This document shows positions 1 through 49,656 of a stretch of 49,656 nt of DNA, piece by piece. Under the pieces are notes generated by a model, which did no database searches, was not told the DNA's origin, and saw only the letters and a list, made by a program, of their open reading frames with translations. Every line of letters begins with the position of its first letter. Position 1 is the first letter of the stretch. The DNA comes from Herpetosiphonaceae bacterium (GTDB lineage Bacteria; Chloroflexota; Chloroflexia; Chloroflexales; Kallotenuaceae): assembly GCA_036374795.1 (NCBI GenBank), contig DASUTC010000050.1:1-49656 (forward strand), written 5' to 3'. Made by a program: the position numbers and the translations under genes.

Positions 1-147
1 CGCCTTGAGACGAATAGCGACGGACAGAAAGTGTTGACTCAATGGTTTGAGCGAGCACACTTTGAGTGGCATCCCCATCAGCCAGACGAGTATAAGGTGC
101 TGCTGGGGCGGCTGGGGGTGGCTGTGTTAGGCTCACAACCACAATGA
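1..147 (+). CDS. C-terminal end of an unidentified protein (partial)
   Basis: Frame 1 is open from the window edge to a TGA at 145-147 and encodes 48 residues. The tail contains a WFERAHFEWHP stretch followed by YKVLLGRLG. This aromatic/charged pattern is one I associate with the ends of secreted wall-active or peptidase-like Chloroflexota proteins, but 48 residues do not allow a family call. The gene continues upstream of the window. It is followed by an intergenic repeat and then by the convergent two-component genes. Function unknown. Confidence 0.5.
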   Translation, partial: RLETNSDGQKVLTQWFERAHFEWHPHQPDEYKVLLGRLGVAVLGSQPQ

Positions 148-185
148 GATCGGGCACCGTTGATGAAGCGTTACACGGGTCGAGT

Positions 186-310
186 TCTGAGTTGAGGCCC
201 TCACCCCCAATCGCCGCCCGGAGGGCACCCCGCCACCCCCTCTCCCGTTGCGACAGGAGAGGGGCGGTTTAGTTCTCGGTTCTTGGTTCTTGATTCTTGA
301 TTCTCCGTGC
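186..310. repeat. Composite intergenic repeat, copy 1
   Basis: The gap after the first gene holds a GAGGCCCTCACCCCC word, then a hairpin with perfect 9-bp arms CCCCTCTCC (237-245) and GGAGAGGGG (256-264), then a T-rich tract of GTTCTTGGTTCTTGATTCTTG type. The same modules recur near 4968-5090, 14110-14326, 38757-38840 and 44065-44162. The hairpin could also act as a terminator for the flanking convergent genes. Confidence 0.7.
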
Positions 311-321
311 TCCGTGGCGCT

Positions 322-1524
322 CTACGCGACCGGCAGCAGGAACGAGAAGGTGCTGCCCGTGCCCTCGTTCGACTCCGCCCAGATGCGCCCGCCGTGTCCC
401 TCGATCAGGTGTTTGGCGATTGCCAGGCCCAGGCCGGTGCCGCCGCTGTTGCGCGTCCGCGCCCGATCGACCTTGTAAAAGCGCTCGAAGACACGGTCGG
501 TTTCGCTGGCCGGAATGCCGATGCCGCTATCCTGAACCGAGACGAGGAGTGCCTGCTCCAGCCCGGCCTGCCGCAGTTCGCCGCTCCAGCGCTGCTGCTC
601 GCTCTGTGTCGCCTCGACGGTCCTGGTGCTCACGGTGATCGTGCCGCCTGCGGGCGTGAATTTCAGCGCGTTGTTGATCAGGTTGAGCAAGACCTGGCCG
701 ATGCGCTCGCCGTCGATCAGGGCGGGCGGTAGCTCTGTATGCGGCTCGATGACCAACTCAAGGTTACGTCGCCGGGCCTGTGGCTGCAGGCGCGTGACCG
801 CCCGCTCGATGATCGTGTCGATGTCGGTTGGCCGCATCGACATCACCATGCGCCCCGACTCGATCTGTGATAGCTCGCGCAGTTCCTCTACCAGATGGGT
901 CATCGACTCAAGCTCGTCGGCGATCTGCCCCAGCATGCGCGCGGTGACGTCGGGCGGCGGCGCGGCCTGGAGCGTCTCGACCAGCAGCTTGATCGAGGCC
1001 AGCGGCGTGCGCAGCTCATGCGATACGTTGGCGACCATCTCGCGGCGCGCGCGCTCAAGCTGGGCCACGTGCGTGATGTCGCGCAGCAGCACGATCGCGC
1101 TGTACTCCTGTGTCTGCTCCAGCGGGTAGCAGGTGATATGCAGCGTCTGCGACGAGAGGATCGGCTGGATCGTCGTGGACTGGACCTCGCCGCTCTCGAT
1201 CGCCGCTTCGATCAGCGCGTCGGCCTGGTAATCGCGGAGCAGCGTGATCAAGCCCTGGCCCTGGATCGTTTTCAGGTCGGTGTTGAAGATGCGGGTGAGC
1301 GACTGGTTGGCGAAGTGGACGCGGTGGTTGCGATCGATCAGCAGCAGCCCCGACTCTAAGGCGGCGGCGGTCGCCAGAAAGAGCGGCGGCAGCGCGCGGC
1401 TGGTGAGGCCAGCACGGCGGCGCTGCCAGTAGGCGCGCTCGGCGATCAGCTCCCGATGCTGGTGCCAGCCCCAGATCAAAGCCATCACCAGCAGGACAGT
1501 CAGCGTGGCGGTTAGGGCAATCAT
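322..1524 (-). CDS. PhoR/ResE-type sensor histidine kinase
   Basis: This 400-residue membrane-bound kinase should autophosphorylate on His and pass the phosphate to the response regulator encoded just upstream. One N-terminal hydrophobic helix (about 3-20) anchors it. A PAS-like domain follows (about 50-150), then HisKA with SHELRTP and phospho-accepting H169, and a HATPase domain with the N box (NLINNALKFT, N285), the G1 box DSGIGIP and the G2 box GGTGLGLAIAK. There is no large extracytoplasmic loop, so the signal is probably sensed inside the membrane or the cytoplasm. The gene lies 56 bp downstream of its regulator on the same strand, a typical phoB-phoR arrangement. The stimulus (phosphate or envelope state) cannot be read from sequence. 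No strong ribosome site precedes the ATG, so coupling to the upstream gene is plausible. Confidence 0.9.
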   Translation of the reverse strand: MIALTATLTVLLVMALIWGWHQHRELIAERAYWQRRRAGLTSRALPPLFLATAAALESGLLLIDRNHRVHFANQSLTRIFNTDLKTIQGQGLITLLRDYQADALIEAAIESGEVQSTTIQPILSSQTLHITCYPLEQTQEYSAIVLLRDITHVAQLERARREMVANVSHELRTPLASIKLLVETLQAAPPPDVTARMLGQIADELESMTHLVEELRELSQIESGRMVMSMRPTDIDTIIERAVTRLQPQARRRNLELVIEPHTELPPALIDGERIGQVLLNLINNALKFTPAGGTITVSTRTVEATQSEQQRWSGELRQAGLEQALLVSVQDSGIGIPASETDRVFERFYKVDRARTRNSGGTGLGLAIAKHLIEGHGGRIWAESNEGTGSTFSFLLPVA

Positions 1525-1580
1525 CGGTTTCGTTGCGGGCAGCCGCGAGCGCTAGTGCGAGCCATGACGTCGGGCACCGG

Positions 1581-2321
1581 CTATTTCGCGCCTGCTTCGG
1601 TCTGGCTCATCGCCGCGCGCTGCGCCATGTTCTCGGCGGGTGACTCGAAGCGGTAGCCGGTGCCGCGTACAGTCCGAATATAGACCGGCTGCGACGGATC
1701 GGGCTCGACCTTCTCGCGCAGCCAGCGAATATGCACATCGACCGTGCGCGAGTCGCCGAGGAAATCGTAGCCCCAGACCCGCTCCAGCAGCAGGTCGCGC
1801 GAGAGCGCGAGCCCTCGGTTGCGCATCAGGCAGACCAGCAGATCGAACTCTTTGGCCGAGAGCATCGTCTCGTGCTCTCCGCTCCACACCCGGCGCGACC
1901 CCGTATCGACCTTGAGCGTGCCCGCCTGGAGAATCTCGCGCTGCATCGGCTCCGCCTCGCGCCGCCCACGTCGCAGGATAGCGCGCACCCGCGCCAGCAG
2001 CTCGCCCAGGCTGAACGGCTTGATGACATAATCATCGGCACCCAGCTCCAGTCCCGCGATCCGGTCGATCTCATCCTGCCGCGCCGTCAACATAATGATC
2101 GGCACATCGGACTCGCCGCGCAGGATGCGGCACACGGAGAAGCCGTCGAGACGAGGCAGCATCACGTCCAAAACCAGCAGGTCGGGCTGCTTTTGCCGCA
2201 CCAGCTCTAGCGCCTGCACGCCATCTCCGGCCACGAGCACGCTGTAGCCCTCGCGCTCCAGATTGTAGCGCAGGGTATCCGCCAGGATCACCTCATCTTC
2301 AACCAGCAAAATCGTCGCCAT
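1581..2321 (-). CDS. OmpR/PhoB-family response regulator
   Basis: A 246-residue DNA-binding regulator. The receiver domain (1-120) has the acidic pair in VEDE, phospho-acceptor D52 (LLVLDVMLP), T79 and K101 (YVIKPF). A winged helix (about 130-226) ends in the typical TVRGTGYRFE. I chose the ATG at 2321 because the receiver fold starts there with MATILLVEDE; the open frame continues upstream to 2396 with unrelated residues. No Shine-Dalgarno sequence precedes this ATG, but a TACAAT hexamer ends 6 nt before it, which suggests a leaderless message. It pairs with the histidine kinase downstream and is divergent from lon. A short C-terminal tail beyond the winged helix is not conserved. Confidence 0.92.
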   Translation of the reverse strand: MATILLVEDEVILADTLRYNLEREGYSVLVAGDGVQALELVRQKQPDLLVLDVMLPRLDGFSVCRILRGESDVPIIMLTARQDEIDRIAGLELGADDYVIKPFSLGELLARVRAILRRGRREAEPMQREILQAGTLKVDTGSRRVWSGEHETMLSAKEFDLLVCLMRNRGLALSRDLLLERVWGYDFLGDSRTVDVHIRWLREKVEPDPSQPVYIRTVRGTGYRFESPAENMAQRAAMSQTEAGAK

Positions 2322-2327
2322 AGCCAC

Positions 2328-2333
2328 ATTGTA
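2328..2333 (-). promoter_or_regulatory. -10 element placed for a leaderless response-regulator mRNA
   Basis: On the minus strand TGCTACAAT (an extended -10) is followed by six bases, GTGGCT, and then the ATG at 2321. With the usual 6-7 nt between -10 and +1, transcription would begin at or next to the start codon. No clear -35 is seen. Confidence 0.45.
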
Positions 2334-2412
2334 GCACGACGCTGCCCCGGCGAATGTTAAAGTTGCTTTAAGGAGCATGGAACAGCGGCACTTCACTCTC
2401 CGATTTGACGCT

Positions 2413-2423
2413 TATGCTACACT
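2413..2423 (+). promoter_or_regulatory. Extended -10 promoter of lon
   Basis: TATGCTACACT carries the extended -10 form TGN-TACACT (hexamer 2418-2423), 36 bp before the lon ATG. No good -35 lies at 16-18 bp spacing. A nearby TTGACG (2405-2410) is too close to act as the -35 of this hexamer. Confidence 0.35.
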
Positions 2424-2458
2424 CGCGGCGATGATCTCTTGCCTGACAGGTGCGGCTT

Positions 2459-4963
2459 ATGACGGATGATCTCGACCTATCGGTATTGCTCGAAGAGCGT
2501 ATTAGTGTGCCACACCCGATCCCATGCGAGTTGCCCGTGTTGCCGCTGGTCAATACTGTTGTCTTCCCCCAGGTTGTCGTGCCGCTGTTCGTCAGCCGTC
2601 AGCAGGCGCAGGTTGCGCTCGAAGCAGCGCTGGCGGCGGATCGCATGGTAGTCACGGTCGCGCAGCGTAACGAGGATGTCGAGACAGTCAGCTCCGCCGA
2701 TCTCTACACGATCGGCGTGCAGGCGCGGATTAGCCGCGTCGTACGGCTGCCGGACGGCACGATCAATATTCTGCTGCAAGGGCTGTGGCGCGTGGCGATC
2801 AACGCCATCGTTCAGGAGCAGCCGCTGCTGCGGGCGCGGGTCACGCCTGTGCTGGACGATCCCGGCAGCTCGCTGGCCCTGGAGGCGTCGCAGCGGGCGG
2901 TGCTGGCGCTGTTCGAGAAGGTCGCTAGCTTCAGCCGCACGCTTCCCGAAAACGCCTACGTCGCGGCGCTTAACGTCGAAACGCCGGGCGCGCTGGCCGA
3001 TCTGATCGCCTCACACCTGCCGCTGGATGTGTCGCAGCGCCAGGAGGTGCTCGAGGCGCTGGATGTCGAGCACCGGCTGCATACCGTGTCCACGCTGCTG
3101 ATGCATGAGCTGGATGTGTTGCAGCTTGAGCACCAGCTCCGGATCGAGGTCGAGCAGGAGGTCGATCGTGTCCAGCGCGAGATCTTTTTGCGCGAGCAGC
3201 TCAAGGCGATTCAGCGCCAGCTCGGCCAGTCCGATCCGTTTGTCCACGAGCTGAGCTACCTGAAGGAGCGCATCGAGGCGGCGGCGATGCCCGAACCGAT
3301 TCAGGCGCGCGCGCTCGAAGAGCTGAGCCGGCTCGAGGCGATGACGCCCGCGTCGCCGGAGTACACGCTGGTACGCACCTATCTCGACTGGCTGCTCGCG
3401 CTGCCGTGGCACGTCGTGACCGTCGACAACGGCGATCTGCGGGCGGCGGCACGAATCCTCGACCGCAACCACTACGGTCTGAGCAAAATCAAGGATCGCA
3501 TTCTGGAGCATCTCGCGGTTCGTAAGCTGGCCGGAGCGCACGGTCGCTCGCCGATCCTCTGCTTCGTCGGGCCACCCGGCGTCGGCAAGACCAGCCTGGG
3601 CCGCTCGATTGCCGAGGCGCTGGGCCGCAGATTCGTGCGGATCTCGCTGGGCGGCGTTCACGACGAGGCCGAGATTCGCGGCCATCGGCGGACGTACATC
3701 GGGGCGATGCCCGGACGTGTGCTCAAGGTGATGAAAGATGCGGGCACGATCAATCCCGTGCTGATGCTGGACGAGATCGATAAGCTGGGTCGTGACTTTC
3801 GCGGCGATCCGGCCTCGGCGCTGCTGGAAGTGCTCGACCCTGAGCAGCACCATGCGTTTCTGGATCATTACCTCGACGTGCCCTACGATCTGTCGCGGGT
3901 CATGTTTATCACGACGGCCAATATCCTCGATCCCGTGCCCGACGCGCTGGTCGACCGGCTGGAGGTGATCGAGCTGGCGGGCTATACCGAGGAAGAAAAG
4001 CTAGAGATCGCCCGCCAGTTCTTGATCCCGCAGCAGCTCGAAGCCAACGGCCTGAGCGGCGTTGCGGTCCGCTTCACCGACGATGCGCTGCGCAACCTGA
4101 TCCGGCTCTACACCTATGAGGCGGGCGTGCGCGAGCTTGAGCGGCAGATCGGCGCGGTCTATCGCAAGATCGCGCGGCGGGTGGCCGAGGAGCGCCCCTA
4201 TCCGCGCCGGATCGTGCCCAGGATGCTGCCAGCGCTGCTCGGACCCGATCGCTACGATTACGGCCTGGCCGAGGAGCGCGACGAGGTTGGCGTGGCAACC
4301 GGCATGGTCTGGACCGAGAACGGCGGCGATGTGATGCCGGTCGAGATCAGCGTGGTCGAGGGCAAGGGCAATCTGACGCTGACCGGCCAGCTCGGCGATG
4401 TGATGCAGGAGTCGGCGCAGGCGGCGCTCAGCTATACCCGCGCCAACGCGAAGCGCCTGGGCATCGATCCCAAGCGCTTCGACAAGGTCGATATTCATGT
4501 CCACGTGCCCGAAGGCGCGGTACCCAAGGACGGGCCTTCTGCGGGTGTGACGATTGCCTGCGCGCTGATCTCGGCGCTGGCAAACCGCGCGCTCCGTCGG
4601 GCCGTTGCCATGACCGGCGAGATTACCCTGCGTGGACGAGTGCTCTCCGTGGGCGGTGTCAAGGAAAAAGTGCTCGGCGCGTATCGCGCGGGGATCACGC
4701 AGGTGATCCTGCCCAAGAAGAACCAGCGCGATCTGACGGACGTGCCGCGTCATGTGCGGCGCAAGCTGCGCTTTGAGTTCGTCGAGCAGATGGATCAGAT
4801 CCTTCCGCTGGCGTTCGTCCAGAATCCGCTCGACTTTCCCTATCAGCCGCGCAAACGTACCAGGAAAAAAGCAACGTCAAGCGGCGATGAGACTCATGCC
4901 GCCCCACACCCGACCGTCGTGCTGCCCGTGGTGATCAGCGCTACGTCTGCCGAGGATCTCTAG
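2459..4963 (+). CDS. lon: ATP-dependent protease Lon
   Basis: An 834-residue cytoplasmic AAA+ serine protease that degrades misfolded and regulatory proteins. The N-terminal substrate-binding domain starts at PVLPLVNTVVFP. The central helical region carries REQLKAIQRQLG. The ATPase domain has Walker A GPPGVGKTS (near 371) and Walker B VLMLDEIDKLG (near 435). The C-terminal protease domain holds the Ser-Lys dyad: the Ser of KDGPSAG (S694) and the Lys of GGVKEKVLGA (K735). Length is normal for LonA. I chose the ATG at 2459 over the GTG at 2450 because an AGG-containing ribosome site lies about 8 bp upstream. The tail after about residue 800 is basic and then Thr/Pro-rich, beyond the usual fold. 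It is transcribed alone and divergently from the two-component pair. Confidence 0.97.
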   Translation: MTDDLDLSVLLEERISVPHPIPCELPVLPLVNTVVFPQVVVPLFVSRQQAQVALEAALAADRMVVTVAQRNEDVETVSSADLYTIGVQARISRVVRLPDGTINILLQGLWRVAINAIVQEQPLLRARVTPVLDDPGSSLALEASQRAVLALFEKVASFSRTLPENAYVAALNVETPGALADLIASHLPLDVSQRQEVLEALDVEHRLHTVSTLLMHELDVLQLEHQLRIEVEQEVDRVQREIFLREQLKAIQRQLGQSDPFVHELSYLKERIEAAAMPEPIQARALEELSRLEAMTPASPEYTLVRTYLDWLLALPWHVVTVDNGDLRAAARILDRNHYGLSKIKDRILEHLAVRKLAGAHGRSPILCFVGPPGVGKTSLGRSIAEALGRRFVRISLGGVHDEAEIRGHRRTYIGAMPGRVLKVMKDAGTINPVLMLDEIDKLGRDFRGDPASALLEVLDPEQHHAFLDHYLDVPYDLSRVMFITTANILDPVPDALVDRLEVIELAGYTEEEKLEIARQFLIPQQLEANGLSGVAVRFTDDALRNLIRLYTYEAGVRELERQIGAVYRKIARRVAEERPYPRRIVPRMLPALLGPDRYDYGLAEERDEVGVATGMVWTENGGDVMPVEISVVEGKGNLTLTGQLGDVMQESAQAALSYTRANAKRLGIDPKRFDKVDIHVHVPEGAVPKDGPSAGVTIACALISALANRALRRAVAMTGEITLRGRVLSVGGVKEKVLGAYRAGITQVILPKKNQRDLTDVPRHVRRKLRFEFVEQMDQILPLAFVQNPLDFPYQPRKRTRKKATSSGDETHAAPHPTVVLPVVISATSAEDL

Positions 4964-4967
4964 CCCT

Positions 4968-5090
4968 AATTCCGAGTTCAAGGCCCTCACCCCGGCGCTG
5001 CCGCCCCTCGCCCATTGCAATAGAGAGGGGGAGAATCTTCTCCCGGTTCTTGGTTCTTCCCTTGTTCTTTGTTCTCTGTTCTTCCCTTCG
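4968..5090. repeat. Composite intergenic repeat, copy 2
   Basis: This holds GAGTTCAAGGCCCTCACCCC, an imperfect hairpin (CCCCTC ... GAGAGGGG around a TTGCAAT centre), then a T-rich tract made of variants of GGTTCTTGG, CTTGTTCTTTG and TTCTCTGTTC. The module order is the same as in the copy at 186-310. It fills the gap between convergent lon and the SH3-domain gene. Confidence 0.65.
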
Positions 5091-5092
5091 CG

Positions 5093-5830
5093 CTACTGCG
5101 CTGGCTGAAGGAACTGCTGGGCAACCCAGCCCTCGCCGAGCGGCGTGCGCACTTTCAGCCAGTCGCGGGTGCCATCGTTAAACGTCTCGCCCAATGACTC
5201 AACCCGCGTGCCTTCGGGAAGCGTCCCCAGAATTTGCGCTGAGGTCGAGTGCTCTTGCCGCAAGAACAGCCCCTCTGTCCCGGTTCCTGTGACGGCGAAG
5301 GCTCCACCGGCGGGGCTGGGCGGCTGCTGGCCCGGATCGGTGCCGGGCACGTTGGTCGCCGGCTGCACGATCACGCCCGGTTCCGCGCTGGCGAGCGGCC
5401 CCGTGGTCACTCCGCTGAAGTCCGGAGCCACCGACGCCGTCGGCTCGGCGGTGTCCTCGGCGGTAGCACCCGAGTTGTACCAGCGATTGGCGAGGTTGAA
5501 GATGGCGATCAGCAGCAGAAAGCCGATGACCGCAGCGCCGATCATCAGCAGTGTGCGCGAGTTGTCGGGGTTGGCCGCCCAGGTTCCTAAGCGCTGCGTG
5601 CTGAAGGGCGAGGCGATCTGCCGCTCCCGCCGCGCGCGCGTGCGGCTGGCAAAGTTGTTATCGACGATCGTATGCTGATCGTGGATCGAATCGTTAGCAT
5701 CTGGCTTGAGCGACTGTGCGCCACCGGACGCTCGCCGTGGGCGCAGGCGCATGTTATCGGCGAGCGGATCGTTCTCGTCGCCTGCATCGGGATCGTTGGG
5801 TGGCAGGTTTGGTCGGCGTGACCATCCCAT
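5093..5830 (-). CDS. Membrane-anchored protein with a C-terminal bacterial SH3 domain
   Basis: A 245-residue protein. Residues 1-90 are hydrophilic, charged and probably disordered and cytoplasmic. One transmembrane helix spans about 94-113 (LLMIGAAVIGFLLLIAIF). A Pro/Thr/Ala-rich linker runs from about 120 to 180. The C-terminal SH3b domain (about 183-245) has the pattern LFLRQEHSTSAQILGTLPEG ... DWLKVRTPLGEGWVAQQFL. SH3b domains commonly bind peptidoglycan or peptides outside the membrane, so a wall-sensing or wall-binding role is likely but inferred. The start at 5830 is supported by AAAGGAG 6-7 bp upstream; the frame extends further but without family-like sequence. It is divergent from the PspC/LiaF-like genes, which suggests shared envelope-stress context. 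Confidence 0.75.
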   Translation of the reverse strand: MGWSRRPNLPPNDPDAGDENDPLADNMRLRPRRASGGAQSLKPDANDSIHDQHTIVDNNFASRTRARRERQIASPFSTQRLGTWAANPDNSRTLLMIGAAVIGFLLLIAIFNLANRWYNSGATAEDTAEPTASVAPDFSGVTTGPLASAEPGVIVQPATNVPGTDPGQQPPSPAGGAFAVTGTGTEGLFLRQEHSTSAQILGTLPEGTRVESLGETFNDGTRDWLKVRTPLGEGWVAQQFLQPAQ

Positions 5831-5903
5831 GAGGGCGCTCCTTTCGCGGTGATCTGAACAGATATGATTGCTGGCGCGTCTGAAAATTGCTGTCTCTGAT
5901 GCG

Positions 5904-5933
5904 ATCATACCATGTGTGCCGGATTCAACACAA
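5904..5933 (-). promoter_or_regulatory. Sigma-70-like promoter of the SH3-domain gene
   Basis: On the minus strand: TTGTGT (5933-5928), an 18-bp spacer, TATGAT (5909-5904). This gives a leader of about 70 nt before the ATG at 5830. It lies in the divergent region shared with the PspC-type gene. Confidence 0.5.
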
Positions 5934-6036
5934 GTGCAGTGGATTGTACTTTAGTTTTGCCGATCCCTTAACTTTCTGCAACATCGGCCCGCGCCTAAAC
6001 GTCGTATGGCCCATGGAGATTAAGGAGCACAGATCT

Positions 6037-6543
6037 ATGCAAGCACGACTCACTCGTTCACATACCGACCGCATGATCGGCGGTGTGTGCGGCGGGTTGG
6101 GCTACTATTTCAGCGTCGATCCGGTGATTGTCCGGCTGATCTTTGTGGTACTGGCCCTCACCACGGGCATTACGCTGATCGTCTATCCGATCCTCTGGCT
6201 GGTCATGCCCGAAGCAGGCGCGGTACCGCCGCATCCATCGGCGCTGCCCCCCGACGCGCGCTTCGATCCGCTGTCCGGACAGCCGCTCCCGCCGCGCCAG
6301 CCGGTCGTCGATCAGATGTTCAGCGCGCAGGAGCGCAGCGCGCCGCAGCCAGCCGCACCCGCCAGTGGTCGTAATCGCACGCTTGGGCTGCTGCTGTTGG
6401 GCATCGGCGTCATTGTGCTGATGAATAATATGGGCGAGGCGCTGAGCCGTATTTTCGGATTTGGGATTGATATATCAGGATTTGTTGTGCCGGTGCTCCT
6501 GGTTGGTCTTGGCATGTATTTGTTGCGCAAAAAGACCGTATGA
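6037..6543 (+). CDS. PspC-domain membrane protein
   Basis: A 168-residue protein. The N-terminal PspC domain (about 4-60) has the hallmark SHTDRMIGGVCGGLGYYF followed by a membrane hairpin ending in YPILWLVMPE. A Pro/Ala-rich cytoplasmic linker (about 60-110) leads to two further membrane helices (about 115-131 and 147-164) ending in LRKKTV, like the membrane part of LiaF/LiaI proteins. PspC-type proteins sense or respond to membrane stress. The ATG at 6037 has AAGGAG nine bases upstream; the longer open frame to 5887 lacks a ribosome site. The stop overlaps the next gene start (ATGA), so the two are translationally coupled. Confidence 0.85.
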   Translation: MQARLTRSHTDRMIGGVCGGLGYYFSVDPVIVRLIFVVLALTTGITLIVYPILWLVMPEAGAVPPHPSALPPDARFDPLSGQPLPPRQPVVDQMFSAQERSAPQPAAPASGRNRTLGLLLLGIGVIVLMNNMGEALSRIFGFGIDISGFVVPVLLVGLGMYLLRKKTV

Positions 6544-7439
6544 GGCCGAACATGTCTGAACGAGTCGAAACGGCTACACCAGCGCCGCCGAAACAGTCGC
6601 GCCGGATCGTAGCGCTGCTGCTGATCGGAGCGGGTGCGGTGATCGGCCTCAGCTCCAGCGGGGTGTTTAGCTCCGCCGCGTGGAGCGTGCTGTGGCCGCT
6701 GGCGTTGATCGGCGTTGGCCTGGATCTGGTGACGGAGGGCCGCCAGCGTCGCCGCATCGTGGTCGGGGCGCTCATCGCCGCGCTGATCTGCATTCCGATC
6801 GTCAGCGCGGCGCGCTGGTTCGGTGGCGAACACGTTGATGTGGCAGAGGAGCGTGTCGAGCAGGCGCTGCCCAGCTTTGAGGGCATCGACCGGCTGCGAG
6901 CGACGATCGCGCTGACCGCTGGAAAGCTCAGCATCCGCGATCACAGCGACGAGGATCAGGTCGTCACGGGCGCGGCGGGCGCAATCAACAGCTATTCCAA
7001 GGAAGGCCGCACCGGCGTACTCGATCTCGGCACCAACGACTGGCGCTCGCGCGATCTCGATCTCCGCTTCAAGCGCGATCTGCCGCTCGACCTCACGATC
7101 GATCTGCATGCAGGTGATGCCTCGCCGCTTGACTTCGAGGACCTGAAGCTTGAGCGCCTCAATCTGATGATCAACGGCGGCGGCGACGCGGAGATCAAGC
7201 TGCCCAACGAGGGCCTGATCGAGGTCGACATCGCCAGCACCGCCGGAAATGTCGCGATTGACGTGCCCGACGATCTGGCGGCGCGCATCGAGGTGCCTTC
7301 CAGTTGGAGCCACATCGATCTTGACGATCGCTTTGAGCAGCAGGACGATGCCTACGTCAGCGAGGATTACAATCCCGACGCGCCGAATCGCGTGACGATT
7401 CGCGTCGATGCCACGGCGGGCAACGTCAGGATTCGCTAG
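6540..7439 (+). CDS. LiaF-like membrane protein with toast-rack-type domain
   Basis: A 299-residue protein. Membrane helices lie at about 22-42, 47-62 and 72-90, then an outside domain rich in beta strands (about 105-299) with repeated LDLTIDLHAGDAS, LNLMINGGGDAEIKL and EVDIASTAGNVAIDV units. This is the regular strand pattern of the DUF2154/DUF4097-like toast-rack fold of LiaF and related envelope-stress proteins. The first ATG overlaps the stop of the PspC gene; an alternative ATG is at 6552. The gene probably acts with the PspC protein in monitoring the membrane. Partner kinases are not adjacent. The exact ligand is unknown. Confidence 0.75.
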   Translation: MRPNMSERVETATPAPPKQSRRIVALLLIGAGAVIGLSSSGVFSSAAWSVLWPLALIGVGLDLVTEGRQRRRIVVGALIAALICIPIVSAARWFGGEHVDVAEERVEQALPSFEGIDRLRATIALTAGKLSIRDHSDEDQVVTGAAGAINSYSKEGRTGVLDLGTNDWRSRDLDLRFKRDLPLDLTIDLHAGDASPLDFEDLKLERLNLMINGGGDAEIKLPNEGLIEVDIASTAGNVAIDVPDDLAARIEVPSSWSHIDLDDRFEQQDDAYVSEDYNPDAPNRVTIRVDATAGNVRIR

Positions 7440-7477
7440 GTCCCGGAGGCAGCGTTTGCGTTCGAGGAAGCACGACG

Positions 7478-7642
7478 ATGGAGCTGCTCGAAGGATTGTT
7501 GGAGGTCTTCGGCCAACCCTTGATCGAGATGCTCATCTGGACGAGGAACGATAAAGCATCGCGCGATGGCTGGGTTGGGCTGCTCGCTATTGGCGCGCTA
7601 GGAGCTGTGCTGGCTGTTGCGCTCACCTGGCTCCTATTCTAA
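7478..7642 (+). CDS. Small single-pass membrane protein, 54 residues
   Basis: A short frame starts with MELLEGLLEVFGQP and ends at a TAA at 7640-7642. GAGGAA lies about 8 bp before the ATG. The last 22 residues (GLLAIGALGAVLAVALTWLLF) form one strongly hydrophobic helix; the first 30 are amphipathic or charged. It starts 38 bp after the LiaF-like gene on the same strand and probably belongs to that operon. No family recognised. It may be a small regulator or partner of the upstream membrane proteins, which is inference only. Confidence 0.6.
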   Translation: MELLEGLLEVFGQPLIEMLIWTRNDKASRDGWVGLLAIGALGAVLAVALTWLLF

Positions 7643-7677
7643 TATCCCGCTGTTCTACTGCATGGCAAAAGGAGTAA

Positions 7678-8937
7678 TCAGCCGCGCTCCAGCCGCACGA
7701 TGCTTTCGACATGATGCGTGTGCGGAAACATATCGATGACCTCGGCGCTGGCAATGTGGTAGCCCGCCGCCGCAAGCTGCTTGCAATCGCGCGCCAGCGT
7801 CCCCGGATGGCAAGAGACATACACGATCCGCTGCGGCGCGCGCTGGATCACGGCGTCGAGCACCTCAGGCGCGCAGCCCCGGCGCGGCGGATCGAGCACC
7901 ACACGGTCGAACCCTCCCGCTAGCTTCGCGATCGTCCGCTCGGCAGCGCCGACCTCGAAGGTGACGTTGCTCAGGCGGTTGAGCTGGGCGCTGCGCCGCG
8001 CATCCTCGATCGCGGGTGCCCACTCCTCGACACCCACTACCTCGGCTACCTCCGGCGCGAGCGACAGCGCGAATAAGCCCACGCCGCAGTAGAGATCGAG
8101 CAGCCGCGTGTCCGGCTGCGTATCCAGCAGCGTCCGCACGCGCCGCACCAGCCGCTCGGTCTGGTAGGCATTGACCTGAAAGAATGAGCTGGCCGACAGC
8201 CGAAAGCATGTATCGCCAACGACCCGCTCGATCCAGTCGCGGCCATCCAGCGCGCGGCGCTGCGTGGCATGGACCACGCCGACCAGCGGCGGATGGGCGG
8301 TACGCCAGCGCCGTGCAAGCTCGCGCAGCGGCCCGCGCCCGTCCAGCAGCGCGATCACCTCGCCGCTGCCGGGGCTACACCGCAGCGTCAGGTCGCGCAG
8401 CGCAGCCTCGTCGCCGAGCAGCGGTCGGAGCGCTGCCAGCGCGGCATCGATCAGCGGATGATGCAGACAGCAGGCCGGAATATCGGACACGCGGCGGCTG
8501 CCCGGCAAGAAGTAGCCGATCCGAGCGCCTGAGACATGCAGCTCGGCGGTCGTGCGATAGGCCCAGGTAGCGCCCTCGTCCGGGGGCGGTTCGTCCGGCT
8601 GCGCCGCGACCTCTAGCCCGCCGATATGCCGTAGCTGCTCCTCAAGGATCGTGCGCTTGAACGCGCGCTGCGCCTCCGGCGCGATCCAGCGCCAGTCCGC
8701 CGCGCCGCAGACGCTTTCGAGCGGGCAGGGCGACGCGATCCGCTCGGGAGCCGCGCGCAGCACCTCGATCACGCGACCGCGCGCGAACGCTTTTTGCCGA
8801 TCATAGAGCCGGACGCGAACATGCTCGCCGGGCAGGCCGCCGCTGGCAAACACGGGGCGGCCCTCGTAGCGGCCTACCGCGTCGCCGCCCTGCGCGATGG
8901 CTGTCAGCTCTAGCTCAAGTTCGTCCGGCCAGTGCAT
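7678..8937 (-). CDS. Class I RNA m5U methyltransferase (RumA/TrmA superfamily)
   Basis: A 419-residue enzyme that should transfer methyl from S-adenosylmethionine to C5 of a uridine in rRNA or tRNA. An N-terminal TRAM-like RNA-binding domain (about 6-60) is followed by the catalytic domain. Visible motifs: FFQVNAYQTE, SAM-binding LLDLYCGVGLFALSL, VVLDPPRRG, and catalytic Cys in VYVSCHPGTLARD. The start at 8937 is set by AAGGAAG 6-7 bp upstream and by the TRAM beginning; upstream codons in frame are not family-like. Oddity: the 4Fe-4S cluster motif CX5CX2C is broken, reading CPLESVCGAAD (C71, C77, Ala80 instead of Cys). Whether it modifies 23S rRNA or tRNA cannot be decided. Confidence 0.9.
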   Translation of the reverse strand: MHWPDELELELTAIAQGGDAVGRYEGRPVFASGGLPGEHVRVRLYDRQKAFARGRVIEVLRAAPERIASPCPLESVCGAADWRWIAPEAQRAFKRTILEEQLRHIGGLEVAAQPDEPPPDEGATWAYRTTAELHVSGARIGYFLPGSRRVSDIPACCLHHPLIDAALAALRPLLGDEAALRDLTLRCSPGSGEVIALLDGRGPLRELARRWRTAHPPLVGVVHATQRRALDGRDWIERVVGDTCFRLSASSFFQVNAYQTERLVRRVRTLLDTQPDTRLLDLYCGVGLFALSLAPEVAEVVGVEEWAPAIEDARRSAQLNRLSNVTFEVGAAERTIAKLAGGFDRVVLDPPRRGCAPEVLDAVIQRAPQRIVYVSCHPGTLARDCKQLAAAGYHIASAEVIDMFPHTHHVESIVRLERG

Positions 8938-9214
8938 TGCATGCTTCCTTTTCTCTGGTGCGGGGCGTAGGCGATACGCTCCTACGAGGTCAATGAATCG
9001 GCGCGTCGATATGAGTATTGTAGCGGCCTTGACACGCCCGCGCCAGATCCGGCGATTGGCATGTTTCGTGCTACAACGGCAGTACTGCTTGTAGGCCGGA
9101 CGTGCCGGGCATGGTGCTCTGCGCGTGTAGCGGCCCTCGACGATCGCGCATGCGATACACGCCGGACTATGGACCAAGCAAGAATTGTGCTGAGCATGAT
9201 TGGAGGAGATCCCT

Positions 9215-9940
9215 GTGTCTCAAGTTGATATTGCGCAGCTTTGGCGCACCATCGCAAGGAATGCCGCCGAGGATCAGCCCTATCTCAATGAGCTGGACGA
9301 CATCGGCAACGGCAACGCGGGCGATAATTACCAGGCCAATATGCAGCTTGTCGCAGATACGCTGGAGCGCGAGCTTCAGGGCGGCCAGGGCGATGTCGGG
9401 CGGGCGCTGCTCACAGCGGCGGAAACGCTGCGCGACGATGGGCGGGGCGCGACCGCGCCGGTCTATGCGGCGGGTCTGGCCGATGCCGGAAAACGTCTGC
9501 TGGGCCGGAGCGGTCTGAGCGCGACGGATCTACTGCCGCTGCTCGAAGGGCTGCTGCGCGGCGCTCAGGGCAGCAGCGCGATCCCGCAGGGCGGCGGCGG
9601 CCTGCTCGACGCGCTGGTGCCGGGCGTGCTGGGCTATCTTGGCGCGAAGCAGCGCGGCGCTTCCGATATGGATGCGCTGATGGAGGCATTGACAAACGCC
9701 CGACGTGGCACGTATAGTACTCGCCGCGCGTCGCCGCCGGTCGAATCGTTTGGGCAGCGCGATACACGCGGCCAGCTCGATCCGGGCGCGGCAGGCGTCG
9801 GCTCGCTGTTCGAGGGGCTGCTGCGCGGCTTTTTGCAGCAGCAGATGCCGACGGGTAGCGGGTCCCCGCAGCAGCCGGATCTGCCGGAGACGCCGCGCCG
9901 CGCGCGTGAGTCGGGATCGTTCGGCGGCGTCGAGATGTAG
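9215..9940 (+). CDS. DhaL/DAK2-like protein with altered metal site
   Basis: A 241-residue protein resembling the helical DhaL/DAK2 nucleotide-binding fold. Corresponding segments are LNELDDIGNGNAGDNYQANM (family: GDGDxGxNM), DDGRGATAPVYAAGLADAG (family: GGaSGPLYGT), GGGGLLDALVPGVLGYL (family: GDKTMLDAL) and NARRGTYSTRR (family: A..GRAsYLGERS). The Asp residues that hold Mg-nucleotide are Asn here, so it is probably not an active kinase. A Gly/Pro/Gln-rich tail (about 185-241) follows. GTG at 9215 is preferred because GGAGGAG sits 6 bp upstream; a TTG at 9200 lies too early. It is followed after 36 bp by the DUF697-type gene, its probable partner. Function unknown. Confidence 0.6.
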   Translation: MSQVDIAQLWRTIARNAAEDQPYLNELDDIGNGNAGDNYQANMQLVADTLERELQGGQGDVGRALLTAAETLRDDGRGATAPVYAAGLADAGKRLLGRSGLSATDLLPLLEGLLRGAQGSSAIPQGGGGLLDALVPGVLGYLGAKQRGASDMDALMEALTNARRGTYSTRRASPPVESFGQRDTRGQLDPGAAGVGSLFEGLLRGFLQQQMPTGSGSPQQPDLPETPRRARESGSFGGVEM

Positions 9941-9976
9941 CGGGCGTATCGGCATTCGTACGACAAGGAGTGTAGC

Positions 9977-11053
9977 GTGCCCAGCATTGGCGGTCTTAGC
10001 AACGTTTGGAACACCATTCGAGAAATCAACGTCGGCGATATTCGTGAGCGCGCGGAGCAGCCCGTGCATCTTGCGATCATCGGTGTGCCAGAGGACCGCA
10101 GCGCCGTGATCCGCGCGCTCTACGCGGGTCCCAGCCGCTACGGGCCAGCCGAGCGGGCGGTGATCCGCGAGTATGACGTGCCGCTGCCGCGCGATCGGCA
10201 GAGCGAGGTGGGCCGCAGCGATCTGGCGCTGCTGGTGGTCGACGCGCGCGCCGAGGTCAGCGTAGACGCCGAGTCGGTCGCCGATAAGCTGGCGATTCTG
10301 GCGATCCCGCGCGTGGTGCTGCTGATCGGCGCTGAGCAGATGCCGCGCACCGACGGCGGCGGCATGTGGTACCTGCCCGGCGCGCTGACGGTCTTCGCGC
10401 CAGACGCCGAGACGGCTACGCTGATCAGGCTGCTGGCTCCGGCGGTCGTCGAGCAGTTGCCCGATGAGCTGCGCGTTGCGGCGGCACGCCAACTGCCTGG
10501 CCTGCGCGATGCCGTCGCCCGCGCGCTGGTCGGGGACTCGTCGTTCTCCAACGCGAGCTACGCCTTCACGTCTGGCCTGTCGGAGATGGTGCCGGTGCTG
10601 AATATTCCGCTCAACGCGGCGGACATGCTGGTGCTGACCAAAAATCAGGCGCTGCTGGTCTATAAGCTGGCGCTGGCCTTTGGCGCTCCCGCCGATTTTC
10701 AGGCGCAGATGCGCGAGGTGATGCCGGTGATCGGCTCCGGCTTTTTGTGGCGGCAGGTCGCGCGTCAGCTGGTCGGCCTGATCCCCGGCTTCGGCATCCT
10801 GCCCAAGGTTGCCGTCGCCTACGCCGGGACGTACGCCACCGGGCAGGCGGCGGCGGTCTGGTATCGCAGCGGCGAGGTGCTGTCGGGCGACGCGCTGCGA
10901 GGGCTGTACAAGCAGGCGATCGAGATCGGTCGCGAGCGGGCGCGGGATCTGATTCGCCGCCGCAAAGCGGATCTGCCGCCGACAACCGGCAAGACCAATC
11001 CGATGTCGCCGCCGAGCAAGTGGCGACGGCTCTGGCCCTTCGGTCGCAAATGA
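9977..11053 (+). CDS. DUF697-like protein with a degenerate GTPase-like N-terminus
   Basis: A 358-residue protein. The N-terminal half (about 28-150) has alternating strands and helices as in Ras-like GTPases (HLAIIGVPED, DLALLVVDARAE, IPRVVLLIGAEQMP), but the GxxxxGKS P-loop is absent: IGVPEDRSAV stands in its place. The C-terminal half (about 190-320) is hydrophobic and helical, with MVPVLNIPLNAADMLVLTKNQ and GFGILPKVAVAYAGTYATG, as in DUF697/YcjF-type membrane-associated domains. The tail is basic (RRRKAD ... WPFGRK). Start GTG at 9977 with AAGGAG 6 bp upstream. Co-oriented and 36 bp after the DhaL-like gene. Possible membrane-surface regulatory protein; no precise function known. Confidence 0.65.
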   Translation: MPSIGGLSNVWNTIREINVGDIRERAEQPVHLAIIGVPEDRSAVIRALYAGPSRYGPAERAVIREYDVPLPRDRQSEVGRSDLALLVVDARAEVSVDAESVADKLAILAIPRVVLLIGAEQMPRTDGGGMWYLPGALTVFAPDAETATLIRLLAPAVVEQLPDELRVAAARQLPGLRDAVARALVGDSSFSNASYAFTSGLSEMVPVLNIPLNAADMLVLTKNQALLVYKLALAFGAPADFQAQMREVMPVIGSGFLWRQVARQLVGLIPGFGILPKVAVAYAGTYATGQAAAVWYRSGEVLSGDALRGLYKQAIEIGRERARDLIRRRKADLPPTTGKTNPMSPPSKWRRLWPFGRK

Positions 11054-11074
11054 TCGTCGCGCGCCAATCTGGTC

Positions 11075-11080
11075 TATAAT
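11075..11080 (+). promoter_or_regulatory. Putative -10 of murA promoter
   Basis: A perfect TATAAT lies 130 bp before the murA ATG. The -35 position (11052-11057, GATCGT) is poor. The leader of about 120 nt holds GATCGATCGATCG and a GC-rich imperfect hairpin near 11129-11153. Confidence 0.4.
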
Positions 11081-11210
11081 GCCCTTCGATAATTTGAAGA
11101 AGTGACAGGCGATCGATCGATCGTTCTGCGCGTGGCTGCGCGCCGCGCAGGGCCGCTGGAGTCGGATGTGCCGCCTCCATGAGTCGTCGAGCGCCTGAAG
11201 GAGTCGAAGC

Positions 11211-12491
11211 ATGGACTATTTCGTGATCGAAGGGGGCCACCGGCTTGGCGGGACGATCACGCCTGTAGGCAATAAAAACGCGGCGCTGCCGCTGCTGGCG
11301 GTCGCGCTGCTCACGGACGAGCCGCTGGTTTTGCATAACGTGCCGAACATCGGCGATGTGCGCATCAAGCGCGAGCTGATCCAGCGGCTTGGCGTCGAGT
11401 GTACCGATCTCGGCGGCGGCAGCTGGCGCTTGCAGACGCGCGACGTGGGCGATCGGCAGCCCGATGTCGAGCTGGGGCGGCGCATCCGCACCGCGCCGCT
11501 GCTGGCGGGTCCGCTGCTGGCCCGGCGCGGCTTTGTGACGATCCCACGGCCCGGTGGCGATCGGATCGGGCGGCGGCGGCTGGATACGCACTTCCAGGCA
11601 CTTCAGGCGCTGGGTGCGGAAATCGAGGTCAGCAATGAGTGCTACATCCTGCGCGCGAACGAGCTGAGCGGCGCGGATATGTTTCTGGACGAGATGAGCG
11701 TCACAGGCACCGAGCAGGCAGTGCTGGCGGCGGTGCTGGCAAACGGCACGACGGTGATTCAAAATGCCGCGTCCGAGCCGCACGTGCAGGATGTCTGCCG
11801 CTGTTTGAATGCGATGGGCGCTCGGATCAGCGGCATTGGCACCGACACGCTGACGATCGAGGGCGTGGCAAGTCTGCGCGGCGCGGAGTACACGATCGGA
11901 CCCGACTTTATGGAGGTCGGCTCGCTGATCGGGCTGGCGGCGGCGACCGGCAGCGAGCTTCGGATCAAAAACGCGCGACCGCTCGAGCATCGCATCACGC
12001 GCATCACCTTTAATAAGCTGGGCGTCGACTGGCGCGTCGAGGGCGACGACATCGTCGTACCCGCCGAGCAAGAGCTGGTGGTGCGCGCCGATCTGCATGG
12101 CGCGATCCCGAAGATCGACGATCGTCCGTGGCCGGGCTTTCCTACGGATCTGATGAGCATCGCGCTGGTGGTGGCGACTCAGGCGCGGGGCACGGTGCTG
12201 ATCCATGAGTGGATGTTTGAGAACCGGCTCTTTTTCGTGGATCGGCTGATCAGCATGGGCGCGGGCATCGTCCTCTGCGATCCGCATCGCGCGGTTGTCG
12301 TCGGCCCGTCCAAGCTGCACGGCGATACGCTGACCAGCCCCGATATTCGCGCGGGTATGGCGCTGCTGATCGCGGCGCTGGCGGCGGAGGGCACCAGCAC
12401 CATCCAGAACATCGGCCAGATCGATCGCGGCTATGAGCGCATCGAAGAGCGGCTGCGCGGCCTGGGTGCCCGCATCGAGCGGCGGCAGTAG
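11211..12491 (+). CDS. murA: UDP-N-acetylglucosamine 1-carboxyvinyltransferase (MurA family) with Asp at the Cys115 site
   Basis: A 426-residue cytoplasmic enzyme that adds enolpyruvate from phosphoenolpyruvate to UDP-GlcNAc, the first committed step of peptidoglycan synthesis. It shows K22/N23 ([10 protein letters not shown]), the loop [17 protein letters not shown] in [10 protein letters not shown], and [16 protein letters not shown] at the end. Residue 117, which aligns with E. coli Cys115 (family PGGCAIGARPVD), is Asp. Cys-to-Asp at this site is known to give fosfomycin insensitivity in MurA of several bacteria. GAAGGAG lies about 9 bp before the ATG. It has its own promoter and a hairpin terminator. 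A second paralogue elsewhere cannot be excluded. Confidence 0.9.
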
Positions 12492-12520
12492 GCCGCTGAT
12501 CCAATCTGCCTCTCGCGGCC

Positions 12521-12546
12521 AGGTCGGCACAACGACGTGCCGACTT
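12521..12546 (+). terminator. Rho-independent terminator after murA
   Basis: A perfect 8-bp stem GTCGGCAC / GTGCCGAC with loop AACGAC, extended by a G-T and an A-T pair. It is followed by a pyrimidine-rich stretch, and starts 30 bp after the murA stop. Confidence 0.6.
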
Positions 12547-12569
12547 CATCGGTCTATGTCTCCTCTTTG

Positions 12570-12598
12570 TTGCACCACGTGTATGGGTAGGCTATAAT
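12570..12598 (+). promoter_or_regulatory. Strong sigma-70-like promoter of the NtrC-type regulator
   Basis: TTGCAC (12570-12575), a 17-bp spacer and a perfect TATAAT (12593-12598). The leader would be about 120 nt up to the GTG at 12727. Confidence 0.7.
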
Positions 12599-12726
12599 TT
12601 AAGTGTGGAACTTTCGTCTATCCTGGTATCCACACACCGAAGACGCATCGCGGCGTGTTTGTCGTTATTGTACGGCAGACTGTAGCCGCTATCTGCGTGC
12701 GTCATCAAGAAGGAGCACACGTAATC

Positions 12727-14106
12727 GTGGCAAAAGAGCAGATTAATCAACGCCATATTCTGATAGCCGATGACGATGACGGCGTGCGGACCATGCTCCA
12801 TGATCTGCTCGCAGGGGAAGGCTATCAAGTTACCGAGGCGCGTAGCGGTACTGAGGTCCTGACGCAAATTGCGAGCGGGAATGAATATAATCTGTTGCTG
12901 ATGGATGTGCGCATGCCGGGCATCGATGGCCTGGAAGTGCTGGAGCGCCTCCATAAAAATGGCAGCGATATTGGCGTGATCATGATTACCGCCCATGCAA
13001 CCTCGTCGGTGGCGATCCGCGCGATGCAGATGGGGGCGTTCGACTATCTGCTCAAGCCCTTCTCCGTGGACGAGGTGCTGGTATTGGTCGAGCGCTTCTT
13101 CGAGCATCAAGATCTGGCCTCGAAGGTCAAAACGCTTGAGGGTCAGTCGTCCGATCCGCGCGACCGAATGATCGGCTCCGGCCCGGCAATGCAGCGCATC
13201 TACAAGCTGATCGGGCGGATCGCGGCCAGCGAAGCAACCGTGCTGGTGACGGGCGAGACGGGCACCGGCAAAGAGCTGGTGGCGAATGTGATCCACGCCA
13301 ACTCGAATCGCCGCACCGGGCCGATGATCAAAGTCAACTGCGCAGCGCTGCCCGACACACTGCTGGAGAGCGAGCTGTTCGGGCATGAGAAGGGCGCGTT
13401 CACTAGCGCCGTCGCGCAGCGTAAAGGTCGCTTCGAGCTCGCCAACAAAGGCACTATCTTCCTCGACGAGGTCGGCGAGCTGTCGCTGACAGCGCAGAAA
13501 AAGCTGCTGCGCGTGCTTCAGGAGGGCGAGTTCGAGCGCGTCGGCGGCACCACGACGGTCAAAGTCGATGTGCGCGTGGTGACGGCGACCAACCGCGATC
13601 TGGAGGAGGAGGTGCGTAAGGGCAATTTCCGCGAAGACCTCTTCTATCGGCTGAATGTGATCAACGTTCACATGCCGCCGCTGCGCGAGCGCAAAGAGGA
13701 TATTTCGCTGCTGGTCGAGCACTTCCTTGATAAGTACCGCTACAGCCCCACATCGCCGCCCACGCGCATCTCGGAGGAGGCGCTGAACAAGCTGATCGAG
13801 TACGAGTGGCCCGGCAACGTGCGCCAGCTCGAAAACGAGATCGAGCGCGCGGTGGTCTATACGCAGGGCAAGGTCATCACCAGCGAGTTCTTGTCGCTGG
13901 AGGCCGGGCGCGCGGTGCATGAGGTCGATATTGTTCAGGCTGTGCGCGAGCGCACGCCGCTGCCGACGCTGCTACGGGATGTCGAGCAGCGTATGCTCTC
14001 GGAGGCACTGCGCCAGAGCGCGGGCGACCACACCGAGGCGGCGGAGCGGATCGGGCTGACCGTCAAGGTCTTTGATACGAAGCTCAAAGAGCTTGGCATC
14101 GCTTAG
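12727..14106 (+). CDS. NtrC/AtoC-type response regulator with sigma-54 activator AAA+ domain
   Basis: A 459-residue protein. The receiver domain (about 9-125) has acidic ADDDD, phospho-acceptor D60 (LLLMDVRMP) and K110 (YLLKPF). The AAA+ domain (about 148-385) has Walker A GETGTGKE (176-183), [13 protein letters not shown], Walker [11 protein letters not shown], and [12 protein letters not shown] short Fis-like helix-turn-helix ends the protein (about 430-459). The sigma-54 contact loop reads GAFTSA rather than GAFTGA. I chose GTG at 12727: AAGGAG is 11 bp upstream and the receiver begins just after; the upstream in-frame ATG (12655) would add unrelated residues. No histidine kinase is adjacent. 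Target genes are not evident. Confidence 0.88.
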
Positions 14107-14109
14107 GGA

Positions 14110-14326
14110 CGATAGAACAAAGGAATAAGGAAACAAGCGAACCAAGCACCAAGAACGATCTACTTCCCCTCTCCTCTGCCGGAGGTCGCGCAGGCGGAAG
14201 CCCGCCTGCGCGTGGGGAAGGGGGCCGGGGGTGAGGGCCTCAACTCCGAACTCCAAATGTTGAGCTTTCTCATCCCCGCCCCTTGTCCTCTGGATGTCCA
14301 ACTCGAAACTTGAAACTCGAAAAGAT
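14110..14326. repeat. Composite intergenic repeat, copy 3 (modules in a different order)
   Basis: It begins with GAACAAAGGAATAAGG and GAACCAAGCACCAAGAAC, the reverse complement of the T-rich module of other copies. Next are CTTCCCCTCTCC, a hairpin of CGCGCAGGCGG / CCGCCTGCGCG with GAAGC between, then GGGGGCCGGGGGTGAGGGCC. It ends in a 7-mer series (ACTCGAA / ACTTGAA) that recurs at 44123-44162. It runs up to the DUF58 start codon. Confidence 0.7.
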
Positions 14327-14331
14327 CTCGT

Positions 14332-15582
14332 ATGTTCAAGCCGCAGTTCCGCTGGCTCCTGATCTCGCTCCTGGGCATTGCGCTGCTGCTGCGCCAGGGC
14401 CTTGCCGTCCTGCTCCTGGGGCTGCTCGGTCTGGCGCTGCTGCTGGCGCATCTCTGGGGCCGCTGGGCGTTCCACCGTGTGGCTTATACCCGCGCGCTCA
14501 GCAGCGATCGGGTCTTCGTCGGCGATGAGGTGACGCTGACCGTGCGGCTGAGTAACTCCAAGCTGCTTGGTCTGCCCGGCCTCAAGCTCGACGATACCGT
14601 GCCCGCGAAGCTGGACTACTATGAGCAGCGCATGCTGCCGCATCCACAGTCCCATTTGCAGATCTGGCGACGCCGGATCGGGCTGCGGCCCTACGAAGCC
14701 GTCTCGTGGTCGCTCCCGCTGCGTTGTCCGCAGCGTGGCTTCTTCACCTTCGGGCCGGTCCATCTGGAGGCGACCGACGCCTTCGGCTTGCAGGTGCGCG
14801 AGCTGGAGCTTCCGGCGCGGACCAGCATTGTGGTCTACCCTGAGCTGATCGCGCTCCCCGATCTGTATCTCCGCGCCCAGCATCCGATCGGCGAGACGCG
14901 CACGCTCCGGCACCTGCTGACCGATCCCGCTCGTACCGTCGGCGTGCGCGATTACCGGCGTGAAGATCCCTTCAAAACCATCCACTGGGGGGCGACCGCC
15001 CGGCGCGGCGAGCTTCAGACGCGCGTCTTCGAGCCGACGACCAGCCTGGACATCGCGATTATGCTCAACCTCGATACGTTCGAGCACTACTGGCAGGGCA
15101 TGCGCTACGATCTGATCGAGCGGATGATCAGCGCGGCGGCGACCGTAGCCACGCAGGCGGCGCAGGAGCGCTTGCGCTTCGGGCTGTACACCAACGGCGC
15201 GCCAGCCGACAGCGGGCAACTGATCCGCATTCCGCCGAGCCGCTCGCCAGCGCAGCTTGAGATTGTTTTGGAGGCGCTGGCGAAGGTGGTGCCCTACTCG
15301 GTCACGCCCTTTCCGATCCTGCTGCGTCATATCGGGCCGTCGCTGGGGTGGGGCGCGACGATCGTCATGATCAGCGCGGTGCCCTCGGATGCGCTGCAAA
15401 GCGCGGTGCTGCGCCTGAAGCGCCACGGGCGCCGGGTGGTCTGGCTCTACGGCGGCGACGATGCCCTGCCGCGTCTGCCGGGCGTCGAGATCCTGCCGAT
15501 CGATGGTGGCGTGGCGCAATGGGCCGAACGGCGCGCAAACATTATGACCGCTCCGGCAGCCCAGGCGCGGCGCGTATGGTAG
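14332..15582 (+). CDS. DUF58 domain membrane protein
   Basis: A 416-residue protein. Two N-terminal membrane helices (about 7-22 and 25-43) are followed by a beta-rich region and the DUF58 core with VRDYRREDPFKTIHWGATAR, the family signature (about 204-225). A vWA-like continuation then runs from LDIAIMLNLD to the end. DUF58 proteins usually sit with a MoxR-type ATPase and a DUF4129/transglutaminase membrane protein and are thought to help assemble or process envelope proteins. Here the DUF4129-like gene follows, but no MoxR or transglutaminase is seen. The ATG has no good ribosome site because the repeat abuts it. The stop overlaps a TAGAAT hexamer that could act as a -10 for the next gene. 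Confidence 0.85.
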   Translation: MFKPQFRWLLISLLGIALLLRQGLAVLLLGLLGLALLLAHLWGRWAFHRVAYTRALSSDRVFVGDEVTLTVRLSNSKLLGLPGLKLDDTVPAKLDYYEQRMLPHPQSHLQIWRRRIGLRPYEAVSWSLPLRCPQRGFFTFGPVHLEATDAFGLQVRELELPARTSIVVYPELIALPDLYLRAQHPIGETRTLRHLLTDPARTVGVRDYRREDPFKTIHWGATARRGELQTRVFEPTTSLDIAIMLNLDTFEHYWQGMRYDLIERMISAAATVATQAAQERLRFGLYTNGAPADSGQLIRIPPSRSPAQLEIVLEALAKVVPYSVTPFPILLRHIGPSLGWGATIVMISAVPSDALQSAVLRLKRHGRRVVWLYGGDDALPRLPGVEILPIDGGVAQWAERRANIMTAPAAQARRVW

Positions 15583-15657
15583 AATACACACCCCAGCCGC
15601 GACGTATCGGCTGGTCCGGGTGCAGGGTATGCCGCACCTCCACGTACTGATAGCCTC

Positions 15658-17082
15658 ATGCCGTTTCAGCCTTTAAAACTGCTGCTGTACCTGACCGCCG
15701 CCGCGCTCGAAGTGCTGCTGCTGCATCTTGGCGTGACGCTGCTGGCGCTGGCGTTTCAGCGGACGCCGAGCCTGAGCTGGCCGATCTTGTTCCTGGCCTG
15801 CCTGATCGCGGCGTGGACCATGCTGCGCTTCGAGACGGCGCAGGACGAGCCGGGCGGCTGGGTCAGCAGGCCGACCCTGGTGGTCTGTGCGCTGACGATG
15901 GCGTACGCCGTCAAGGTGCAGGCGGGCGGCGGCTGGAGCTTGCTCGGCGGCTGGGGTAGGCTGTGGCCGTTCGGCGCGGGCAGCCCCGATACGCTCAGCC
16001 TGTTTGGGCTGCTGATGGTTTCGCTGTGGAGCTGGTGGCGCGGCATGGGCCTGGTCGATTACGATCATGCGCGTGTGCTGGCGGTGCTCCAGCGTGGCGT
16101 GCTGGTGCTGGTGCTCCTGACGATCCTGGTGACGCCGCTCTCTGCGGTCAACCTGGGCGCGCCGCCGTGGGGTCCGCGTCTTGCTGTCGAGGCGCTGATC
16201 GTCGTCGGCCTGGGGCTGTTCGGCCTGTCTCTGGCGCGGATCGTGGATGAGCAGGAGGCAGGGCAGGTCGGCGGCGGCTGGTACTGGCTGCGGTCGAGTC
16301 TCCTGGCCTCGGTTGGCGTGCTCCTGCTGGGGACGCTGCTGCTGACGCTCGTTTCCAGCACGGCTACGGAGGCGCTACGCACGGTAGTGGCGGTGATCGT
16401 CGGCGTTTTTGCGCTGGTGATGGCTCCGCTCGTCTGGCTGATCGCTCAGGTCTGGCTCTGGCTGAAGGCCCAGCTTCAGCGGTCGATGGCTGAGTCCGGC
16501 CCGTCGCCGTCGCCATCGCCCAGCGCCGATCTGTTGCCGCAAACGCCCTCCGATCTTCAGATCCAGATCGTGCAGGCGCTCCAGGTTGCGCTGAGCCTGC
16601 TGCTGTACCTGCTGCCGCTGGTCGTGCTGATCCTGTTGATCATGACGATGCGGCGGCAACGGCATTCGCGGCGCACCGCCGACGGCGTGCTGCACGAGTC
16701 GCTGTGGAGCTGGCAGCGGCTCGGCGCGGATCTGCTCGATCTGCTGCAAGGGCTGCGTCTGCCGCCGCGCACGCATGGGCTGCGCGATGCCCTGGCGCGG
16801 CTGCGGCCTGACGATCCGGCGGAGCGTATTCGACGGCGCTACGTGGAGCTGCTGCTGATGGGAGAGCGTGCAGAACGTTCGCGTCAGCCGCAGCAGACTC
16901 CGCTCGAATACTCGCCAGTGCTCGCGCCGCTGGTGCCGAGCGCCGCCGATGAGCTACAACATCTCACCGATGTCTATGACCGGGCGCGCTATGCGCCCGA
17001 CACGATAACGGCGGCTGATGTCGCTGCCGCCGATGCTGCCTGGGCCGCGATCCAGGCTCAGTCGCCCAAGGAGAATCCTTAA
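15658..17082 (+). CDS. Polytopic membrane protein with DUF4129-like C-terminus
   Basis: A 474-residue protein with about seven membrane helices (roughly 10-30, 37-52, 74-85, 115-125, 140-155, 170-190, 215-260) and another near 300-328 (LQVALSLLLYLLPLVVLILLI). It ends in a cytoplasmic helical domain (about 385-474) with ERIRRRYVELLLMGERAE, QTPLEYSPVL and DELQHLTDVYDRARYAP, the DUF4129 pattern. This domain normally forms the tail of transglutaminase-like envelope proteins, but no transglutaminase core is present here. It lies in a DUF58-DUF4129-DUF3048 cluster. Its TAA overlaps the next ATG by one base. Confidence 0.75.
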   Translation: MPFQPLKLLLYLTAAALEVLLLHLGVTLLALAFQRTPSLSWPILFLACLIAAWTMLRFETAQDEPGGWVSRPTLVVCALTMAYAVKVQAGGGWSLLGGWGRLWPFGAGSPDTLSLFGLLMVSLWSWWRGMGLVDYDHARVLAVLQRGVLVLVLLTILVTPLSAVNLGAPPWGPRLAVEALIVVGLGLFGLSLARIVDEQEAGQVGGGWYWLRSSLLASVGVLLLGTLLLTLVSSTATEALRTVVAVIVGVFALVMAPLVWLIAQVWLWLKAQLQRSMAESGPSPSPSPSADLLPQTPSDLQIQIVQALQVALSLLLYLLPLVVLILLIMTMRRQRHSRRTADGVLHESLWSWQRLGADLLDLLQGLRLPPRTHGLRDALARLRPDDPAERIRRRYVELLLMGERAERSRQPQQTPLEYSPVLAPLVPSAADELQHLTDVYDRARYAPDTITAADVAAADAAWAAIQAQSPKENP

Positions 17083-18227
17083 TGCCTCAGTTCTTTGCTC
17101 TTCGTCGTTTAACGTTGCTATCGCTCCTCGCGACCGGGCTTGCGGCCTGTGGCGGCGCTCCCGCCGTGCCGGTGGCGCAGATCGAGCCGCCCAGGCCCGC
17201 TGCTACGACGATCCCCACCGCAGTGCCGACCGCTACCACCGAGCCGACGCAGACGCCGACCAGCGCTCCTACCGCTACCGTCGAGCCCACGGCTACCGCC
17301 GAGCCGACGCCCACGCCCGATGTGAGCTTTGTCACCGGCGAGAGCATCTTTGCGCGCGGCGCGATTACCAGGCGGCCCTGGATGGTGATGATCGACAATC
17401 ATCCCGACGCCTATCCTCAGTCGGGCATGAACAAAGCCGCGATGGTCTTTGAAGGGCTGGCCGAGTACGGAATTACGCGCTTTATCGCGCTTTACACCGA
17501 TGGGATTACGCCGGAGGTGAAAGAGATCGGGCCGGTGCGCTCGACGCGGCTCTACTTTGCGCAGTGGGCGATGGGCTTCCATCCGATCTATGCCCATGCC
17601 GGCGGCAGCCCCGATGGCGTGCGTCTCTCCGAGACGACCGACCAGTTCGTCAACTTCGAGGCGCTGAATCTACCCAAGTATACCTGGCGCGATCCGCAGC
17701 GCATCGCGCCGCATAATCTGTACACCAGCTCGGACCTGCTGCGGGCCTTTGCCGAAGCGAAGAACGCGAGCGCCTTTGATGATCCCAGGGTTGGATATTT
17801 GTTCAGCACCATGCCAGCGACCAACCCTCCCGAAGTCAGCCGGATCAAATATTTCTTCCTCGATCAGTCGTTCCGCGCCGGTTTCACCTATGATGTCGCC
17901 TCGAATGGCTACCACCGCACCATGCGCGGTCGGGCGCACATCGATCGGGTGACGGGCCAGCAGCTCTGGACGCGCAACGTCGTGGTGATGCAGGTCAACG
18001 AGGCCGCGCGGTCGGGTGATGCCAAGCGCCGGATCGATCAGGAGGTCGTCGGCAGCGGCGCGGCGCGGATCTTCATGGCGGGCAAGAGCATCGAGGCGAC
18101 GTGGCGCAAGGAGAGCGAGGCTGCTCCGCTCCGCTTCTACGATGCCGGCGGCAGCGAGGTGGTCTTCAACGCCGGTCCGATCTGGGTCGCGGCAATCCCG
18201 TCGATGGCTCGGCTCAGCTTCGAGTAA
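17082..18227 (+). CDS. DUF3048 (YerB-like) lipoprotein
   Basis: A 381-residue exported lipoprotein. The N-terminus is basic (ALRRLT), then hydrophobic, with lipobox LAAC at about residue 22-25 as a signal peptidase II site. A Thr/Pro/Ala-rich linker runs from about 30 to 85 (PTATTEPTQTPTSAPTATVE) and would span the wall. The DUF3048 N-terminal domain starts at RRPWMVMIDNHPDAYPQSG and includes EIGPVRSTRLYFAQWA and YAHAGGSP. The C-terminal DUF3048 part has the MQVNEAARSGDAK region. AAGGAG 8 bp upstream and the 1-bp TAATG overlap show coupling to the DUF4129-like gene. The family function is not established. Confidence 0.85.
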   Translation: MPQFFALRRLTLLSLLATGLAACGGAPAVPVAQIEPPRPAATTIPTAVPTATTEPTQTPTSAPTATVEPTATAEPTPTPDVSFVTGESIFARGAITRRPWMVMIDNHPDAYPQSGMNKAAMVFEGLAEYGITRFIALYTDGITPEVKEIGPVRSTRLYFAQWAMGFHPIYAHAGGSPDGVRLSETTDQFVNFEALNLPKYTWRDPQRIAPHNLYTSSDLLRAFAEAKNASAFDDPRVGYLFSTMPATNPPEVSRIKYFFLDQSFRAGFTYDVASNGYHRTMRGRAHIDRVTGQQLWTRNVVVMQVNEAARSGDAKRRIDQEVVGSGAARIFMAGKSIEATWRKESEAAPLRFYDAGGSEVVFNAGPIWVAAIPSMARLSFE

Positions 18228-18282
18228 CGGCGCGTGTCGGCAGCGCTCCGAACGAGTAGCACGCAAACCCTGCGCACAAACA

Positions 18283-18308
18283 AGCGCCTCGGCTTGGGCC
18301 GAGGCGCT
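18283..18308. terminator. Hairpin terminator between convergent genes
   Basis: A perfect 11-bp stem AGCGCCTCGGC / GCCGAGGCGCT with loop TTGG. It lies between the DUF3048 gene (plus) and the M23 gene (minus), so it can serve both. The flanking T tracts are weak. Confidence 0.6.
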
Positions 18309-18337
18309 ATGCTTTGTCGGTAGGCTGGCGGCGACGA

Positions 18338-19012
18338 CTATGGCAGCGCGCCGTACTCAAGCGGATTGACATTAACGCCATCTTTCCAGACGTGGTAGTG
18401 CAGGTGCGGACCGCTCGACTGTCCGGTCGAGCCCATGTAGCCAATCAGGTCGCCGCGCTTGACGGTCTGACCGTCCTGTACTGCAAAGTCTCTGAGGTGG
18501 CCGTAGCCCACTTTGTAGTGCTCGTTCTTGATCCACAGGTGATTTCCGGCGGGCATCGAGTTGGGATTAAGCTCGATCACGCCGCTCATCGTCGCGTAGA
18601 GTGGCGCGCCCATCGATCCCTGTGGATCGGCATCTCCATCGCCGTTGCCGTCGATCGCGATATCGACGCCGCCCCACACCGCAGCCGGCGCGTGCGACCC
18701 GACGCCGTAGCCCTGGGTCATGACCGCGCTTTTTGTGTCGGTGGGATTGCCCCAGGGCATATCCTGCGGATGCGAGTCTGCTGCTAAGCCGGCACCTTGC
18801 GCGGCTTGCTTGCTGAAAAGACCCGTCAGCCCTGGTTGCTGCGCTTTGAGCGCGCCGACCGCGCTTTGGGCGGCAACATTGCCGTCGCCGCTCCAACTGC
18901 TGATTACGGTGCCGGAGGAGCTGCTTCCAAAGAAGAACCAGATCGCCAGCAGCGCGGCAGCGATAGCTAGCCACGACGGTATACGATGCCCGCTACCAAG
19001 TTCAAAGTTCAT
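18338..19012 (-). CDS. Membrane-anchored M23 (LytM-like) protein lacking the first zinc ligand
   Basis: A 224-residue protein. One N-terminal membrane helix (about 13-29) is followed by a low-complexity stalk (about 30-95) and a LytM/M23 domain (about 97-224). Retained metal or active-site residues are D117, H172 (GYGHL), H203 and H205 (GPHLHYHV). The first His of the HxxxD motif (HYGVD in LytM) is Trp: WGGVD, W113. An insert DGNGDGDADPQG right after it looks like an EF-hand-type calcium loop. Such losses are typical of non-enzymatic LytM proteins (EnvC/NlpD type) that activate other wall hydrolases. It is the last gene of a three-gene operon, 6 bp after the glucosaminidase-like gene, so it may control that partner. 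Inactivity is inferred. Confidence 0.8.
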   Translation of the reverse strand: MNFELGSGHRIPSWLAIAAALLAIWFFFGSSSSGTVISSWSGDGNVAAQSAVGALKAQQPGLTGLFSKQAAQGAGLAADSHPQDMPWGNPTDTKSAVMTQGYGVGSHAPAAVWGGVDIAIDGNGDGDADPQGSMGAPLYATMSGVIELNPNSMPAGNHLWIKNEHYKVGYGHLRDFAVQDGQTVKRGDLIGYMGSTGQSSGPHLHYHVWKDGVNVNPLEYGALP

Positions 19013-19018
19013 CGCTGC

Positions 19019-19666
19019 CTACTTTCCCTGCCAGCTTTGCACCAGGTTCTTGACGCTCTGGATGTACGCGCCCTCGTTGTTGTTGTCGGCGGCAGGCGCG
19101 TACTTGGGGATGATGTCTTCGACGGTTGAGCGCTTCCACTCATCGATATACAGCCCCCGGATCAGCTTATACCAGTCTTCGATGCCCTGGCTCCAGTTGT
19201 CATAATCGCGGAAACGCCCGTAGCAGCGCCACCCCTCGGTACAAATAATATTGCCAATGTTATGAGTGGTGCTGCCGTCTGGCTTCCGACCGGCCCACGC
19301 CGGATTGGTGCCCGCGCTGGATTCGTGGATGAAGAAGGCGAGACAGATCGCGGGATTGATGCCGTACTTGACGCCCAGATCGTAGATCTCCTGGCCGTGG
19401 CCGCGCGCCGGAGAGTTATACTCGGCCAGAACAGCCTCGATCTGCTCCACGGTTATCGTTGGCGCTCCCAGCACCGACAGGCCGCCTCTATTGCTCGTGA
19501 TCGGCAGGGCAGCGGCGGCGAGAATCGACTGGGATTTACCGACCGGGTTAAATGCATCAGGCAGGCCGCTGGCGGTGGATATGACACTGCCAGGAGCCGC
19601 AGGCATCAGCCAAAAGATGACGGTGAGCGCTACAAAGCCGATCACGATCTGCTGAAGGCGTGTCAT
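19019..19666 (-). CDS. Membrane-anchored glucosaminidase-like (GH73/lysozyme-type) protein
   Basis: A 215-residue protein. A membrane helix at about 7-23 (or uncleaved signal) precedes an extracytoplasmic domain from about 70 (ITVEQIEAVLAEYNSPARG) to the end. GINPAICLAFFIHESSAGT carries the likely catalytic Glu (E115), and THNIGNIIC, CYGRFRDYDNWSQGIEDWY and IIPKYAPAADNN match the glucosaminidase-like fold used on peptidoglycan glycan strands. Its ATG overlaps the stop of the upstream gene (ATGA), and the M23-like gene follows 6 bp later, so the three are co-translated. Expected role: cutting glycan chains at the outer membrane face. The substrate bond is not determined. Confidence 0.78.
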   Translation of the reverse strand: MTRLQQIVIGFVALTVIFWLMPAAPGSVISTASGLPDAFNPVGKSQSILAAAALPITSNRGGLSVLGAPTITVEQIEAVLAEYNSPARGHGQEIYDLGVKYGINPAICLAFFIHESSAGTNPAWAGRKPDGSTTHNIGNIICTEGWRCYGRFRDYDNWSQGIEDWYKLIRGLYIDEWKRSTVEDIIPKYAPAADNNNEGAYIQSVKNLVQSWQGK

Positions 19667-20193
19667 GGATGCGCCTCAGCCAGTTGACGACGTTCGTCGT
19701 CGGTGATCAGCCGGAATGTCTCGCCGGTATTGATATAGATAATTTCTTCGTTTTTCACGGCAATCACAAGGTCGCCTTTCTGATCGCTATTCAGATCTTT
19801 GACCCGCAGCGTGACGGGTGTCAGGTCTTCATGCGCCCCAAAGAGATACGGGCCTTGCAGCGTTTGCGCCTTGGCGCTGTCCCCGCCCGGCAGCTCGATC
19901 ACAATCACGCGGCGATTGAGATTCATCGCGACGAAATGTGAGGGCTGCCCGGCCTGCTCGTTATGCCCGACGTACGCGCTTAGTTGCATTGTTCGTGGCC
20001 GACCGTAGCGCATGTCGTCGAGCCATGTCTGGCCTCGACCGATCAGCAGATTCAGAACAATGAACCCCAGTACAACAACTATACCCACCTGAATATGTTG
20101 ACGAGTAGCTTGAACCTGCGGCCACCGCACTGGTGCGGCAGGCATGCTCTTCCGTGTCGGCTGCTGATGCAGATCACGGCTTGTTACCGCCAT
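19663..20193 (-). CDS. Single-pass membrane protein with outside beta domain and an FG-GAP-like metal loop
   Basis: A 176-residue protein. About 33 cytoplasmic residues are followed by a membrane helix (about 34-52, IQVGIVVVLGFIVLNLLIG) and an outside domain of mainly beta strands. VKDLNSDQKGDLVIAVKNEE resembles one FG-GAP/VCBS unit with a DxNxDxxxD calcium loop. No known family. It is the first gene of the three-gene operon with the glucosaminidase-like and M23-like genes; all three share the short-cytoplasm, one-helix, outside-domain layout, suggesting one membrane complex. GAGGAGG lies 6 bp before the ATG. It is expressed from the tandem promoters at 20306-20421, one of which carries a LexA-type palindrome. 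Confidence 0.65.
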   Translation of the reverse strand: MAVTSRDLHQQPTRKSMPAAPVRWPQVQATRQHIQVGIVVVLGFIVLNLLIGRGQTWLDDMRYGRPRTMQLSAYVGHNEQAGQPSHFVAMNLNRRVIVIELPGGDSAKAQTLQGPYLFGAHEDLTPVTLRVKDLNSDQKGDLVIAVKNEEIIYINTGETFRLITDDERRQLAEAHP

Positions 20194-20305
20194 CGCCGTC
20201 CTCCTCTACCCATTTTCTCAAAACTCGGTCGCGCGTACTTCGAGCATTCTGTTGGGGATACAGCACACGACGTGGTATGCCCTGATGCTCGATTGAAGTA
20301 GAACT

Positions 20306-20334
20306 ATTATAATAGAACGGGTGTTCTACGTCAA
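20306..20334 (-). promoter_or_regulatory. Proximal promoter P1 of the wall-hydrolase operon
   Basis: On the minus strand: TTGACG (20334-20329), exactly 17 bp, then a perfect TATAAT (20311-20306). It is among the best sigma-70-like promoters in the window. The start point would be near 20299, giving a leader of about 105 nt to the ATG at 20193. The spacer is almost wholly occupied by an inverted repeat. Confidence 0.75.
20313..20328. promoter_or_regulatory. LexA-type operator (TAGAAC-N4-GTTCTA) inside P1
   Basis: A perfect 6-bp inverted repeat, TAGAAC GGGT GTTCTA on the plus strand, fills positions between the -35 and -10 of P1. GAAC-N4-GTTC is the core of LexA (SOS) boxes in Firmicutes and Actinobacteria. 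A further TAGAAC half site lies at 20299-20304, over the predicted start point. A repressor bound here would block P1. Another repressor with the same half site is possible. Confidence 0.55.
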
Positions 20335-20392
20335 GCGCGTATTCTGCTGGCGATGACCGGCGTTCTCCGTGTTCTCGACATATGTCAAGCGT

Positions 20393-20421
20393 ATTGTAGC
20401 GAACTAGAGGGATCAAATCAA
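20393..20421 (-). promoter_or_regulatory. Distal promoter P2 of the wall-hydrolase operon
   Basis: On the minus strand: TTGATT (20421-20416), a 17-bp spacer, TACAAT (20398-20393). It lies about 87 bp upstream of P1 and reads into it. No GAAC palindrome covers it. The rest of 20194-20556 holds P1, its operator and the amidase terminator; no gene is seen. Confidence 0.5.
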
Positions 20422-20495
20422 GGTTAAGGAGTCCTGAACGGTCCAGCACCAAGGTAGATGCCCGATCGGTGCTGTAGGGTGTCGGCGATCAAGAA

Positions 20496-20522
20496 CGAGC
20501 AGAGGGCTTGGCCCTCTGCTCG
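20496..20522 (-). terminator. Terminator after the secreted amidase gene
   Basis: A perfect 12-bp stem CGAGCAGAGGGC / GCCCTCTGCTCG with a 3-nt loop. On the minus strand it is followed by TTCTT. It begins 34 bp after the amidase stop. Confidence 0.75.
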
Positions 20523-20556
20523 TGATGGGTGGTGCCGTATTGTGGCGCGGTGCTGG

Positions 20557-23500
20557 CTAGCGCGAGATGCTCGGCGTGTAGATCATCGGATAGCTCGCCT
20601 CGGCGATTGTCTCCGTCGCCTGGGGGCTGCTGGGGAACGCCGACCAGTTCAGGCCGTCGCTGGCGCGTACGCGGAACTCATAGGTATGCCCGCTCATGCC
20701 AAAGAAGAGCATCTGCCGCTGCCCCGTTTTGTACAGCCGCGTTGTGCCGTCGGTTCGATCTCGCACCTGTAGCTCGAATTGAGCCAGATCCGAGGCATTG
20801 CTGCTGAGGTACACCTCGACGATGCCGGTGCTGCGCGCCGATGTGTCCACCGCGCTATCCGGCGGCGTCGCGTCGACCGTCATCGTCATGGTTCGCTGAT
20901 AGCCGCTATTGCCGTTGTTGTCCTCGGCCTGGTACACGATCGTATGGCTGCCGTCGCCAAGGCTGATCGGCACACGGCCCGACGCGCTCTGCTGCTCGCC
21001 GCCGCCGTCGATCCAGTAGCGCATGGTACGTATGCCGCTACCGCCCAGGTCATCCGCTGCCAGCACAAGCTGCTGCCCGCCGCCGAAGCGCGTGCCATCG
21101 TAGATCGCGCCGCTCGGCGCTGGCACGGTGGTAAATTCGGCGGCACCGGGCGGCTGCCAGCTATAGCCAGCGTATGCCTCGCCCGCGTTTTCAAAGAATT
21201 TGACCGCCAGCGTGTGCAGCCCAGTCGCCAGATAGACCGATCCTTCCTTGGAGGATGTGGGATGCAATCCTTCGTTGCGCACGACTTCGCGCCCATCGAC
21301 CCACAGCCACGCGCCATCATCGCTGGTGACGCGGAACCTGTAGGTGCCCGAAGCCGGAACGTAGAAGGCGCGCACCTGCCGCACCACAAAGCGCTCGGTC
21401 TGGCCGAGCGGCCCAGCACCGGCCCAGTTTTGGTCGCTGCCATCCCAGGTAAACGCTCCGATGTAGGAGCCCTCGATGATCGAGAGCGGATTGACCGTGC
21501 GCGCCAGCAGACTGTCGGGCGTGGGAATAAGCTGGTAGACGCTGGCCTGTGACTTGTAAGCATTGTCGAGGCGGATCGGCTCAGGCGCGCGGCGCTCAGG
21601 TGTCACCGTTACCGCAGCCGTCGTCCGATCTGCGCCGTTGCCGTCCGAGCCGTAGTACTTGACGAACTCGTTGACAAGGTTCGCCTTGAAGGTGTACGTG
21701 CCCGGCGTGCGGAATCGTACATAGCCTATGATCGTGCGTGTCTCGCCCGGCTGGATCGGCCAGCCAACGCCCCAGCGCCAGGGATACCCGCCATCGCCGG
21801 TGCTGCAATCGGTCGGCACCGTTGGCGAGCCGCTGGCAAAGCCCAGCGTCAGCCTCAGCCGCTTCGGCTCCTTGGGATACGCCGGATACGAGCTACCACC
21901 GGCGAAACATTCGGCCTCATCATAGACCCAGCCGCCAGCAATATCGTCGGTCGCGCCGGAGTCCGGCCCCTGCGTTTCGAGCGTCACGGTGCCCGTGTTT
22001 TTGACGGTAAACTCGACCGGCACAACCTCGCCCACGCCCACGCTCGTCGTACGAACCGTGGCCGAAAGAAGCTGCGCCGAGGCCTGCGGCGGCGGCGGTG
22101 GTTGATAAACCCACTGAACCGCGTCGAAGAAGACAACCTTGCGCGCGCTGAATGGCTCGCTGGTCAGATCAGTGAGCTTCACGCTGCCGCCGGTGCCCGC
22201 GTCGAACTGGAAGACGCCAAGCTCGACCCATTCCTGAGCCGTATTCTGATCGACTACTTTGGTCGTCGTACCGCCTGCGTAGCGCACCTCGTAGCGCGCG
22301 TTGGTGGTGGCATACGGCGGCGACGCGATGGCGCAGCCCTGCGGAATATGCACCAGGACTTTGTACTGCCCGGTGTGCGGTAAGTTCGGACGCCACACGC
22401 CCCAGTTTGTGCTGGCGACGCCTTCGCTGCCGTTGGTGGCGTAGGTCCAGTAGGTATGCCCGGCGTAGCCACACGACCGATCGTGCCATGAGCCGGCTGA
22501 CGTAAACGAGGTTTCCAGCTCATCGATCACCGCATCGCCGTTATCGCTGCCGCCGCCGTGGAGCCGCTGATAGACCCGCTGGCGAACCGAGGTCAGCACT
22601 TCCATGCCTTTATCGCCGGGGCAGGTCGTATGGCCCGGCGTCACCTGGCGATGCCCGGCAATGTTCAGCACGACCGAGCCGCTGTTGAACGGCGCGCAGT
22701 AGTTGGAGCGCGAGCAGCCGTAGTACCAGCTACTCCCCAGCGGATCGATGTTGCGCTGGCTGGCTTTCCACGAGAGCAGATCGACCAGACTATTTTGTGC
22801 GGCGGTAGTCGGCGTGACCGTGGTATAGGTGCCGATCATCGAGACGCCCATCGAGCCGTAGTTGGCCGTATCGTGGAAGCCGACCGCATCACGCGATAGA
22901 TCGGTCGATCCCGCGCGTCCGGCATAGATCACGCCGTTGGGATCGATCAGCCAGTTATAGCCGATGTCGCCCCAGCCTCGGCTGTAGGTGTGAAACGACC
23001 AGATCGCTCGTACGCGCGTTGCCCAGTTCGGCTCGTTCGGCCCCAGCGTGTTGGAGTCGGCGGTGTGGTGAACGACCAGATGGTTGGCGGTATAGTAGGC
23101 GGGCGGCGCATTCGGCGCGTACTCCCCCTGCGGATTGCCCCATCCGGTCCGCGAAATATACGCCGGGCGGGCGATACCCATCGGGCTGACCGCGCCGTCG
23201 CTGGTGGGCACGGCCAGCGCCGCGCTGTCGATCCGGGCGTCGACGGTATGAACCTGGATCGCGCCGAAGGTCGGCAGTGCGCCATCCGAACCCGGCGTGC
23301 GTGTGATCCGCAGTTGATAGAAGCGCGCAACATCGGTGTAGATGATGTCGCTCCAGTGGGTATCTGCCGGCTCGCTGGGATCGGGCGGATCATCGCTCTC
23401 TTGAACGTCGCGCCACGCAGACCAGCCGCTCCCGTCGGCGCTGCTACGCACTTCGAGCTTAAGCAACGCTGCGGCTGGCTGAGCGGCCTGCCAGCGCAGC

Positions 23501-23727
23501 ATCATATACATGAATGTCTGCGACGTGGCAATCCGATCGGTTTCGACGACCTCGCTACCGCTGGCAGCGCTCTGGTCGGCGCTACGGTGAAAGGCATCCT
23601 GGGCGATGATGGACACGGCAGGCTTCAGGTCGCTCGTTGTTGTCTCCGCATGAGCAACACTGAGCAGAATCAGCGCGCAGGCCAAAAAAACGAGCGCGCT
23701 GATCGACCGGAGTGCATGACGAATCAT
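20557..23727 (-). CDS. Large secreted N-acetylmuramoyl-L-alanine amidase with PGRP, golvesin-like and PA14 domains
   Basis: A 1056-residue exported protein. The signal peptide (1-27) ends in SVAHA. A discoidin-like beta region leads to a PGRP/amidase domain (about 190-375) with zinc-ligand signatures LVVHHTAD (near 219) and AGHRQVTPGHTTCPGD (near 359), so it should cut the lactyl-amide bond of peptidoglycan. A golvesin/Xly-type beta domain follows (about 400-545), then a CARDB-like region (about 555-690), a PA14 domain (about 730-865, RFRVTSDDGAWLWVDG), an Ig-like GDGSHTIVYQAEDNNGN unit (about 890-950) and a fibronectin-like end. Multiple sugar-binding-like modules suggest retention on the wall or sheath. 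GGAGT precedes the ATG. Monocistronic, with its own terminator. It may act in wall turnover, predation or competition; that is inference. Confidence 0.85.
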   Translation of the reverse strand: MIRHALRSISALVFLACALILLSVAHAETTTSDLKPAVSIIAQDAFHRSADQSAASGSEVVETDRIATSQTFMYMMLRWQAAQPAAALLKLEVRSSADGSGWSAWRDVQESDDPPDPSEPADTHWSDIIYTDVARFYQLRITRTPGSDGALPTFGAIQVHTVDARIDSAALAVPTSDGAVSPMGIARPAYISRTGWGNPQGEYAPNAPPAYYTANHLVVHHTADSNTLGPNEPNWATRVRAIWSFHTYSRGWGDIGYNWLIDPNGVIYAGRAGSTDLSRDAVGFHDTANYGSMGVSMIGTYTTVTPTTAAQNSLVDLLSWKASQRNIDPLGSSWYYGCSRSNYCAPFNSGSVVLNIAGHRQVTPGHTTCPGDKGMEVLTSVRQRVYQRLHGGGSDNGDAVIDELETSFTSAGSWHDRSCGYAGHTYWTYATNGSEGVASTNWGVWRPNLPHTGQYKVLVHIPQGCAIASPPYATTNARYEVRYAGGTTTKVVDQNTAQEWVELGVFQFDAGTGGSVKLTDLTSEPFSARKVVFFDAVQWVYQPPPPPQASAQLLSATVRTTSVGVGEVVPVEFTVKNTGTVTLETQGPDSGATDDIAGGWVYDEAECFAGGSSYPAYPKEPKRLRLTLGFASGSPTVPTDCSTGDGGYPWRWGVGWPIQPGETRTIIGYVRFRTPGTYTFKANLVNEFVKYYGSDGNGADRTTAAVTVTPERRAPEPIRLDNAYKSQASVYQLIPTPDSLLARTVNPLSIIEGSYIGAFTWDGSDQNWAGAGPLGQTERFVVRQVRAFYVPASGTYRFRVTSDDGAWLWVDGREVVRNEGLHPTSSKEGSVYLATGLHTLAVKFFENAGEAYAGYSWQPPGAAEFTTVPAPSGAIYDGTRFGGGQQLVLAADDLGGSGIRTMRYWIDGGGEQQSASGRVPISLGDGSHTIVYQAEDNNGNSGYQRTMTMTVDATPPDSAVDTSARSTGIVEVYLSSNASDLAQFELQVRDRTDGTTRLYKTGQRQMLFFGMSGHTYEFRVRASDGLNWSAFPSSPQATETIAEASYPMIYTPSISR

Positions 23728-23805
23728 GAGCGTACTCCACTCTAAGAAGTCGATCTGCGAAAAACCGCGACAGGGGGACGCAGACGGGGATGACGGGTTT
23801 GTTTG

Positions 23806-25572
23806 TTATCGAGTTGGCGCGCAGGCCGGACGGCCCGTTAGCCAGGGCTGGAATTGAAGATTGACTCCCACGGGTACACCACGCCCCTGTGGATTACGCC
23901 CTACGTCGTGCGGGCCGGACGGATCGCTCCACCAGTTGTTGGTTAGATTGAACGCTAACGTGCCCGTCGCGCCATAGGTGGTTTGCTGCTCGAAGGCGTT
24001 GTTGTCAATGGCGAGATTGAACCCGGCTGTATCTGGCCGTCTGGCAGCAAGCTGCAAGCCGACTGTGCCCCCGCTGAATCCATTACAGCGGATCGAGCCT
24101 GTCAGAGGTGCGCTGGTGTTGATGGTGACGCCAGCACCGGCACCGCCGACAAATAAGTTCCCTGATACCGTGATCGGCCCGGCTGTCTGCTCGCCCGTCA
24201 GCAGCACCTGGGGCGCGCCGCTGGGTGTGCCGTTGCCGCCGACGATCGTATTGACGATGTTGACCTCACTGCGGCCTGGCAGCCGCACATTCACTGCGGG
24301 ACCGCCGATCGCATTGCCGAAGATCTGCGTGTTGCGCAGGTCGAGCATACTGCCGAGCGCGACGATACCGCCGCCGTTATCCGCGAACGATGCATTTCGG
24401 ATTACCAGCGCGCCGCCGGTGCTGCTCACCGCAGTGCCCGATTGTCCCGCTTGACGAACCTGAACCTGATCGAGGATAATCGAGCTACCCTGCGTTCCGA
24501 CAATGCCTTCCCAACGACCTGCTGTGCCGACAAAGCGGACGGGAGCAGACGCAGTGCCTTGTGCCCGCAGCGCGCCGCCGATGGTGAGCTGCACGCCCGG
24601 CGCAAAGCGCACTTCGACGCCCGGATCGATCGTCAGCGATGAGCCAGCCGCAAGCGCATGATCTTTTTGTAGGACAACCGGGCTGTTGGCTGCCGTCCAG
24701 CGCACGTTGCCGGTCAAGACTTCCGCAGGTCGCGCCGTTGGCGTCGGCGGAACAGGCGTCGGCTCTGGCGTCGGCGTTATCGGGCTCGTGGGCACGGCGG
24801 TAGGCTGCACGGGCTGCTGCGTAGTGCCGGGTGTCAGCGCCGTGTCGGTGCCCGTCGTTGTCGGCGTCGTCACCAAGCCATCCGTTGGCGCTGGCGTTGG
24901 AGACGGATTGGGCGCGCCGCGCGGCGGCTGTGGATTATTCTGCGCCGGCTGCGGAGGGCGCGGGTTGTTGGGCGGAGACGGATACGAGCTAACCGGCGGC
25001 GCAAACGTCGGCTGGATCAGCGCCGGAGTCGGGACCGTAATAGGATCGCCGGGCGGTGGATTGAAGCCGCTGCTATCGGACGGCGGCACGCCCCCGCCTG
25101 GAGGCGGGCCGATCGGCTGCGGCACGTCGCCCGGACCGGGATAGCCCGTTCCGCTATCCGGCCCGATCGCGACAATCGTGTTGCTCAACGTTGCCGTCGA
25201 GGTAATGTCTGGTATGGGACTGGCGAACGGCTCGGTGCCGCCGATTGTGGCGGATGGGCTGCTGCTGGAAAAGGGATAGCCCGCCACTGCCGTTGCCGTC
25301 GTTGTGAGCGGCGGAGTCGCCGAGCCAGTGGCGCTTGGAGCTTCGCCTACCTGCGGCGTTTGTGCGGGATCGGGCGTAAGCGCGCTGAGGATTAGCGCGC
25401 CTGCCAGGATCACGAGCGCGGCCAGCGGCACGATAAACTCGCCGCGCATACCAAGCCGCCGGACTGATATAACCTGCTCTCCGAGTGCCCGAATATTGCT
25501 CAAACGTCGCGCTCGCGCCAGCAGAAGGTCTGGGCGAAAGCGCGTGGGATCAAATTTATGTCGCCAATCCAT
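23806..25572 (-). CDS. Membrane-anchored surface protein with Pro/Thr/Ser-rich stalk and right-handed beta-helix
   Basis: A 588-residue protein. A short basic cytoplasmic start and a membrane helix (about 47-66, FIVPLAALVILAGALILSAL) are followed by a very long low-complexity stalk rich in Pro, Thr, Ser, Gly and Asn (about 70-290). The C-terminal parallel beta-helix (about 300-585) has repeated short strands such as ALVIRNASFADNGGGIVALG and IVNTIVGGNG. The end (LTNNWWSDPSGPHDVGRNPQ) is typical of beta-helix surface proteins. The fold often binds or cleaves polysaccharides, but no catalytic residues can be assigned. The ATG at 25572 is preferred to the TTG at 25581. Possible adhesin or polysaccharide-binding protein. 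Confidence 0.65.
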   Translation of the reverse strand: MDWRHKFDPTRFRPDLLLARARRLSNIRALGEQVISVRRLGMRGEFIVPLAALVILAGALILSALTPDPAQTPQVGEAPSATGSATPPLTTTATAVAGYPFSSSSPSATIGGTEPFASPIPDITSTATLSNTIVAIGPDSGTGYPGPGDVPQPIGPPPGGGVPPSDSSGFNPPPGDPITVPTPALIQPTFAPPVSSYPSPPNNPRPPQPAQNNPQPPRGAPNPSPTPAPTDGLVTTPTTTGTDTALTPGTTQQPVQPTAVPTSPITPTPEPTPVPPTPTARPAEVLTGNVRWTAANSPVVLQKDHALAAGSSLTIDPGVEVRFAPGVQLTIGGALRAQGTASAPVRFVGTAGRWEGIVGTQGSSIILDQVQVRQAGQSGTAVSSTGGALVIRNASFADNGGGIVALGSMLDLRNTQIFGNAIGGPAVNVRLPGRSEVNIVNTIVGGNGTPSGAPQVLLTGEQTAGPITVSGNLFVGGAGAGVTINTSAPLTGSIRCNGFSGGTVGLQLAARRPDTAGFNLAIDNNAFEQQTTYGATGTLAFNLTNNWWSDPSGPHDVGRNPQGRGVPVGVNLQFQPWLTGRPACAPTR

Positions 25573-25713
25573 AATACCCAAATCCTACCATGCATCCACG
25601 CCATCTGCAACGCTATCAAGGTGACAAAAGTATGAAAAACTACATTATCGTCATGTTGACGGACAATAGCCGAGTAGAGTTTTGCTTGAACCGGCTTACA
25701 ATCAGCGTTGCCG

Positions 25714-25742
25714 TTAGACACTGATCGATTGTGTGCTAGAAT
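25714..25742 (+). promoter_or_regulatory. Sigma-70-like promoter of glpX
   Basis: TTAGAC (25714-25719), a 17-bp spacer and TAGAAT (25737-25742). The leader is about 38 nt to the ATG at 25787. Confidence 0.55.
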
Positions 25743-25786
25743 GGCGCTCTCTACGCGAGATTGAGCGGAAGCTACAAGGAGGTAGC

Positions 25787-26791
25787 ATGAAGATCGAGCG
25801 TAACATTGGCTTTGAATTGGTGCGCGCTACCGAAGCGGCTGCGCTGCGCGCCGGGCGTTGGATGGGCCGGGGCGAGAAAAACGAGGCCGATCAGGCTGCG
25901 GTCGATGCGATGCGCTATGCCCTGGACAACGTCGATATGGATGGCATCGTCGTCATCGGCGAGGGCGAGAAGGACGAGGCGCCCATGCTCTATATCGGCG
26001 AGCAGCTCGGCAACGGCAGGCCGCCCAGGGTGGATATTGCAGTTGATCCGGTCGAAGGCACGACGCTGCTGGCGGAAGGCATGCCGGGCGCGATTGCGGT
26101 CGTATCGATTGCCGAGCGTGGCTCGCTCTTTGCTACACCCGGCATCATGTACATGGAAAAGATCGCGGTGGGCGAGGCCGCCGCCGGCGCGATCGACATC
26201 ACGGCGTCCGTCGGAGAGAACATCAGGCAGGTCGCCAGGGCACTAAAAAAAGATGTCGACGACGTGACCGTCGTGATCCTGGATCGTCCGCGTCATAAGC
26301 AGATGATCCAGGAGATTCGCGAGACGGGCGCGCGCATCAAAATGATCTTGCACGGCGATGTCGCCGCCGGGGTGATGACTTCCATGGAGCATGCGCCAGC
26401 CGATATTTTGATGGGCATCGGCGGCGCGCCTGAGGCTGTCGTGACGGCGTGCGCGCTCAAATGCATCGGCGGTGAGATCCAATGTCGGCTCTGGCCGCGT
26501 AATGATCAGGAGCGCCGGATCGTCGAAGAGCAGCGGATCGACATCGCGCGTGTGTACACGACAAGCGACCTCTGCCAGGGCGAGGATGTGCATTTCGCGG
26601 CGACCGGAATCACCACCGGTGAATTATTACGAGGAGTACAATATTTTGGCTGGGGCGCGACGACACACTCGATGGTCATGCGCTCGCGAAGCGGCACCTC
26701 ACGATTTATCGAGGCCAGCCATCGCTGGGATAAGCTGATGCGTATCTCGTCTCTGCCGTTCGATCAGCGCAACGGGTCCGAGAGCGAATAG
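25787..26791 (+). CDS. glpX: Class II fructose-1,6-bisphosphatase
   Basis: A 334-residue cytoplasmic enzyme that removes the C1 phosphate of fructose 1,6-bisphosphate in gluconeogenesis or carbon fixation; in some bacteria it also acts on sedoheptulose bisphosphate. Metal-site signatures are KNEADQAAVDAMR (D35), GEGEKDEAPM and VDPVEGTTLLA (D87, E90). Length matches the GlpX family. AAGGAGG lies 5-6 bp before the ATG, a near-ideal ribosome site; the open frame upstream to 25733 crosses the promoter and is not coding. Monocistronic, upstream of rho. A class I enzyme is not seen in this window. Confidence 0.95.
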   Translation: MKIERNIGFELVRATEAAALRAGRWMGRGEKNEADQAAVDAMRYALDNVDMDGIVVIGEGEKDEAPMLYIGEQLGNGRPPRVDIAVDPVEGTTLLAEGMPGAIAVVSIAERGSLFATPGIMYMEKIAVGEAAAGAIDITASVGENIRQVARALKKDVDDVTVVILDRPRHKQMIQEIRETGARIKMILHGDVAAGVMTSMEHAPADILMGIGGAPEAVVTACALKCIGGEIQCRLWPRNDQERRIVEEQRIDIARVYTTSDLCQGEDVHFAATGITTGELLRGVQYFGWGATTHSMVMRSRSGTSRFIEASHRWDKLMRISSLPFDQRNGSESE

Positions 26792-26822
26792 CAGTTTGCG
26801 CAGGTCCTGCTCAGGCTGGGGC

Positions 26823-26850
26823 TTGCATTATGCATAAAACCTGCTATACT
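26823..26850 (+). promoter_or_regulatory. Promoter of rho
   Basis: TTGCAT (26823-26828), a 16-bp spacer, TATACT (26845-26850). The start point would be near 26857, giving a leader of about 375 nt before the rho GTG. Confidence 0.55.
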
Positions 26851-26854
26851 ATTC

Positions 26855-27232
26855 TCCGAGGCTGGAATAACAGCCTCGGATACCCTCTCAGGCTGCGTTA
26901 CCGCCGTGTTGAATTTTGACGAGTGCTGCGTGGCTCCCCCGATGAGTTTCTGCCTGTATTCGTATAGATCTTAACGTGTTGCTATAGCCTCGGACAAAAA
27001 GGTCCAATGATCATATAGTCGTGGCCCGATGTGGCTGATCCCGTACCGAAAGCAGCACCTACAATCAAGTCAGTATCCCTGATTCGTCCCCCCCTCACGC
27101 TGTGTAATTTGGACACGAACTGTACCCTGATTCTAGATGTTGAGTATGGACAGGACGTAGGTGCGACCGCAGGCGCTGCCTGTATTTGTGTTATTACCCA
27201 TGTCTTAGATTGTTTTCCCTGGAGGACCCTCT
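26855..27232 (+). promoter_or_regulatory. Long structured 5' leader of rho
   Basis: A stretch of about 375 nt with no convincing gene. It begins with a perfect 10-bp hairpin TCCGAGGCTG / CAGCCTCGGA (loop GAATAA, 26855-26880). The right arm word AGCCTCGGA occurs again at 26986-26994, so the left arm could pair with either copy. A small hairpin GGAC / GTCC (26992-27005) and a C-run near 27089 follow. Rho is autoregulated through its leader in E. coli, so an attenuator is plausible here but inferred. GGAGGA sits 7 bp before the start codon. Confidence 0.45.
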
Positions 27233-28480
27233 GTGAATATCGCTGAACTTGAAATGAAACCGTTGAGCGACTTGCACGAGTTGGCCCGTGAGCTGGAAAT
27301 TCCAAGCTATGCCCGACTCCGTAAGCAAGATCTGATTATGAAGCTGATGCATGCTCAGACCGAGCAGGTGGGCAACAGCTTCAGCTCAGGTATTCTCGAT
27401 ATTGTGTCGGACGGCTTCGGCTTTTTGCGGAGTGATCGCATGCTGCCGGGGCCGGATGATGTGTACGTTTCCCAGTCGCAGATTCGCCGCTTTGGCCTGC
27501 GTACCGGCGACCGCGTGACAGGTCAGGTGCGCCCGCCGAAAGAGAACGAGCGCTACTATAGCCTGCTGCGCGTCGAGCTGATTAATGGGATCGATCCCGA
27601 AATCGCGCGGAATCGCCCGCACTTCGATCAGTTGACGCCGATCTTCCCGAACCAGCAGCTTAAGCTGGCGACCGATCCGCAGATCTTGGCGACCCGACTG
27701 GTCGATCTGGTCGCGCCGATCGGACGCGGGCAGCGCGGATTGATCGTGTCGCCGCCGAAGGCCGGTAAGACGATGCTGCTGAAGGCGATTGCCAACGGCA
27801 TCACTACCAATCATCCCGATGTCCACCTGATGGTGCTGCTGGTCGGCGAGCGTCCCGAAGAAGTGACCGATATGCGCCGCTCGGTCAAAGGCGAAGTGAT
27901 CTCATCGACGTTCGACGAGTCGGTTGAGGATCAGACCAAAGTGACCGAGATGACGCTGGAGCGCGCGAAGCGCCTGGTGGAGAGCGGTCAGGATGTTGTG
28001 ATCTTGATGGACTCGATCACCCGCGTGGCACGCGCCTATAACCTGGATATGCCGCCGTCTGGTCGTACGCTGTCGGGCGGTATCGATCCGGTGGCGCTGT
28101 ACCCGCCCAAGCGCTTCTTCGGCGCTGCGCGTAACATCGAGCACGGCGGCTCGCTGACGATTATCGCGACCTGTCTGGTCGATACTGGCAGCCGCATGGA
28201 CGACGTGATCTACGAAGAGTTCAAGGGTACCGGCAACTCCGAGCTGGTGCTTGAGCGCCGCCTGGCCGAGAAGCGCATCTACCCGGCGATCGACATTACC
28301 CGCTCCAGCACGCGCCGCGAGGAGCTGCTGCTTGGTCCTGAGATGATGCGTCAGGTCTGGACGATGCGGCGGATGGTCAGCATGCTCAACGACAACGAGG
28401 GCACCGAGCTGGTGCTGACGCGACTTGCCAAGACGCGCTCCAACGAGGAGTTTTTGGCAACGCTCGGCAGGAATATCTAG
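27233..28480 (+). CDS. rho: Transcription termination factor Rho
   Basis: A 415-residue homohexameric RNA-dependent ATPase that stops transcription at C-rich unstructured RNA. The N-terminal Rho_N helix bundle (1-45: LSDLHELARELEIPSYARLRK) is followed by a cold-shock-type RNA-binding domain (about 46-120; GILDIVSDGFGFLRS). The ATPase core has Walker A SPPKAGKTMLLKAIA (near 170), LLVGERPEEVTDM, Walker B VVILMDSITRVARAYN and the Q/R-loop region DPVALYPPKRFFGAARNIEHGGS. Length is normal, with no long inserted N-terminal domain. Start GTG at 27233. A long leader and a 14-bp terminator flank it. Confidence 0.97.
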   Translation: MNIAELEMKPLSDLHELARELEIPSYARLRKQDLIMKLMHAQTEQVGNSFSSGILDIVSDGFGFLRSDRMLPGPDDVYVSQSQIRRFGLRTGDRVTGQVRPPKENERYYSLLRVELINGIDPEIARNRPHFDQLTPIFPNQQLKLATDPQILATRLVDLVAPIGRGQRGLIVSPPKAGKTMLLKAIANGITTNHPDVHLMVLLVGERPEEVTDMRRSVKGEVISSTFDESVEDQTKVTEMTLERAKRLVESGQDVVILMDSITRVARAYNLDMPPSGRTLSGGIDPVALYPPKRFFGAARNIEHGGSLTIIATCLVDTGSRMDDVIYEEFKGTGNSELVLERRLAEKRIYPAIDITRSSTRREELLLGPEMMRQVWTMRRMVSMLNDNEGTELVLTRLAKTRSNEEFLATLGRNI

Positions 28481-28512
28481 CATCGGCGGTTTCCGGCGCT
28501 ACCCGGTAACGA

Positions 28513-28543
28513 ACGAGGGATCAAGCTGAGCTTGATCCCTCGT
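28513..28543 (+). terminator. Terminator after rho
   Basis: A perfect 14-bp stem ACGAGGGATCAAGC / GCTTGATCCCTCGT with loop TGA, 33 bp after the rho stop. The sequence after it (GTTCATTTCCGCAG) is the first word of the adjoining tandem array. Confidence 0.75.
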
Positions 28544-28735
28544 GTTCATTTCCGCAGTTCGGGCTGATCTCGCCGGTCGGCTCTCGCGTTAATTTCCGCA
28601 GTTCGGGCTGATCTCGCCGGTCGGCTCTCGTGTTCATTTCCGCAGTTTGGATTGATCTCGCCGGTCGACTCTCGTGTTCATTTCCGCAGTTTGGATTGAT
28701 CTCGCCGGTCGACTCTCGCGTTCATTTCCGCAGTT
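28544..28735. repeat. 44-bp direct tandem repeat array between rho and parB
   Basis: There are four complete 44-bp units starting at 28544, 28588, 28632 and 28676, plus a 16-nt partial unit from 28720. Each begins GTTCATTTCCGCAGTT (one has GTTAATT) and contains GATCTCGCCGGTCG. Units 1-2 (CGGGCTGATC) and units 3-4 (TGGATTGATC) form two subtypes. The array fills the whole space between the rho terminator and the parB stop. It is contiguous, without spacers, so it is not CRISPR. 44 is not a multiple of three. Confidence 0.9.
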
Positions 28736-28739
28736 GTGG

Positions 28740-29804
28740 CTACTCGACCTCAACCGTCTCGCCAACGAGCGCTTCGATCGCCTGTGAGAGTGTGCGCAGT
28801 TGCTTGAGCAGCAGCCGCAGTTTGAACGAAGCGCCCTCGTCTTTCTGCACCCACTTCTGGAGATCGCCCTCGTGGTAGGCGCGCGTCAGCCGGTCGGCTT
28901 CGTCGACCATCTGATCGAGCGAGCGGATGCGGAAAACACGCGCTTTGTTCTTGGAGGGATTTTCGTCCTCGGCGGCAAATGCGGCGAGCGCGCCCGCCTG
29001 ACCATCTTCGGCAGCTTCCGGCTCGTCGGCCCAGAAATCGTCGTCGGCCTTGGCGGCGGGCTGGCCGCCCTTGGGCAGCGGGCCGCCTGACCCGGTGTTC
29101 ACAGGCGTGGCCTCGGTGCGCAGCCCCAGGTTATGCGCCAGCGCCTGCATCGCCGCATCGACCGTCAGATTGGGATTGGCAGCAAAATAATTCGCCAGGC
29201 TGCTGACCTCGCCCGCCGACAGGCCCTCGTCGACGATCATCTGCGCGAGCTCGATCTGCGTCTTGGTGCTGTTGATGCGCCGTAGATGCTGCGCTTGCGT
29301 CACCGTGAGCTCGCCGTCGCGGATAAGCTGCTGAATCTCAGTCGGCAGGTCGAGCAAGCCCAGGTAGCGACGAATCGTGCGAGGAGCGAGGCCGACCGCC
29401 GCGCCGACCTGCTCGTCAAGCTCGCCTTCGCTCAACATCCTGCCGCTGCCCTGGCCCTGCTCGTTGAGCCGATCGCGCAGCCGCCTGAAGGAGCGAGCCT
29501 TCTCAAGATCGTTGAGATCCTGGCGCTGGACGTTCTCAACAAGTTGCTGGATCAGCAGGTCCGAGTCGTTGGGATCGAGCACAATGCACGGCACCCGCTC
29601 GAGGCCAAGCTGGAGCGCCGCGCGCTGGCGACGACCGCCGTAGACCACGCGGTAGCGCTCGTGGCCCAGCGCGATCACGCCAAGCGGCTGGAGCAAGCCA
29701 TGCTCGCGGATCGTTTCGGCCAGGCTGACGATGTCGCCCGCGTCTTCGCGAATGCCCTCAGGATCGAGTTCAAGCTGCTGCGGATCAAGATATAACAGTC
29801 GCAT
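28740..29804 (-). CDS. parB: ParB/Spo0J-type protein (orphan)
   Basis: A 354-residue DNA-binding protein. The N-terminal ParB domain (about 3-95) has SLAETIREHGLLQPLGV, the CTP-binding type motif GGRRQRA (56-62) and ENVQRQDLNDLEKA (90-103). A helix-turn-helix KorB-like region (about 125-205) includes VGLAPRTIRRYLGLL. A low-complexity acidic stretch (about 235-295) and a helical C-terminus (about 298-354), probably the dimer part, follow. The start at 29804 has AAAGGG about 7 bp upstream. No parA, gidA/B or oriC genes are adjacent, so this is not the classic chromosomal parAB locus. It could be a second ParB or a ParB-like regulator. Confidence 0.85.
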   Translation of the reverse strand: MRLLYLDPQQLELDPEGIREDAGDIVSLAETIREHGLLQPLGVIALGHERYRVVYGGRRQRAALQLGLERVPCIVLDPNDSDLLIQQLVENVQRQDLNDLEKARSFRRLRDRLNEQGQGSGRMLSEGELDEQVGAAVGLAPRTIRRYLGLLDLPTEIQQLIRDGELTVTQAQHLRRINSTKTQIELAQMIVDEGLSAGEVSSLANYFAANPNLTVDAAMQALAHNLGLRTEATPVNTGSGGPLPKGGQPAAKADDDFWADEPEAAEDGQAGALAAFAAEDENPSKNKARVFRIRSLDQMVDEADRLTRAYHEGDLQKWVQKDEGASFKLRLLLKQLRTLSQAIEALVGETVEVE

Positions 29805-29844
29805 CAGATACCCTTTGCAAAAAATACACATGTGCGCGTTGCAG

Positions 29845-29853
29845 AGTATAGCA
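29845..29853 (-). promoter_or_regulatory. Extended -10 promoter of parB
   Basis: On the minus strand TGCTATACT gives an extended -10, 40 bp before the ATG. The -35 position is not consensus. A 10-bp palindrome CGAACGTTCG (29863-29872) lies just upstream and could be an operator. Confidence 0.45.
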
Positions 29854-29995
29854 TACCTCGCACGAACGTTCGCCAGCGCGTAATCGAAGTATTGGCACAT
29901 AGGTTGCAGCGTGAGTGGCTGGGTATCAGGATGTCTGGCTCAGGCTACAGCAGACGATCCGCAGCAGGAGCCAGCATGAAAAGATGCGAGGATCT

Positions 29996-30328
29996 ATGAA
30001 GCCCGAAGCGACAAACAATGATGACCTGGATCAGATCAGGCAGGCCAAGGCGGGGGAGAGACTCACCAGCAACGTCGGCTTTTCCAGCCCGAACTCGCCG
30101 CTGGATCTGGCCGGACTAGATCCGCTGCCGGAGAGCGGCGGCGTCGGCGCGCAGGAGACGGGAGCGGGTGGCGATCTGGAAGGCGAGGATCAGGCTCACG
30201 ATCGCGAGATCGCCAGCGGCGATGCCCGGCGTTCGGGACAGCCGCGCGGAGCTGTCCCGAATGCTGATAAGACAACCGATCGTGACCCGAACGAGCGAAC
30301 CAGCAGCGGCGGCTCGACCTCGTGGTAG
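29996..30328 (+). CDS. Small hydrophilic, probably disordered protein
   Basis: A 110-residue frame rich in Gly, Ser, Asp, Glu, Arg and Pro, with no hydrophobic core, membrane helix or cysteine. Segments include KPEATNNDDLDQIRQAKAGE and a terminal SSGGSTSW. GAGG lies 5 bp before the ATG at 29996; the frame can be extended to 29915 but without support. It is divergent from parB and convergent with fabI. No family recognised; possibly an unstructured partner or not expressed. Confidence 0.4.
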   Translation: MKPEATNNDDLDQIRQAKAGERLTSNVGFSSPNSPLDLAGLDPLPESGGVGAQETGAGGDLEGEDQAHDREIASGDARRSGQPRGAVPNADKTTDRDPNERTSSGGSTSW

Positions 30329-30350
30329 GCCGAGCCGATGGCATCTGAGC

Positions 30351-31133
30351 TTACGAGCTGATCGGCGCGACGGCCATAATGCTGGCACCGGCATCGACAT
30401 ACACGATCTGGCCGGTGACACCGCTCGACAGATCGGAGCAGAGCCAGACGGCGCTGTTGCCAACATCGTCGATCGTTACCTTGCGGCGCAGCGGGGTGAT
30501 CTCCTCCTGCGCCTTGATCATGTCGCGAATGCCTGAGATGGCGCTGGCGGCCAGCGTGCGGATCGGCCCGGCGCTGATCGCGTTGACGCGAATGCCGCGC
30601 GGTCCCAGGTCGGCGGCCAGGTAGCGCACGGACGCTTCCAGCGCTGCTTTTGCGACGCCCTGCACGTTGTAGTTGGGCATCACCTGCTGAGAGCCGTGGT
30701 AGGTCATCGTCAGGATCGAGGCGTTCGAGCTCAGGATCGGATCGGCGGCCTTGATCAGCGCCGTGAGCGAGTAGGCGCTGATGTCAAGCGCCAGGCGAAA
30801 GCCCTCTCGGCTGGTGTTGAGGTACGAGCCGCGCAGCTCGTCGGTTTTGGCGAAGGCGGCGGAGTGGATCAAAATATCGAGCTGGCCGAAGTTCTCACGC
30901 ACCTGATTCATCGCCGCCGCGATCTGCTCGTCGCTGCCGAGATCGCAGGGAACGATCAGCGTCGAGCCGAGGCTTTCCGCCAGCGGACGGACGCGGCGTT
31001 CGAGCGCCTCGCCCAGGTACGTGAAGCCAAGCTCCGCGCCTTCGCGGTGGAGCGCCTGCGCGATACCCCAGGCGATCGAGTGATCGTTGGCAACGCCGAC
31101 GATCAGCCCTTTTTTACCAGTGAGCAGCCCCAT
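30351..31133 (-). CDS. fabI: Enoyl-[acyl-carrier-protein] reductase (NADH), FabI type
   Basis: A 260-residue cytoplasmic enzyme that reduces trans-2-enoyl-ACP in the last step of each fatty-acid elongation cycle. It is a short-chain dehydrogenase fold with the FabI-type nucleotide motif GLIVGVANDHSIAWGIA and catalytic Y145 (TMTYHGSQQ), Y155 and K162 (YNVQGVAK, Y-x6-K). The substrate loop region near 190-205 reads AISAGPIRTLAASAIS, as in triclosan-binding FabI. AAGGAG lies 7 bp before the ATG at 31133. Monocistronic. Confidence 0.95.
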   Translation of the reverse strand: MGLLTGKKGLIVGVANDHSIAWGIAQALHREGAELGFTYLGEALERRVRPLAESLGSTLIVPCDLGSDEQIAAAMNQVRENFGQLDILIHSAAFAKTDELRGSYLNTSREGFRLALDISAYSLTALIKAADPILSSNASILTMTYHGSQQVMPNYNVQGVAKAALEASVRYLAADLGPRGIRVNAISAGPIRTLAASAISGIRDMIKAQEEITPLRRKVTIDDVGNSAVWLCSDLSSGVTGQIVYVDAGASIMAVAPISS

Positions 31134-31169
31134 GTGATGCTCCTTTTTGTTAGGTCTAACTGGCGCGCT

Positions 31170-31198
31170 ATCATAGCCGAGAGCCACGGATCGAACAA
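31170..31198 (-). promoter_or_regulatory. Promoter of fabI
   Basis: On the minus strand: TTGTTC (31198-31193), a 17-bp spacer, TATGAT (31175-31170). The leader is about 30 nt. Confidence 0.55.
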
Positions 31199-31199
31199 G

Positions 31200-31773
31200 C
31201 GCCGCAGCACAGCCACCTGAGTCGCCGACACACCCGGCACAAAAGTGCCGCTACCACCTGGCGGAACCTCCTATAGAGTATCCCTAAAGATGGTCGTATG
31301 CGCCTATGGGTCATTATCGCTTACGCCGATGCCAGGCCCAGAGGCTCAAGGTATCCTTATGCCAGCCAATCATAAGGAGGATGGCGTCGTAGCCCAGGCG
31401 CGGCCTTAATGCGGCCAGGCCATGATCACGCTAGAAGCGTACACCCTGGCTGTGCAGCTTGTTGACCACCACATCGATTCACAGGCTCGTCCCCGATTAC
31501 CACCCTGCCTCATGCGGCTATATGGTCAGCTCGAACTGTACAGCGGCGGCTGCCCGCATACGTGCCGAACCGGAAAATTGTTTTTAGTCAGGGCAGTATC
31601 CTTTTAGGGTACTATGCGTTTCTAGTACTAGAACACTATACTTCTGCTTCGGCATCAGCCGAAACCGCGCCGAATTACAGACTTCCTACTTCGCATGAAG
31701 TAGTTCACGGCACTAGCAACCTGTTTCGTTGTCGCTGAACTGGTACCGTCCTCATCTGTTTATAGGTAACATT
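31200..31773. other. Gene-poor region upstream of the tad locus, rich in inverted repeats
   Basis: No convincing gene in about 570 bp. Four perfect short inverted repeats are seen: CGGCAC-AAAA-GTGCCG (31235-31250), CCTTATG-N9-CATAAGG (31355-31377), TTCGGC-ATCA-GCCGAA (31648-31663) and CTACTTC-GCAT-GAAGTAG (31686-31703). A CTAGTACTAG palindrome (31622-31631) is followed by a TATACT -10-like hexamer (31637-31642). These may be operators or leader structures for the tad operon. No known riboswitch consensus was recognised. Confidence 0.45.
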
Positions 31774-32253
31774 ATGAGTCGTCGTCATAGACTGCCGAAC
31801 GCAGGGCAGAGCCTTGTCGAGTTTGCGTTGGTCGCGCCGCTGCTGCTGGCCTTGATGTTCGTGCTGGTTGAGCTGGGCATCATCTTCAGCATCTACATTG
31901 GCCTGACCAACAGCGCGCGCGAGGCGGCTCGCGTGGGAGCGGCCTATCAATACCAGATGACGAATCCGACGAGCACTCCCGCGACGGCGACGGTCGACGG
32001 TGCGCGCGCCGGGGCGATGAACGCGGCGATCATGGCGACGCTCAACCCGATCCTGGACGTGACCGTCGTCGGCCAGCTTAGCCCCAGCTATGTGTACGAG
32101 CCCGCGACGCCGACGAACAATAACTACCGCTACGGCGATAAAGTGATCGTCACGCTGTCGTACACGCACAACCTGTTCTTCAACCTGTTTGGCTTCCCCA
32201 GCATTGCGATCCAGTCGAGCAGCGAGATGCGGTTGGAGCCGGGAGGTCTATGA
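31774..32253 (+). CDS. tadE: TadE-family pseudopilin-like protein (first)
   Basis: A 159-residue protein. The basic start MSRRHRLPNAGQSLVEFALV carries the TadE signature (GQSLVEFA) leading into one membrane helix (about 12-35), followed by an outside domain starting SIYIGLTNSAREAARVGA. TadE proteins are minor pilins or pseudopilins of the Tad (type IVc) system, cut before the helix by a prepilin peptidase. The ATG at 31774 has only a weak ribosome site (TAGG). Its TGA overlaps the next gene start, showing coupling. This is the first gene of the nine-gene tad locus. Confidence 0.88.
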   Translation: MSRRHRLPNAGQSLVEFALVAPLLLALMFVLVELGIIFSIYIGLTNSAREAARVGAAYQYQMTNPTSTPATATVDGARAGAMNAAIMATLNPILDVTVVGQLSPSYVYEPATPTNNNYRYGDKVIVTLSYTHNLFFNLFGFPSIAIQSSSEMRLEPGGL

Positions 32254-32810
32254 TGCGCTTCCGTTTCAAAGCTGCGCGCGGCCAGTCGCTGGTCGAGCTT
32301 GCCCTGACTCTCCCGCTGCTGATTCTGCTGCTGTATGGCCTGGCCGAGTTCGGCTTTCTGCTGTATGCGCATGTGCAGGTGACAAACGCGGCCCGCGAGG
32401 GCGCGCGGGCTGGCTCGCTCTATCTTGGCAGCCGGTTTCACTACACCGCTGCGAATGGCGGCGACGATTGCTGGGATCTTCAGGAATGGGTCGAGAATGC
32501 GCTGGTGCAGCGTAACCGCAACAACAACGGCTGTCCGCAAGCAACCTTCAACACGGCGGTGCATTCCCTTGGGCTGCTCACCCCGGATCAGTGCCAGAAC
32601 GCGAACGCGGTCAACTGCTGGGTGCTTCAGCCGTTGCAGATCGACGACGTGCCGGTTACAGACACGCCCGCCTGGATCGGCACGCACGTCGGGGACCCGC
32701 TGCGGGTGCAGGTGACGTATCGCTATGAGATGCCGCTCCTGGGCGGCGTGTTCCAGATTAACCCGGTGCTGATCGACAAGACCGTGATCATGCGCGTGCA
32801 GAATAACTAA
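32253..32810 (+). CDS. tadE: TadE-family pseudopilin-like protein (second)
   Basis: A 185-residue protein. RGQSLVELALTLPLLILLLYG is a second TadE-type membrane segment, followed by AHVQVTNAAREGARAG, again the family pattern, and an outside domain with four Cys (including NGCPQA, DQCQNANAVNCW) that may form disulfides. GGGAGG lies 6 bp before the ATG at 32253, which overlaps the stop of the first TadE gene; an ATG at 32250 is also possible but is too near the ribosome site. It probably partners the first TadE protein in the pilus tip or base. Confidence 0.85.
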   Translation: MRFRFKAARGQSLVELALTLPLLILLLYGLAEFGFLLYAHVQVTNAAREGARAGSLYLGSRFHYTAANGGDDCWDLQEWVENALVQRNRNNNGCPQATFNTAVHSLGLLTPDQCQNANAVNCWVLQPLQIDDVPVTDTPAWIGTHVGDPLRVQVTYRYEMPLLGGVFQINPVLIDKTVIMRVQNN

Positions 32811-32823
32811 CATGAGGGCCTGT

Positions 32824-35127
32824 ATGAAGAAGTCTCGCCGTAAACCTCAGGGACAGGCTTTGGTGACAATGGCGATCTTCGCCGTCACCTTGTTCATCTT
32901 CGTCGGCCTGGGCATCGACAGCGGCATGCTCTACGTCGAGCGGCGGCATCTGCAAAATGTTGCCGATGCCGCGTGTCTTGCCGCCACAACCGAGCTCAGC
33001 CTTGGCGGATCGAGCGATGAGGCGCGCGTCGCGGCCAACCAGTACATCATCAGCAACATGGATGAGAACGCGGAGGCCGCGTTCGATCTGCCTGAGACGA
33101 TCGACTTTCTGAGCACGACTGTCGGGAGCGGCGTGAGCCTCACGAGCGGCATCCAGGTCAGCGGCAGCGATGTGCGGGTCGCGGTGACGTTTCCGGCGTT
33201 TACCTACTTCATGCGGCTGGCAGGCATCGAAACCTACAACGTCATGGCCCGCGCGCGCTGCGACGCGACCAGCGGCGGCGGCATCTGGCCCGTGGCGGTT
33301 GTGCGCTTCCCCGGCTACGACGAGGACAACGAGCGGGTCGGCGTGGCGAATACGGGCATCACGCTGCCGCAGACCTACGGCAACGGCCCCAAGGCAAAAT
33401 ACTTGAAGGTGCGCGATATTTTGCAGGCGGGCGACGGCGTGCTCAACCAAGACGGCATCATCGGCGGCTCAGGCTGTAGCGTTCACCGCAACTGGTTCGA
33501 CTGGCCGACGCTGGGCGATCCCGCCTCCAAGACGGGCTCGTACCATCAGCCGTGCGAGGCCGCGAGCGTCGCCAATCCGGGCTACGAGATCGAGATGGCC
33601 GGCCTGAACGCCAACCCGAACGTCGGGAATACCTCCTACAGCGGCCCGCTGCTGCTCGACGCGCGCCAGATCTCGTTCCCCAATCGTCTGTTCTACAACG
33701 GCCAGTCGGCAGCGACCTCGACCAACACCTGGAAAGAGACGATCATCAAGTACATCCTGACGCAGTATCCCGGCCCCGATGTGATCCCAGGCCAGCAGCT
33801 CGGCGTGGTCAACGGAATCAACACCGGCAACATTCTGGACGCGATCGACGACCGCTACAACGGCGGCGAGATCGTCACCACGCTGGTCTATAACGGCCAG
33901 TTGTATCAGGACCCCGATTTTCTGGTATCGGTTGTCTGCAAGCCGGGCAGCTTCCGCTGCAACGAGGCACCGTACTCGAACCAGTTCGTCTACCGCAACG
34001 CGCCGCCGACAGATCCGGCAGATCTGTTCAATGCCACCTGCACCAGCTATAACGGCAAGGAGTATTTCATCGCCGACGGCAACGACCTCGCGTTTTTGTT
34101 GTCCAATCCGAAGCCGGTGCCAGCGGAGTATCTTGTGACGCTCAAGCCCTCATCGGCGCAGACCGCCGCCGCGACGACGGTGCGGCTGACGGCGCGGCTT
34201 TCGGGCGAGAACATCGGCTCCGAGAATGGCACGGGCGCTCCTGAGGATTTCGCGCACATGAAGGTGCGCTGGGAGTGGACCGATGCTGCGGGCGGTACGC
34301 ACGCCGTGCCCTCGGCGAACGGCTGGCAGGACGGCATGACGCCGGTGGAGGTCGATATGCCGGTGGCTGGCACGACCGTGACGCTGAAAGTGATCCAGAG
34401 CGACAAAGAGACGATTGATTGCTTCACGGCGCTCGATCCGTTCAAGCAAAATCCGATCCCGATGATCGTGCCGAAGCGTGTGGCCGGAGCGCATACGATC
34501 CAGGTCATTGGGCGCTCCGTGGGCGGCGCGGCGACCTCGCGCGAGCATAGCGACTATGGCGTGCTGGGCATGCGCAGGTATCAGGCCAGCCCCTACTTCG
34601 ACACCAACGACTTCTACTTCTCGTTCATCGGCGATCCGAGCGGCCTGGTCAAGAACGTCAACCCGCAGACCACGATCGAGCCGAAGTTGCAACTGGTAAA
34701 CGCGAATAGCGGGAATCCCATGAGCTGGAACGTGATCTCCGGGTCGAGCCTGACGTACTACCAGAATGACGCGCGCCTCAGCGGCGCTCCCGCCGGGATC
34801 TCGGCGCAGCGCGACCACAGCGGCCAGAGCCCGACGCTCAGGATTCAGGTTAATCCTGCAACAGTGCAGCCTGGCGAGTATGACATCGATTATCAGGTGA
34901 CGGCGGGAAGCACGCACTCGACCCGCTTCCACCTGCGCGTGGAAGAAGATCTCAACGCCAGCATCGACTCGTGGGTCGTCGCGCTGTGCTATGCGAACTT
35001 CCGGATCACCACGAATCTGAACCAGCAGAGTACACCGAATGTGATCAAGGGCCGGGCGGTTTCCGGCTGCCTCGATCCGAACCAGATCACTAGCGGCCTC
35101 ACGTCGCGTCTCGTTCAGTGGAACTAA
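32824..35127 (+). CDS. Large TadG-like protein
   Basis: A 767-residue protein. RKPQGQALVTMAIFAVTLFI is the TadG-type N-terminal membrane segment (about 8-35), followed by IDSGMLYVERRHLQNVADAACLAATTEL, the usual TadG start of an outside domain. The rest (about 60-767) is a large extracellular region rich in Asn, Gly, Ser and Thr with several Cys, and beta-rich domains toward the end (for example QVNPATVQPGEYDIDYQVTAGS, as in Ig-like folds). It is much longer than ordinary TadG. ATG at 32824 with GAGGG upstream; ATG 32812 is an alternative. Possibly an adhesin or pilus-tip protein. Confidence 0.75.
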   Translation: MKKSRRKPQGQALVTMAIFAVTLFIFVGLGIDSGMLYVERRHLQNVADAACLAATTELSLGGSSDEARVAANQYIISNMDENAEAAFDLPETIDFLSTTVGSGVSLTSGIQVSGSDVRVAVTFPAFTYFMRLAGIETYNVMARARCDATSGGGIWPVAVVRFPGYDEDNERVGVANTGITLPQTYGNGPKAKYLKVRDILQAGDGVLNQDGIIGGSGCSVHRNWFDWPTLGDPASKTGSYHQPCEAASVANPGYEIEMAGLNANPNVGNTSYSGPLLLDARQISFPNRLFYNGQSAATSTNTWKETIIKYILTQYPGPDVIPGQQLGVVNGINTGNILDAIDDRYNGGEIVTTLVYNGQLYQDPDFLVSVVCKPGSFRCNEAPYSNQFVYRNAPPTDPADLFNATCTSYNGKEYFIADGNDLAFLLSNPKPVPAEYLVTLKPSSAQTAAATTVRLTARLSGENIGSENGTGAPEDFAHMKVRWEWTDAAGGTHAVPSANGWQDGMTPVEVDMPVAGTTVTLKVIQSDKETIDCFTALDPFKQNPIPMIVPKRVAGAHTIQVIGRSVGGAATSREHSDYGVLGMRRYQASPYFDTNDFYFSFIGDPSGLVKNVNPQTTIEPKLQLVNANSGNPMSWNVISGSSLTYYQNDARLSGAPAGISAQRDHSGQSPTLRIQVNPATVQPGEYDIDYQVTAGSTHSTRFHLRVEEDLNASIDSWVVALCYANFRITTNLNQQSTPNVIKGRAVSGCLDPNQITSGLTSRLVQWN

Positions 35128-35201
35128 GCGATGTCGCCGCCAGAGCCGATTGTTCGTTATCTGTTATGACCGTTCGTTGATAGCCGAGAGGGAGTACGCT
35201 C

Positions 35202-35993
35202 ATGCCCCGTCGTCGTGGTTGGATCTTGATACTACTGGGCCTCGTGTTGGCCCTGGGAACAGGCGGTATGGTCTATAGCCTGCTGCGGCAGGCGGTGCCG
35301 GTTGAATCAGCCAGTACCGTGCTCCCGCCCACGCCTGTGCCGACCAAGCCCGTGCCGGTGGCTGGCCGAGCGCTCAGCGCTGGCACGGCGATCTCCGACA
35401 CCGATATTCTGCTGCAACAATACCCTGAGGAGCTGGTGCCGGTGGGCGTGCTGACCGATACGGCGGAGATCGAGGGGCAACTGCTGGCCGAGCCGCTGCA
35501 AGAGGGCGAGTTCTTCCGCGCCTCGCAGATGATCGGCAGCGCGACCGGCGAGCTAAGCAACCAAATTGCCGAGGAAAAGGTTGTCGTGGCCTTCCCCGTG
35601 GGCGATCTGCTCAGCCAGAGCAAGGTGATCCACGAGGACGATCATGTCGATCTGCTGCTGACGATCGAGATTCAGGAAGAGAGCGCAACCGAAACCCGCC
35701 AGGGCAAGGCGACGAACATCACGCTTCAGAACGTGCGGGTCTTCCGCATCGTGCGCGACGAAGCGACCGAGGAAAATCCCGATCCGGAGATCAAGTCGAT
35801 CTTGTTCGAGATGTCGCCGCAGGACGCCGTGATCGCCAAGTTCGTGAAGGACGCCGGCGGCACGATGGACCTGGCGCTGCGCTCGCCGCTCGATACCGAC
35901 ACGTTCAACACGCAGATGATCAACCAAGATTACCTGTTCGATAACTATAACTTCCGCGCCCCGCGCTCAAGCTCGCGGCCCAAGCAGCAATAG
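35202..35993 (+). CDS. cpaB: CpaB/RcpC-type Flp pilus assembly protein
   Basis: A 263-residue protein. One membrane helix (about 7-27, ILILLGLVLALGTGGMVYSLL), a Pro/Val-rich linker, and a SAF domain from about 52 (VPVAGRALSAGTAISDTDIL) with LLAEPLQEGEFFRASQM. The C-terminal CpaB domain has NQIAEEKVVVAFPVGDL and KVIHEDDHVDLLLTI. In double-membrane bacteria CpaB works with the secretin; here, without one, it probably acts at the wall. GGGAG about 8 bp before the ATG. Third functional group of the tad operon. Confidence 0.85.
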   Translation: MPRRRGWILILLGLVLALGTGGMVYSLLRQAVPVESASTVLPPTPVPTKPVPVAGRALSAGTAISDTDILLQQYPEELVPVGVLTDTAEIEGQLLAEPLQEGEFFRASQMIGSATGELSNQIAEEKVVVAFPVGDLLSQSKVIHEDDHVDLLLTIEIQEESATETRQGKATNITLQNVRVFRIVRDEATEENPDPEIKSILFEMSPQDAVIAKFVKDAGGTMDLALRSPLDTDTFNTQMINQDYLFDNYNFRAPRSSSRPKQQ

Positions 35994-36017
35994 TCAAGGG
36001 TTGGTGCCAGGAGAAGT

Positions 36018-37304
36018 ATGATGGCTCAGAATCAAGCGACGGTTATTCGGATTGTGATTATTGCGCCGGTCGATGGGCTAAACCAGGAGTGGATCGAGAC
36101 GCTTCAGTCCGATCCGAGCGTACATGTCCAGGCGCGCATCGGCGTGCTGCAACGCGGCGTCGAGACGGTCCAGCATCTTCAGCCGAACGTGCTGCTGATC
36201 GATCGCTCGATCGAAGAGATCGAAGAGACGATCCAGGCGGTCTATGCCGCAGCGCCCGAAACGCTGTGTATCGCCGTGCTGCCGCAGCAGGATATGGCGG
36301 CGGTGCGGCGGCTCGTCTCTGCAGGCGCGCGCGATATTCTCGCCAAGCCGCTGCATGCCCGCGAGCTGATCGCCAGCATCCGCCAGGTGGTGCAGATGGA
36401 AGACGCCCGCCGCCAGCGCGCGGGCAAGCCCTCGATGCTCGCCCGCTTCGAGCCTCGCACGAGCGGCTCGAAGGTGATCGTGGTGATGGGACCAAAGGGC
36501 GGCGTCGGCTCGACGACCGTGGCGACGAATCTGGCGGTGGCGCTGAGGCATGTCAGCGGGCAGGATGTGGTGCTGGCCGATTTTAGCCTTCAGTTTGGCG
36601 ATGTCGCGGTGCTGCTCAACCTGTGGTCCAAGCATACGCTGCACGACCTGGCGGTGCATTACACGACGCTCGACGATGGCCTGCTGGAGCGCGTGCTGGT
36701 GCCGCACGAGAGCGGGATCAAGGTGCTGCTCGCGCCGAACGAGCCGGAGCTGACCGCCGATATGAGCGGCAAGCACATCGCGGCGGTCGTGGCGGCGCTG
36801 CGGGGCAAGTTCAGCTACGTCGTGATCGATTGCTGGTCGTTTATGGACGAGATCACCGAGACGCTGATGACGACCGCCGATCAGGTGTTGCTGGTGACAA
36901 CGCCCGAAGTTCCGGCCCTGAAAAACACGAAGCAGGCGCTGGAATACTTCACGCGGCACGGCGTGCAGCGCGAGCGCGTGGCGCTGGTGCTCAATCGCTT
37001 TCCCAGCGTCAAAGGCGTGACGCTCAACGATATTCAGCAGCATTTGAAGCATCCGATCCAGGCCAACCTTCCGAGCGACGGGCCAGCGGTGACGTATGCG
37101 GCCAATAAGGGCGTGCCCGTGATCCAGAGCCATCCGCAGAGCTGGGTAGCGCAGAGCTTCCTGAAGCTCGCGGCGTGGGTCGCCGGCGATAAAGTGCAGA
37201 CGATCTCGTACGCTCCGACGACGCCCAAATCCGCCGAGGTCAGGCCGGAGGAGCAGAAGCCGCTGCGCTGGCGCTTTGGGCTGCGCAAGCCGAGTAATTC
37301 TTAA
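36018..37304 (+). CDS. cpaE: CpaE/TadZ-type ATPase with receiver-like N-terminus
   Basis: A 428-residue protein. The N-terminal domain (about 8-130) has a response-regulator-like fold (VLLIDRSIEEIEETI, ARDILAKPLHARELIASIRQVV) with Asp replaced or displaced. A MinD/ParA-type ATPase follows, with deviant Walker A GPKGGVGSTTVATNLAVAL (near 155-173), DVVLADFSLQFGDVAVLLNL, and YVVIDCWSFMDEITETLM. TadZ places the Tad machine in the cell, often at a pole. AGGAG precedes two adjacent ATGs (36018, 36021). Followed by the CpaF gene. Confidence 0.88.
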   Translation: MMAQNQATVIRIVIIAPVDGLNQEWIETLQSDPSVHVQARIGVLQRGVETVQHLQPNVLLIDRSIEEIEETIQAVYAAAPETLCIAVLPQQDMAAVRRLVSAGARDILAKPLHARELIASIRQVVQMEDARRQRAGKPSMLARFEPRTSGSKVIVVMGPKGGVGSTTVATNLAVALRHVSGQDVVLADFSLQFGDVAVLLNLWSKHTLHDLAVHYTTLDDGLLERVLVPHESGIKVLLAPNEPELTADMSGKHIAAVVAALRGKFSYVVIDCWSFMDEITETLMTTADQVLLVTTPEVPALKNTKQALEYFTRHGVQRERVALVLNRFPSVKGVTLNDIQQHLKHPIQANLPSDGPAVTYAANKGVPVIQSHPQSWVAQSFLKLAAWVAGDKVQTISYAPTTPKSAEVRPEEQKPLRWRFGLRKPSNS

Positions 37305-37360
37305 TCCGCAGCTACAGGCTGCTTTGGCTGGCGGTCTGACGCCAGCGCAGGAGCACAGCT

Positions 37361-38749
37361 ATGCCACGTTTTCGCATGAGACAATCCGGCAATGGTCATA
37401 CTCCGGAACTACCAGGCGATGGCACCGCGACGCTGCCGCCGACGCTGAAGCGGGCAATGCCGCACGAGCAGAGCACGATCAGCGAAGAAGAGCGCGCGCT
37501 CGTCGGGCGGGTGCAGGAGCGCCTGCTACGCCAGATCGAGTCGCGCTTCGAGGCCGAGGTCCGCGATGTTGAGCGGTTGCAGCGGCATATCGCCAACGCC
37601 GTGAACGCGGTCCTAGAAGAAGATAACGCTGTGCTGCCGGAGCGCGAGCGCAAGCGGCTGCAACGGATGGTCCAGGCCGAGGTGATCGGGCTGGGGCCGC
37701 TCGAAGAGATGCTGGCCGACGATTCGATCACCGAGATCATGGTCAACGGGCCGAGCGAGGTCTTTATCGAGCGCGACGGCGTGCTGCACGAGTCGCCGAT
37801 CCGCTTCAACGACGATGCTCATGTGCGCCGGGTGATCGACCGGATTGTCGCGCCGCTGGGCCGCCGCGTCAACGAGTCGACGCCGATGGTCGATGCCCGA
37901 TTGCCGGACGGCTCGCGCGTCAACATCGTCATTCCGCCGATCGCGCTGAATGGCCCGACGATCACGATCCGCAAGTTCTCGCAGGTGCCGCTGACCTCCG
38001 CCGATCTGGTGCGCTTTGGCGCGGTTACGGCAGAGGCGATGGAGTTCTTGCGAGCCTGCGTCCACGGGCGCATGAACGTCGTGGTCACGGGCGGCACCGG
38101 CGCGGGCAAGACGACGCTGCTCAACGTGCTCTCCAGCTTCATCCCCGACCAGGAGCGCATCATCACGATCGAGAACGCCGCCGAGCTACAGTTGCAGCAG
38201 CGCCATGTGGTCACGCTCGAATCACGGCCCTCCAACATCGAGGGCAAGGGCGAGGTGACGATCCGCGATCTGGTGGTCAACGCGCTGCGTATGCGGCCCA
38301 ACCGCATCGTCGTCGGCGAGTGCCGCAGCGGCGAGGCGCTCGACATGCTCCAGGCGATGAACACCGGCCACGACGGCTCGATGACGACGATCCACGCCAA
38401 CAACCCGCGCGACGCGCTGCACCGCATCGAGACGATGGTGCTGATGTCGGGCATGGAGCTGCCGGTACGCGCGATCCGCGAGCAGATCTCGTCGGCGATC
38501 AACATCATGGTCCACGTCGATCGCTACATGGACGGCTCGCGCCGGGTCAGCCGCATCTGCGAAGTGACCGGCATGGAAGGCGATACCGTCACCATGTCCG
38601 ATCTATTCGTGTTCCGGCAAGAAGGCGTACGCGATGGCCGTGTGCTGGGCAAGCTGGTGCCGACAGGCATTCGACCGCGTATTCTGGAGCAGCTTCAGCG
38701 CTTCAACATCACCGTTCCGACGAGCACTTTCGGCTTTGTGGGCCGGTAG
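37361..38749 (+). CDS. cpaF: TadA/CpaF secretion ATPase
   Basis: A 462-residue cytoplasmic hexameric ATPase of the type II/IV secretion family that powers pilus assembly and possibly retraction. N-terminal helical region (1-110), then VNGPSEVFIERDGVL, Walker A GGTGAGKTT (about 243-251), IENAAELQLQQRHVVTLESRP, Walker B-like MRPNRIVVGECRSGEALDML, and NTGHDGSMTTIHANNPRDAL. Length is usual. AGGAG 8 bp before the ATG at 37361. A composite repeat (38757-38840) separates it from tadB. Confidence 0.95.
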   Translation: MPRFRMRQSGNGHTPELPGDGTATLPPTLKRAMPHEQSTISEEERALVGRVQERLLRQIESRFEAEVRDVERLQRHIANAVNAVLEEDNAVLPERERKRLQRMVQAEVIGLGPLEEMLADDSITEIMVNGPSEVFIERDGVLHESPIRFNDDAHVRRVIDRIVAPLGRRVNESTPMVDARLPDGSRVNIVIPPIALNGPTITIRKFSQVPLTSADLVRFGAVTAEAMEFLRACVHGRMNVVVTGGTGAGKTTLLNVLSSFIPDQERIITIENAAELQLQQRHVVTLESRPSNIEGKGEVTIRDLVVNALRMRPNRIVVGECRSGEALDMLQAMNTGHDGSMTTIHANNPRDALHRIETMVLMSGMELPVRAIREQISSAINIMVHVDRYMDGSRRVSRICEVTGMEGDTVTMSDLFVFRQEGVRDGRVLGKLVPTGIRPRILEQLQRFNITVPTSTFGFVGR

Positions 38750-38756
38750 CGCGGAA

Positions 38757-38840
38757 AGAACCGAGAGCCGGGCACAGATTCTCACCCCTCTCCTATGCAA
38801 TGGGAGAGGGGCGGCTCACAGGGCCGGGGGCGAGGGCATC
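38757..38840. repeat. Composite intergenic repeat, copy 4, inside the tad operon
   Basis: AAAGAACCGAGAGCCGGG is followed by a hairpin CCCCTCTCC / GGAGAGGGG around TATGCAATG, then GGGCCGGGGGCGAGGGCAT, matching other copies. It lies between cpaF and tadB, which otherwise look co-transcribed. Confidence 0.65.
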
Positions 38841-38893
38841 ACCGCGAAGCTCGGAGAGAGCCATCGACGCGCAATGCTAGGAGACTTTGAATC

Positions 38894-39844
38894 ATGGAGA
38901 TGATGTTGATCGCCGCCGCTGCCTTCACCGGCCTGGCCGTGTTTCTGGCGATCCTGGGCCTCAACAGCTTGATCAACGCAAGCTCGGAGGTTGACGATCG
39001 GCTCGAAGCATACGCGACGATGAGCGCGCCGTTTGGGCTGAGCGCCGATGAACAGAACGGCCTGGGCCAGCGTGTCAGCTCGTATCTTAACGATCGGTCG
39101 TTTGCCGGCAGCATTCGGGCCAGCCTGGCGCGGGCCGATGTCAAGCTGAACGTCGCGGAGTACCTGCTGATCAAGATTACCGCCGTGGCACTGCCGTTTC
39201 TGCTGCTGTGGCTGATCACCGGCTACATGATCAGCGGCATTCTCTTCGCGGTCGTCGGCTTTCTGATCCCCGAATTCTGGCTGCGCATCCGCGAGCGCAG
39301 GCGCATCCGCGAGTTTACGGCTCAGCTTCCCGATACGCTGGCGCTGATCGTCGGCGGTCTGCGGGCTGGATTTAGCCTTCAACAGTCGCTGCTCAACGTG
39401 AGCAAGGAAGCGCCGGAGCCGACCGCGACAGAGTTCATGCGCATGGGCCAGGAGCTCCAGCTTGGCGTTCCGATGCAGGAGGCGCTCGACGGGATGGTCC
39501 GGCGGATCAAGAGCCAGGATCTGGAGATGATCGTGAGCGTGTTCAAGATCCACGCGCGGGTCGGCGGCAACCTGGCGATGGTGCTCGAAAACGTCGGCTC
39601 GACGATCCGAGAGCGGGCGCGGCTGCGACGCGAGGTGCAGGTGATCACCGCGCAGCAGCGCTACGCGAGCTATGTGCTTGGCCTGCTGCCGATCGTGCTG
39701 GGCATGATCCTGATGGCGATCAATCCGGGCTACATGATGGAGATGTTCCGGTGGAATATCTATCTGTGTATTCCGATCGGAGCGTTCCTGATGACGGTCG
39801 CGGGTTTTCTGGTGATTCGGCGGATCGTCGATATTAAGATTTAG
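38894..39844 (+). CDS. tadB: TadB inner-membrane platform protein
   Basis: A 316-residue polytopic protein. An N-terminal helix (about 3-25) precedes a cytoplasmic region, paired helices (about 95-125), a T2SSF/GspF-type domain (about 145-265; LPDTLALIVGGLRAGFSLQQSL and FKIHARVGGNLAMVLENVGSTIRER) and two C-terminal helices (about 260-280, 290-310). It forms the membrane platform with TadC and is driven by CpaF. AGGAG lies 11 bp before the ATG, a slightly long spacing. tadC follows 36 bp downstream. Confidence 0.92.
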   Translation: MEMMLIAAAAFTGLAVFLAILGLNSLINASSEVDDRLEAYATMSAPFGLSADEQNGLGQRVSSYLNDRSFAGSIRASLARADVKLNVAEYLLIKITAVALPFLLLWLITGYMISGILFAVVGFLIPEFWLRIRERRRIREFTAQLPDTLALIVGGLRAGFSLQQSLLNVSKEAPEPTATEFMRMGQELQLGVPMQEALDGMVRRIKSQDLEMIVSVFKIHARVGGNLAMVLENVGSTIRERARLRREVQVITAQQRYASYVLGLLPIVLGMILMAINPGYMMEMFRWNIYLCIPIGAFLMTVAGFLVIRRIVDIKI

Positions 39845-39880
39845 CGCCGAAGATGGCTCTTTTGAAGTAGGAATAGATCC

Positions 39881-40813
39881 ATGATGCTTCCTGTCATCGC
39901 CTCAATCCTGGTTTCGATCAGCATCTTGATTGTCTTCGTCGGGCTGGCGGCGCTGCGTCCCAAGGGCGAGCTGCAAGAGCGGATGGAGCTGTACAGCGGC
40001 AGCGCTCCGGCGTCGATCGAGCAGCACGAGCTGCAACAGCCGTTCTCGCAGCGCGTGCTCAAGCCGGTGGCGCTCCGTGGCATGCGGATCTTTAGCTGGC
40101 TGCTGCCCAACAAACGGCTTGCCACGCTCCACGACCGGCTGCAAATGGCGGGTAGTCCGGGCGGCCTGACCACGTCGGATTTTGTCGGGCTGAAGGGCTG
40201 GACGACGATGATCATGGCCGGGATGTTCGTCGCCTACCTCTATCTCACCGGGGGAAAAGTCTCGTTTCTCTCGATGCTGCTCGGCGTGGTCTTTGTGGGC
40301 ATTGGGTTCTTGCTGCCGGATATCTGGCTGTCGCGCAAGATCAGCAGCCGCAAGCTGGAGATTACCAATGCGCTGCCCGACGCGCTGGATATGCTGACGA
40401 TCTCGGTCGAGGCCGGGCTCAGCTTCGAGCAAGGAGTCAGCGAGATCGTATCCCGCTGGGATCATGCCCTCTCGAAGGAGCTGCGGCGGGTGCTGTACGA
40501 GGTCGGCGTGGGCAAGTCGCGGCGTGAGGCGCTTGAGCGGCTGAGCACGCGCACCGCCGTTCCCGATGTGCTCTCGTTTGTCACTGCGGTCAATCACGCC
40601 GAGGAGCTGGGCACGAGCCTGGCGCGGGTGCTCAATGTCCAGGCGCAAGAGCTGCGCATTCGGCGGCGGCAGCGCGCGCAAGAAGCGGCGAACAAGGTAC
40701 CGATCAAGATTTTGTTTCCAATGGTCTTTCTGATCTTCCCGGCGATGTTCGCGGTGATCCTTGGCCCCGGTATTCCACGGCTGGTTCGGGCGCTCAGTGC
40801 GATTATTCGGTAA
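39881..40813 (+). CDS. tadC: TadC inner-membrane platform protein
   Basis: A 310-residue polytopic GspF-family protein. Helices are at about 4-25, 108-125 and 130-150, a T2SSF domain at about 165-270 (LPDALDMLTISVEAGLSFEQGV, VNHAEELGTSLARVLNVQAQELRIRRRQ) and a final helix (about 280-302). Second platform subunit beside TadB. AGGA about 9 bp before the ATG at 39881. The vWA gene follows 35 bp later. Confidence 0.92.
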   Translation: MMLPVIASILVSISILIVFVGLAALRPKGELQERMELYSGSAPASIEQHELQQPFSQRVLKPVALRGMRIFSWLLPNKRLATLHDRLQMAGSPGGLTTSDFVGLKGWTTMIMAGMFVAYLYLTGGKVSFLSMLLGVVFVGIGFLLPDIWLSRKISSRKLEITNALPDALDMLTISVEAGLSFEQGVSEIVSRWDHALSKELRRVLYEVGVGKSRREALERLSTRTAVPDVLSFVTAVNHAEELGTSLARVLNVQAQELRIRRRQRAQEAANKVPIKILFPMVFLIFPAMFAVILGPGIPRLVRALSAIIR

Positions 40814-40848
40814 GATTCGGTATTCGTTAAGGGATCACGGAGCGCCTC

Positions 40849-42105
40849 ATGCCATCGTATGATCATCTAAGCCCGGAGCAACTCTACCGGCAGGGCTTGC
40901 AACAGTATAATCGCGCCGACTGGCAGGGCGCCATCGCGTCATTCACCGAGCTACAGGCGGCCAGCGATCAATATCCCGATGTCGAGGATCTGCTGGCGAA
41001 CGCGCGGCTTAAGCTTCAGTTTTCGGGCTCGGAGCTGCCGCCCGCGCTGCCGCCGCCGCGCGCGGTGGTGAGGCCGATCCTGGTGATCGCCGCGCTGCTG
41101 CTGGTGACGGTCGGCGCGGCCTACGGCTTTTATCTCTGGAGCACGCCGCGCATGGTAGCCGAAGCGCTGCCGCCGACGCCAGCGCCAGCGCCAACTGCAA
41201 CGACGATCCCGACGGCGGTGCCGACTTCCACTCCGACAGCGGAGCCGACCGACGTGCCGCTGATCGCGGGAACGGTGGTCGTGACGGCGGCTGAGGGCGA
41301 GACGTTTGTTAACACGCCCGCGAACATCGAGATTATCGTCGATGCTTCGGGGAGCATGCTGGCGAAGTTTGCCGATAGCGACAGGCAGCGCTGGGAGGTG
41401 GCGCAGGAAGCGCTGGCGGCGCTGGTCAACTCAGGCACGATCTCCGATCAATCGTCGGTGGTGGTGCGCACGTACGGGCGGCGCAGAGGCAACGATTGCA
41501 ACGATCTTGAGGTGGCGCAGGGCTTGAGCCGCTACAACGCCGAGGCGCTGCTCAACGTGATCTCCGGCATCAAGCCCGCTGTCGGCGGCATGACGCCCCT
41601 GGCATCGTCGCTGCGCGCGGCGAGCGAGGATCTGCAAGCGGCAGAGGGCAGCACGGTGGTGATCCTGGTGACGGACGGCCTGGAGTCGTGCAATGGCGAT
41701 CCGGTGGCCGAGGCGGCCAACTTCGTCAAGGACACCGACCAGCGCAAGGTGCATGTGATCGGGTTTGCGATCGGCGACCAGGAGGCCAGCGATAAGCTGC
41801 GGCAGATCGCCGAGCAGGGCAAGGGCCTGTACTTCGACGCCAACGATAGCGCGCAGCTCGCCGAGGCGCTCCGCCAGACGATCGTACTGAGCTACCAGAT
41901 CGTCACGGCGGAGGGCGAGCAGGTGGCGGCGGGCACCGTCGGCGCGGAGCCGGTGGCCCTGGAGCCGGGCACCTACACGCTCAAGATCAACGCCAACCCC
42001 GCGATCGAGAAGGAGCTGATCGTCAAGAGCGGCGGCGATGTCGTGGTCAGCCTGCGGCAGGGCTTCGGCGGTCTGGTGGCGGAGATTCAGGAAAAGACAC
42101 GCTGA
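40849..42105 (+). CDS. Membrane protein with TPR-like start and extracellular von Willebrand A domain
   Basis: A 418-residue protein. Residues 1-65 form a TPR-like helical segment (LYRQGLQQYNRADWQGAIASFTEL) in the cytoplasm. A membrane helix (about 76-96) and a Thr/Pro/Ala linker (about 105-135) lead to an outside vWA domain (about 158-345) with the metal-ion site DASGSM, the Thr of GGMTPLASSL and the Asp of VTDGLES. A C-terminal beta domain (about 355-418, AVALEPGTYTLKINANP-like) ends it. It is the last gene of the tad locus, with GGAG about 8 bp upstream and a terminator after. vWA domains are often adhesive in pili, so a surface or assembly role fits. Confidence 0.82.
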   Translation: MPSYDHLSPEQLYRQGLQQYNRADWQGAIASFTELQAASDQYPDVEDLLANARLKLQFSGSELPPALPPPRAVVRPILVIAALLLVTVGAAYGFYLWSTPRMVAEALPPTPAPAPTATTIPTAVPTSTPTAEPTDVPLIAGTVVVTAAEGETFVNTPANIEIIVDASGSMLAKFADSDRQRWEVAQEALAALVNSGTISDQSSVVVRTYGRRRGNDCNDLEVAQGLSRYNAEALLNVISGIKPAVGGMTPLASSLRAASEDLQAAEGSTVVILVTDGLESCNGDPVAEAANFVKDTDQRKVHVIGFAIGDQEASDKLRQIAEQGKGLYFDANDSAQLAEALRQTIVLSYQIVTAEGEQVAAGTVGAEPVALEPGTYTLKINANPAIEKELIVKSGGDVVVSLRQGFGGLVAEIQEKTR

Positions 42106-42199
42106 TCGTTCTTTTGTGTGCTCATGGCATAGAATCAAGGAGCACGTTAGGGTCCCCTCCGCGCCCAAAGGCCACCTCCCCCCGGCCTGACGGCGCACC

Positions 42200-42226
42200 A
42201 AGCGGCTGGCAGATCGCCAGCCGCTT
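42200..42226 (+). terminator. Terminator of the tad operon
   Basis: A perfect 11-bp stem AAGCGGCTGGC / GCCAGCCGCTT with loop AGATC, followed by TTGGTT, about 95 bp after the vWA gene. Confidence 0.7.
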
Positions 42227-42321
42227 TTGGTTGCCCGCCGTGTCCGACGTGCTGCTACCAATCATGGTATGATGGTTTGAGACTATGGTTATAGCAGAAT
42301 ATCAGAGAGGCGCGTCTCGTC

Positions 42322-44064
42322 ATGCATAATCTGTTGCCGCTGCTACCCTATCTGCGGCGCTACCGGCTGATGATCGGCGTTGGCCTGTTCGTCGCGGCGG
42401 TCAGCGCGGGCTTCAGCACGATCCCGCCCTACCTGCTGGGTCGGGCCGTGGACGAGCTACGGCTGGGCAGCGTGCAGCTTGAGACGCTGGGCTGGTACGG
42501 CCTGTTGATCCTGGCTGCGACGCTGGCCGACGGCGTGCTGAAGTTCGGCATGCGGCGGCTGGTGGGCGGCGCGGCCTACTATATCGAGTACGATCTGCGC
42601 AACGATCTCTTCAGGCAGTTTCTCCGGCTCGACCAGCACTTCTACGGCGACAATCATACCGGCGACCTGATGGCCCGCGCGACGAATGACTTGAGCGCGG
42701 TGCGCCAGCTGCTCGGCCCCGGCCTCAACTCGGTTGCCAGCTCCGGGCTGACGTTTCTGTTCGTCGCGGTGCTGATGCTCCAGATCGATGTGCAGCTTGG
42801 CCTGATCACGCTGCTGCTCTTGCCGTCGATCAGCGTAGCCTTTGTGCTGATCGGCCAGCGGATGCGCGAGCGGTTTCGGCATGTGCAGGATCAGTTCGGC
42901 CACCTCTCGACGCGGGCACAAGAAAATTTCAGCGGCATTCGCACGATCAAGGCGTACGCCCAGGAGCAGGCCGAGCTACAAGTCTTTGGCGCGGCCAATC
43001 GCGAGTACCAGCGGCTCAATCTGCGCTACGTGCTGCTGTCGAGTCTGATCTGGCCGCTGATGACGCTGCTGCTCAGCCTGGCGGTGGCGGTCGTGCTGCT
43101 GATCGGCGGGCAGGCCGTGGCGACGGGCCGCTTTACGCTCGGCGAGTTCGTGCGCTTCAATTTTTATCTGACGCTGCTGACGTGGCCGATGATCGCGCTT
43201 GGCTGGACGGTGACGCTCTTCCAGCAGGGCAGCGCGTCGATGGGCCGGATCGCCGAGGTGCTGCACCGCGAGCCGGAGATTCAGTCGCGCGCGCATGTCG
43301 AGCCGCGCGCGGCGGTGCAGGGCGAGATCGAGCTGCGCGATGTGGGCGTGCGCTACGGCGAGACGTGGGTGCTGCGCCATATCTCGCTGCGGGTGCCGCG
43401 CGGCACGTCGGCGGCGATCGTCGGCGCGACCGGCGTGGGCAAGACGACGCTGGTCAATCTGCTTGGACGAGTCCACGATCCGACCGAGGGCCAGGTCTGT
43501 GTGGATGGCGTCGATGTGCGCGAGTGGCCGCTCGACCGGCTGCGGGCCGGGATCGGATTCGTGCCCCAGGATACGTTTCTGTTCTCGGTGCCGCTGCGCG
43601 ACAACGTGACCTTCGGGCGGGTCGATGCCAGCCAGGAGCAGATCGACGAGGCGCTGCTGGTGTCGCAGCTAGTCAACGACGTGCCGCAGTTTCCGCAGGG
43701 CATCGATACGCTGCTGGGCGAGCGCGGCGTGACGCTCTCCGGCGGCCAGAAGCAGCGCACAGCTATCGCCCGCGCGGTGCTGCGCGATCCGGCGATCCTG
43801 ATCCTCGACGATGCGATGTCGAGCGTGGACACGCACACCGCCGCAGAGATTCTGCGCAATCTCAAGCGCGTGATGACCGACCGCACCAGCATCATTATCG
43901 CCCAGCGCATCGCCACGGTGAAAGACGCCGATCAGATCATCGTGCTGCACGACGGCGCGATCGTCGAGCGGGGCACGCATGCCGAGCTGGTGCAGCGCAA
44001 CGGACGCTACGCGGCGATGTATCGGCGCGAGTTGCTGCGGGCGGAGCTGGAAGAGGGCGAATAA
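42322..44064 (+). CDS. ABC exporter half-transporter with non-canonical ATP site
   Basis: A 580-residue protein: a six-helix membrane domain (about 15-310; NDLFRQFLRLDQHFYGDNHTGDLMARATNDL) then a nucleotide-binding domain with Walker A GATGVGKTT (near 368), signature LSGGQKQRTAIARAVL and Walker B ILILDDAMSSVD. The catalytic Glu after Walker B is Asp (D497), so this half should carry the degenerate site of a heterodimer, as in BmrC/TM287-type pairs. The next gene has the consensus half. No strong ribosome site is seen at the ATG. Substrate (drug, lipid or peptide) unknown. Confidence 0.92.
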   Translation: MHNLLPLLPYLRRYRLMIGVGLFVAAVSAGFSTIPPYLLGRAVDELRLGSVQLETLGWYGLLILAATLADGVLKFGMRRLVGGAAYYIEYDLRNDLFRQFLRLDQHFYGDNHTGDLMARATNDLSAVRQLLGPGLNSVASSGLTFLFVAVLMLQIDVQLGLITLLLLPSISVAFVLIGQRMRERFRHVQDQFGHLSTRAQENFSGIRTIKAYAQEQAELQVFGAANREYQRLNLRYVLLSSLIWPLMTLLLSLAVAVVLLIGGQAVATGRFTLGEFVRFNFYLTLLTWPMIALGWTVTLFQQGSASMGRIAEVLHREPEIQSRAHVEPRAAVQGEIELRDVGVRYGETWVLRHISLRVPRGTSAAIVGATGVGKTTLVNLLGRVHDPTEGQVCVDGVDVREWPLDRLRAGIGFVPQDTFLFSVPLRDNVTFGRVDASQEQIDEALLVSQLVNDVPQFPQGIDTLLGERGVTLSGGQKQRTAIARAVLRDPAILILDDAMSSVDTHTAAEILRNLKRVMTDRTSIIIAQRIATVKDADQIIVLHDGAIVERGTHAELVQRNGRYAAMYRRELLRAELEEGE

Positions 44065-44162
44065 AGAACCAAGAACCAAACAAAGAACAAAGAACAGAGA
44101 ACAAAGGAACAAGGGAGCAAGGCAACTTGAAACTTGAAACTTGAAACTTGAAACTCGAAACT
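44065..44162. repeat. Composite intergenic repeat, copy 5, inside the ABC operon
   Basis: An A-rich tract of GAACCAAGAACCAAACAAAG type is followed by a series of five or so 7-mers (ACTTGAA, last ACTCGAA; 44123-44162). The same 7-mers end the repeat at 14110-14326. It lies between two genes that should be co-transcribed, so it is probably transcribed with them. Confidence 0.7.
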
Positions 44163-44173
44163 CTGGAGTAGCA

Positions 44174-45976
44174 ATGGCCGTTCGGCTTGACGATAACGAA
44201 ACCCTGGGCAAGGCATACGACGCGCGGCTGATGCGGCGGCTCTGGTCGTTCGTCTGGCCGTACCGCAGGCGAGTCTATGTCGCGCTCGTGCTGCTGGTGG
44301 GCGAGGCGGCGGTCGTGAGTATGCCGCCGCTCCTGGTGCAGCGCGCGATCGACGGGCCGCTGACGCAGGGCCGACCGCAGGATGTCTGGATCTATTTTGT
44401 GCTCTATGTGCTGGCGGCGCTGGGCAGCTTTGGCTTCAAGTACGCGCAGGTCTTCGCGATGCAGACCGTGGGCCAGCAGGTGATGGTCGATCTGCGCATG
44501 CGTATCTTCGGCCACGTGCAGCGCATGAGCCTGGCCTTCTTCGATCGGCATCCAGTCGGCAGCCTGATCACGCGGCTGACCAACGACGTGGACGCGCTCA
44601 ACGAGTTCTTGACGCAGGGCATGGTGGCGATCCTGGCGGATCTGGCGGTGCTGGTGGGTATTATCGTCGTGATGTTCGCGCTCGACTGGCGGCTGGCGAC
44701 GGTCAGCATGCTGGTGCTGCCGCTGGTCGCGCTCGCGACGTTTTTGTTTCAGCGGGTGATGCGGCAGGCGTATCGGCACGTGCGGCAGCGGCTGGCGCGG
44801 ATCAACGCCTATCTGAACGAGCATATCAGCGGCATGCTGGTGCTTCAGCTCTTCAATCGCGAGCAGGTAGCCTTCGCGCGCTTCGACGATCTCAACCGCG
44901 ACTATCGCGCCGCAAATATGCAATCGCTCCTGGCGTTCTCGCTCTTCTTTCCGACGATCGGCTTTTTGTCGGCGCTGGCAATGGCGCTGCTGCTCTACTG
45001 GGGCGGGGGCGGCGTGCTGGCGCAGTGGACCACGCTGGGTATGCTGGTGGCGTTCGTGCAGTACACCGAGCGCGCCTTCCAGCCGATCCGCGATCTGGCC
45101 GAGAAGTACAACATTTTGCAGGCGGCGATGGCCTCGTCGGAGCGGATCTTCAATGTGCTCGATACGCCGGAGGATGTCAGGGATCGGCCCGATCCGGCGC
45201 ATCTGCCGGAGCATGTCAGGGGTGAGATCGAGTTCCGCAACGTGGTCTTTGGCTACAATCCCGACGAGCCGGTGCTGCGCGATGTGTCGTTTACGATCCC
45301 GGCGGGGCAGGCCGTGGCCGTCGTGGGCGCCACCGGCGCGGGTAAGACGTCGCTGATCTCGCTGCTGGCGCGCTTCTATGATATTCAGCAGGGCAGCATC
45401 CTGCTCGATGGCGTCGATATTCGCGATGTGCCGCAGGCCGAGCTGCGCAGGCATATCGCCGCCGTGCCTCAAGATCCGGTCTGCTTCTCCGGCACGATCG
45501 CCTCGAATATTCGGCTGCACGCCGAGGAGATTACGGATCAGGAGGTCCGCCGCGCGGCAGAGATCGCCAACGCCGCGCCATTTATCGAGCGGCTGCCGGA
45601 GCAGTACGACTACGAGGTGCGCGAGCGCGGCTCGAATCTGTCGGTGGGGCAGCGCCAACTGCTGGCGTTCGCGCGGGCCGTGGCGTTCAATCCTGAGGTG
45701 CTGCTGGTGCTCGACGAGGCGACATCGAGCGTGGATACCGAAACCGAGGTGCTGATCCAGACGGCGCTGGTGCGGCTGCTGGAAGGCCGCACCAGCATCG
45801 TGATCGCGCACCGGCTCTCGACGATCCGGCATGTCGATCGGATCATCGTGCTGCACAAGGGCCAGCTGGTCGAGGATGGCACGCACGATGAGCTGCTGGC
45901 GCGGCGTGGCTACTACGCGCGGCTGTACCAGTTGCAGTATGCCGAGCAGCAGGGCGCGATCGAGCCTGTGGAGTAG
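44174..45976 (+). CDS. ABC exporter half-transporter with consensus ATP site
   Basis: A 600-residue protein: a membrane domain (about 30-330; GHVQRMSLAFFDRHPVGSLITRLTND) and a nucleotide-binding domain with Walker A GATGAGKTS, Q-loop VPQDPVCFSG, signature LSVGQRQLLAFARAV and Walker B LLVLDEATSSVD with the catalytic Glu (E515). The signature is LSVGQ rather than LSGGQ, which often marks the partner of a degenerate half. It forms the heterodimer with the upstream half. GGAG 6-7 bp before the ATG at 44174; the frame extends to 44141 through the repeat but is not supported. Confidence 0.93.
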   Translation: MAVRLDDNETLGKAYDARLMRRLWSFVWPYRRRVYVALVLLVGEAAVVSMPPLLVQRAIDGPLTQGRPQDVWIYFVLYVLAALGSFGFKYAQVFAMQTVGQQVMVDLRMRIFGHVQRMSLAFFDRHPVGSLITRLTNDVDALNEFLTQGMVAILADLAVLVGIIVVMFALDWRLATVSMLVLPLVALATFLFQRVMRQAYRHVRQRLARINAYLNEHISGMLVLQLFNREQVAFARFDDLNRDYRAANMQSLLAFSLFFPTIGFLSALAMALLLYWGGGGVLAQWTTLGMLVAFVQYTERAFQPIRDLAEKYNILQAAMASSERIFNVLDTPEDVRDRPDPAHLPEHVRGEIEFRNVVFGYNPDEPVLRDVSFTIPAGQAVAVVGATGAGKTSLISLLARFYDIQQGSILLDGVDIRDVPQAELRRHIAAVPQDPVCFSGTIASNIRLHAEEITDQEVRRAAEIANAAPFIERLPEQYDYEVRERGSNLSVGQRQLLAFARAVAFNPEVLLVLDEATSSVDTETEVLIQTALVRLLEGRTSIVIAHRLSTIRHVDRIIVLHKGQLVEDGTHDELLARRGYYARLYQLQYAEQQGAIEPVE

Positions 45977-45979
45977 CGC

Positions 45980-46005
45980 CGAGCGATCAAGGCTCGACTC
46001 GCTCG
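45980..46005. terminator. Possible bidirectional hairpin between convergent genes
   Basis: A 7-bp stem CGAGCGA / TCGCTCG with a 12-nt loop lies between the ABC gene and the metallo-hydrolase gene. There is no clear T tract. Confidence 0.3.
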
Positions 46006-46014
46006 TGCCCAGCG

Positions 46015-46878
46015 TTAGCGCCGCCGACCTCTGGGGATCTCGAAGCGGTACGTCTCGCCGTGGCGCAGGTAGCGGATCTTGTCTTCGATTCCCGCCGCGC
46101 GCACCTCGCGCTGAAAGTCCTCAAGCGGCGATTTGAAGACGGTGTAGTCGTTGTAGTGGATCGGGATCGCGATCGTCGGGTCGATCAGCCTGACGACTTC
46201 GAGGCCCTGCTTGCCGTCCATCGTCACCATGATGCCCAGCACGCGGGTGCCGCCCAGGTGCAGTAGCGCGAGATCGACGTTGGGGTAGCGCCGGGGGATC
46301 TGCTTGAGCCGATCGTGGACCAGCGTGTCGCCCGTGATGTAGAGCCGCAGCAGTAGCTTGCCCGTCGCGATCGACTCGAACTCCAGCATGCTGCCCATCA
46401 CCGGCGGTAGCAGCGCGGCCAGAATTCCCGGCCCGTGCGTGCCCGGCATGGCGGTGATCCGCAGCCGAACTTCGCCTTTTGTAACGGTCTGTGTCTGCCA
46501 GGTTTTGAGCGGGTAGGTTCTGGTAAAGCCTTTGCGCCTGAGATCCTTCGCGGCGTGGCGTGTCGTGACGATCGGCAGCGTGGGATCGAGCCGCTCCGCC
46601 GCCACGCGGTCGAAGTGGTCCTCGTGCATGTGCGACAGCACGACGAGATCGACGGGCGGCAGATCCGCGATGTCGAGCGCCGGGTCGGTCAGGCGTGTCG
46701 CGCGCAGGCCGTAGCCCAGGTGGACCTGCTCGTGCCGGTGCAGGAAGTTGGGGTCGGTCAGGATCGTGAATCCAGCGTAGCGAATCAGCGTGGTCGCCGT
46801 GCCGATGAAGAAGACCGAGCCAAGCCGCAGGTCGGGGCCGCGACTCTCGGCTGGCAGGTGTAGCTCTTTGCGTGCCAT
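46015..46878 (-). CDS. Metallo-beta-lactamase-fold hydrolase (UlaG-like)
   Basis: A 287-residue protein. It has the zinc motif SHMHEDHFD (H83, H85, D87, H88), an early FIGTATTLIRYAGFTILTDPNF strand, then MPGTHGP (third His), YITGDTLVHD (Asp) and IHYNDY (last His). This is the pattern of UlaG/RomA-like lactonase or phosphodiesterase subgroups, not of true beta-lactamases. AAAGGAGG lies 4-5 bp before the ATG at 46878, a strong ribosome site. Substrate unknown. No operon partners. Confidence 0.85.
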   Translation of the reverse strand: MARKELHLPAESRGPDLRLGSVFFIGTATTLIRYAGFTILTDPNFLHRHEQVHLGYGLRATRLTDPALDIADLPPVDLVVLSHMHEDHFDRVAAERLDPTLPIVTTRHAAKDLRRKGFTRTYPLKTWQTQTVTKGEVRLRITAMPGTHGPGILAALLPPVMGSMLEFESIATGKLLLRLYITGDTLVHDRLKQIPRRYPNVDLALLHLGGTRVLGIMVTMDGKQGLEVVRLIDPTIAIPIHYNDYTVFKSPLEDFQREVRAAGIEDKIRYLRHGETYRFEIPRGRRR

Positions 46879-46949
46879 AGGCCTCCTTTGATTGGGAGGT
46901 GTGCGGTGTGGCAGGAAGTGTGCCGGGGTGATGGTGGCTCGATCCGTTC

Positions 46950-47073
46950 GTAGGGGCGTGATGATGGAGATTAATAAAGGAATCTGGACCGGACCGTAGG
47001 GGCGTGCTGCCGCACGCCCAGGGCGTATTGCAATACGCCCCTACCGACGGTTTCTCACATCATTATCACGCCC
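46950..47073. repeat. Nested palindromic intergenic element
   Basis: Outer imperfect arms GGGCGTGATGATG (46954-46966) and CATCATTATCACGCCC (47058-47073) enclose perfect arms GTAGGGGCGT (46996-47005) and ACGCCCCTAC (47035-47044). Inside these are a hairpin GGGCGTGC / GCACGCCC (47000-47019) and a 20-bp perfect palindrome centred on TTGCAA (47021-47040). It looks like a non-coding mobile-derived (MITE-like) element. Otherwise the 46879-47189 gap holds only a 7-bp hairpin (47115-47132). Confidence 0.7.
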
Positions 47074-47114
47074 AGAACACGGCACGCCGTGCCTACGCAT
47101 GATCGAAACCTTTT

Positions 47115-47132
47115 GGTTGTCGCTAGACAACC
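47115..47132. terminator. Weak hairpin downstream of the TIR gene
   Basis: A perfect 7-bp stem GGTTGTC / GACAACC with loop GCTA. T-rich sequence follows only on the plus side, so its use as a terminator for the minus-strand TIR gene is uncertain. Confidence 0.3.
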
Positions 47133-47189
47133 ACAATTTCTTTTATGTTCGCACAGCGAATCTTTCATCAGTATGCGATTCTACCACAT

Positions 47190-48041
47190 TTACCTGACAG
47201 CTTCTGCCAGCTTTTCTACAATCTCTTCAATCGTGTACATAGAGGTGTTTAGAGCTATTTTATCGACCAAAGAGGGGCTGCGACTCATTACCTCATTTTT
47301 TGAAACCTTATGCCATAGTGGTAGTATTACTTTGGAGCCACTCATTTCTCTCGCGATGAGTCCATCTAGCTCGTATTGAGGCCAGTTCTTTTCAAAGAAT
47401 GCAGGCGATAGTACAACAATACCAAATCGTGAATTAGCAAGACCTCTATCAATTGAACGTCGAAGATTCTCTCCTACCTTCAGTTGAAACTCATCATACC
47501 AAACTGAAAAACCTACCTCTTGAAGTTTTTCAGCAAGTGGTCGCACCAAATCGTCCTTGTCTTCACTAGCATGTGAGATAAAGACATCGTAAAAAGGATT
47601 CTCTTCTTGATCCTGTACATTATCACCGCTATAACGACTTGTGGTTGAACTAGATGCTTGATGTAATTGCTCAGCTTGCATTCTTCTCATCTTCTCATCT
47701 CCTTGCTTAAACATGTCTTGTAGCTTTTTATACTCACGCCCTTGCTCGTTAAGGAGTTGCTGCTGCATTTTGTTCAGATCAGCAGTTTTTGATGTGATCC
47801 GTTTACTGATTTCTGCCTTCTTCTTTTGAATAGCAACAATATCACGTTCAAGCCGACCGATCTCACTTAGCTTATTTCGAACAGTAGATGGACTGGTAGT
47901 TCGAGAAATGCTTTGCTTAACTCTGAGCATGCGCTCACTTGTCAAGGACTCTTTCTTAGTCTCATCAGTCAACTTCTGTTGAAGTAAATTAATATCGCGT
48001 TGTGTTTGCTCAAGCTTATTCTGGATAATCTGAACTGACAT
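47190..48041 (-). CDS. Coiled-coil plus TIR-domain protein, likely acquired
   Basis: A 283-residue protein. Residues 1-125 are strongly helical and charged with heptad character (IQNKLEQTQRDINLLQQKL, IVAIQKKKAEISKRITSKTA), a predicted coiled coil. A Ser/Gln-rich linker (126-148) joins a TIR domain (151 to about 280): YDVFISHASEDKDDLVRPL, GFSVWYDEFQLKVGENLRRS, RFGIVVLSPAFFEKNWPQYE (candidate catalytic E224) and KVILPLWHKVS. Bacterial TIR domains of this kind often break down NAD+ or make signal nucleotides in phage defence; that role here is inferred. The gene is clearly richer in A+T than its neighbours, with AT-ending codons. AGGAG nine bases before the ATG. No defence partner genes are adjacent. 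Confidence 0.85.
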   Translation of the reverse strand: MSVQIIQNKLEQTQRDINLLQQKLTDETKKESLTSERMLRVKQSISRTTSPSTVRNKLSEIGRLERDIVAIQKKKAEISKRITSKTADLNKMQQQLLNEQGREYKKLQDMFKQGDEKMRRMQAEQLHQASSSTTSRYSGDNVQDQEENPFYDVFISHASEDKDDLVRPLAEKLQEVGFSVWYDEFQLKVGENLRRSIDRGLANSRFGIVVLSPAFFEKNWPQYELDGLIAREMSGSKVILPLWHKVSKNEVMSRSPSLVDKIALNTSMYTIEEIVEKLAEAVR

Positions 48042-48060
48042 AATAAACTTCTCCTATTTA

Positions 48061-48094
48061 CTCCCCACGCCCACGCCGTTGTGAGCGCGGGGAG
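48061..48094 (-). terminator. Possible hairpin between nrdJ and the TIR gene
   Basis: Arms CTCCCC / GGGGAG plus CGC / GCG with one mismatch enclose a 14-nt loop. No T tract follows on the minus strand, so read-through from nrdJ into the TIR gene is possible. Confidence 0.3.
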
Positions 48095-48111
48095 CACACC
48101 ATCACATCACC

Positions 48112-49656
48112 TTAGCACTGGCTAAACCCGCACGCATTGCAGTGCATACAGCCCTCCTCGTGGATAAACGACGCCTCGCCGCACTCAGGGCACAGATCGG
48201 CGCGGATCGACGGCAGCGTGAGCTGTATCTGCACGGGCTTGTGCTCGACCGCCGGGCCATCGTCGTCCGCAGCGCCATCGCCGGGCGTGCAGCACTCCTC
48301 GATCGCCTGTGCGACCGCGTCTGGCAGCGAGCGCACGCGATCTTTGCCGAAGCCCATCGAGCGCGCCCCGCCGATGCCCTTCAGCTGGTGGACGATCTGG
48401 CTCAGCCGCTCCTTGGGCGTCAGCGGCGAGGCCACGCGCAGCACCAGCGACGCGAGACGGCCCAGCGCCTCGGCCATGCTCGTCACGTCGGAGCCGGCCT
48501 TGCCCGCCGTGACAAAGACCTCCAGCGGCTCGCCCGAGTCATCGTCGTTGACCGTCACGAAGACCGAGCCGAGCGGACTCTCCTTCTGGATCGTCACGCC
48601 GCGCGAGAGCTTGGGCCGTGGGCGGATCTTGGGCTGATTCCACAGCTCCGTAAGCTTCTGCCCAGGCTTCTCGGCTGCGGGAGCCTCGGCCTTCTTCTCC
48701 TCCTTCTTGAGATTGAGCACCTGCTCATCGCGCGAGCCGTCGCGGTAGATCGTGCCGCCCTTGCAGCCAAGCCGGTACATGTACTCGTACAGCTCGCGCG
48801 TCTGCTCGATCGTGTAGTCGTTGGGCACGTTGCAGGTTTTGGAGATCGCGCTATCGACCCAGCGCTGGAGCGCGGCCTGCACCCTGACGTGCTCCTTGGG
48901 CGATAGCTCCATCGCATTGACGAAGTAGTCCGGCAGCGGCTGCCCCGGATGCTCTCGCTCCCACTCCTCGACCACCGCGACGCGCTCCTCGTGGACGCCC
49001 AGGCGACTCTTGCGGAAGTAGCTCCACGAGAAGTACGGCTCGACGCCGGTCGACGTGGCGACCATCGTGCCAGTTGTGCCCGTCGGCGCGACCGTCAGCA
49101 GCGTGACGTTGCGCAGCCCCTTCTCGCGCACGGTCTGCTGCACCTGCTCAGGCATCGCCCGCATGTAGCCGCTCTGCAAGAGCTTGTCGGCGTCGAACAT
49201 CGGGAAGGCACCCTTCTCAACTGCGTTGTCGGCTGATGCGAGGTACGCCTCGCTGGCGATCACCTCGCCAAGCTGATCGAGGAACGCGATGCACTCCGGC
49301 GAGCCGTAGCGGATCTTGAGGCGGATCAACATGTCGGCCAGGCCCATGATGCCGAGGCCCACGCGCCGCTCGCTCTCCTGCTGCTGCTTATTCTCCTCGA
49401 AGAAGTAGGGCGTCGCGTCGATCACGTTGTCGAGGAAGCGCACGGCGTAGCGCACGGCCTTGCGCAGATCGTCCCACAGCACCTCGCCATCGTAGGCGAA
49501 GCGGCTTAAATTAATTGCACCGAGATTACAGATCGCAAAGGCTGGAAGCGGTTGCTCACCGCAATTGTGTAAAACGATTCCGTTCCCGATGAACGAGTGC
49601 GTAAGCGGCTCGGTCAGGTCGAACACATCTTCCACGCCGTCTTCAGCGATTGTCTC
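48112..49656 (-). CDS. nrdJ: Adenosylcobalamin-dependent ribonucleotide reductase (class II), C-terminal part with intein tail
   Basis: The frame is open to the window edge, so the gene is partial. The first 31 residues in view are the end of an intein; the RNR extein resumes at the Cys of CGEQPLPAFAICNLGAINLSRF (codon 49563-49561) and runs 483 residues. The enzyme makes deoxyribonucleotides using a B12-derived radical. By family knowledge the Cys of CGEQ is the thiyl-radical Cys and the Cys eleven residues on (CNLG) is one of the reducing pair. Further features: the barrel segment with TVAPTGTTGTMVATSTGVEP; a variable Lys/Glu/Pro linker; a TSCPD domain (GSVFVTVNDDDSGEPLEVFV); and a Cys-rich tail (CPECGEASFIHEEGCMHCNACG) likely used in re-reduction or zinc binding. 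Confidence 0.93.
   Translation of the reverse strand, partial: ETIAEDGVEDVFDLTEPLTHSFIGNGIVLHNCGEQPLPAFAICNLGAINLSRFAYDGEVLWDDLRKAVRYAVRFLDNVIDATPYFFEENKQQQESERRVGLGIMGLADMLIRLKIRYGSPECIAFLDQLGEVIASEAYLASADNAVEKGAFPMFDADKLLQSGYMRAMPEQVQQTVREKGLRNVTLLTVAPTGTTGTMVATSTGVEPYFSWSYFRKSRLGVHEERVAVVEEWEREHPGQPLPDYFVNAMELSPKEHVRVQAALQRWVDSAISKTCNVPNDYTIEQTRELYEYMYRLGCKGGTIYRDGSRDEQVLNLKKEEKKAEAPAAEKPGQKLTELWNQPKIRPRPKLSRGVTIQKESPLGSVFVTVNDDDSGEPLEVFVTAGKAGSDVTSMAEALGRLASLVLRVASPLTPKERLSQIVHQLKGIGGARSMGFGKDRVRSLPDAVAQAIEECCTPGDGAADDDGPAVEHKPVQIQLTLPSIRADLCPECGEASFIHEEGCMHCNACGFSQC
49564..49656 (-). other. C-terminal end of an intein inserted in nrdJ (partial)
   Basis: The 31 residues before the CGEQ site read as intein splicing blocks. 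VEDVFDLTEPLTHSF matches block F, and NGIVLHN followed by extein Cys matches block G, with the penultimate His and terminal Asn required for splicing. The upstream intein part and N-extein lie outside the window, so the presence of a homing endonuclease is unknown. Confidence 0.88.

Follow-up and report, generated by a model that had tools for sequence, protein, structure and literature searches.

A predicted LexA-controlled operon of three membrane-anchored envelope proteins conserved in an order of Chloroflexota

A three-gene operon on the minus strand of a 49,656-nucleotide stretch of Herpetosiphonaceae DNA (contig DASUTC010000050.1; hereafter, the window) is best explained as a conserved, LexA-repressed envelope operon of its order, which would pause or remodel the septal wall; we rate this overall reading slightly above even. 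Its parts differ in strength: control by LexA is predicted with high confidence, an action on the cell wall is likely, and the assignment of a division checkpoint as the purpose, which rests on analogy, has an even chance of being right.

Operon layout and promoter architecture

Gene 1 (19663–20193, minus strand) encodes p1, a protein of 176 aa in which one membrane helix joins a short cytoplasmic part to an FG-GAP-like outside domain carrying a D-x-N-x-D-x-x-x-D loop. Gene 2 (19019–19666, minus strand) encodes p2, a membrane-anchored, glucosaminidase-like protein of 215 aa, and gene 3 (18338–19012, minus strand) encodes p3, a membrane-anchored M23/LytM domain protein of 224 aa with a degenerate canonical zinc site. 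Genes 1 and 2 share an ATGA overlap, and a gap of 6 bp separates genes 2 and 3. Each protein has a single strongly hydrophobic stretch near its N-terminus (residues 29–56, 2–30 and 10–33 of p1, p2 and p3, respectively), and therefore most of each protein should be located outside. Both the coordinates and these stretches bear out the original prediction of three overlapping or tightly spaced genes whose products have one membrane helix each. A hairpin (18283–18308, strand not assigned) lies between the operon and a DUF3048 gene converging on it, and probably marks the operon end. Directly upstream, on the same strand, is a gene for a large secreted amidase (20557–23727; Amidase_2, Golvesin_C and PA14 domains); no evidence of shared control between this gene and the operon was found.

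The promoter scan placed the −35 hexamer TTGACG at 20329–20334 and the −10 hexamer TATAAT at 20306–20311 (minus strand), giving 11 of 12 consensus matches with a spacer of 17 bp. The spacer holds a putative LexA-type operator, TAGAAC-ACCC-GTTCTA (TAGAACACCCGTTCTA; 20313–20328, minus strand), with its GAAC-N4-GTTC core at 20315–20326, and this promoter is the sole site of TAGAACN4GTTCTA in the 7.75-Mb genome. The promoter with a perfect palindrome in its spacer was thus found as predicted, and so was an extra TAGAAC half operator at the likely start point (20299–20304, listed on the minus strand, with its letters read on the plus strand), which occupies the same position in one orthologue from the same genus (L028). 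The prediction of a second promoter further upstream fared less well: TTGATT-17-TACAAT is present there (20393–20421, minus strand), but this weak candidate, with 9 of 12 matches, scores no better than chance (two in the region versus 0.9 in shuffles).

Conservation of the box and the predicted LexA regulon

For 92 loci with a gene-1 homologue, gathered across the class, we scored the 250 bp upstream. A perfect GAAC-N4-GTTC was present in 50 of these loci, compared with 0.4 in shuffles, although the loci are related by descent and do not amount to 92 independent tests. At the same loci, other spacings gave 0–1 matches, and the next-best 4+4 dyad gave six. In 47 of the 92 loci, a box with at most one change sat in the spacer of a recognisable promoter, 6–9 bases from the −35 start, and its central four bases varied among the homologues. 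Where gene 2 followed downstream (n = 41), 28 loci had a perfect box and 32 had at most one change; for loci without gene 2 downstream (n = 51), the counts were 23 and 38. Several homologue promoters contained a second box 23–39 bp away, in agreement with the half site at 20299–20304. Many of the 92 homologues, including operons from outside the order (L107–L109, L114), showed no recognisable box. When homologues are compared, conservation of the putative operator is nevertheless far above chance, and the proposed check that the palindrome be kept upstream of orthologous operons came out in favour of the prediction.

Among the other 18 GAAC-N4-GTTC sites in the genome, one (L012) likewise lies inside a promoter, TTGACT-17-TATACT. 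The gene behind it is a solo gene-1 paralogue (L012/L025, G000:C123:64734-65252), 56 percent identical and equipped with a LexA-type promoter like that of the operon. This solo paralogue is boxed in many genomes, and a second copy is present in most genomes of the order. In the solo copies of one genus (g6), a weak box with one mismatch, 12 bases before the −35, was not counted; a perfect box lies further downstream in these copies.

Of 158 genomes of the class, 84 carry gene 1, in most cases twice: once at the head of the operon and once as a solo gene. In the phylum, the count is 71 of 400 genomes. The gene order p1-p2-p3 was seen in several families. Beyond the order, genes 1 and 2 still occur as a pair but no box is visible; clear LexA control therefore seems to be a trait of this order, which is probably Chloroflexales. 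This lineage of Chloroflexota is known for multicellular filaments. A Ktedonobacteria-like family with large genomes (f30) contributes many copies; some of its members carry at least eight gene-1 homologues, with eight candidates scored per genome. Of 20 p1 copies in Ktedonobacteria-like genomes, five had a perfect box no more than 600 bp away (shuffles, 0.16); LexA control is only suggested there, because these boxes mostly have no clear promoter around them.

The box, altered at a single base each time, precedes both lexA (TTGACA-GAACATTGGTGC-6-TATACT) and recA (GAACAGGCGTGC-TATACT) in this genome, as the original prediction would have it. Across the order, GAACNNNNGTGC adjoins the −10 in 20 of 31 recA loci, and TTGAC-N0-4-GAAC-N4-GT was found in 20 of 31 lexA loci. 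Scanning five genomes of the family for a box followed by a −10 returned 8, 8, 8, 7 and 9 matches, versus 1, 0, 0, 2 and 0 when the pattern was reversed. The genes that recurred behind these boxes were recA, lexA, both gene-1 paralogues, an ssb operon, a deoxynucleoside kinase (dNK) gene and a DUF6504-like gene pair, with match values of 3e-30 for SSB and 8e-34 for dNK. Boxes at recA, lexA, ssb and the deoxynucleoside kinase correspond to the make-up of an SOS regulon and, together with the conservation among orthologues, back the claim of a LexA-type operator over the operon.

Several features of the boxed genes were recorded alongside. The small boxed genes (L253, L266, L270; L200, L204, L215) encode a DUF6504-like protein of about 100–120 aa, the resemblance to DUF6504 being seen in one relative, and in several genomes a gene for a protein of 75–110 aa (xxFYLxWFDDDRKK or similar) follows. 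The boxed SSB gene (L256, L258, L265) is preceded by one for a protein of 240–260 aa, the first 160 aa of which had no Pfam match. The core motif GAAC-N4-GTTC is rare in this genome (19 copies versus 106 for the reversed control), whereas three relatives (G052, G007 and G064) show an excess, which in G064 (108 versus 29) hints at a larger regulon.

The LexA of this genome appears complete: it combines DNA-binding and S24 domains and has an A101-G102 cleavage site, the serine of a GNSM motif and, in the segment where one is expected, a lysine. The five other matches to the LexA-type DNA-binding domain all fall in short open frames of 114–136 aa, so only one full, S24-bearing LexA is seen. The core identified at lexA, recA and ssb is identical to that of the Gram-positive-type LexA box, from which the local sites differ in that recA has GAAC-N4-GTGC abutting the −10 and the right halves at lexA are degenerate. 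A LexA site of the GAAC-N4-GTTC type has reportedly been described for Dehalococcoides. That the palindrome serves another regulator is very improbable: the recA and lexA boxes are one base off it and five further LexA-type domains are encoded, but recA, lexA, ssb and dNK have a common box beside or inside their promoters, and those five domains lie in short frames.

Predicted properties of the three proteins

A Pfam search with p1 itself gave no match, and 27 of 34 p1 homologues matched FG-GAP_3 weakly to moderately (best 4e-7) over one stretch, with one blade visible. Several such repeats make up the propeller of FG-GAP/VCBS proteins. Near-invariant positions include DD..YGRPRT, which immediately follows the membrane helix, GPYLFG..E.LTP and the D-x-N/D-x-D-x-x-x-D loop. 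A profile of p1 found nothing in the PDB at the sequence level, and the AlphaFold model, built from a three-sequence alignment, had a mean pLDDT of 48 and was not used. By its sequence, p1 appears to represent an unnamed family with one membrane helix and an FG-GAP-like domain, without a close known relative.

The match of p2 to the Pfam Glucosaminidase family (PF01832; 1.1e-6, 29.8 bits) falls just under the 30.2 cut-off. The glutamate E115 is present in 40 of 40 homologues, the HES and GNI motifs of this GH73-like family are conserved in p2 too, and a PDB search gave a weak match to an N-acetylglucosaminidase. What distinguishes p2 from the family is its membrane anchor, its genetic tie to p3 and the LexA-type box.

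Pfam assigned p3 to Peptidase_M23 (PF01551) with 1.2e-22, yet the canonical zinc ligands H, D and H are not all in place. The first zinc His of HxGxD is W113, a substitution present in 26 of 26 homologues, which fits the earlier remark about LytM proteins lacking a zinc ligand. The last zinc His, H205, is replaced by D in 16 of 26, and the two catalytic histidines are kept. A conserved upstream residue, His107, might act as an alternative metal ligand. Like the degenerate LytM proteins EnvC, NlpD, ActS and SpoIIQ, p3 is an M23 domain by sequence with an incomplete canonical zinc site and an envelope location, and its NCBIfam matches were far below the cut-offs. Unlike them, it has tryptophan at the first His position in every one of the 26 homologues, an extra D-rich loop before GAPxYAT and the conserved His107. 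The AlphaFold model of p3 (three-sequence alignment; mean pLDDT 40) was not used.

Glucosaminidase and M23 domains are fused on two virus-like IMG/VR contigs, one of which has the same W and D changes as p3; these fusions support a joint action of genes 2 and 3. Fused or paired versions of the two domains occur on the virus-like contigs L277, L278 and L280; their neighbours in L278 are a beta clamp, an actin-like partition protein and an FtsK-like ATPase. A search with p3 found no p3 on viral contigs, and p1 was not found there either.

Proposed role and relation to known SOS division inhibitors

At rest, LexA would occupy GAAC-N4-GTTC between the −35 and −10 and block RNA polymerase. DNA damage would lead to RecA filaments and self-cleavage of LexA, and p1, p2 and p3 would then be expressed alongside recA, ssb and other damage genes. 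On the outer side of the membrane, p2 would probably cut glycan strands, while p3, with its M23 domain deprived of a canonical zinc ligand, would probably bind the wall and position or activate p2. The FG-GAP-like p1, which a second LexA-boxed gene would also supply on its own, would probably dock on the wall or the division complex. Induction by damage, wall cutting by p2 and a complex of the three proteins are what we infer from the sequences; division as the target is suggested by analogy. The original prediction offered division control, lysis or DNA exchange as possible outcomes. The purpose would most likely be a division or septum checkpoint, in which the septal wall is stopped or remodelled until repair is done.

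The analogy is with the SOS-induced inhibitors YneA, ChiZ, SosA and SidA, mostly small single-pass membrane proteins that act on late septal wall synthesis (PMC13396833; PMC3989709). YneA needs a wall-binding domain and binds FtsW (PMC13396833), and ChiZ is reported to be a wall hydrolase (PMC3989709). Including DivS, this group of damage-induced proteins (YneA in Bacillus, ChiZ/Rv2719c in Mycobacterium, DivS in Corynebacterium, SosA in Staphylococcus and SidA in Caulobacter) mostly combines one membrane helix with an outside part touching the wall or septal complex. Since the known inhibitors are mostly single-pass proteins acting at the septum and the operon follows the same logic, a single-pass design behind a LexA-type box, a division or septum checkpoint is favoured. 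The operon differs in being a three-gene module and not one small protein. YneA and ChiZ have a LysM domain, for which Pfam gave no match in p1, p2 or p3, and no sequence link of p1 or the p2/p3 pair to YneA, ChiZ, DivS, SosA or SidA was detected. By the features tested, the operon lies outside the YneA/ChiZ families, but it may work like them.

An SOS-induced self-lysis or release, in which p2 and p3, as anchored hydrolases, would breach the wall in a fraction of the cells and free contents or DNA, or would break filaments, is an unlikely alternative to the checkpoint. It would suit the invariant catalytic-type glutamate retained by p2, the matches of p3 to phage endolysin and metallo-endopeptidase families and the fusions on virus-like contigs, and there are precedents in other systems for lysis driven by SOS and for the release of colicins (PMC4834629, PMC4353708). 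Self-lysis fits poorly with an operon that lacks a holin-like gene, encodes three anchored rather than free proteins and is conserved over the order; the solo copy of p1, which comes with no hydrolase, and the absence of p1 from the viral contigs searched also speak against it. A phage lysis cassette as the main reading was rejected because of the anchoring and the conservation across the order.

We consider it equally improbable that the operon serves to repair the envelope or to remodel the wall in general under stress, and is controlled by LexA simply because DNA damage and envelope stress occur together. An anchored glucosaminidase with a LytM domain fits ordinary wall turnover, and the unboxed operons outside the order agree with this; within the order, however, the box is conserved here no worse than at recA and lexA and often lacks the base change found at those two genes, and the solo p1 paralogue is boxed too in many genomes.

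A literature search returned no LexA or SOS study in Chloroflexota beyond passing mentions, and the boxes described here offer an initial sketch of the SOS regulon of the order, with p1 as its most distinctive output. We tentatively suggest a new SOS checkpoint of Chloroflexota, in which p1, duplicated and LexA-controlled in both copies, would act with a glucosaminidase and a non-canonical LytM protein to halt or reshape septa, replacing inhibitors of the YneA/SulA type. The proteins that probably couple DNA damage to the cell wall here are unlike the division blockers described for other bacteria. SOS division control seems to have arisen several times via unrelated small membrane proteins, and a multi-gene SOS division module with wall enzymes would, if true, be a new solution.
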